Virus record (IMG/VR): IMGVR_UViG_3300010158_000201
Location: 1-33,368 of that record
DNA: 33,368 bases
DNA from: a virus
Strand: one strand, 5' to 3'
How positions within the stretch are numbered: the stretch's first letter is position 1; each line of letters starts with the position of its first letter. Of the stretch, positions 1-33,368 are shown piece after piece. The notes below the pieces were generated by a model, which saw nothing but the letters and a program-made list of their open reading frames with translations, was not told the origin of the DNA and did no database searches. The position numbers and the translations under genes were made by a program.

Positions 1-1
1 A

Positions 2-1594
2 CAAACAGGTAGTACTTATATTACAGGAACATTGACTGTAGGTTCCACAGCACAGTTCCGAGATATTAAAAGTGATACTAATATTATCACAACAGCTGTT
101 GGTAATAACAATTTAATATTAAAAGCCAACGGTTCTGGCATAGTCATAATCCCAGATGACGATGTTAGCGTTAGTCAAACACTAACAGTTACTGGAACTA
201 CAAGTACTACAACTATTAATAATACAGGTACAGTTACTTCTGGTGTTTTCAGTACTGGCAATATAAGAATTACCACAAACAATATTACCACAACAGTTGG
301 TAATACTGATCTGGTACTTGAAGCCAGCGGCACTGGAAGAATTTATGTTCCTAGTAACGATGTTACTATTGGAAAAACTCTAACTGTTACTGGTTTAACA
401 ACCTTAGTTAATACTGGAATTACCGGCACATTAACTCATGTTGGTGCAACAACACGCACAGGCGACGTAACGCAAACTGGAAGTTATACCCTAAATGGAA
501 ACTTAACCGTTTCAAATATTGCACAATTTAAAGATGTTAATATTACTAACAATGTAATTACCACTACATTGACCAACAGTAATCTACAACTAGGTGCTGC
601 GGGTACTGGGATTATTTCTGTACCAACCAACAATGTCACTATTGATAATAACTTAACTGTTACCGGTACTACATATACTGCTAATATTAACAACAGCGGA
701 ACAGTAACAGCTGGAACATTTAGCACCGGTAATATTAGTATTAATGGAAATACTATTCAAACTACTGTTGGCAGTAGCAACCTACAACTGCAAGCCGCAG
801 GCACTGGCTATATTCAATTAGAGCAGTTTGACGTACAAGAAAACGAAATTAGAATCAACACTGGTTCTGATATGGTACTAACACCTAACGGTACAGGTAT
901 TGTTACTGTCAATTCTACACAGAGTATTAAATTACCTGTAGGAAATACAGCAGCTCGCCCAACAGGTGCTGCCGGTATGGTTAGATTTAACAGCCAACTG
1001 TCTCGCTATGAAGGTTACAACGGAACTACATGGGTAAGATTAGATGGTGTTGAAGATGCAGACGGTAATACTAAAATTACAGCAGAATCAACACCTGGCG
1101 CAAACGATAATACTATTCGCTTTTACACTGATGGAACACAGGTTGCAGATTTAACATCAACAAGATTAAATGTTATTAACGTTGATGTAGATGCAATAAA
1201 CATTAATAATAATGTTATATCAACAACTACCACTGATACTAATTTAGTGTTAAACCCTAACGGTACAGGTACTGTGCGCACAGGTAATTTTTCAATCAGC
1301 GGAAGCACAATTACAAATACTGTAAATAACAGTATAACATATTTTAATCAAACCGGCGACGGATACGTTAAAATTAACAGCACTGGCGGATTTGTAATCC
1401 CAACAGGACTAACCACTGAACGACCTCCGTTATTTGACATAGGTATGATGAGATACAATACCGATCCGGGCAACTATCGTGTTGAAGTATGGGACGGTGC
1501 AAACTGGGTTAATGCAGGACAAGCAGCAGGTGGTGGGGTAACACTTGCAGAAGCACAAGACATTGGAATTGTCAGTGCAATTATATTTGGATAA
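2..1594 (+). CDS. Repeat-rich tail fibre protein, 3' part (5' end outside window)
   Basis: The reading frame is open from base 2 to the stop at 1594, so the gene starts before the window; the first TTG at 32 is internal. The visible part is rich in Thr, Asn, Gly and Val and contains at least six related beta-repeats with a core like NLxLxAxGTGxIxVP followed by LTVTGTT, as expected for an elongated trimeric fibre shaft. Around 943-1150 is a segment of the type LPVGNTAARPTGAAGMVRF...GYNGTTW...GANDNTIRFY, which I know from large cyanophage structural proteins. The end carries a second ARP/ERP...GMMRYN...WDGANW block and finishes in AIIFG. The next gene starts 5 bases later. Role inferred: virion fibre or baseplate-attached host-recognition protein. 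The exact gene number is unknown because the N-terminal attachment domain is missing. Confidence 0.8.
   Translation, partial: QTGSTYITGTLTVGSTAQFRDIKSDTNIITTAVGNNNLILKANGSGIVIIPDDDVSVSQTLTVTGTTSTTTINNTGTVTSGVFSTGNIRITTNNITTTVGNTDLVLEASGTGRIYVPSNDVTIGKTLTVTGLTTLVNTGITGTLTHVGATTRTGDVTQTGSYTLNGNLTVSNIAQFKDVNITNNVITTTLTNSNLQLGAAGTGIISVPTNNVTIDNNLTVTGTTYTANINNSGTVTAGTFSTGNISINGNTIQTTVGSSNLQLQAAGTGYIQLEQFDVQENEIRINTGSDMVLTPNGTGIVTVNSTQSIKLPVGNTAARPTGAAGMVRFNSQLSRYEGYNGTTWVRLDGVEDADGNTKITAESTPGANDNTIRFYTDGTQVADLTSTRLNVINVDVDAININNNVISTTTTDTNLVLNPNGTGTVRTGNFSISGSTITNTVNNSITYFNQTGDGYVKINSTGGFVIPTGLTTERPPLFDIGMMRYNTDPGNYRVEVWDGANWVNAGQAAGGGVTLAEAQDIGIVSAIIFG
110..1270 (+). repeat. Protein-level beta-repeat array in fibre gene
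   Basis: Copies of the motif NLxLxAxGTGxIxVP begin near 110, 300, 573, 773, 862 and 1236. Three are followed by a 'TLTVTGT'-like segment. Spacing is irregular (about 90 to 370 bases) and the DNA is diverged, so this is an old protein repeat, not a DNA-level repeat. Confidence 0.65.
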
Positions 1595-1599
1595 AGAAC

Positions 1600-1929
1600 A
1601 TGGCATCATTTTTTAGAAATAAAGTAGCTAAAGAAATAGGAACAACTCCTGTTCAAGTACTAGCAACAGCACCAAATAGTCGAATGACCGTTATTGGTAT
1701 GAGTTTAGCTAACTTAACAACTGGAATTGTATTAATAGATATTGAGTTAACTGACGATTCTGAAGTCACAGGCTATTACGCTAAACAAATTTTAGTTCCT
1801 CCTAACTCTAGTTTACGTGTCGTGAACGGCGGTGAAAAATTAATTTTAGCAACTAGTAACAGCTTGACTATTACCGCAAATGTTGCAGATGCTGTTGATG
1901 CAATTATTAGTTATGTAGAACTAATCTAA
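1600..1929 (+). CDS. Small beta-rich virion protein (paralogue of 21268-21600)
   Basis: This 109-residue protein is made of alternating hydrophobic and polar stretches: a TTPVQVLATAP start, a central TVIGMSLANLTTGIVLIDIEL strand pair, LVPPNSSL, and a closing LTITANVADAVDAIISYVEL. It has no signal peptide or membrane segment. The same order (T-V-x-x-V-P, strand-rich 'N-x-T' segment, ILVPNxxL, final VxSS-A-..YGIE) occurs in the protein at 21268-21600, so I treat them as distant paralogues with a small beta-sandwich fold. It lies 5 bases after a fibre gene and 9 before the next gene, so co-transcription and a virion role are likely. No enzymatic motif is visible. The family is common next to fibre genes of T4-like aquatic phages, but its function is not known to me. 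Confidence 0.7.
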   Translation: MASFFRNKVAKEIGTTPVQVLATAPNSRMTVIGMSLANLTTGIVLIDIELTDDSEVTGYYAKQILVPPNSSLRVVNGGEKLILATSNSLTITANVADAVDAIISYVELI

Positions 1930-1938
1930 GGAATTATT

Positions 1939-2316
1939 ATGACATATTATATTGGACAAAACAATGCATTGGGTGAAATACTAGGTGAAGGTAATCCTAG
2001 ATACTTCTATGCAATTCGTCGAGATGACGACGGCCTATTATACTTTGCTAAAATTGATCAACTCACTGACTTAGGATCTATTACTGTTAACAACTCGGGT
2101 CTAACAGAAAATGACTATACTGATTTTGAATACGGGGTAGATTTCTTTGAAGGACGACTAGCAGAAGATCATTCAAGACCATATAGCAACTTACAATGGG
2201 ATCAATACCGTTGGGACAGTAAAAATGTATATTATTACATCAATACCGCCGGAGAATTTATAGTGCGTATTAATCAAGCATATGTATATCCGCCCGAACT
2301 AATCGTAACTCCATAA
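1939..2316 (+). CDS. Conserved hypothetical phage structural protein, 125 aa
   Basis: The start ATG at 1939 is preceded by AAGG at 1928-1931, overlapping the stop region of the previous gene. The protein is acidic and aromatic-rich (many Tyr, Asp and Glu), with a recognisable core FYAIRRDDDGLLYFAKIDQL, then YGVDFFEGR and QWDQYRWDSKNVYYYIN. I recall similar short proteins beside giant structural genes of cyanophage-type T4-like viruses, but cannot assign a function. It has no transmembrane segment, no signal peptide and no catalytic motif. It sits between the small beta-protein and giant protein A. Possible roles are a fibre-attachment or chaperone-like protein; neither is shown by the sequence. 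Confidence 0.65.
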   Translation: MTYYIGQNNALGEILGEGNPRYFYAIRRDDDGLLYFAKIDQLTDLGSITVNNSGLTENDYTDFEYGVDFFEGRLAEDHSRPYSNLQWDQYRWDSKNVYYYINTAGEFIVRINQAYVYPPELIVTP

Positions 2317-2326
2317 TTAATTAACG

Positions 2327-2334
2327 TGTAAATA
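2327..2334 (+). promoter_or_regulatory. Possible T4-type late promoter before giant protein A
   Basis: TGTAAATA differs by one base from the T4 late consensus TATAAATA and lies 26 bases before the ATG at 2353, with AAGGA at 2341-2345 as ribosome binding site. It is in one of the few real gaps (36 bases) in the + strand cluster. AT-rich DNA makes chance matches common. Confidence 0.4.
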
Positions 2335-2352
2335 GAGAATAAGGAATATAAA

Positions 2353-5300
2353 ATGGCATCAGAATTTAAAATTGGCAGACTGCGATATACATGGAAAGGT
2401 GTTTGGACAACAGCTACTTTCTATAATAGAGATGCGGTTGCATCTTATAACGGAAAAACATATGTATGTATAGTACCACATACGTCTACCGATTTTTATG
2501 CCAACTATCAAAATATAGAGCCAAGTGGTGAAGTTAAACCGTACTGGGTAATAATGCTGGAAGGTACTAGCTGGAAGGGAGATTGGCTACCTAATACATT
2601 ATATACTTTAGGTGCAATTGTGCTTTATGGTGGGGCCGTTTTTAAATGTATAGTAAATCACACAAGTACATCTACTATAACATTAGCCAACTGGGAATCC
2701 TATGTTATTGTTAACAGTACATGGATTGGCAATTATTCTTTAAATCATTTTTATAAACTTGGCGATACTGTTAAGTATGGCGGTATTGTTTATCGTTGTA
2801 CCACAGAACATACCTCATCTAATGTAGTAACATATCCAACATATGTTAATTGGGAAATTGTAGATTCTGGTATCGAATATAGAAATACCTGGTCATCTAC
2901 TAGTGTAGCATATAAGATTAATGATATTGTTAAGTATGGTCCAGATTTATGGATTTCAAGACAAGACCATATTTCTGCACTACCATTTGATGCAACCATT
3001 GATCCTCTAAATGTTACAGCAATTTGGCAACTATGGATGCCAGGTATTGATTATAGTGCAGCCACTACATGGGATGCAACTATTATATATCAACCAGGCG
3101 ATACTGTAAAATACGGTGGGTACTCATTTATAAATTTAAAAGTTAATAATATTAACACTGTACCATCAACTCACACACAAGGATTAACTCCAGAGTGGCA
3201 GTTATTAACTACGGGGTACGACTTCAATGATGAGTGGTCAACCGGTGTTTCTTATAAGATTGGATCAGTAGTTCGTCGATCCGGTAATTTATTTGAGGCA
3301 TTACAAGATAATGCAGCACAAGACCCTACTGGTCTAATTGTAACTACTACCTATACCGCTGCCGGTAGCAGCGGTATAACTCTAATTGTTAACGATACTA
3401 CCGACATATATCCTGGAATGATTATTTCCGGTGTTGGATTTACTAAAGGACAATTTGTTACTAGCGTAACAGACAGCGTCACATTAACAATTAGTCAACC
3501 ACCTTACTCTACCATTGTTGACAATCAACAGGTATCATTTGCAGGAATTAACGGTGATTACTGGGTACCTCTAGTACCAGGTACTCGCTGGAGAAATAGA
3601 TGGGTTGCCAGTACTAGTTACGTAGTAGGTGACTTAGCAGTTTGGGTCAATGCTACCTATCGTTGTATTAGAACACATACATCTGATGTTGCTAAAAGAC
3701 CTGATAATGATGTAAGAACATATTGGGTAGTTGAACTAAATCACGACTACTATAATGTATTAAACATTAAAGGTGATATTATTGTTAGTGTAGCCGGACA
3801 AAATCGTGCCCTCCCTATAGGACAAGAAGGTTACTTGCTAAAGTCAGTGTTGGGCGTACCAACATGGTCAAATGTGTTCCAATCTCCTGCACTATATTAT
3901 GTTGCTCCGTCGGGCACCGACGCAGTTACTAGTGGGTATACTTGGGATAATCCTTTTAAAACAATCAAATATGCATGTGAAAGAATTGCAGCTGGCACGT
4001 TAAATTCCACTGCAAAAGCACTACTAAAACAAAACAAAGATTTTATAGTTGAAGAAGCATATGGATGGCAGGTGGCACAAGCATTTCCTCAATCACTTGA
4101 CGCTACAAGAACAAGGCGCGATTCAAGATACTTGATGGATGCAATTATATATGATCTATCAAGGGGAGGCAATAGTCAAACCATTGCATTTACAGTTGCC
4201 TTTTTTGATAAAGAGTATGGTAGTAAATTTATTACGCCAGCAGTTGCTATAGAAATTGTTTATTTTATATCAACAATAACTCAAATATTTTCACTAGTTA
4301 CTACTGTTTTAAATAATACAGTAGTTGGTACACCGTATCAAACTGTGTTCTCGCAAAACTTTGGAGAAGTTACTGATTTAGCCACAGTAATTACATCAGT
4401 ACAATCGTATCAAAGTATAATTGTTACTGCACTAACTAATAAAAATATTAGCAGCATACCTCCAGAAAATCAAGGACTAACTGCAACTTTGATGATCAAG
4501 ACTGGTAACTACCATGAAGAGTTACCTATTGTTGTTCCTGCAAATACTGCCCTTAATGGTGACGAACTACGCAGTGTAATAGTTTATCCTAAAAACATCA
4601 TCAACACAATTGCAACTAGATCAGTTGCCGGGTCAAATTTATTTACTGTAGTAACTACGGAGGGTATGGGCCCTAATACTCCAATTCAGTTTGTATCAAT
4701 AAATCCAGTATCTGGATTTAGTAGCGTTTTTAGTGGACTTACTGCCGGACAAACATATTATGTTATTGGTACTTCTATTACAAGCACACAATTTTCAGTA
4801 AGTACAACTCCGGGCGGTGCACCGGTTACGTTGTCAAACATTACCGGACAAATGAAAATATTTGGCGGTGATGCATTGAAAGACATGTTCCGTGTACAAA
4901 ACGGAACAGGCATTAGAAATATGACATTGTCTGGACTGTTAGGTACACTTACAGCCCCAAACGCATACACCACACGTAGACCAACTGGAGGTAGTTTTGT
5001 AAGTCTAGATCCCGGACTCGGAGCTAACGATACTAGCGCATGGATTTATAGAAAAAGTCCATATATTCAAAACGTAACAACTTTTGGTACAGGGTGTACA
5101 GGTTTAAAAATTGACGGTAGCTTGCATTCTGGCGGCAACAAATCTATCGTATGTAACGATTTTACACAAATTGTAAGTGACGGTATCGGAATCTGGTGTA
5201 CAGGACCAGGAGCATTGACTGAAGCAGTATCTGTATTCTCGTATTATGCATATTCTGGATATTTTTCTGAAGCCGGCGGACGTATACGTGCTACTAACGG

Positions 5301-8300
5301 TAACAGCTCATACGGTAATTATGGAGTAATTGCTGAAGGATATGATACTACTGAAGTTCCAGTAACTGGCACAGTTTATAACAGATATTACGAAGCCACC
5401 GCAACTCCGCTAAGTGCATTAGGAGCAACTGCTAATATTCTCAAACTTCAATATAGCCATGCAGGTCAGGACTATCTAACTCCTACTACTAATTTACTAA
5501 AGTATAGTAATTCATTTACAAACTGGACAAGTGATGGTAATATTACGTTAGTACAGTCAATTTTAAACCCGTACATTAATCAATCAGACGCATGGCTTGC
5601 AACTGGCAATACTTCAGGAACTGACAGTAGTTATTTTGCTCAATCAGTTACTATAGCGCCGTCCGGAGCTTCATATACTGCATTGAGTGGTACTAACATA
5701 ACAGGTGGCGGGTTAGGAGCAACTTTTGATATTATTGTAACCAGTACACAATACATTGTGACTATTAATGATGGTGGTTCTGGTTATGTTGCAACTAATC
5801 AAATTCGTGTCTTTGGAGCACAGTTAGGCGGAATTACTGGAGTTAATGATCTAGTGATTACAGTTACTGAATTATCAGGAACTACTATTACTAATATTAG
5901 CTCTGACGGGACAGTTCAGGTGGGTAGTATTCAACCGTATACTGCAAGCATTTTCTGTAAGCAAGGTACTGCAAATATATTTGATTTATTTGCTACATTT
6001 AGCGGATATTCAACAGCAACAAGTAAGATTAGTTATAATTTTAGTACAAATACCATAACTGCAGGAAATGCTACAGGCGGAATGATTCCATCTGTATTTT
6101 CAATAACTCCTGTATCTAGTAATCCTGGTTGGGTTAGATTATCATTCCGTTTCTACGATGTATCCGGTCTAAATACCAGTTTACAAATAAAAATTTACCC
6201 AAGATCTCAACTTGGTAATTCTGGATATACATTACTATACGGAGCACAGTTAGAATTAGGTACTAGATTAGGTTTTTATCAAAGAACTACTACTGGAAGA
6301 TATACTGGTTATGCAAACTATGATATTGTGGGAGCTGGTAGTGGAGTAGAATTGGTTGCAGACGAGCTTAGACATAACGGAATATATCAAACTCGTTTAT
6401 TAGAAGTTAATACAATAACTGGAGGCACAGGATACAAGTTAGCAACCAATAATGCACAAGCAGGGACAGCATCAAGTATTACGATTGCAGGCTCAGATGT
6501 AGCTGGTTCTAAAGATTATCTTGGCATGAGAGTATTTGTTAACAGCGGAATTGGCGCAGGACAATATGGAACAATCTCAAACTATGATGCCACTTTAAAA
6601 ATTGCTTCAGTATTAAAAGAATCATTTACTCAATTAGACATAACAGCTAGTTCATCTACAGGTAATATTTTTACATTAGCAGGGCTATCCGATGTTTATT
6701 CATTGTATTCTAATCAACCTGTACAATTTGTTCCTACAACATATGATACTACCGTAACACTAGTGGGCCAAAGTTCAGTATTAGTAATTAGCACAATTGG
6801 CGGTCAGACTAACACTATGTATGCAGATAGTACTGCACAACTAACTATTGATATGCCTGTAAGATTCTCAGGAACAACATATGGCGGAGTGACTTCAAAC
6901 TTTACATATTACATAACGTCAATTATTGATAACAATAATATTCAAGTAGCATTAACTATTGGTGGCGCTGCTATTTTCTTAAACAATGCAGCCGGTAGCA
7001 TGTCATTAAACTATCCTTCAAATACTAGTTATTTAGGTGGATCAACAACTAATATGGATATAAATTTACCCATATATTTTACGGGACTAGTCTTATCTAA
7101 TATTGTTGCCAGTGCCGACTATTATATTAATGATGTAATTGATAGTAATAATTTTACTATATCGGAATCATTGGTAACTCCGACAGCCACTGCTACTACT
7201 GCAATTAGCAATAGCATTACTGTTGATACTAGTGATACGTTAGTTCCGTTGAATCCAATTAAATTTACAGGAACCACATTTGGTTCAATAGTACCTAACA
7301 CCAAGTATTATATAAGTCATATTATTGACTCTACAAAAATCACAATCTCCGGAGTTGCATTAACTACAGTTGCAACTGCAACGCAAGATCAAGGAGATTT
7401 AATTACGGTAGGTGATACTACAGGATTTGTAATAGGCAATCCAATCATATTCACGGGAACTACTTTTGGAGGAATTGTTAACGACCGAGTATATTATGTT
7501 TCATACATTAATAATACTACCTCATTAACTGTCAGCTCAACATCTTCAGCAGTATCTTTATCAGTGACAGCTACATCAGCATCAATTGTATTGAGTGGTA
7601 CAACATATACTAATGTTATCACAGTTGGATCATCAAGTAATTTAACTCCAATGTATCCTGTAACATTTTCAGGAACTACATTTGGTGGATTAGTTACCGG
7701 TCCTACATATTTTATAACTAGAATATATGATGCTACCCATATAGCAGTTACATCGTCAATTCTTTCAGTAACTGCAACTGCAACAGCACCAACATCAAAT
7801 TTGATTACAGTAGATAGCACAGCTGGATTTGTTGCTAATAATCCAGTTATATTTGGGGGACCAACATTTGGCGGACTAGTATCAGGTCAAGTATATTTTG
7901 TTTCTGCAATTAACGATGGCACAACATTTACAGTTAGTGCAATTTCTGGAGGATCGGCAGTGCCATTGACATTAGGAAGTGGTTCTATTACTGCAAGGAC
8001 CCCTATTGCAAACACTGTATTAAGTTCGGCTAGTGGATCTATGGTTGGCACTACTAGAGCCAGTTCAGTGCCAATTGCACTATCTACTGCTACTGGATCT
8101 TGCATTGTTAGAACAACTGGACCACTACTTATAGTTACTACAGGAACTGGGGTGTTAACTGGAACAAGTACTACCGTAAAGAAATCATTAACTAGCAGTG
8201 CTGGTAGCATGGTTGGTACATTTAGTGTGCCACTACTAGGTGGAATTGTCTTAGGAACTACTTACTATATCCGTACTATTTCTATAGGTGCATCAAATAC

Positions 8301-10470
8301 TTTTACTATTACAAGTGTAAGCGGCGGCTCTAGCAATGTTACATTAACCGACACTAGCGGTTCTATGAAAGTAGGACATGTAGGATGGGATCATGTAAAT
8401 CCTGGAACTCCGCTAGTAGCTTCATTTGATTCAACAAGTATCTATAGCATAGAGCCTCGAATTGTATATTCAAAACCAGGATTTATGGCAACATCATCAG
8501 TAGGAGTTACACAAGCCCCTGGCACACAGTACGTGTCAGTAGGATACGGAAATGGAAAATTTGTTGGGCTTGCAAATAATGATGCAACACTTGCAGTTAG
8601 TACAACCGGCACCAGCTGGACCCAGCAAGCATTACCATACTCGGCATCATGGACTAGTATTGCATATGGTGCTAGTTATTGGGTAATTACCTCGTCAGGA
8701 GGTAGTGCTATTTCTGGATCTAGAGTAATATACTCAAACAGCAATTTAGCAACATGGAAAACATCTTACTTGCCGTCGATTAGTACCTGGAGTTATGTAG
8801 CATACGGCAACGGAATATTTGTTGCCATAACAAATAATTCTGCAAGTGCGGCATATTCAACAAATTTTGGAGCCACATGGGTTAGTGCAACAGGTTTACC
8901 AAATGCCACATGGTCAGGGCTGGCATACGGAGGTGGTATATTTGTTGCAATAACAACAGGCGGCACACAAGCTGCTAGAAGTATAGATGGCACTACATGG
9001 ACATCTAGTACATTACCTGGCTCTACTACTTGGTCTAGTATTGCATATGGTAACGGAAGATTTGTTGCAGTATCGTCAACTTCATCTAAAACAGCATATA
9101 GTTTTGACGGCATCACATGGGGTCAATCGTTGTATACCGTATTGGGAACAAATGTTGCCTACGGATCTGGAATATTTGTATTAGGAGGCGACGAAACACT
9201 TGGTCCAGTTGCTTATATAAGCGAGGACGGGATTGTATGGAGTAGAAAAACTGCGGTGCCAAACATAGGACCTATGGTTTTTGGAAATACTACACTAGGC
9301 GGCACATTTGTTTCGGTAAAAGGACAAAGTTTTGCAACAGCTATTGATGCTGGTAGTCAGACTAAAGCAAGACCTACAGTAGTTGCTGGCAGAATTACTG
9401 AAATTAATGAATTTGATCCTGGATCAAATTATTTAACTAATCCCACAGTGACCATTGTTGATACTAACGCTACAGTATTAGCGTCAGTAACTCCATTAAA
9501 AGGGTCAGGTGTACTTGGAAATCCTACATTTATTAATAGAGGAGCTGGATACAATACCAATACTACTACAATTACAATTAATGGTGACGGCTACGCTGAA
9601 AAATATCAAACCGGTTTAGGTGTCATTGTATCTGGATTATCAGTATTACCAGTGGCTGGCGACAATCTTGCAATTACCGGTAATGATACAATCTATAAAG
9701 TAACCTCTGCAACACTATTAGATGGTACAGTTACTCCTAATATACTTGCTAAAGTATTTGTATCTCCAGAAGTAACAGTTGGATTGTCCCCTGCACATCT
9801 TGCCGCAGTATCAATTAGAACAAAGTACAGTCAAGTACGATTAACTAACCATGACTACTTGAATATCGGATACGGAAATTTTCAAGAATCAAATTATCCA
9901 TTATTACCAACTACTACAGAATTATCACAACAGAACGAGGCGGTTGATGCTAACTACGGTCGTGTATTCTACTCATCAACTGATCAAGACGGCAACTTTA
10001 GGGTTGGTAAACTCTTTGCAGTTGAGCAAGCTACTGGTATTATTACTCTAAGTGCTAGTCAGTTTGGATTAAGTGGATTAAACGAGTTGAAGATTGGTGG
10101 AGTTGCTGTCGGCGGCAACAGTGTTATTATTACTCAATTTAGTACAGACTCTACGTTTGTTGCCAATTCAAATAGCATTGTACCAACACAAAAAGCAATT
10201 AAAGCATATTTAGGTGCAAAATTAACACAGGGCGGCTCTAATACATTTACCGGACAACTAATTGCTGGTACTGTATTAATTGGTGGGCCTGACAAAATTT
10301 CTAGCACAATTGTTGAAGGCAACGACGGCTGGCACGTAAGAATGCCTCGAGTAGTGAATGTAAAAGGCATAAATGACGGCAATGGCGGCGGTGCAGGCGG
10401 CTGGGATGGCGACGGGATGGCGATGATGTATTTCCAAAAGAGCTTTGCTGCTGGAAATATAGAGCAATAA
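2353..10470 (+). CDS. Giant modular tail fibre/structural protein A (2705 aa)
   Basis: Start chosen at ATG 2353 with AAGGA 7 bases upstream; the opening (EFKIGRLRYTWKGxW) matches giant B. Parts in order: residues 1-450, seven chitin-binding-like modules (W..G.W....Y..GD.V.YGG..Y.C...H.S); ~470-512, a 'KGDIIV...LPIGQEGYLL' linker; from 515, a pectin-lyase-like beta-helix opening (YYVAPSGTDA...PFKTI) interrupted by one RRDxxYLMDAIIYDL helical unit at ~587; 849-1000, a conserved segment (NGTGIRN...KIDG..H.GG.......RIRATNGNSSYG); 1047-1300, a concanavalin-like jelly roll (LLKYSNSF...GAQLELG) with an inserted module at 1107-1190; 1430-2015, GTTFGG repeats; 2060-2323, a seven-repeat propeller-like region; ~2492 to the end, a conserved C-terminus (STDQDGNFRVG, VPTQKAIKAYL). 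Function inferred: a very long virion fibre binding surface carbohydrate. The two conserved segments are familiar from cyanophage giant proteins. Confidence 0.85.
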   Translation: MASEFKIGRLRYTWKGVWTTATFYNRDAVASYNGKTYVCIVPHTSTDFYANYQNIEPSGEVKPYWVIMLEGTSWKGDWLPNTLYTLGAIVLYGGAVFKCIVNHTSTSTITLANWESYVIVNSTWIGNYSLNHFYKLGDTVKYGGIVYRCTTEHTSSNVVTYPTYVNWEIVDSGIEYRNTWSSTSVAYKINDIVKYGPDLWISRQDHISALPFDATIDPLNVTAIWQLWMPGIDYSAATTWDATIIYQPGDTVKYGGYSFINLKVNNINTVPSTHTQGLTPEWQLLTTGYDFNDEWSTGVSYKIGSVVRRSGNLFEALQDNAAQDPTGLIVTTTYTAAGSSGITLIVNDTTDIYPGMIISGVGFTKGQFVTSVTDSVTLTISQPPYSTIVDNQQVSFAGINGDYWVPLVPGTRWRNRWVASTSYVVGDLAVWVNATYRCIRTHTSDVAKRPDNDVRTYWVVELNHDYYNVLNIKGDIIVSVAGQNRALPIGQEGYLLKSVLGVPTWSNVFQSPALYYVAPSGTDAVTSGYTWDNPFKTIKYACERIAAGTLNSTAKALLKQNKDFIVEEAYGWQVAQAFPQSLDATRTRRDSRYLMDAIIYDLSRGGNSQTIAFTVAFFDKEYGSKFITPAVAIEIVYFISTITQIFSLVTTVLNNTVVGTPYQTVFSQNFGEVTDLATVITSVQSYQSIIVTALTNKNISSIPPENQGLTATLMIKTGNYHEELPIVVPANTALNGDELRSVIVYPKNIINTIATRSVAGSNLFTVVTTEGMGPNTPIQFVSINPVSGFSSVFSGLTAGQTYYVIGTSITSTQFSVSTTPGGAPVTLSNITGQMKIFGGDALKDMFRVQNGTGIRNMTLSGLLGTLTAPNAYTTRRPTGGSFVSLDPGLGANDTSAWIYRKSPYIQNVTTFGTGCTGLKIDGSLHSGGNKSIVCNDFTQIVSDGIGIWCTGPGALTEAVSVFSYYAYSGYFSEAGGRIRATNGNSSYGNYGVIAEGYDTTEVPVTGTVYNRYYEATATPLSALGATANILKLQYSHAGQDYLTPTTNLLKYSNSFTNWTSDGNITLVQSILNPYINQSDAWLATGNTSGTDSSYFAQSVTIAPSGASYTALSGTNITGGGLGATFDIIVTSTQYIVTINDGGSGYVATNQIRVFGAQLGGITGVNDLVITVTELSGTTITNISSDGTVQVGSIQPYTASIFCKQGTANIFDLFATFSGYSTATSKISYNFSTNTITAGNATGGMIPSVFSITPVSSNPGWVRLSFRFYDVSGLNTSLQIKIYPRSQLGNSGYTLLYGAQLELGTRLGFYQRTTTGRYTGYANYDIVGAGSGVELVADELRHNGIYQTRLLEVNTITGGTGYKLATNNAQAGTASSITIAGSDVAGSKDYLGMRVFVNSGIGAGQYGTISNYDATLKIASVLKESFTQLDITASSSTGNIFTLAGLSDVYSLYSNQPVQFVPTTYDTTVTLVGQSSVLVISTIGGQTNTMYADSTAQLTIDMPVRFSGTTYGGVTSNFTYYITSIIDNNNIQVALTIGGAAIFLNNAAGSMSLNYPSNTSYLGGSTTNMDINLPIYFTGLVLSNIVASADYYINDVIDSNNFTISESLVTPTATATTAISNSITVDTSDTLVPLNPIKFTGTTFGSIVPNTKYYISHIIDSTKITISGVALTTVATATQDQGDLITVGDTTGFVIGNPIIFTGTTFGGIVNDRVYYVSYINNTTSLTVSSTSSAVSLSVTATSASIVLSGTTYTNVITVGSSSNLTPMYPVTFSGTTFGGLVTGPTYFITRIYDATHIAVTSSILSVTATATAPTSNLITVDSTAGFVANNPVIFGGPTFGGLVSGQVYFVSAINDGTTFTVSAISGGSAVPLTLGSGSITARTPIANTVLSSASGSMVGTTRASSVPIALSTATGSCIVRTTGPLLIVTTGTGVLTGTSTTVKKSLTSSAGSMVGTFSVPLLGGIVLGTTYYIRTISIGASNTFTITSVSGGSSNVTLTDTSGSMKVGHVGWDHVNPGTPLVASFDSTSIYSIEPRIVYSKPGFMATSSVGVTQAPGTQYVSVGYGNGKFVGLANNDATLAVSTTGTSWTQQALPYSASWTSIAYGASYWVITSSGGSAISGSRVIYSNSNLATWKTSYLPSISTWSYVAYGNGIFVAITNNSASAAYSTNFGATWVSATGLPNATWSGLAYGGGIFVAITTGGTQAARSIDGTTWTSSTLPGSTTWSSIAYGNGRFVAVSSTSSKTAYSFDGITWGQSLYTVLGTNVAYGSGIFVLGGDETLGPVAYISEDGIVWSRKTAVPNIGPMVFGNTTLGGTFVSVKGQSFATAIDAGSQTKARPTVVAGRITEINEFDPGSNYLTNPTVTIVDTNATVLASVTPLKGSGVLGNPTFINRGAGYNTNTTTITINGDGYAEKYQTGLGVIVSGLSVLPVAGDNLAITGNDTIYKVTSATLLDGTVTPNILAKVFVSPEVTVGLSPAHLAAVSIRTKYSQVRLTNHDYLNIGYGNFQESNYPLLPTTTELSQQNEAVDANYGRVFYSSTDQDGNFRVGKLFAVEQATGIITLSASQFGLSGLNELKIGGVAVGGNSVIITQFSTDSTFVANSNSIVPTQKAIKAYLGAKLTQGGSNTFTGQLIAGTVLIGGPDKISSTIVEGNDGWHVRMPRVVNVKGINDGNGGGAGGWDGDGMAMMYFQKSFAAGNIEQ
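2380..3710 (+). repeat. Seven chitin-binding-like modules at N-terminus of giant A
   Basis: Modules begin near 2389, 2562, 2713, 2872, 3050, 3214 and 3581. Each has a Trp-containing opening, then Y..GD.V.YGG..Y.C...HTS, the pattern of carbohydrate-binding module family 5/12-type domains. The sixth and seventh are separated by an extra ~70-residue segment (about 3331-3570). Confidence 0.65.
6865..8330 (+). repeat. GTTFGG/YYI repeat array in giant A
   Basis: Units of the form FxGTTFGGxVxxxxYYIxxIIDxxxxTVS start near 6865, 7078, 7264, 7450, 7666, 7852 and, more divergent, 8230. Spacings of 186 or 213-216 bases (62 or 71-72 residues) recur in the first six. Single copies also occur near 4738 in giant A and at five places in giant B, so the unit is a movable small beta domain. 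Confidence 0.7.
8527..9330 (+). repeat. Seven-repeat propeller-like region in giant A
   Basis: Seven units of about 40 residues carry (A/G)YGNGxFVAxxx...AxSxDGxTW...LP...W. The YG positions lie near 8545, 8665, 8800, 8925, 9043, 9160 and 9280. The S-x-D-G-x-T-W element resembles Asp-box/BNR-type propeller blades. The count of seven fits a closed beta-propeller; the fold itself is inferred. Confidence 0.65.
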
Positions 10471-10489
10471 AATCAAAATAATAAACTAA

Positions 10490-10497
10490 GATAAATA
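10490..10497 (+). promoter_or_regulatory. Probable T4-type late promoter before giant protein B
   Basis: GATAAATA (one mismatch to TATAAATA) lies 30 bases before the ATG at 10520, inside a 49-base gap. AAGGA at 10506-10510 is the ribosome binding site. The same GATAAATA octamer precedes the genes at 28170 and 32727. Confidence 0.55.
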
Positions 10498-10519
10498 TAA
10501 TGTAAAAGGACGGAAGCAA

Positions 10520-13500
10520 ATGGCTGAATTTAAACTAGGTAGAATTAGATTTGTATGGAAAGGTCAATGGACTGTAGGAACTCCATATTTAATCGACGAC
10601 GTAGTAAGTAATGGTGGTAAGAGTTATATTTGTGTTGTAAACCACACTGCTGCTGGTCTCTTTAATACCGACTTGGATTATATACCAAGTAAATGGAATA
10701 TCGTTGCAGATGGCACACAATGGAGTGGCGATTGGCTTCCAAATCATTATTATAACCCAGGTGCGGTTGTTAAGTACGGTGCATTAGTTTACATTTGTAA
10801 AACTGGTCATACTTCTGCAACCTATGTATCTCCAACATATTTAGGGTTAGAGCAAGATTCAAACAAGTGGGAATTATTTGCCACTTCGTTTAACTGGGCA
10901 GGAACTTGGGGTGCTGCTACTAGATATCGAAAAAATGATTTTGTAGTTTACGGCGGAACTACCTATGTATGTAAAACTCCTCACGTGTCTGCATCTACAA
11001 CTGCCACTTTGACAGCTACAGGATTTACTGTGGCCGCCGGCACTGCAACATTAACTTATGCAAGTCAAGCAGTAGCTCCGTATGCTGTGGGATCAACTAT
11101 CACCCTAGCTACGTTTGCTCCAACGGTGACTAGTTCTCCAACTAATACAGTCAATGCAACATTTACAGTTTTAACTTGTACTACTACACAGTTAACATTT
11201 GCGTTAACTGGTACATATACAGTATCTGTATTAGGAACAGTTACAGGAACAAGTCAATTAGGATTAGAATTAGACTCGGCAAAATGGGATACTTTTAATC
11301 AAGGTATAACATATTTAGGAGATTGGAGTTCTTCTGCTGTTAGATATAAACAAAATGATGTAGTTAAGTATGGCGCAGATCTTTGGATTTGTACAACGCC
11401 ACATACATCTAGCGGAACTACACTTGATACCGGTAAGTTTAATGTGTTTGTTAACGGACTCCAATTTGAAAGTAGCTGGAATAATTCTACACAGTATCAG
11501 ATTGGCGATAATATAACTTACGGCGGCTATTCATATATTGCTAAGACAAATAATATTAATAAGCAACCAACTGCTAATGTTGGTGACTGGGCAGTATTTA
11601 CTACTGGATTCAACTTTGTAGGTGAATACAGTGACGCAACTAATTATAAAGTTGGAGATATTGTTAGAAACGGCGGCTATACATATGTTGCTAAGGCCGA
11701 TAATATTGCACAACTTCCTCAGTCAGCAACTGCCTATTGGTCAAGATTAAACAGCGGACTACGTTGGACAGATACTCCGCAAACTTACCTAGCAGCTAGT
11801 TCAGGTACTGTGACTGGTACTGGTAGCGGTGCTAAATTTGATGTAACTCGAATTGGTACTGTATATAATGTTACGTTGACTTCGGGTCAAGCCGGCACAA
11901 ATTACGCAGCACTAGATAGAATTAAAATTTTAGGAAGTGCTTTAGGCGGTATTAGTCCAGCGAATGATATTACAATTACTATTACAACAGTCTCAACTGG
12001 AGCAGTTGCCACATTTACAACTTCTGGTAGATCAGTAACATGGACGTCTGGAACAAGTTACCTATTAGGTGACACTGCATCATTTGGTGCTAATAGTTAT
12101 ATATGTATCAATCCGCATATTGCATCGAGCGGTAATAGACCAAATGCTGATACACAAGGCGATTATTGGAACTTACTAACTGCTGGTTCAGAAATGAACA
12201 TTCTTACCACAACTGGTGACTTGGCATACTACGGTGATAATGGTCCTCAAAGATTACCAGTTGGAACAAACGGTCAAGTTTTACGTAGCCAAGACGGTGT
12301 GCCAATCTGGGCAAACTACGGATTAATCAATAACTTAGTTTATGTAGGACCATTAGGTCGCGACGTAGCATATCCAGAAGCTGGAGCAACTATTGACCAA
12401 CCATGGAAGTCTGTTAGATTTGCAGCAAAACAAGTTGAAGAAGGATATTTAAACCCTCAAGCTAAAATGCTGTTGGTTAAAAATAAGCAGTTCATGATGA
12501 AAGAAATTACTAATTGGGTAATTTATACATATACTGTTAATATTTCAGCAGCTGAATCTACACAAGATGTGTTTACATGTGTAACAACTGCTAATCTAGT
12601 AGCTAACATGCCTATTAGTTTCACTGGAACTGTTGGCGGAGTAGTTGCAGGAACTACATATTATGTTAAAACAATTGTTAGCAATACAACATTTACTATT
12701 TCAGCATCGTCCGGCGGTTCAGTAAAACAATTAACTGATGGCACTGGCACAATGACTGGTACTTTAGTCTATGATCATGATTTCTGCGAACGTGATACAG
12801 GATTAATTGTTGATGCATTAGTACATGATATTACACACGGTGGTACTGGCAAGACTACAACGGCAGCAAAAGCATACTATACTGCCGCAGGCAATGCATA
12901 TATTAATAGTAATTTTGGTGCACAGACTACTCAAACAGTTGCAGCCTATAATTACCTAAGTACACTAGTAGCTAAAGTATTAAGTAACACTGCTTGGAGA
13001 AATTATCAAGCAATGAACGGAATTACTAGTGGTGTGATCCAAGTAATTGATACATCATTAACTGCTGAAGATGGCACTGCAACCAGGGCCGCCGACTTAA
13101 TATCAATAATTACCAACGGTATTCTTGCAGGCTCAGTGACAGCCATAGCAAATCCAATTTACCCTAACACTACTATTTCAGTTAAGACTGGTACATTTAC
13201 AGAAGTGTTACCAATTGTAATTTCTCCGTATACTGCTGTGGTAGGAGACGAGTTGCGCTCAACAGTTATCCAACCAGCGACTGCAAATGTATTGCTGGTC
13301 AACGATAAGGCAAAAACTACATCTGCACTAAATCGTATTGCCGCAGTTGCTGGTAATATTGTTCAAAATGTTGCAGTAACCCCCACTGCTGGCAATACAG
13401 AAACACAATATTTTGTCGGCGGATATGCAGGTAGTGGTACAACTACTACCGCAGTTGGCACAAAGACTTCAATTATATCAACAATTTTATCAAGCGGTCT

Positions 13501-16500
13501 TGGATCAGTTCCGAGTACAGTATTAGCGGATCCATCAGGATATGATGCTGGATATTTAAATGCTCGCAGATTAATCTATGCAAATAAGTCATTCTTGCAA
13601 GATGAAGTTGTTGCATTTATGAATACAAATTATACAACATTGTGGAACACTACTCTAACTGCTCCACAACGTTCAGCATGTACACGTGACATTGGTTATA
13701 TTATTGATGCATTGCGTTATGATTTAACATACGGTGGCAACTTAGAAACTATAGTCGCAGCAAGATCATACTATAGTAATGGCACATTTGTTGAAAATAC
13801 TGCTGAAAAAACAGCGGCATTAGCAGTACAGGCAAGACTAAAAGCAATTATGGGATATATTGCAGTTGGTGATAATGGCAGTTGGACTAAATCTGCTGGC
13901 AACAGTAGTTTACAAGATGATTCTTTACCTCATGGTTCTGCACCAGCAGGCGTGTTTGCACAAGATCGTATCCAAGAAATTTATGATACAATTAACACTG
14001 GTGAAACACCCGATACAATTGAACCGCCTACAAGTTGGGTAAGTAATGATCTTGTTCTAGCTAAACTGGCAATTACAAAACTAAAAGCCGGTATCCAAGC
14101 AGGTGCAACTCAATACATAAGTACAAAATATCCTACATTATCATATAATGTTGATACATGTTTTAGAGATGTAGGTTATATGGTTGATGCTGTCGCGTAT
14201 GATGTAATGTTTGGTAGTAATTTTAGATCTATCAAAGCAGGCATGGCATACTACAGAGCAACATCATCAGCTCTATATGTAATTGCAAATCAAAAGGCAG
14301 CAACATTAGACGCTATAACATATATTGATACGGCAATTAAACAAATAACAAATGGCCAAAGCGGTTCGGTTGGTAGCACATTAGCTGTCTCTAGAGTAGA
14401 AGCTAGTGCTAACGCTATGTATGATATTGTTGCTAGCGGATTGGGCGCAGAAACAACTTTAGTATTACCAACGCCAACTGGCGGAAGCGGCAATGCATAT
14501 GACAGCAACTACCTAAATGCAAGAACACAAATTATAAATAATTATGCATTTATAAAAGCTGAAGTTGCTCAATATCTAAATGTTAATTATAACGCAGCTT
14601 GGGTAGCACTAGGTGCAACTGGCCAGGCAGGATGTGCTAGAGATATCGGTTACATCTTAGACGGGGTACGATATGATATTACCTACGGAGGTAACTTACA
14701 ATCACTAATTGTAGGTAGTGCATACTACTCAAATTATATTTCAACTATTAACACAACTGATATTCCTACAACCGTTGCAGCCTATGCTAGATTAAAAACA
14801 ATAATTGGACAAGTTGCACAACGTCAAACAGTGACAACTACCGTAGGATATAGCGGACCTTCGCAGACATTATCGGGTACTGGTGATACTGTAGGAACTG
14901 CCGCTACCTTTACACAAAGTCGTGTACAAGATGTTATAGATTGGGTTAATAATGGCTATGCAAATGCAACTATAATCCCAAGCATAACATGGGCCAGCGC
15001 GGCCTTACAAACAGCATTTGCCGCTGTACAGGCTAAGAAAGCTGAAATTCAATCAGACACATTATGGTGGGTCTACAAAAACTATCAAAACTTAAACTTT
15101 AATGCTACACTATGCTCTAGAGATGCAGGTTACATTGTTGATGCATTAAGTTACGACTTAGTATTCGGCAGCAACTTTGCCGCAATTACAGCAGGTAGAA
15201 GTTATCAACGTGCTACTAGTTCGGCTCAAGTTGTATCAACACTACAACGCCAAGCAGAGTTAGGCTCAATTAACTTTATCAAATATAAAGTTAAACATAT
15301 TGCAGCATCTGGTGCAGTAGCACAGATCAATGCACTTGTATCTGATATGACTGGATACATTAATGGAGGTGCTATCCCTCGAAATCAATGGACTAACCCA
15401 TCAACTGTTACTAGTGCATATGCAGGTGCAGCAGTATTATTAACTGATAATACGGAATTCATCAAAGCTGAAATAATTGCGTTTGTGACAGCTGGATATC
15501 CAAGCCTATCATATAGCCATGAAAACTGCGCACGAGATGTTGGTTATATCCTTGAAGCATTACGTTATGACTTAATATATGGGTACGGTGTAGGTGGCAC
15601 TGGCAAACTGGCTACACTACAAACTGGCCGTGCATATTATTCTGCATTAACTAGCGTATTTGAAATCGCATCTAGCGAAAAAGCAGCAACTCTAGCAGCC
15701 TATGCATACTTAAAAGCATTAGTTCAAGCAGTAATTACTGACTCTGCAACAGTTACTGGTTATGCATCTTATCCATACCAAGGATCAGTAGCACGAGTGA
15801 GAGCAGCTCTTGGACAAACCGTTGGATCTGTTGGTGCATCAACATCAGTAGGCACACTAGTTGATGGTATTACTAATATTATTAACAACGGTATTACTAC
15901 TGGTGTTCCTAGAATAACTATTACAACAATTGCCAGCGGTACAACATTTACCAGCGGTACACACGGACTAGCAGTTGGAGACGAAGTTATTCCACAATCA
16001 ACTGCAAACGGTCTAGTTAGCGGTACAACATATTATGTACAATCAACACCATTGACTACTACATTTACGTTGGCTGTATATCAAGGTGGTCCTGCAATAT
16101 CAACATTTACCAGCGGTACAGGATTATCAATTCTTGCTGAAGTTGTTAACATGCCAAGCACTTCATGGGTAGCATCATCATTGGTTACTTTAAGAAATGC
16201 TATTCAAGCCAATAAAGCAAGTATTAAAACTCAAATTACGCAATACATTGCTACTAATTATAGTACATTAACATACAATGTAGCTACCTGCGAAAGAGAT
16301 ATTGGCATAATTGTTGACTATATTGGCTACGACATGATGTTTGATAGCAATGTTCTGACAATTATGTCTGCAAGAAGTTACTATCGAGCTCAAGCATCTC
16401 TAGTACTTGGTTCACAAAAAGCAGCAACCATTGCATGTTTTAGATATCTAAAAACATTGTTGCTAGCAATTGTAACTACTAATGCTACAGCAAAACGTAA

Positions 16501-19500
16501 GGTCAAGGTGTTAATGGATATTATTATTAACACTATGATAAATGGTATTGGAAATACTTCAGAAGTAACTGGTACTGTAACTTATAAAAATGATACTGGA
16601 CTATTTAATGCAGCAGAAGCTCTAAGATTAAACAAAGAATTCTTAGCAAGCGAAGCTACTTCATGGATTAATACTAACTTTGGCGGTACTGTTACTGCTA
16701 CAACTGCAACTACTAACTTGTTTACAACCAGTGCAGCACATAATTTAGTTGTAGGAGATCCTGTTAACTTTACAGGCTCTGTAATTACAGGAAGTAGTGT
16801 GATACAAAATGTTACATATTACGTATTAACAACACCGTCACCTACTACATTTACACTAAGTGCTTCACAAACTGTTCCAATTGCAATTGATGTAACTGCT
16901 GACGGAACTGGTTCAATGACAGTAAGATATTCGTATGATGTAGCGTTATGCAAACGCGATATGAAAGAATATATCGAAGGTATTATCTATGATTTAAGTT
17001 ATACTGGAAATTATCGTTCATTACGTGCTGCAGAACTATACAACAATGCAGTTAGCGGCTCAACACTTGCTAACATGTTCTATGTTAGTAACGGTACTGG
17101 TTTAAGAAACTGTACATTGACTGGACTAAACGGCGGACTAACTGAAGGTAATGACTACGGAACAAAACGCCCAACTGCTGGCGCATATGTAGCATTGAAT
17201 CCAGGATTTGGTCCTAACGATTCAAATGTATGGGTACAACAACGTTCTCACTATTCACAGAACGTGACAATGTTTGGTACTGGTTGTACTGGTGCTAAGA
17301 TTGACGGTGCAATACACGCTGGCGGCAATCGTTCTATGGTTAAAAACGACTTTACAACAATTCTAAGCGATGGCCTTGGAGTATGGTGTACTGGTGCTAA
17401 TTCGTTAACTGAATTAGTTTCAGTGTTTAATTACTACGGATATGCTGGTTACCTAGCAGAGCTAGGCGGACGTATTCGTGCAACAAACGGTAATAGCTCA
17501 TATGGTACATATGGTACTATTGCTGAAGGAACAGACACGTATGAGCAACCAATTTTTGCAATAGTTGATAATCACCAACAAGAAGCAATTATTAGTAATA
17601 CTGTAGTAAATGGTGTTGCAGGAACTATTCTTCGAGTAGAATACTCTAACGCAGGTATTAACTATACTAATGGTGACGTTGGTATTAGTGGTGACGGCAT
17701 TAACGTAGTAACTATTACTGATGAATACCGTGATGGTGGCGTATTTGAAACTAGAATATATGACCTAAATGATGGCAACGGATACGGCGGGTCAAACTAT
17801 GTAAATGCTATTAACGCTGCTCAAGGTGGCGCGATAGGTGAGTTAACCATTGCCAACTCCGATGTTGCACTAGCAACAGCATATCCTACTATGAGAATTA
17901 TGATAACTGCTGGTAGCGGTGTTGGTCAATTTGCTAATATTTTAGATTATAACAACGGTAATAAACTTGTAAAAATTTATAAAGACAGTTTTACTACTTT
18001 AACTGTTACTGCTACTGCTATTACCAATAATTTGTTAACGGTTGCAAGTACTGCTACTCTATATGCGGGAATGCCTATTTACTTAGGCACTACAGTTAAC
18101 GGCGTAACTGCAAACACTGTGTATTATATTAGAACTGCTAATTTCTCTAGCACACAATTCTCTGTTAGTACTGTTAGTGCAAGCGGTGCAGCAGTTACTA
18201 TTAATACAAACACTGCCAGCGGATTAACAATTCCATTGTATGCCGCAGGATGGGATCACGCTGTACCTGGAACTACAATCAATAATGCAATTGACTTAAC
18301 TTCAAGTTACATTATTGAGCCACGCATTAGTTACACTGCTCCTGGATATACTGCAACCACAAGAACTGTACCAACCAACACATACGCTTCAGTAATATTT
18401 GGCAACGATAAATTTGTTGCAATTGGCAATACTGGTACTGCTACAGCATACAGTGCAGATGGAAAAACATGGGCTTCAGGCGGTGTACTACCAGCTAGCG
18501 CAAGTTGGAATCATGTTGTCTTTGGTGGAGGCTCTGGAGCAATCGCTACAGCTACAGTAGGCGGCATGGGCGGCGTTGGAGCAACATTAGTTCCAGTCAT
18601 GGGAACTGCCAATAGTGTTGGATTACCCGGAGTGGATCAAGTAGTTGGTGTTACTATTGTCGATGGCGGCAGAAATTATACTACCGCTCCTACTATTGTG
18701 TTTACGCCTACTAGCGGCGGAGCAGGCGCAGTTGCAGTATGTACAGTGCTGAATGGAAAAATAGATGCTATCTATATTGACAACGTAAATTATCCAGGTA
18801 CTAGTAACGGAGCTGGATATAATTCTCCACCTACCGTAGCTGCTGACAGCACAAAAATAACTAAAATGGCAGTAAGCCAGTGGGGTAGAAATTACACCGC
18901 ACCACCTACAGTTACATTAGGTGCTCCTGTTAGCGCAACTGCATGGGCTAGTCTTGGCAGTGCAACCAGCGGCCTTTATTATTCATATGCTAACGTAGTT
19001 GGATTAACAACAACGACCAATTATTATCAAGCAACAAGTTCTGGTACATTTACTTCTACAACACCTATCTTCCAAACAGGAACAGGATCAAGTGGTACAT
19101 ACGGTGTTGGGTTAACTTATGTAGGAACATTAGCTACTGGCACTGCTGTTTTAACTAATTCTGGCGTAAGTAGTATTACTATTGTTGACGCTGGAAAAGG
19201 TTATACAAGCACTCCTACATTATCTATTGTAGATACTGCTGCTAAGTATGTTGCAATTTCTGGTAGCGGTTCAACTAATTCTGCCTACTTATTAGCCAGT
19301 TCAGCAAATACTGCAAGTTGGACAGCCGGCGGCACATTACCTACATCTACAATGACTGGTTCTGCATACGGAGTTCTCAACGGTGTTAGTACATATGTAG
19401 TAGTTGGCGGCACCGGCGCTAGTACAGCAGCATCTAGTACAACTGGTATAACATGGACTACACGTTCATTACCGACACTGGGATCTGGTAGCTACGCCTC

Positions 19501-21250
19501 AGTATGTTTTGGTAACGGACGTTTTGTAGCAATATCAACAGGTTCTACACTAGCAACTGCAACAAGTACAAACGGATCTACATGGGTAGCAGGTGGTAAT
19601 TTGCCAGCAGGATTTACTACGGCAACAAGTATTAGCTACGGCAACGGACGTTTTGTAGCAATTTGTTCAGCATCAGGAACAGCAACTGCTTATAGTATCG
19701 ACGGTGGTACTACATGGAAAAGTTATGGTGTTGGATTACCGTCTACACAGACATGGTCTAGAATTAGATACGGTCAAGGATTGTTTATAGCAATTGCCAC
19801 AGGCAGTACAGCATGTGCTACAAGTCCAGACGGTATTAACTGGACAGCACAGACTATGCCAGGAAGCTCATCTACATGGTCAACACTGGCATTTGGTAAC
19901 ATAGGCCATAGACCATTATGGGTGGCAATGAGCTCAACTAGTGGACAAAATGCAGCCTCAATCAACACCGGTGCCCGGGCACTGGGACGCATGAAGGCAG
20001 CATCTGGTACTATAACAGAAGTTAGACTAGTAGAACCTGGTAGCGGATATCCTCAAGGTACTGTAACAGTAACAACTGATACAACTAACTTAATCACCGC
20101 TGACACTACTGAAAACTTAGTTGACTCCCAGCCAATTGTATTCTCAGGCGTTAGCGCAGGCGGATTAATAACTGAAAAACTATACTTTGTTATTGGATCA
20201 ACTATAACTAGCACACAATTTAAAGTTAGTCTAGTAGCTGGCAGCAGCACCGCAGTAGTATTAACAACGGCAACTGGCCTATCTGGTACTTATAAAGCCG
20301 GTCCTATTATAACACAATTTGATCCTAATAAGGTCAAAACAGTATCACTAAATCCAAGAACTGGTAATGGAGCACTAGCTAATCCAAGCTTCTATAACAG
20401 AGGAAACACATTTACCACAGCAACAGGAACCGCCGCAGGTGACGGCTATGCTGATTTGTATCAACCTAGTACATTTGTAGCTATTAGAAATCTATACAAA
20501 GTACCACAACCTGGATCAAACGTAGTGTTTAGTTCATTGCCAAGTACATGGTATAAATTAGTTGCTGTAACTAATGTTTTAGGTACTGCAGGAGAGTATA
20601 CTGCTACTTTCCAAATTAGCCCAGGAATTAGCGTATTACAAGCACCAACTGATGCTGACCTAGTTACTACTACAATTAAATATAGTCAAGTTCGTTTAAC
20701 AGGACATGACTTCTTGTATATAGGTACTGGAAATCAAGCGCAGACTAACTATCCGTATGTTGACCCTACTACGGCTAGTATTGCAAGACAAACTAATAGT
20801 AGTGGTGGCGGACGAGTGTTCTTTACCTCAACTGACCAAGACGGTAACTTTAATGTTGGTGGATTGTTTGGAGTACAGCAATCAACGGGTACAGCTACAT
20901 TAAATGCCGATGCGTTTAACTTGTCGGGACTACAATCCTTACAGTTGGGAGCATTAAACATTGGTGTTGGCTCAGCAATTATTACACAGTTTAGTACAGA
21001 TCCGTATTTTACTGCAAATAGTGATAACGTTGTACCTACACAACGAGCAATTAAGAGCTATATTACAGCCCAAATTGGTGGCGGACAGAGCTCATTAAAT
21101 GTAAATACACTAACGGCAGGTGTTGTATATGTTGCAAATGATGCAATTTCAACTACTAGTGGTGGCCAGCTAGCTGTAAAAGCAAAAATGAATTTTACAG
21201 GCGGAATTGACGGTGCTCCAGTAGCATTGGGAATCTTTTTACAACGATAA
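10520..21250 (+). CDS. Giant modular tail fibre/structural protein B (3576 aa), paralogue of A
   Basis: ATG at 10520 follows AAGGA by 9 bases; the N-terminus MAEFKLGRIRFVWKGQW mirrors giant A. Order: seven chitin-binding-like modules (residues ~1-550), with foreign insertions at ~158-250 and ~426-506; a linker (GDLAYYGDNGPQRLPVGTNG) and beta-helix opening at ~606 (YVGPLGRDV); eight helical units marked CxRDxGYIxDAxxYDLxYGG at Cys 756, 1054, 1214, 1372, 1532, 1670, 1924 and 2144; a conserved NGTGLRN...RIRATNGNSSYG segment (~2180-2350); a seven-repeat propeller (~2626-3137) interrupted by ~235 residues; PGSGY repeats; and a C-terminus from ~3388 (YSQVRLTGHDF, STDQDGNFNVG, VPTQRAIKSYI). It differs from A mainly by the extra helical units and lacks A's jelly roll and long GTTFGG array. 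Role inferred: long virion fibre. At over 3500 residues it is among the longer phage proteins. Confidence 0.85.
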   Translation: MAEFKLGRIRFVWKGQWTVGTPYLIDDVVSNGGKSYICVVNHTAAGLFNTDLDYIPSKWNIVADGTQWSGDWLPNHYYNPGAVVKYGALVYICKTGHTSATYVSPTYLGLEQDSNKWELFATSFNWAGTWGAATRYRKNDFVVYGGTTYVCKTPHVSASTTATLTATGFTVAAGTATLTYASQAVAPYAVGSTITLATFAPTVTSSPTNTVNATFTVLTCTTTQLTFALTGTYTVSVLGTVTGTSQLGLELDSAKWDTFNQGITYLGDWSSSAVRYKQNDVVKYGADLWICTTPHTSSGTTLDTGKFNVFVNGLQFESSWNNSTQYQIGDNITYGGYSYIAKTNNINKQPTANVGDWAVFTTGFNFVGEYSDATNYKVGDIVRNGGYTYVAKADNIAQLPQSATAYWSRLNSGLRWTDTPQTYLAASSGTVTGTGSGAKFDVTRIGTVYNVTLTSGQAGTNYAALDRIKILGSALGGISPANDITITITTVSTGAVATFTTSGRSVTWTSGTSYLLGDTASFGANSYICINPHIASSGNRPNADTQGDYWNLLTAGSEMNILTTTGDLAYYGDNGPQRLPVGTNGQVLRSQDGVPIWANYGLINNLVYVGPLGRDVAYPEAGATIDQPWKSVRFAAKQVEEGYLNPQAKMLLVKNKQFMMKEITNWVIYTYTVNISAAESTQDVFTCVTTANLVANMPISFTGTVGGVVAGTTYYVKTIVSNTTFTISASSGGSVKQLTDGTGTMTGTLVYDHDFCERDTGLIVDALVHDITHGGTGKTTTAAKAYYTAAGNAYINSNFGAQTTQTVAAYNYLSTLVAKVLSNTAWRNYQAMNGITSGVIQVIDTSLTAEDGTATRAADLISIITNGILAGSVTAIANPIYPNTTISVKTGTFTEVLPIVISPYTAVVGDELRSTVIQPATANVLLVNDKAKTTSALNRIAAVAGNIVQNVAVTPTAGNTETQYFVGGYAGSGTTTTAVGTKTSIISTILSSGLGSVPSTVLADPSGYDAGYLNARRLIYANKSFLQDEVVAFMNTNYTTLWNTTLTAPQRSACTRDIGYIIDALRYDLTYGGNLETIVAARSYYSNGTFVENTAEKTAALAVQARLKAIMGYIAVGDNGSWTKSAGNSSLQDDSLPHGSAPAGVFAQDRIQEIYDTINTGETPDTIEPPTSWVSNDLVLAKLAITKLKAGIQAGATQYISTKYPTLSYNVDTCFRDVGYMVDAVAYDVMFGSNFRSIKAGMAYYRATSSALYVIANQKAATLDAITYIDTAIKQITNGQSGSVGSTLAVSRVEASANAMYDIVASGLGAETTLVLPTPTGGSGNAYDSNYLNARTQIINNYAFIKAEVAQYLNVNYNAAWVALGATGQAGCARDIGYILDGVRYDITYGGNLQSLIVGSAYYSNYISTINTTDIPTTVAAYARLKTIIGQVAQRQTVTTTVGYSGPSQTLSGTGDTVGTAATFTQSRVQDVIDWVNNGYANATIIPSITWASAALQTAFAAVQAKKAEIQSDTLWWVYKNYQNLNFNATLCSRDAGYIVDALSYDLVFGSNFAAITAGRSYQRATSSAQVVSTLQRQAELGSINFIKYKVKHIAASGAVAQINALVSDMTGYINGGAIPRNQWTNPSTVTSAYAGAAVLLTDNTEFIKAEIIAFVTAGYPSLSYSHENCARDVGYILEALRYDLIYGYGVGGTGKLATLQTGRAYYSALTSVFEIASSEKAATLAAYAYLKALVQAVITDSATVTGYASYPYQGSVARVRAALGQTVGSVGASTSVGTLVDGITNIINNGITTGVPRITITTIASGTTFTSGTHGLAVGDEVIPQSTANGLVSGTTYYVQSTPLTTTFTLAVYQGGPAISTFTSGTGLSILAEVVNMPSTSWVASSLVTLRNAIQANKASIKTQITQYIATNYSTLTYNVATCERDIGIIVDYIGYDMMFDSNVLTIMSARSYYRAQASLVLGSQKAATIACFRYLKTLLLAIVTTNATAKRKVKVLMDIIINTMINGIGNTSEVTGTVTYKNDTGLFNAAEALRLNKEFLASEATSWINTNFGGTVTATTATTNLFTTSAAHNLVVGDPVNFTGSVITGSSVIQNVTYYVLTTPSPTTFTLSASQTVPIAIDVTADGTGSMTVRYSYDVALCKRDMKEYIEGIIYDLSYTGNYRSLRAAELYNNAVSGSTLANMFYVSNGTGLRNCTLTGLNGGLTEGNDYGTKRPTAGAYVALNPGFGPNDSNVWVQQRSHYSQNVTMFGTGCTGAKIDGAIHAGGNRSMVKNDFTTILSDGLGVWCTGANSLTELVSVFNYYGYAGYLAELGGRIRATNGNSSYGTYGTIAEGTDTYEQPIFAIVDNHQQEAIISNTVVNGVAGTILRVEYSNAGINYTNGDVGISGDGINVVTITDEYRDGGVFETRIYDLNDGNGYGGSNYVNAINAAQGGAIGELTIANSDVALATAYPTMRIMITAGSGVGQFANILDYNNGNKLVKIYKDSFTTLTVTATAITNNLLTVASTATLYAGMPIYLGTTVNGVTANTVYYIRTANFSSTQFSVSTVSASGAAVTINTNTASGLTIPLYAAGWDHAVPGTTINNAIDLTSSYIIEPRISYTAPGYTATTRTVPTNTYASVIFGNDKFVAIGNTGTATAYSADGKTWASGGVLPASASWNHVVFGGGSGAIATATVGGMGGVGATLVPVMGTANSVGLPGVDQVVGVTIVDGGRNYTTAPTIVFTPTSGGAGAVAVCTVLNGKIDAIYIDNVNYPGTSNGAGYNSPPTVAADSTKITKMAVSQWGRNYTAPPTVTLGAPVSATAWASLGSATSGLYYSYANVVGLTTTTNYYQATSSGTFTSTTPIFQTGTGSSGTYGVGLTYVGTLATGTAVLTNSGVSSITIVDAGKGYTSTPTLSIVDTAAKYVAISGSGSTNSAYLLASSANTASWTAGGTLPTSTMTGSAYGVLNGVSTYVVVGGTGASTAASSTTGITWTTRSLPTLGSGSYASVCFGNGRFVAISTGSTLATATSTNGSTWVAGGNLPAGFTTATSISYGNGRFVAICSASGTATAYSIDGGTTWKSYGVGLPSTQTWSRIRYGQGLFIAIATGSTACATSPDGINWTAQTMPGSSSTWSTLAFGNIGHRPLWVAMSSTSGQNAASINTGARALGRMKAASGTITEVRLVEPGSGYPQGTVTVTTDTTNLITADTTENLVDSQPIVFSGVSAGGLITEKLYFVIGSTITSTQFKVSLVAGSSTAVVLTTATGLSGTYKAGPIITQFDPNKVKTVSLNPRTGNGALANPSFYNRGNTFTTATGTAAGDGYADLYQPSTFVAIRNLYKVPQPGSNVVFSSLPSTWYKLVAVTNVLGTAGEYTATFQISPGISVLQAPTDADLVTTTIKYSQVRLTGHDFLYIGTGNQAQTNYPYVDPTTASIARQTNSSGGGRVFFTSTDQDGNFNVGGLFGVQQSTGTATLNADAFNLSGLQSLQLGALNIGVGSAIITQFSTDPYFTANSDNVVPTQRAIKSYITAQIGGGQSSLNVNTLTAGVVYVANDAISTTSGGQLAVKAKMNFTGGIDGAPVALGIFLQR
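10550..12155 (+). repeat. Seven chitin-binding-like modules at N-terminus of giant B
   Basis: Units start near 10553, 10709, 10889, 11306, 11459, 11609 and 11756 with Y..GD.V.YGG..Y.C...H.S. The third is followed by a ~95-residue Thr/Ala-rich insertion before its closing LELDSAKWDTF. The seventh is split by a ~80-residue insertion (about 11795-12035) between its Trp opening and the SYLLGD core. Confidence 0.65.
12785..17010 (+). repeat. Eight cysteine-marked helical repeats in giant B
   Basis: The signature CxRDxGYIxDAxxYDLxYGGN...A..YY occurs eight times, with the Cys codon at 12785, 13679, 14159, 14633, 15113, 15527, 16289 and 16949. Units three to five are 158-160 residues apart. A preceding NKxFIxxEVxxxxN...YP element recurs in most units. 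Composition (Ala, Leu, Lys, Glu, few Gly) suggests alpha-helix, unlike the rest of the protein. Giant A has one copy with Thr instead of Cys (codon at 4111). Confidence 0.75.
18380..19960 (+). repeat. Seven-repeat propeller-like region in giant B with inserted domain
   Basis: Blade motifs lie near 18395 (IFGNDKFVAIG), 18519 (VFGGGS, continued at ~19244 by KYVAIS), 19364, 19504 (CFGNGRFVAIS), 19635, 19764 and 19887. The second blade is split by an insertion at about 18536-19243. The insertion holds several 'GGxxYTxxPTV' repeats. Joining the two halves gives seven blades, the same number as in giant A. Confidence 0.6.
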
Positions 21251-21267
21251 TTTTGGAGAAATAAAAA

Positions 21268-21600
21268 ATGGCAACAGGACGATTAGCATCAGTAGCAATA
21301 GCTGCAACAACAAATACTACGGTATATACAGTACCGGCAAGCTATTATACAGTGTGTAACATAACACTGGTTAATAGAAATACTACCGCGATTACTATTA
21401 GAGTAGCAATGTCTACTGCGGTGGGAGCACCTCCTACACCAAACGTAGAAGAATGGATTGAATATGATACTATTCTAGTTCCAAACGGAGTTTTTGAACG
21501 TACTGGACTTGTACTACAGGCAGCTATGAATTTAATAGTATACTCATCAGCTGCCAGTGTAGGCTGTACAGTCTACGGCATTGAAACTTCAACAACTTAA
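21268..21600 (+). CDS. Small beta-rich virion protein (paralogue of 1600-1929)
   Basis: This 110-residue protein starts at ATG 21268 after GGAGA and lies 17 bases behind giant B. It has the pattern TTVYTVPASYYTVCNITLVN, ILVPNGVFERTGLVL, LIVYSSAASVGCTVYGIE, typical of a small beta-sandwich protein with a hydrophobic core. It has no membrane segment or catalytic signature. The parallel order of strands with the protein at 1600-1929 and the neighbouring fibre genes suggest a virion part, for instance a decoration or fibre-joint protein. Similar ~110-residue proteins are familiar beside fibre genes of aquatic T4-like phages, but I know no demonstrated function. Co-transcribed with the following fibre gene (13-base gap). 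Confidence 0.7.
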   Translation: MATGRLASVAIAATTNTTVYTVPASYYTVCNITLVNRNTTAITIRVAMSTAVGAPPTPNVEEWIEYDTILVPNGVFERTGLVLQAAMNLIVYSSAASVGCTVYGIETSTT

Positions 21601-21613
21601 TAGGTGAGATAAT

Positions 21614-23116
21614 ATGGCACGTTTTAATACAGTATCGAGAACGCTAGCGGTAAACACCTCAACAGTGTTCAGTTATGCGTTCACCGGCGAATTAATTACA
21701 CTAGGCGGCTCGGCCGGCTATACTGTAACTCTTGTTGATCCAAAATTTTGTCCGGGACAGGTACAAAACTTTTATAATTCCACCGGCGGTAATATCACAC
21801 TTTCTGCACCAGCAGGAGGTTCAGTTATTACCGGACCGGCATTGAGCAGCGCACAAAGTCAAACAATTCCCACTACTGCGGTGATCAGTGTTACTAGCGA
21901 TGGTACTAACTACATTTTAACTAACGATCATGGTGGCCCATTATTGGCAACTACTGCAACAGTGAGTAATACACTGGCAGTTACTACATCAACTACTAGT
22001 CCAACAGTTCAAGGTGCAACAACTACTAGCGGCACATTAACACTCAAATCTACAAGCAGTGCTACAAAAGCTGCTGCTGGTATTTTAATGAATGACGGTA
22101 TTGCAAGTTCCAGTACTACTACAGGTACATTAGTGGTAACTGGTGGTGTTGGTGTAAGCGGAACAATCTACGGTGCATTAAATAGTACCAGCGTTACTCT
22201 TAGTACTGCAGGTACTATTGATGGTATTTCGGTTGGTGCAACTTCAAGAAGCACCGGAGCATTTACTACATTAGATGCAAACAGCACAGTTGGCCTAAGT
22301 GGATCAAATGCTCAGATTACGATTAGTCCAACAGGCACCGGTTCAGTAACCGTTGCTCCAGCAACTGCTGGTAACATTAATAATATGAACGTTGGTGCGT
22401 CAACACGGGGCACCGGGGCATTTACTACCTTAGCAGCCAACAGCTCAGTTACTCTAAGCCCGGCTAACGCTCAAGTTGCAATTAGCCCGTCAGGTTCTGG
22501 GTCAGTTGCTATGCAACCTGCCACAGCCGGCGCTATTGATAACATGAGCATTGGCTCTACTACACGCGGCGCAGGCGCATTTACAACTCTAGCAGCTAAC
22601 AACACAGTATCAATGACTGCTGGCGGTACTAGCACTAGTTCAGGAACTGGTACATTACGGGTCACTGGCGGTGTGGGTGTTACTGGTGATATCTACGTTG
22701 ATGGTATGGTCAATTATAACTATGTTGAAAACGTACAGTCGAGTAGCTATCAATTAGCATTAACTGATGCTGGAAAAGTTGTTTCATTTAGTGTTGGCGG
22801 AGCATCAACAGTTACTATTCCTTCAAACGCATCAGTACCATTTCCAATTGGCACAGTTGTTATTATACATAAAAACACAGCAGGCGGGGCTGGCGCACTA
22901 ACGCTGGCAGCAGCAGGTGGCGTAACTATAAGTAAAACTGGTACATTTGGTAGCTACGAAGAAATATATTGCCGTAAGCGAGGCACTGACAATTGGTCAA
23001 TTGTTGCGGCAACTACTGTTATAAGCCCAACAGTATCAGGCGGAACAAGTGTGGTAACAGTTGGTGCTTCTCAAGTACGTACATTTAATAGTACAGGAAC
23101 CCTGACAGTTAGTTAA
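21614..23116 (+). CDS. Tail fibre protein, 500 aa
   Basis: Start ATG 21614 follows AGGTGA. The N-terminal ~110 residues (MARFNTVSRTLAVNTSTVFSY...NYILTNDHGG) form a compact beta domain. The middle is a Thr/Ser/Gly-rich shaft with 'TGTLxVTGGVGVSGxIYG' segments at about residues 171 and 344 and three 53-residue repeats between them. The last ~130 residues (SSYQLALTDAGKVVSFSV...VTIPSNASVPFPIGTVVII) match a C-terminal domain type I know from many phage tail fibres and spikes. This layout (attachment domain, shaft, head domain) is that of a trimeric fibre. No chaperone-type or autoproteolytic C-terminus is evident. It is followed within 32 bases by the glycine-rich protein, an order that would suit a fibre followed by its tip adhesin (inference). 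Confidence 0.8.
   Translation: MARFNTVSRTLAVNTSTVFSYAFTGELITLGGSAGYTVTLVDPKFCPGQVQNFYNSTGGNITLSAPAGGSVITGPALSSAQSQTIPTTAVISVTSDGTNYILTNDHGGPLLATTATVSNTLAVTTSTTSPTVQGATTTSGTLTLKSTSSATKAAAGILMNDGIASSSTTTGTLVVTGGVGVSGTIYGALNSTSVTLSTAGTIDGISVGATSRSTGAFTTLDANSTVGLSGSNAQITISPTGTGSVTVAPATAGNINNMNVGASTRGTGAFTTLAANSSVTLSPANAQVAISPSGSGSVAMQPATAGAIDNMSIGSTTRGAGAFTTLAANNTVSMTAGGTSTSSGTGTLRVTGGVGVTGDIYVDGMVNYNYVENVQSSSYQLALTDAGKVVSFSVGGASTVTIPSNASVPFPIGTVVIIHKNTAGGAGALTLAAAGGVTISKTGTFGSYEEIYCRKRGTDNWSIVAATTVISPTVSGGTSVVTVGASQVRTFNSTGTLTVS
22208..22640 (+). repeat. Three 53-residue shaft repeats
   Basis: Units starting at 22208, 22367 and 22526 (exactly 159 bases apart) read AGxIxxMxxGxxxRGxGAFTTLxANxxVxxS, followed in the first two by NAQxxISPxGxGSVxxxPAT. 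The third is partial. The DNA is similar but not identical. Confidence 0.75.
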
Positions 23117-23148
23117 TTAACACATTTTAAAAAGATAAGGAGAAAAAT

Positions 23149-24087
23149 ATGCCATTTATTAGCAGCATACGAGGAAATTACAGACAAGGAAACGTTGAAA
23201 GATATCCAGCTGAAAAATACGAGATTACCGGAGGTGATAAAGTATACACACTCGGTGGTTATAAAATACACATGTTCACCAAGACTGGAGAAGCTAAACT
23301 TACAGTAAATTATACTAAAAAATATGCAGAAGCAATGGGGCTAGCAGACGCTAGCGCCGGCCTGGTTGCTGATTATCTAGTTATAGCAGCCGGTGGATCT
23401 GGGGGGAATTTCTTTTCTACTAACGGCAACGGTGGCGGCGGCGCCGGCGGATATCGTGCAGGAAGTTCACCATTTACCACAACCTATGTTTCCGTTGGTA
23501 CTGGTGGCGGCCCTACTCCATCTGGCGGTGCTTTCTTTGCCAACGGTAGCCCATCATATATAGGCCCAATTTCATCTGTTGGTGGTGGTGGTGGCAGCAT
23601 GTATTATGGCAGTGGCCAACCAGGTGGTTCAGGTGGCGGAGCGGCAGCTAACGGCTGGGGTGTTGGTAGCGGCACACCAGGACAAGGTAATCCGGGAAGT
23701 AGCTTTGCATACTTCTGGACAGGCGGTGGCGGTGGCGGTTCAGGCGCTGCTGCTCCTAACCAACAAGGCGGCCCGGGAACTTCTAGTAGTATTACCGGGT
23801 CTGCAGTTGGTCGTGCAGGAGGCGGTGGAGGCGGTGGCAATAGTTCAGAGCCAGGTGGCGATGGATTTGACGGTGGCGGCCGTGGACACGGATCATGTCC
23901 ACGTTGGGGATATAGCTTTTATACATTCTATGTTGAGCCAGGTTGCAATTCTTGGGGCATACCTTTTGGTAGAGATAATACAGGCGGTGGCGGCGGCGCT
24001 GGCAGCTACTGGGCACCAAACATTGGTTGGTTCCAAGGATCAGGATACGGCGGCTCAGGCGTAGTTATACTTAAATATCCTACTTAA
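23149..24087 (+). CDS. Glycine-rich tail adhesin-like protein
   Basis: ATG 23149 follows AAGGAG. Residues 1-~80 form an ordinary beta-rich domain (RYPAEKYEITGGDKVYTLGGYKIHMFTKTG...VADYLVIAAGG). From ~80 to the end the protein is dominated by Gly runs (four or more in a row at several places) alternating with short variable stretches, and it ends in GYGGSGVVILKYPT. This head-plus-polyglycine pattern is that of phage glycine-rich domains and recalls the T-even gp38 tip adhesins, whose Gly-rich strands form a polyglycine-II lattice with receptor-binding loops. It directly follows a fibre gene, as gp38 follows gp37. Aromatic-rich loops (about residues 245-270, with Cys, Trp, Tyr) could be receptor-contact segments. 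The link to gp38 is by analogy, not clear homology. Confidence 0.65.
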   Translation: MPFISSIRGNYRQGNVERYPAEKYEITGGDKVYTLGGYKIHMFTKTGEAKLTVNYTKKYAEAMGLADASAGLVADYLVIAAGGSGGNFFSTNGNGGGGAGGYRAGSSPFTTTYVSVGTGGGPTPSGGAFFANGSPSYIGPISSVGGGGGSMYYGSGQPGGSGGGAAANGWGVGSGTPGQGNPGSSFAYFWTGGGGGGSGAAAPNQQGGPGTSSSITGSAVGRAGGGGGGGNSSEPGGDGFDGGGRGHGSCPRWGYSFYTFYVEPGCNSWGIPFGRDNTGGGGGAGSYWAPNIGWFQGSGYGGSGVVILKYPT

Positions 24088-24097
24088 TAAGAAATTT

Positions 24098-24520
24098 ATG
24101 CCACAGTTTAGATCAACATATAATATATTCAAAGACCCAGCAGGTGATACAATCCATGACGATAATTGGTTTGACTCTGACAAGCCAATTTATCCTCCAA
24201 CTTTTGATTGGGATTATCAACGTCCCATGACCATAGAGGATGTTGCTATATGGGAAATGATATGGTACTCATCTGGCGGATTTGCGTTATATGTAGCATG
24301 GTGTCCGTATGCTGAATTTTATATGATTACACATGAGCAAATTGTTCATAATCCTAGTAACTTAGAACTATTCTACGGGCCAATGGCTATGGAAAATGCA
24401 TATAAAAGGGCCAGAGAATTAGGAATGCAGGTATATTTAAATAAAATATGGGTGGACGATAAAGACATGTGGTTGCATGTTCCGCCTCCGCCTGAAGAAA
24501 AGAAAATTATTCTGTTGTAA
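24098..24520 (+). CDS. Conserved hypothetical protein, paralogue of 28758-29123
   Basis: This 140-residue protein starts at ATG 24098, 10 bases after the previous stop, with only a weak ribosome binding site. It has no recognised enzyme motif. It is rich in Trp, Tyr and Phe with a core IWEMIWYSSGGFALYVAWCP, AEFYMITHEQ, LFYGPMAMENAYKRARELG, and ends in a proline run and basic tail (VPPPPEEKK). The core matches the protein at 28758 (IYVAWDPFAEFYVIT, FYGPDAAHRVYRIANELGI), so the two are paralogues. It is the last + strand gene before the convergent dioxygenase operon, with a terminator directly after its stop. Function unknown; association with fibre genes suggests a virion or assembly role. Confidence 0.7.
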   Translation: MPQFRSTYNIFKDPAGDTIHDDNWFDSDKPIYPPTFDWDYQRPMTIEDVAIWEMIWYSSGGFALYVAWCPYAEFYMITHEQIVHNPSNLELFYGPMAMENAYKRARELGMQVYLNKIWVDDKDMWLHVPPPPEEKKIILL

Positions 24521-24527
24521 GACAATA

Positions 24528-24552
24528 AAAAAGCTCCGTTGAGGAGCTTTTT
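24528..24552. terminator. Bidirectional intrinsic terminator
   Basis: A perfect 10-base stem AAAAAGCTCC (24528-24537), loop GTTGA, and GGAGCTTTTT (24543-24552). It has a T-tract on the right for + strand transcripts and A's on the left that become T's for - strand transcripts. It sits between the + strand gene ending at 24520 and the - strand gene whose stop codon is 24551-24553, so it can end both. Confidence 0.9.
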
Positions 24553-25156
24553 ATTTGAATATAAAATTCATTGATATACTAATTCGATCGGTTCCACTAA
24601 GATTCTTATTAACCTGATGCAGCAAGTTTGATTTAAAAATTAATAATGTAGAATTTATAGGAGTATACGAACATGCTTTATATGATGCAGCAGTCAAGTC
24701 AGCATCAGCAATTGGTAAGTTACACATGTCAGTAAAGTGTTCTGAACTTTTAAATGTAATATCTCCGGCATTTTTTTCTGCACTTACATAATATACTGCA
24801 CTAAAATGCGAATTAGAATGCTGATGCAATTCTTGATAATTTCCCGGCATTGCAATATTAAACCAAAAATCGTGGCATTCTAACTCTTGTATTTCTTTCT
24901 TAACTCCAAATTCTTTAGAAAAATTTAATACATGTTGCTTACATGTCAAAATAAAATCATTTACAATTTGATCATTATCTTGCTTAGGATCGTAAGTCTC
25001 CATTGTGTTAAATGTGTCGCAAGCCCAATTTGTATTAACTTCAGAATTAAATTTTATTTTTAATGATTGAGCTTTGTTTGCAAGGTAACTATTGTGTTTT
25101 GAGAATTCTGCTAATAACTCCGCAAAAATTAATGTTGGAAACCATGCTTTTATCAT
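24551..25156 (-). CDS. Putative 2OG-Fe(II) oxygenase (TIGR02466/2OG-FeII_Oxy_5 type)
   Basis: This 201-residue protein shows the family pattern: MIKAWFPTLIF opening, then residues 109-123 (ELHQHSNSHFSAVYYV, with H111 and H113 as probable metal-site region), GDITF, and near the C-terminus LLIFKSNLLHQV (H180) and DRISISMNFIF (R191, probable 2-oxoglutarate contact). This matches phage and marine bacterial members of the family that act as Fe(II)/2-oxoglutarate-dependent hydroxylases of unknown substrate. Its ATG overlaps the stop of the upstream gene (4 bases), so it is the last gene of a five-gene operon. It ends in the shared terminator. Substrate unknown; a virion protein or a nucleotide/amino acid are both possible. 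Confidence 0.8.
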   Translation of the reverse strand: MIKAWFPTLIFAELLAEFSKHNSYLANKAQSLKIKFNSEVNTNWACDTFNTMETYDPKQDNDQIVNDFILTCKQHVLNFSKEFGVKKEIQELECHDFWFNIAMPGNYQELHQHSNSHFSAVYYVSAEKNAGDITFKSSEHFTDMCNLPIADADLTAASYKACSYTPINSTLLIFKSNLLHQVNKNLSGTDRISISMNFIFK

Positions 25157-25911
25157 GATGTAAATGAAATGTAAGACTTTAATCCTGAGTTTGTAGTCGG
25201 AGCAACTGGGGCAGGGGTTGAAACATCCTGCCTAGCTACCATAGGCGGTTGTCCTTGATCTGGACGAAATCCTAGGTTCTTTGCCATTTGATGTCGCTGC
25301 ATAGCAACTTCATCAGATACTTGCTGACCTTTAGGAACAGCCATGTGATCACCGATATTGTCTCGTTTGTCATACTTCCATTCAGCATGTGGACCGTTTG
25401 CATCTACATAATGAAAAAATCCCTGCACTTGCCATGCATCGTCCGGTGCCGTAAATTTTTCTCTCCAATGCTCTACATCAATTCCCCTATATATAGCCAT
25501 ATCGCCTGGTTGTAAATCAATAGGAGTACCGTCCATAAAAATTGGCCATGAATATGACGGATCGTTATACCAGAAATTAAAACACACTGTTGTTGAAATT
25601 TCACAAGCAGGACGATCTTGGTGGGAAGTTAACTCGTCGCCTGGACGATACACTCTAAAATACGAATAAGTAGGTAATAATTTTAACCCTGTAGTTTCTT
25701 CTACCTTGTGCTGTAATATTAATAACATTGCTTCCATTAACGGATCTGCATATTTTGAATGTGCTCCAATAACGTGATCTATATCGGGGCGAAAATCTTG
25801 AATCTCGTCAAATAATGCATACTGTGTTATTAGATCAGTAAATTCTGCAGATACTGCAAGTCTAACTACTATAAATTTATTTTCTTTAAACTTTTTAATT
25901 AAATTACTCAT
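25153..25911 (-). CDS. 2OG-Fe(II) dioxygenase
   Basis: This 252-residue protein has the HxD motif in TSHQDRPACEIS (H97, D99) and a distal His in GIDVEHWREKF (H148, with R150 two residues on). Between them are the strands YSYFRVYRPGDEL and LQPGDMAIYRG of a double-stranded beta-helix. These are the metal and 2-oxoglutarate positions of the dioxygenase superfamily. The last ~75 residues (from about 175) are a polar Gln/Pro/Ala-rich tail with little predicted fold, ending in GLKSYISFTS. A strong ribosome binding site (AGGAGG) lies just before its ATG, inside the end of the upstream gene, with which it overlaps by 4 bases. I recall similar enzymes in cyanophage genomes, annotated only as oxygenases. 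Substrate unknown. Confidence 0.85.
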   Translation of the reverse strand: MSNLIKKFKENKFIVVRLAVSAEFTDLITQYALFDEIQDFRPDIDHVIGAHSKYADPLMEAMLLILQHKVEETTGLKLLPTYSYFRVYRPGDELTSHQDRPACEISTTVCFNFWYNDPSYSWPIFMDGTPIDLQPGDMAIYRGIDVEHWREKFTAPDDAWQVQGFFHYVDANGPHAEWKYDKRDNIGDHMAVPKGQQVSDEVAMQRHQMAKNLGFRPDQGQPPMVARQDVSTPAPVAPTTNSGLKSYISFTS

Positions 25912-26756
25912 TTTGTAATCCTCCTATCTTTTGTTATAAATTTCTTTGTTGCAGTATAAGGACATGTAGGTTGTTCATTTTGAGATTCAACTCGATCAAC
26001 CAGTCGTCTTTTAGATTGATAAAACCCTACCGAGTCTCTACCGTCTCGTTGGAATAACAAATTGTGCGCACCGTGCTGTCTATCCCACTCGTCTTTAGTT
26101 ACTAAATGATTCTTAATAATCACATTACGCTCAGTCATAGGATGTAACATAACTAGTGGAGTAAGCGGTGGAATAGTAAACGTTTGAGGCTGGTCTTTAG
26201 TTTCAACAAAATAATTGATTTCGGTACCATGATTATATTTAAATTCGATCACTGCTGGCAAATTAGTAAGAGATCCAATAAATTTTCTAAAATGCCATGT
26301 AGGTTGTGTCCAGGTAAAATATATCTCTTCCGTTGTCTTAAACGCCCACGGACTTGATATTTTAACGTTGCCCCCATGTTCTCCAGCAAACCCTTGAAAC
26401 TGTCGAGGATTGTGTGAATTGGCAGTTGTTACACTATTATTTGATGCTTCCCATGTAAATGCAGGATTTTCTGTATCTGAGTTAGTATTAATTTTTAAAT
26501 CCATTTCAAACCAAGACGGAATAACAATTCCTTTTTTATACAGCTCAATAATCCCAACGCAATTTTTAATAGTTGCATTTTTTGGATCTTCATTCCCGTG
26601 TTCGTCTTTTCCTACTTTTGGAGTTTTCTTAAACCAATCAGGAAGATAATTTAATGCCGAATCTATTTTTGCATAATCATATGCGTGTGGCACGAATGTA
26701 AAACAATCTAAAACCACATCTTTTTTCTTAAAGAAAAAATTTACTAAATTTTTCAT
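25908..26756 (-). CDS. Conserved hypothetical protein in dioxygenase operon
   Basis: This 282-residue protein has no HxD...H motif that I can defend. Visible features are an aromatic-rich N-terminus (DCFTFVPHAYDYAKI), LPDWFKKTPK, TIKNCVGIIELYKKGIVIPSW, FAGEHGG, a Trp-rich stretch around 175-185 (YFTWTQPTWHFRKF), and TFTIPPLTPLVMLHPMTERN. The pattern 'P-W-F-K-K-T-P ... TIKNC.GI ... G-x-x-I-P-x-W' is one I associate with uncharacterised proteins of T4-like aquatic phages found near 2OG oxygenases. It overlaps both neighbours by 4 bases, so translation is coupled. It could be a cupin-like partner of the dioxygenases or a substrate-recognition protein; the sequence does not decide. Confidence 0.7.
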   Translation of the reverse strand: MKNLVNFFFKKKDVVLDCFTFVPHAYDYAKIDSALNYLPDWFKKTPKVGKDEHGNEDPKNATIKNCVGIIELYKKGIVIPSWFEMDLKINTNSDTENPAFTWEASNNSVTTANSHNPRQFQGFAGEHGGNVKISSPWAFKTTEEIYFTWTQPTWHFRKFIGSLTNLPAVIEFKYNHGTEINYFVETKDQPQTFTIPPLTPLVMLHPMTERNVIIKNHLVTKDEWDRQHGAHNLLFQRDGRDSVGFYQSKRRLVDRVESQNEQPTCPYTATKKFITKDRRITK

Positions 26757-27421
26757 ATCTGTATTTGTCTCGCTGATGGAATTGGAAAATGTGATGATGA
26801 TATTTCTTTAACAAAAAATACCTGTGTTAATCTTGGCTGTTTATCCGGTCCTACAAATTTTGTTACTCCGTGATGCTGGGAGCCGTCGTATGCAATTAAT
26901 CGATTGTATATATTATTAAATCTAATAGTTTCTTCGTACTGTGAATTATTTTCTTTTAATTTAGCATTATAAAACTCTGACTTGTTTTTATCAAAATTTA
27001 AAAACATCTCATGTTTCACATCTAAGTGAATTGGAACAATACCAATAGACTTTGGTTTAAATATAGTAGTACCGCAGTCAGGAGAAATTGCAGGATTTAA
27101 ATAGATCAACCCTGCATATGTTGAATCGTCAATATGCACCCAACCTTGATTTATGTGTTCGTACATAGCAGGTTCGATCATTTGAAAATATGTTTCTACA
27201 CGCCATGTTAGATCTTGTTCTTTTTTTAAATTAAAAGATAATGACATTAGTTTTTTACAAAACTGATCAAAATATACAGGAGCAATTTGATTTATTGGTT
27301 TAGATCTTTTTCCGGGCCACGGTATGCTACTAGTTGATTTATATTCAAAAGATAATGCAAGATCACGAACTGCATCTGGATTGTCAAAAAAATTGTCAAC
27401 GCATATAGTTGGAAAATACAT
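26753..27421 (-). CDS. Putative 2OG-Fe(II) oxygenase-like protein
   Basis: This 222-residue protein opens with FPTICVDNFFDNPDAVRDLAL, typical of a group of phage and bacterial proteins annotated as DUF6445-like/2OG oxygenases. It has VHID (H96, D98) followed by STYAGLIYLNP, a distal YDGSQHHGVTKF (H183 or H184) and PRLTQVFFV (R197). The spacing and the 'YAGLIYLNP...CGTTIF' strand pair fit a double-stranded beta-helix dioxygenase. Its start lies 1 base after the stop of the prolyl-hydroxylase-like gene and its end overlaps the next gene by 4 bases. Activity is likely if the HxD...H triad is real; substrate unknown. Confidence 0.75.
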   Translation of the reverse strand: MYFPTICVDNFFDNPDAVRDLALSFEYKSTSSIPWPGKRSKPINQIAPVYFDQFCKKLMSLSFNLKKEQDLTWRVETYFQMIEPAMYEHINQGWVHIDDSTYAGLIYLNPAISPDCGTTIFKPKSIGIVPIHLDVKHEMFLNFDKNKSEFYNAKLKENNSQYEETIRFNNIYNRLIAYDGSQHHGVTKFVGPDKQPRLTQVFFVKEISSSHFPIPSARQIQI

Positions 27422-27422
27422 A

Positions 27423-28055
27423 TTAACTTAGTTGCCTATCTTTAAGCCAGGTGACTAATGCATATTTTGTACCTTTAGTCACAGGATGCGCAATGTGTGC
27501 ATACGCAAAATTAGAAGGAAATAATAGAAGCATTCCTGCTTGAGGTTTAATTTTTACACCAAAATGCGGAAACTCTAGTTCCCCACCTTCGTAATCGTCG
27601 TTAAGGTATACAATAGCCGATATAGCTCTACCGGAATGTGTTAGCCCGTCAAAATGTTGCTTGTATTCCTCACCTTCTCCATATTTTAATAACGAATAAT
27701 CTTCGTGAAACAACGATCCCTCTATTCCGTAGCGCAGTGCATACGGAATACTAGCAGCTAACAACATTAAGTTAAGCTGGTTATGCACGTTTTGTAATGC
27801 AGCATTATTGCCAATCCTACCCAGATGACTCACTGCCATCAATTTATTAGTTCTTATATTTTGATAAGCGCCAGCACCAAATGTTTCTGCCTTTTGCCAA
27901 TATGCACCTGAGTTTGGAGTTGCGGCTTGGTCCTCTACCATAGCAATAGTTTCTTGAGGGTTAGGCCAGGCATTTTCAAAAATTTCAATGCATCCGCCTA
28001 CCACTGCATCGGGAACTAACTCCCCTGTAAAAAATCCATTAATAAAAGCTGACAT
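27423..28055 (-). CDS. Prolyl 4-hydroxylase-like 2OG-Fe(II) dioxygenase
   Basis: First gene of the operon. The 210-residue protein has the prolyl-4-hydroxylase catalytic pattern: YKQHFDG (H134, D136), then AIVYLNDDYEGGELEFP, LLLFPSNFAYAHIAHPVTKGTKYALVTWL with H190 as the distal iron ligand and K197 as the 2-oxoglutarate-binding lysine. Such enzymes hydroxylate peptidyl proline (or related residues) using Fe(II), oxygen and 2-oxoglutarate. The N-terminal ~95 residues (NAWPNPQETIAMVED...) are the usual helical/beta support region. GAGGA lies 7 bases before the ATG, and a perfect late-promoter octamer lies 34 bases before it. Viral relatives are common in aquatic phages. Its substrate here may be a virion protein (see proline-rich neighbour). 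Confidence 0.92.
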   Translation of the reverse strand: MSAFINGFFTGELVPDAVVGGCIEIFENAWPNPQETIAMVEDQAATPNSGAYWQKAETFGAGAYQNIRTNKLMAVSHLGRIGNNAALQNVHNQLNLMLLAASIPYALRYGIEGSLFHEDYSLLKYGEGEEYKQHFDGLTHSGRAISAIVYLNDDYEGGELEFPHFGVKIKPQAGMLLLFPSNFAYAHIAHPVTKGTKYALVTWLKDRQLS

Positions 28056-28088
28056 AGTATTTCCTCTGTAATTGTAGTTTCTTACAAA

Positions 28089-28096
28089 TATTTATA
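28089..28096 (-). promoter_or_regulatory. T4-type late promoter of dioxygenase operon
   Basis: On the - strand this reads TATAAATA, a perfect match to the T4 late consensus, 33 bases upstream of the ATG at 28055 and the only gap before this five-gene operon. T4-like late promoters are recognised by a gp55-type sigma factor with the sliding clamp; that machinery lies outside the window. Confidence 0.7.
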
Positions 28097-28129
28097 GTAC
28101 TAAATACAGTCCATCTGTAATCTTGATTT

Positions 28130-28137
28130 GATAAATA
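28130..28137 (+). promoter_or_regulatory. T4-type late promoter of proline-rich protein gene
   Basis: GATAAATA on the + strand, 33 bases before the ATG at 28170. It shares the 114-base divergent gap with the - strand TATAAATA, the two octamers being 33 bases apart. Same octamer as at 10490 and 32704. Confidence 0.6.
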
Positions 28138-28169
28138 CTGTGTAACAACACCTGTTTAGGAAATTTAAA

Positions 28170-28754
28170 ATGAGTAAAATTAACGTAATTTATAATATTG
28201 ATAGTAAGGAATTGAATGTAGGAGTGACTGAGCCGAATGCGTTTCATACAGATCTTCTTTTTAGTTTTACATCAAACTCTGATACAGAAATACTGAACAT
28301 TAAAGGAATAGCATTTGGATTCGATACATTGTATAACGGATCAAAATTTTATCCGCCGCATACTGTAGAATATGACTCAGCAATGAAGGATGGTATATTT
28401 GAAAGAGCAGAGTGGTCATGTATTCCTGAAACAGATTATACTGTTAAAATATGGGTTGAGTTTAACGGACAGAAAACTGAAGTATCACATATGTTTACTA
28501 GTCCGCGTCCGAAGGCCATATACCCCTCGTGGGTATGGGATGCAGAGGCAAAAGTCTGGAATCCACCAATACCTATGCCTGAAGGTCCATTAAAACAGTG
28601 GAGTGAAACAGAAAATGGATGGATTGACATACTTGCAGATTTCCCTGCATTGCCGGCAGATTTTGTACCGCCCCCGGCAGATGCTCCTACAGGCCCAGGC
28701 CCTGGAGTTCCGCGTCCTGTAGATGCTATTTTGCCCCCAGGTGTTACACGGTAA
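28170..28754 (+). CDS. Structural-like protein with proline-rich C-terminus
   Basis: This 194-residue protein starts at ATG 28170 after TAGGAAA. Residues 1-~112 look like an Ig/fibronectin-type beta domain (TVKIWVEFNGQKTEVSHMFTS). Residues 119-136 carry PSWVWDAEAKVWNPPIP, a Trp/Pro motif I know from cyanophage structural hypotheticals, followed by WSETENGW. The last third (159-191) has 12 prolines in 33 residues, with PPP, GPGPG and LPPG. It lies opposite and 114 bases from the prolyl-hydroxylase-like gene and 3 bases before the next gene. Function unknown. The proline-rich tail makes it a candidate substrate for the neighbouring hydroxylase (inference). Confidence 0.75.
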   Translation: MSKINVIYNIDSKELNVGVTEPNAFHTDLLFSFTSNSDTEILNIKGIAFGFDTLYNGSKFYPPHTVEYDSAMKDGIFERAEWSCIPETDYTVKIWVEFNGQKTEVSHMFTSPRPKAIYPSWVWDAEAKVWNPPIPMPEGPLKQWSETENGWIDILADFPALPADFVPPPADAPTGPGPGVPRPVDAILPPGVTR

Positions 28755-28757
28755 TCA

Positions 28758-29123
28758 ATGCCAATTTTTAAGTCAACACAAGAAATTTTAGAAAATCCTT
28801 GGGTTAACGTATACGGCAGTAGGACTGCAAATACCACCGGATTACCTTGTCATTACGAATGGGATAACCGTTGCCCGTTAGAAGTTGCTGACGTTCACAT
28901 ATGGGAACAATTATATTTTCAAGAAGGAAACGTAGGAATATATGTAGCATGGGATCCATTTGCTGAGTTTTACGTGATCACGTATAATATGTTTTTAAAT
29001 GAGTCCCACGGAATACAAACATTTTATGGTCCTGATGCCGCTCATCGAGTATATAGAATAGCAAACGAACTAGGAATCGAATTATCGTTTAAAAACGTGT
29101 GGACTAACTCCACTGTAGTTTAA
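28758..29123 (+). CDS. Conserved hypothetical protein, paralogue of 24098-24520
   Basis: This 121-residue protein opens MPIFKSTQEILENPWVNVY and shares with the 140-residue protein the core IWEQLYFQEGNVGIYVAWDP, AEFYVIT, FYGPDAAHRVYRIANELGI and a final K-x-x-W. It lacks that protein's proline-plus-basic tail. It is 3 bases downstream of the proline-rich gene, probably translationally coupled, and its last 20 bases overlap the end of a convergent - strand gene. No catalytic motif is seen. Having one copy on each side of the inverted dioxygenase operon suggests a role linked to fibre proteins or assembly; this is inference. Confidence 0.75.
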   Translation: MPIFKSTQEILENPWVNVYGSRTANTTGLPCHYEWDNRCPLEVADVHIWEQLYFQEGNVGIYVAWDPFAEFYVITYNMFLNESHGIQTFYGPDAAHRVYRIANELGIELSFKNVWTNSTVV

Positions 29124-29361
29124 ACAACATCATTGATCTTTCGTTGGCAAATTTAATTTTACGCCAACTGCTACTATCTTTAATTATCTGCACTTTATAT
29201 ACACTATTCCATAAAGATTCTAATAATAACATCCTTGCCTCATCAGATAATTGTTGAGCAAATAAATCTTTGTGCCGTGCAATTAATAAACCGTTTGCAC
29301 GAATAAACCATAAATTTATATCAGATTTGTCTATTATATCTATAGTATATTCATCTAGCAT
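29104..29361 (-). CDS. Small hypothetical protein, 85 aa
   Basis: The ATG at 29361 shares one base with the stop of the Nudix gene (TAATG), a normal phage operon arrangement that supports it as real. The protein opens with IDIIDKSDINLWFIRANGLLIARHKDLFAQQL, then a helix-like SDEARMLLLESLWNSVYKVQII, and ends in a basic-aromatic stretch. No family recognised. Its 3' end overlaps the convergent gene at 28758-29123 by 20 bases. No transmembrane segment or signal peptide is evident. Could be a short regulatory or accessory protein. Confidence 0.6.
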   Translation of the reverse strand: MLDEYTIDIIDKSDINLWFIRANGLLIARHKDLFAQQLSDEARMLLLESLWNSVYKVQIIKDSSSWRKIKFANERSMMLFKLQWS

Positions 29362-29819
29362 TATAATAATTCTACAATATCAATTATTGTTTGTATCTTA
29401 GTTTGTATAATACGATTGCGTAAGCTAAGATCCAATCCTTTATGTACAGGCTTTGGCAGATTATCTAATTCAAACCACCCCCATGCAATATGTTCGTTGC
29501 TTAGTACTGGTATAAATTCAGATTCCACTACGCAGAAATATGTATGAAAGTTAAACATACTATCGTTGCTAACAAAACGTTCAAGCGGAATAGTCTTTTT
29601 AATATCAGGCATTGCACCTAATTCTTCTTCAATTTCTCTTTGCAAGCCCTGCCATGCTGACTCGTTAGAGTGATTAGTACCGCCTACTAATCCCCAACGA
29701 CCTGCATGTTTGCCCTCAGCTTTTTGTAATAATAGAAATCGTTTTGTTGATCGAGCACAAATTAATGCCCCTGAACAATCGATTATGTCTGAGTTAGAAG
29801 TTATAATTCTAACCTCCAA
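29361..29819 (-). CDS. Nudix hydrolase
   Basis: A complete Nudix box, GX5EX7REUXEEXGU, lies at about residues 47-69 (G47, E53, R61-E62, E65-E66, G68), preceded by LLLQKAEGKHAGRWGLVGG, the usual strand before the box. Nudix enzymes cleave nucleoside diphosphates linked to another moiety with Mg2+; the substrate here (for example a nucleotide sugar, oxidised dNTP or capped RNA end) cannot be read from sequence. Length 152 residues is typical. The listed TTG start at 29817-29819 comes straight after an in-frame stop. A perfect GGAGG at 29813-29817 instead points to a start at ATA 29802-29804, which overlaps the gp15 stop. Either way the catalytic domain is intact. Confidence 0.92.
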   Translation of the reverse strand: MEVRIITSNSDIIDCSGALICARSTKRFLLLQKAEGKHAGRWGLVGGTNHSNESAWQGLQREIEEELGAMPDIKKTIPLERFVSNDSMFNFHTYFCVVESEFIPVLSNEHIAWGWFELDNLPKPVHKGLDLSLRNRIIQTKIQTIIDIVELL

Positions 29820-31384
29820 TTACCACGTCTGTAATCACCGTCAAAACTTTTCACCCAGTTAATTCCATTCCACTTGTATTGTACTAGTGTATAGATATTT
29901 GTCTGATAAATCAAGTTTTCTGAGTTTTCATCTGCTGAGAATATTACCCACCACTTGCTTCCATCCCACTCGATAATATCATTTGCCTCTGCAATAAAGT
30001 CAGTACCGTCTGTATTTTTCCACGCATCTGGACCATCTTCATTTAGATTCAACACATAGGTAACGGTTCTACCTACTGGTATTAAATTGGTTAATATAAT
30101 AACGTAGCATCCATCACGTTCTATTGGAATTCCTTGCCCAACTTCAACCCCATTAACGTATACACGACAATCATTTACTTTTGCAAATTCAACTGTAGTA
30201 ATAATTCTTTGAATTTTTAGTCCTGTGGTAAATGTATCTCTAACGCCACCACCAATATTATCAATGATTAAATATCTGGTTCCAGGTACTAAATTACTAG
30301 GGCCTGTAGTTGTGGGGTCAATTACTGCATCAAAACTTCCTCGCTGCCCTTCTGGTCTAGCCGGCCCTATGATCATATCATTAGTTGGAAAAGTGTCGTC
30401 ATCCCAGTTAACCACCATCTCAGATCCGTCTAAAGGATTTATGCTTAGATAACCTACTACTTCACTGCCGTCTGGCTGCAACAGATAAATCTTTGCTAAT
30501 CCCGCAGTATATTTGCCGGGAAGCGGCTGTAATATTACCTGCCAATTTAACCATACTCCGGGTTGTTTACTGCTTACTAGTTTAATTTTACCCTCTGATA
30601 CAACTATATCAAAGTCACCAAGAGTGGCTTTTGAACTTGCAATAGAACTTGCAGGATATGATTGACCTGCATCAACGTACACACCTAGCCCATCGATGTA
30701 TGAGTCACTCATACCGGAGCTGTCAAATGTGCTTGAAACAATATTGGTAACAACTCCTAATTTTTTAACCTTTGCAGGAGGAGTAATCCATATAGGAGTT
30801 GTTAGTGTTAGAGTAGCAACATCAATTTGTGTAGCAGTTCCCATTGGGACCGTACGACTAGTAAAACTAACATCTCCGAGGTCAACAACAGTTAACGAAG
30901 TCCAATCTACAAAGTTATCAGTTGTTTGTATTTCTAAACTTGGATTAAACAACACTAGGATTTGTTCTAGAATTTGTAATTTTTGTTCAGTGCTAGTTGA
31001 CCAGATATCAGCTTTGACTGATAACTTAAACGGTGTTGGCATTAGTCGCTCAACCGTGTAATTTTGTCCTTGCGTACTAGTATATGCACCAGTCTCTTGA
31101 TCAATATCACGTTCACGAATATGCATCTTACTAACTAGTGTTGCATCGCCTAGTCGAGTATTATCAAGGTCAAGATCAGTAATGTATATTGAAATTCTTG
31201 GAGCACTTTGTAAAGTATTTTCCGAGTTTTGATTTACAATTGTTGCCGCTTGACGATCTTGATCACCGTACATAACTGGAACACGTACTAGTGTACCGTC
31301 TCCATATCGAACTACAAAGTTACTTAGGAGTCTAACTATTTGTAATAAGTATCGGCGTATTTGGCCATCATAAAAATATTGCAT
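29801..31384 (-). CDS. 15: Tail sheath stabiliser/completion protein gp15-like, extended
   Basis: Residues 1-~210 show the T4 gp15 pattern: YFYDGQIRRYLLQIVRLLSN, VRVPVMYGDQDRQAA, APRISIYITDLDLDN, RLMPTPFKLSVKADIWS and QILEQILVLFNPSLEIQ, then a DLGDVSF...TLTTPIW end. In T4, gp15 (272 aa) caps the tail sheath and tube and joins the tail to the neck. Here about 300 further residues follow (~220-527), including a Gly/Asp-rich beta region and a Trp-rich C-terminus (WDGSKWWVIFSA...YKWNGINWVKSFDG). The ATG shares one base with the gp14 stop, so the two are co-translated, as in T4 gene order 14-15. The gp15 call rests on remembered sequence patterns, not an alignment. Confidence 0.8.
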   Translation of the reverse strand: MQYFYDGQIRRYLLQIVRLLSNFVVRYGDGTLVRVPVMYGDQDRQAATIVNQNSENTLQSAPRISIYITDLDLDNTRLGDATLVSKMHIRERDIDQETGAYTSTQGQNYTVERLMPTPFKLSVKADIWSTSTEQKLQILEQILVLFNPSLEIQTTDNFVDWTSLTVVDLGDVSFTSRTVPMGTATQIDVATLTLTTPIWITPPAKVKKLGVVTNIVSSTFDSSGMSDSYIDGLGVYVDAGQSYPASSIASSKATLGDFDIVVSEGKIKLVSSKQPGVWLNWQVILQPLPGKYTAGLAKIYLLQPDGSEVVGYLSINPLDGSEMVVNWDDDTFPTNDMIIGPARPEGQRGSFDAVIDPTTTGPSNLVPGTRYLIIDNIGGGVRDTFTTGLKIQRIITTVEFAKVNDCRVYVNGVEVGQGIPIERDGCYVIILTNLIPVGRTVTYVLNLNEDGPDAWKNTDGTDFIAEANDIIEWDGSKWWVIFSADENSENLIYQTNIYTLVQYKWNGINWVKSFDGDYRRGNWRLEL

Positions 31385-32688
31385 TATAGATCTGCCTTAG
31401 GTTTAAGTGCCTTGCTTAGTGATTGACGTTCTGCAACATTTTCACCGGCAATGTTATCGGTTGCTGTATTATTAATAAATCCAGTTCTGAAAGTTTGGCG
31501 AGTATCAGTATTTGACAAGGTAGTGCGAATTGCATCTTCACGTTTAACCCAACGCTTGCTGTCATATCTAAAAAGTCTATTGGGCAAAAAGTCAGTTCTA
31601 AGGAAAAAGTCGCCTTCAATTGCACCTGCAGGAAAGGCAATACCGTGCCCAAATTCAACACCATTAGGTGGAATACCGTCACCTAACAAGTACCCACTAT
31701 ACCCGGTACGACTTGGCCTAGCCCCAATTCTACTAGCATCTAAGTGCGTACTAGATGCATCAGGAGGTGCTGTTGCATCGTCGACTGTTAGTAAAGACGT
31801 ATTACCAAATTCGTCAGCGGCTAGTGAATAAAATTGTTGCGTTTCGTATCCACTTTTTGGAGCATTGGCTTCTGCCTGAGCAAGAATAGCATCATTAATT
31901 TCAAGACTTTTAGTCTGTGTACTTAATATACTTTGTAATGTTGCACCAGAGTATACATTAAAATATGCAGTGTTAGTGGGCAATATTCCTGCTGTCGTTG
32001 TATCCCTAGTTTGATACAATGTACCCTGATAGCGAACAATTTCTCCGGCTGTGTATATAACTGTAGGATCATAATCACCTACAAAATTAGCATCTTTATC
32101 CGTAGGAGTTTTAAGAATGTCAGAATACTGTTGTTGATCAGCAATTTTTGCTAATTTTAATCTGTATAAATGTGGATACCATGTGCGACTAAATCCTTCA
32201 GCAGCACGACCAACTTCGCTGATAACAAAGAATCTTGGTAGTGCTTGGTCAGCATCACTAAGTGCAAATTCATCACGCAAATGCGGAAGTTCTACAACGT
32301 CTCCTGCTAACGGTTTACGTCCTACTAGTTTAATAAAGTCGTTAATATGCACAGTCATAAACACTGTGTCATTGTCAATAAACAGGCCAAACTGACTTAG
32401 ATTAAAGTCAATGTCAGATACATTGTACACGCCGCGCACTGTGTATATTGAACTGTCGTATTTCCTATCACGATTTTCAAGGAATAATAAGTCCTGTATA
32501 TTTGTTTCTTTTACAGCATCGTGCATGGGCATATCTGCAGTACTTTCGCCTGTTAGAGGATTTTTGGGTCCTAGGTATTTGTGCAGATATAAGTCAGTAC
32601 CGCCTACCTGATACATCTCAGACATGTTGCGATCGTGAAATTTGTAATCGTTGCCTTTCTCGGGCTTATAAAGGGATAAACGTGGCAT
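31384..32688 (-). CDS. 14: Neck protein gp14-like with chitin-binding-like insert
   Basis: The reading frame can extend to a GTG at 32742, but I choose ATG at 32688 (MPRLSLYKPEKGNDYKFHDR), because such phage gp14 proteins begin this way and the longer form overlaps the divergent gp13 start. Residues 1-190 carry the gp14 pattern (VGGTDLYLHKYLGP, IQDLLFLENRDRKYD, FGLFIDNDTVFMTVHINDF, GDVVELPHLRDE, WYPHLYRLKL). Residues 202-248 are one module of the Y..GEIVRY.G.LYQ type seen in the giant fibres. The C-terminus has a GDGIPPNGVEFGHGIAFP...FFLRTDFLPNRLFRYD...W block. T4 gp14 is shorter (256 aa) and forms the neck with gp13. No ribosome binding site is visible before the ATG. Confidence 0.72.
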   Translation of the reverse strand: MPRLSLYKPEKGNDYKFHDRNMSEMYQVGGTDLYLHKYLGPKNPLTGESTADMPMHDAVKETNIQDLLFLENRDRKYDSSIYTVRGVYNVSDIDFNLSQFGLFIDNDTVFMTVHINDFIKLVGRKPLAGDVVELPHLRDEFALSDADQALPRFFVISEVGRAAEGFSRTWYPHLYRLKLAKIADQQQYSDILKTPTDKDANFVGDYDPTVIYTAGEIVRYQGTLYQTRDTTTAGILPTNTAYFNVYSGATLQSILSTQTKSLEINDAILAQAEANAPKSGYETQQFYSLAADEFGNTSLLTVDDATAPPDASSTHLDASRIGARPSRTGYSGYLLGDGIPPNGVEFGHGIAFPAGAIEGDFFLRTDFLPNRLFRYDSKRWVKREDAIRTTLSNTDTRQTFRTGFINNTATDNIAGENVAERQSLSKALKPKADL

Positions 32689-32703
32689 AGTACAATATTT
32701 AGC

Positions 32704-32711
32704 GATAAATA
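32704..32711 (+). promoter_or_regulatory. T4-type late promoter before gp13
   Basis: GATAAATA, 23 bases before the ATG at 32727, with GGGAG at 32716-32720 as ribosome binding site. It lies in the 38-base divergent gap between gp14 and gp13. On the - strand GCTAAATA (32696-32703) is a weaker candidate for gp14 and lies only 7 bases before that start. Confidence 0.5.
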
Positions 32712-32726
32712 AGATGGGAGATACAA

Positions 32727-33368
32727 ATGTCAGACAATCCACAACAGGTTAAACAGCAAGTTTTTGATTATTGCCGCGCCATGCTAGGTGACGGTATGAT
32801 TGACGTTGAGCTTGACCCGATTCATTACGAAACCGCGTTAGATCGTGCGCTAACTAGATTCCGTCAACGTAGCCCAAATGCAGTAGAAGAAAGCTACAGT
32901 TTTTTAACCCTTGAGAAAGACAAAAATGATTACATACTTCCTGCAGAAATTATTAATGTTCAGTCTGTTTTTAGAAGAACATTGGGATCAAGAACTGGAG
33001 GAGGAACTGGTACAAACTTTGAACCTTTCAATCTTGCGTACACTAATACGTATCTCTTAAACAGTACTATGATGGGCGGCATCGCTACATATTTTATGTT
33101 TGCTAGCTATCAAGAAATGATAGGTAAAATGTTCGGAGCCTATATTGAGTTTCAATGGATTCCATCTAGCCGTACTATTAGAATATTACAACGCCCGTTT
33201 AGTGAAGGCGAAGTAATTGGCCTGCGTACTCAGAATTTTAGACCCGACTATCTTATCATTGAAGACATATATGCTAAACAATGGGTACGTGATTATACGT
33301 TAGCTAACTGTAAAATGATGTTAGGTGAAGCACGTAGTAAATTTGCTAATATTGCTGGTCCGCAAGGC
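32727..33368 (+). CDS. 13: Neck protein gp13-like (3' end outside window)
   Basis: An open frame of 214 codons runs from ATG 32727 to the right edge with no stop. The ATG has GGGAG 6 bases upstream. The translation begins MSDNPQQVKQQVFDYCRAML and continues with GMIDVELDPIHYETALDRAL, RFRQRS, YILPAEIINVQSVFRR, an insert-like TGGGTGTNFEPFN stretch, FQWIPSSRTIRIL and WVRDYTLANCKMMLGEARSKF. This order (short helix, 'D-V-E-L-...-ALDRAL' helix, 'LP-x-x-I-x-x-V' strand, 'W-V-R-D-Y-x-L-A' helix) is that of T4 gp13 neck proteins, which sit at the head-tail joint with gp14. It is divergent from gp14. Confidence 0.8.
   Translation, partial: MSDNPQQVKQQVFDYCRAMLGDGMIDVELDPIHYETALDRALTRFRQRSPNAVEESYSFLTLEKDKNDYILPAEIINVQSVFRRTLGSRTGGGTGTNFEPFNLAYTNTYLLNSTMMGGIATYFMFASYQEMIGKMFGAYIEFQWIPSSRTIRILQRPFSEGEVIGLRTQNFRPDYLIIEDIYAKQWVRDYTLANCKMMLGEARSKFANIAGPQG

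Follow-up and report, generated by a model that had tools for sequence, protein, structure and literature searches.

An inverted, late-type cassette of 2OG-Fe(II) oxygenase-like genes beside phage fibre-tip genes and its possible role in tip tailoring

Aquatic phages carry dozens of 2OG oxygenases and halogenases that are classed as auxiliary metabolic genes without a tested function, as the S-SCSM1 paper states plainly (PMC9602691). The virus record IMGVR_UViG_3300010158_000201, whose 33,368 nucleotides are referred to here as the window, raises the question of what such enzymes act on, since four oxygenase-like genes stand in it as one compact operon among the tail-fibre genes. We examined the operon, its proteins and its neighbours, and compared the locus with related viruses.

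Organization of the operon and its surroundings

Five minus-strand ORFs (P5 to P1) run from 28055 to 24551 with three 4-bp overlaps and a single 1-nt gap (Table 1). The operon is inverted relative to its surroundings, with plus-strand fibre genes on the left and plus-strand fibre-region genes (starting at 28170 and 28758) on the right. A preliminary description of this DNA had proposed an inverted, compact operon in the fibre region with its own late promoter and terminator, and this layout was borne out, including the late-type motif at -40 and the terminator-like hairpin.

Table 1. Features of the oxygenase operon and its flanks (window coordinates).
Feature	Position	Strand	Remarks
Glycine-rich fibre-tip protein (phrog_2295, Pfam Gly_rich_2), proposed substrate	23149..24087	+	29% Gly
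Fibre-tip partner gene copy 1, 140 aa	24098..24520	+	
43-nt direct repeat inside partner copy 1	24288..24330	+	81% identical to 28939-28981
Terminator-like hairpin with T run	24552-24528	-	10-bp stem; between convergent genes
P1, 2OG-Fe(II) oxygenase-like, 201 aa	24551..25156	-	PF13759/TIGR02466; H111-x-H113...H180...R191
P2, probable 2OG-Fe(II) oxygenase, phrog_2954, 252 aa	25153..25911	-	H97-x-D99...H148-W-R150
P3, phrog_7084 family, 282 aa	25908..26756	-	Predicted dUTPase-like (beta-clip) fold
P4, DUF6445 family, 222 aa	26753..27421	-	DUF6445/PF20043 E 3e-12; H96-x-D98...H184...R197
P5, 2OG-Fe(II) oxygenase, prolyl-4-hydroxylase-like, 210 aa	27423..28055	-	PF13640; H134-x-D136...H187
Late-promoter motif TATAAATA	28089..28096	-	40 nt upstream of first-gene ATG
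194-aa fibre-region protein, divergent from operon	28170..28754	+	Own ATAAATA at about -40
Fibre-tip partner gene copy 2, 121 aa	28758..29123	+	32% identical to copy 1
43-nt direct repeat inside partner copy 2	28939..28981	+	

The window contains two copies of the TATAAATA octamer where 6.1 would be expected, so its mere presence is uninformative and its position is what informs. Three of the five ATAAATA sites in the window precede the start of a gene by 30-40 nt, namely that of the 3576-aa fibre gene, of the gene at 28170 and of the operon. In 16 of 72 related runs of genes ATAAATA stands before the opening gene (1.4 expected), and it stands before 12 of 324 inner genes. Judged by these motifs, the operon may be expressed late in infection. 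Compared with a near-identical relative, the operon carries three synonymous and two non-synonymous changes, too few for a selection test.

The operon is flanked by two copies of a small fibre-tip partner gene, and the 43-nt direct repeats inside them are a possible site of cassette exchange. S16 gp38 is reportedly a glycine-rich tip adhesin of T4-like phages (Dunne 2018, listed among the references of PMC6957217), and the glycine-rich protein encoded after the fibre genes of the window presumably resembles tip adhesins of this type. Collagen-like GXY runs of at least five triplets are found in none of the eight fibre-region proteins of the window, and collagen-like substrates and collagen-type prolyl hydroxylation were therefore set aside.

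Four oxygenase-like proteins and a dUTPase-fold protein

P5 matches PF13640 with an E value of 3.5e-17 (63.6 bits against a cut-off of 27). Its ligand H134 is present in 100% of 51 and H187 in 98% of 52 relatives, while D136 is kept in at least 90% of a 24-sequence alignment. The nearest solved relatives are the B. anthracis P4H, the PBCV-1 vCPH, PHD2 and PiuC, and the P5 profile matches the vCPH structure 5c5t (E 2.6e-11). Judged by profile and ligand pattern, P5 belongs to the 2OG-Fe(II) oxygenase superfamily.

P4 is the one of the four oxygenase-like proteins whose fold was predicted. Its AlphaFold2 model (pLDDT 93) has the double-stranded beta-helix fold of 2OG oxygenases and matches the P. 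putida P4H (Z 13.2) as well as OGFOD1 and PHD2 (12.9). The four motif residues are conserved in 97-98% of up to 71 sequences and are invariant in a 33-sequence alignment. The modelled fold, the HxD...H ligands and the distal Arg together place P4 in the same superfamily.

P2 is probably a 2OG-Fe(II) oxygenase on the basis of its residue pattern: the two histidines, the aspartate and the arginine are present in 100% of 77 sequences. Pfam and PDB profile searches with P2 gave no match, and profile comparison gave a weak match to P5. The label ferrochelatase derives from the PHROG name and was rejected for P2, whose sequence has the invariant HxD...H pattern. P1 matches PF13759 (4e-19) and TIGR02466, both above cut-off, and its four motif residues are found in 100% of 67 sequences. 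The ligand pattern is HxH...H instead of HxD, a feature that the solved relative 3bvc shares, and P1 was assigned as 2OG-Fe(II) oxygenase-like within an HxH subfamily.

The operon had been described as encoding four probable dioxygenases with visible iron-ligand motifs, none evidently a duplicate of another. Four 2OG-Fe(II) oxygenase-like genes with conserved ligand patterns are indeed present, one of them of the HxH subfamily, and none is an evident duplicate, but hhalign identifies the families of P1 and P5 as remote homologues (96%, E 1.3e-9). PADLOC matches were limited to generic '2OG, CRISPR-associated' models, and the operon was not taken for a defence system.

The fifth protein, P3, had been called unknown, and it has no Pfam or NCBIfam match; it is, however, predicted to adopt a dUTPase fold (Z up to 10.2 over 120 residues), and all structural matches among those listed by VIA-align are dUTPases. 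The dUTPase catalytic motifs are not conserved in P3, the motif-3 Asp being Glu or Asn in the group of the window, so the likeness to dUTPases is one of predicted fold and not of catalytic motifs. Across 41 sequences no HxD/E...H triad is conserved, and P3 is not regarded as a fifth dioxygenase; a role as a non-catalytic adaptor is suggested. A single-sequence scan with P3 retrieved one near-identical relative, and profiles were required to find the others.

Linkage to fibre-tip genes across viruses

In a reverse search, loci were chosen solely by the tip-partner family. 2OG genes lie within 8 kb in 45 of the 57 non-redundant loci (at least two in 35); of the same 57, 30 hold the P3 family, 24 a halogenase, four a carbamoyltransferase and 52 a Gly-rich ORF. 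Because the seed alignment of the partner family was drawn from 2OG loci, these counts are inflated by shared descent. Twelve of the 57 loci are without 2OG genes. The enzymes are mostly antiparallel to the tip genes; in 29 loci less than 300 bp separates a 2OG gene from the partner, and in 21 of these the two stand on opposite strands.

A rotation test on 11 records placed 27 of 49 2OG genes within 5 kb of a partner gene, against 6.9 expected (p 0.00005), and 10 of 11 halogenases near partner genes, against 2.6 expected (p 0.0002). The phrog_2295 profile test, which was run first, was significant at 10 kb and not at 5 kb. Gly-rich ORFs of a ten-genome set behaved likewise, with 51 of 109 2OG genes within 10 kb (21 expected, p 0.0007) and no significant association at 5 kb (p 0.19). 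The link at 2-5 kb was thus obtained only with the tip-partner family. ORFs of at least 1000 aa show no surplus of 2OG genes around them (34 lie within 10 kb, where 55 were expected), and an association with giant fibres as such was discarded. The preliminary description had named the lack of a link with fibre genes as a refuting result; the outcome was the opposite, a strong linkage to the glycine-rich tip genes and to the small genes paired with them, though not to giant fibres. Across viruses, these genes are linked to virion structural genes.

The recurring gene map is Gly> TIP> <enzymes< TIP>, in which the enzyme set varies. Dozens of related viruses carry similar sets in this slot, drawn from the 2OG, halogenase, carbamoyltransferase, P3 and phrog_17480 families. 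This recurrence suggests, short of proof, that these phages chemically tailor the part that contacts the host. Fibre regions are plastic, and linkage does not in itself show function.

What the enzymes may act on

The preliminary description had read the late timing and the place next to fibre genes as pointing to post-translational hydroxylation of virion proteins and not to nucleotide metabolism, a reading that the linkage and the late motifs support in part. We regard it as somewhat probable that the operon is a late cassette open to exchange, whose enzymes hydroxylate the glycine-rich proteins of the fibre tip. The oxygenases would hydroxylate side chains of new glycine-rich tip proteins or of their partners, late, before or during assembly, with P3 as the adaptor, and the halogenases and O-carbamoyltransferases of relatives would contribute further chemistry. 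Receptor-binding tips with non-standard residues would result, diversified via exchange of enzyme cassettes. The partner-family linkage, the repeated gene maps, the carbamoyltransferases in the same slot, the late motifs, the layout of syn9, the likeness of P4 and P5 to protein hydroxylases and the PBCV-1 precedent are all consistent with it. More tentatively, and with rather less confidence, exchangeable antiparallel cassettes of 2OG hydroxylases, flavin halogenases and O-carbamoyltransferases, with a dUTPase-fold adaptor, may stand beside the glycine-rich tip genes of many large tailed phages and tailor their receptor-binding tips with non-standard chemistry, host recognition evolving by enzyme swapping together with tip sequence.

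An unlikely alternative is that the enzymes produce a halogenated or hydroxylated metabolite or decorate a host polysaccharide. Iyer et al. 2021 propose such a role for the S-SSM6a cluster (PMC7824862), carbamoyltransferases and halogenases, typical of such pathways, are present in relatives, and the P4 model also resembles small-molecule and antibiotic-pathway oxygenases (HygX, SnoN, EvdO2). The window operon, however, lacks genes for a carbamoyltransferase, a halogenase, a transporter or any scaffold-making enzyme, and the recurring neighbour is the fibre-tip gene pair.

It is improbable that the oxygenases are hitch-hikers at a plastic insertion site where the fibre region ends, with targets among host proteins or in 2OG/nitrogen metabolism and no relation to fibres. 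Cyanophage genomes do contain hot-spot regions (PMC3037559), the direct repeats could favour exchange, 2OG genes also occur elsewhere in many phage genomes, and host-metabolism roles are the published guess; yet the genes that recur in the slot belong to a few families of modifying enzymes, and the related runs show an excess of late-promoter motifs upstream. Modification or repair of nucleotides or DNA, with the 2OG enzymes acting on bases and P3 handling nucleotides, fits the dUTPase-like fold and the DNA-repair role proposed for cyanophage 2OG genes (PMC3037559; PMC9146016) and is nonetheless most improbable given the altered P3 motifs, the lack of any TET/JBP or AlkB match above cut-off in the profile search of window proteins, and the late-type promoter and fibre position.

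If hydroxylation of fibre tips is correct, the tip substrate would give the 2OG oxygenases and halogenases of aquatic phages one common, testable role, and covalent tailoring would join the known routes by which phages diversify host recognition. It would also offer a candidate natural substrate for the cyanophage halogenase VirX1, for which an open, accessible active site is described, the test compounds listed in the review being aromatic only.

Comparison with known systems

No report of phage-fibre hydroxylation was found in the literature searched, and a cyanophage transcriptome paper leaves 2OG genes unmentioned. A viral precedent is PBCV-1, which encodes a prolyl 4-hydroxylase and whose proteins contain 4-hydroxyproline (Eriksson 1999, as cited in PMC9301287). 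Its P4H resembles P5 in being virus-encoded with viral peptide substrates; it differs in being the single enzyme of an algal virus with collagen- or proline-rich substrates.

A dedicated multi-enzyme system for virion modification had been described as new if shown; clusters of several 2OG oxygenases are in themselves no novelty in phages, with known cases in syn9, S-CREM1 and S-SCSM1. The fibre and 'tail fiber assembly' genes of syn9 (gp32-39) lead into halogenases (gp41-42) and then a 2OG cluster (gp45-54). Like the window, the T4-like cyanophage clusters syn9 gp41-54 and S-CREM1 ORF69-80 hold many diverse 2OG genes downstream of fibres, including DUF6445, 'ferrochelatase' and the P3 family. 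These clusters share the strand of the fibre genes and include halogenases; the operon of the window is inverted and shorter, and it lacks a halogenase. S-SCSM1, with 24 2OG-Fe(II) oxygenase genes, shares the diversity within one phage; the excerpted paper describes their function as uninvestigated and reads them as host metabolism, with no fibre link proposed there (PMC9602691). The cluster of jumbo cyanophage S-SSM6a combines the halogenase, 2OG and carbamoyltransferase classes seen in cassette relatives; the excerpt interprets it as a pathway for a secondary metabolite or a capsule and makes no mention of a fibre-tip slot (PMC7824862); its pairing of carbamoyltransferase with halogenase is missing from the window operon and occurs in some relatives. 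What is new here is the quantified link of 2OG clusters to fibre tips.

Organization of the inverted operon

The window (33,368 bp) derives from a large contractile-tail phage and carries genes for two fibre proteins (2705 and 3576 aa), a tail-sheath stabiliser and virion structural proteins. The preliminary description had reported an inverted operon with its own late promoter and terminator, and this observation was confirmed: five packed minus-strand ORFs, overlapping by 4 bp at three junctions and separated by 1 nt at the fourth, follow a TATAAATA motif located 40 nt upstream of the first ATG; 3' of the last gene lies a hairpin (10-bp stem) with a run of T.

Features of the operon, its surroundings and related loci
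Feature	Location	Strand	Description
P5	27423-28055	-	Prolyl-4-hydroxylase-like, PF13640
P4	26753-27421	-	DUF6445; predicted 2OG double-stranded beta-helix
P3	25908-26756	-	Beta-rich; dUTPases the best structural matches
P2	25153-25911	-	PHROGs label ferrochelatase; HxD...H invariant
P1	24551-25156	-	PF13759/TIGR02466; HxH...H...R
Glycine-rich gene	23149-24087	+	phrog_2295; proposed substrate
Partner genes	24098-24520; 28758-29123	+	Bracket the operon
Direct repeats, 43 nt	24288-24330; 28939-28981		81% identical; inside partner genes, one per cassette side
NUDIX hydrolase gene	29361-29819		Overlaps tail-sheath-stabiliser-like gene
PF13759-like 2OG genes	L092:13200-14400; L320		Within fibre gene series
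Carbamoyltransferases	L282:6367-7983; L291:5073-6704; L284:1674-3335		PF16861/PF02543
phrog_17480 genes	L092:10618-11340; L302:8374-9096; L253:9144-9869; others		~240 aa

TATAAATA occurs twice in the window against 6.1 expected, no more often than by chance, so the weight rests on its position rather than its presence. Of the window's five ATAAATA sites, three precede a gene start by 30-40 nt, among them the start of the giant fibre gene at 10520. Among related 2OG-Fe(II) oxygenase (2OG) gene runs, ATAAATA was near the first gene in 16/72 (1.4 expected) and near 12/324 inner genes. This late-type motif marks the cassette as a candidate for late expression.

Predicted functions of the encoded proteins

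The nearest solved relatives of P5 are the protein hydroxylases B. anthracis P4H, PBCV-1 vCPH and PHD2, and also PiuC. The P4 model (pLDDT 93) contains the 2OG double-stranded beta-helix and matches P. putida P4H best (Z 13.2), an enzyme whose structure bound to EF-Tu has also been solved. The HxD, H and R of P4 are near-invariant across relatives. The P2 pattern is invariant across relatives despite the ferrochelatase label, and that of P1 is common to the solved 3bvc. For the cassette as a whole, 2OG-dependent hydroxylation is the proposed chemistry, with P1 and P2 as putative oxygenases. The PHROG names "minor coat protein" (phrog_1644, DUF6445) and "ferrochelatase" (phrog_2954), which recur in RefSeq phage annotation, look wrong for these oxygenase-like families.

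P3, previously described as an unknown protein, resembles dUTPases in predicted structure (Z 10.2 and 2.5 Å for 120 residues, with a Foldseek E no better than 1.2e-3). It is unlikely to act as a dUTPase, since the motif-3 Asp is replaced by Glu in the window protein and by Asn in its near relatives. A further uncharacterised family, phrog_17480, fills the same slots in relatives, adjoining halogenases or 2OG genes, and the P3 family has a weak match to one of its members.

Recurrence and linkage to fibre-tip genes

Profiles of P4 and P2 were used in two scans of viral contigs; with five further loci, from phages or related to the window, the non-redundant set numbered 93. Runs of at least two superfamily genes (P3 counted) occurred in 76/93, the longest having ten. 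One locus (L008) repeats the order P5-P4-P3-P2-P1 with two extra 2OG genes, between glycine-rich genes that lie on the other strand. Flanking genes included tryptophan halogenase (26/147), phrog_2295 (19/147) and tail fibre assembly (7). Tip-linked 2OG cassettes were also seen in jumbo-size records (L256, 281 kb; L288, 357 kb), and the PF13759-like pair in L092/L320 lies between a glycine-rich gene and a tip-partner gene.

The two partner genes are paralogues (32% identity), and the window copies matched nothing in Pfam (above cut-off), NCBIfam or PHROG. Their family, possibly a fibre chaperone, recurs next to glycine-rich tip genes. Loci were also chosen by this family only (57 non-redundant; seed alignment derived from 2OG loci): a glycine-rich ORF was present in 52/57, a 2OG gene within 8 kb in 45/57, the P3 family in 30/57, halogenase in 24/57 and carbamoyltransferases in 4/57. 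Carbamoyltransferases at three loci lie opposite the tip-gene strand, in or near the same slot. The nearest 2OG gene was <300 bp from the partner in 29/57 loci, 21/29 on the opposite strand; within 5 kb, 219/239 2OG-partner and 36/41 halogenase-partner pairs were antiparallel (pairs not independent).

Rotation tests on the longer records placed 2OG genes (p 0.00005) and halogenases (p 0.0002) within 5 kb of partner genes. In a ten-genome test (both features present in eight), 2OG genes were significantly linked to glycine-rich ORFs within 10 kb (p 0.0007), whereas the 5-kb result fell short of significance (p 0.19), and long ORFs near 2OG genes showed no enrichment. These linkage results carry several caveats: the genomes are related to one another, contigs were handled as circular, ORFs were called mechanically, and the family HMMs drift within the 2OG superfamily, so that P1, P4 and P5 labels in relatives denote superfamily membership. 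Thresholds were chosen without prior fixing, the fibre link alone having been predicted beforehand in the preliminary description.

Proposed role and comparison with known systems

On the established gene content, position, motif conservation and linkage, we propose that the cassette would be expressed late and that its oxygenases would hydroxylate the tip protein, their candidate substrate, in a 2OG-dependent manner, with P3 as a putative adaptor. The new hydroxyl could then be carbamoylated in phages with carbamoyltransferase, and aromatic residues could be halogenated in phages with halogenases; in VirX1, from cyanophage Syn10, the active site is large and accessible and the range of substrates broad (PMC8407142). 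The 43-nt repeats may offer a route for cassette exchange. The earlier suggestion of virion-protein hydroxylation is partly supported and sharpened to the partner and glycine-rich tip genes.

Large 2OG-gene numbers are already known in cyanophages and are ascribed to host metabolism or DNA repair (PMC3037559, PMC9602691, PMC9964418); PMC9602691 states that their function had not been the subject of specific investigation. Iyer et al. 2021 (PMC7824862) assign a related cluster to a metabolite or capsule pathway. The Baltic virome paper (PMC9301287) connects viral P4H with tail-fibre collagen, calling its use cryptic, and cites Eriksson 1999 for 4-hydroxyproline in PBCV-1 viral proteins. Our literature search, which covered papers outside subscription, found none tying such clusters to glycine-rich fibre-tip genes. 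The enzyme family is not new; the architecture is recurrent and quantified, and makes a long-open question testable.

In syn9 a single strand carries the fibre genes (gp32-34) and the genes annotated "tail fiber assembly" (gp38-39), which run straight into two halogenases, a P3-family gene and a 2OG cluster. The "collagen-like" glycine-rich gene of S-CREM1 is accompanied by a halogenase, a P3-family gene and an extended series of 2OG genes. In pelagiphage Mosig, genes resembling oxygenases lie between those for fibres and those for the neck.
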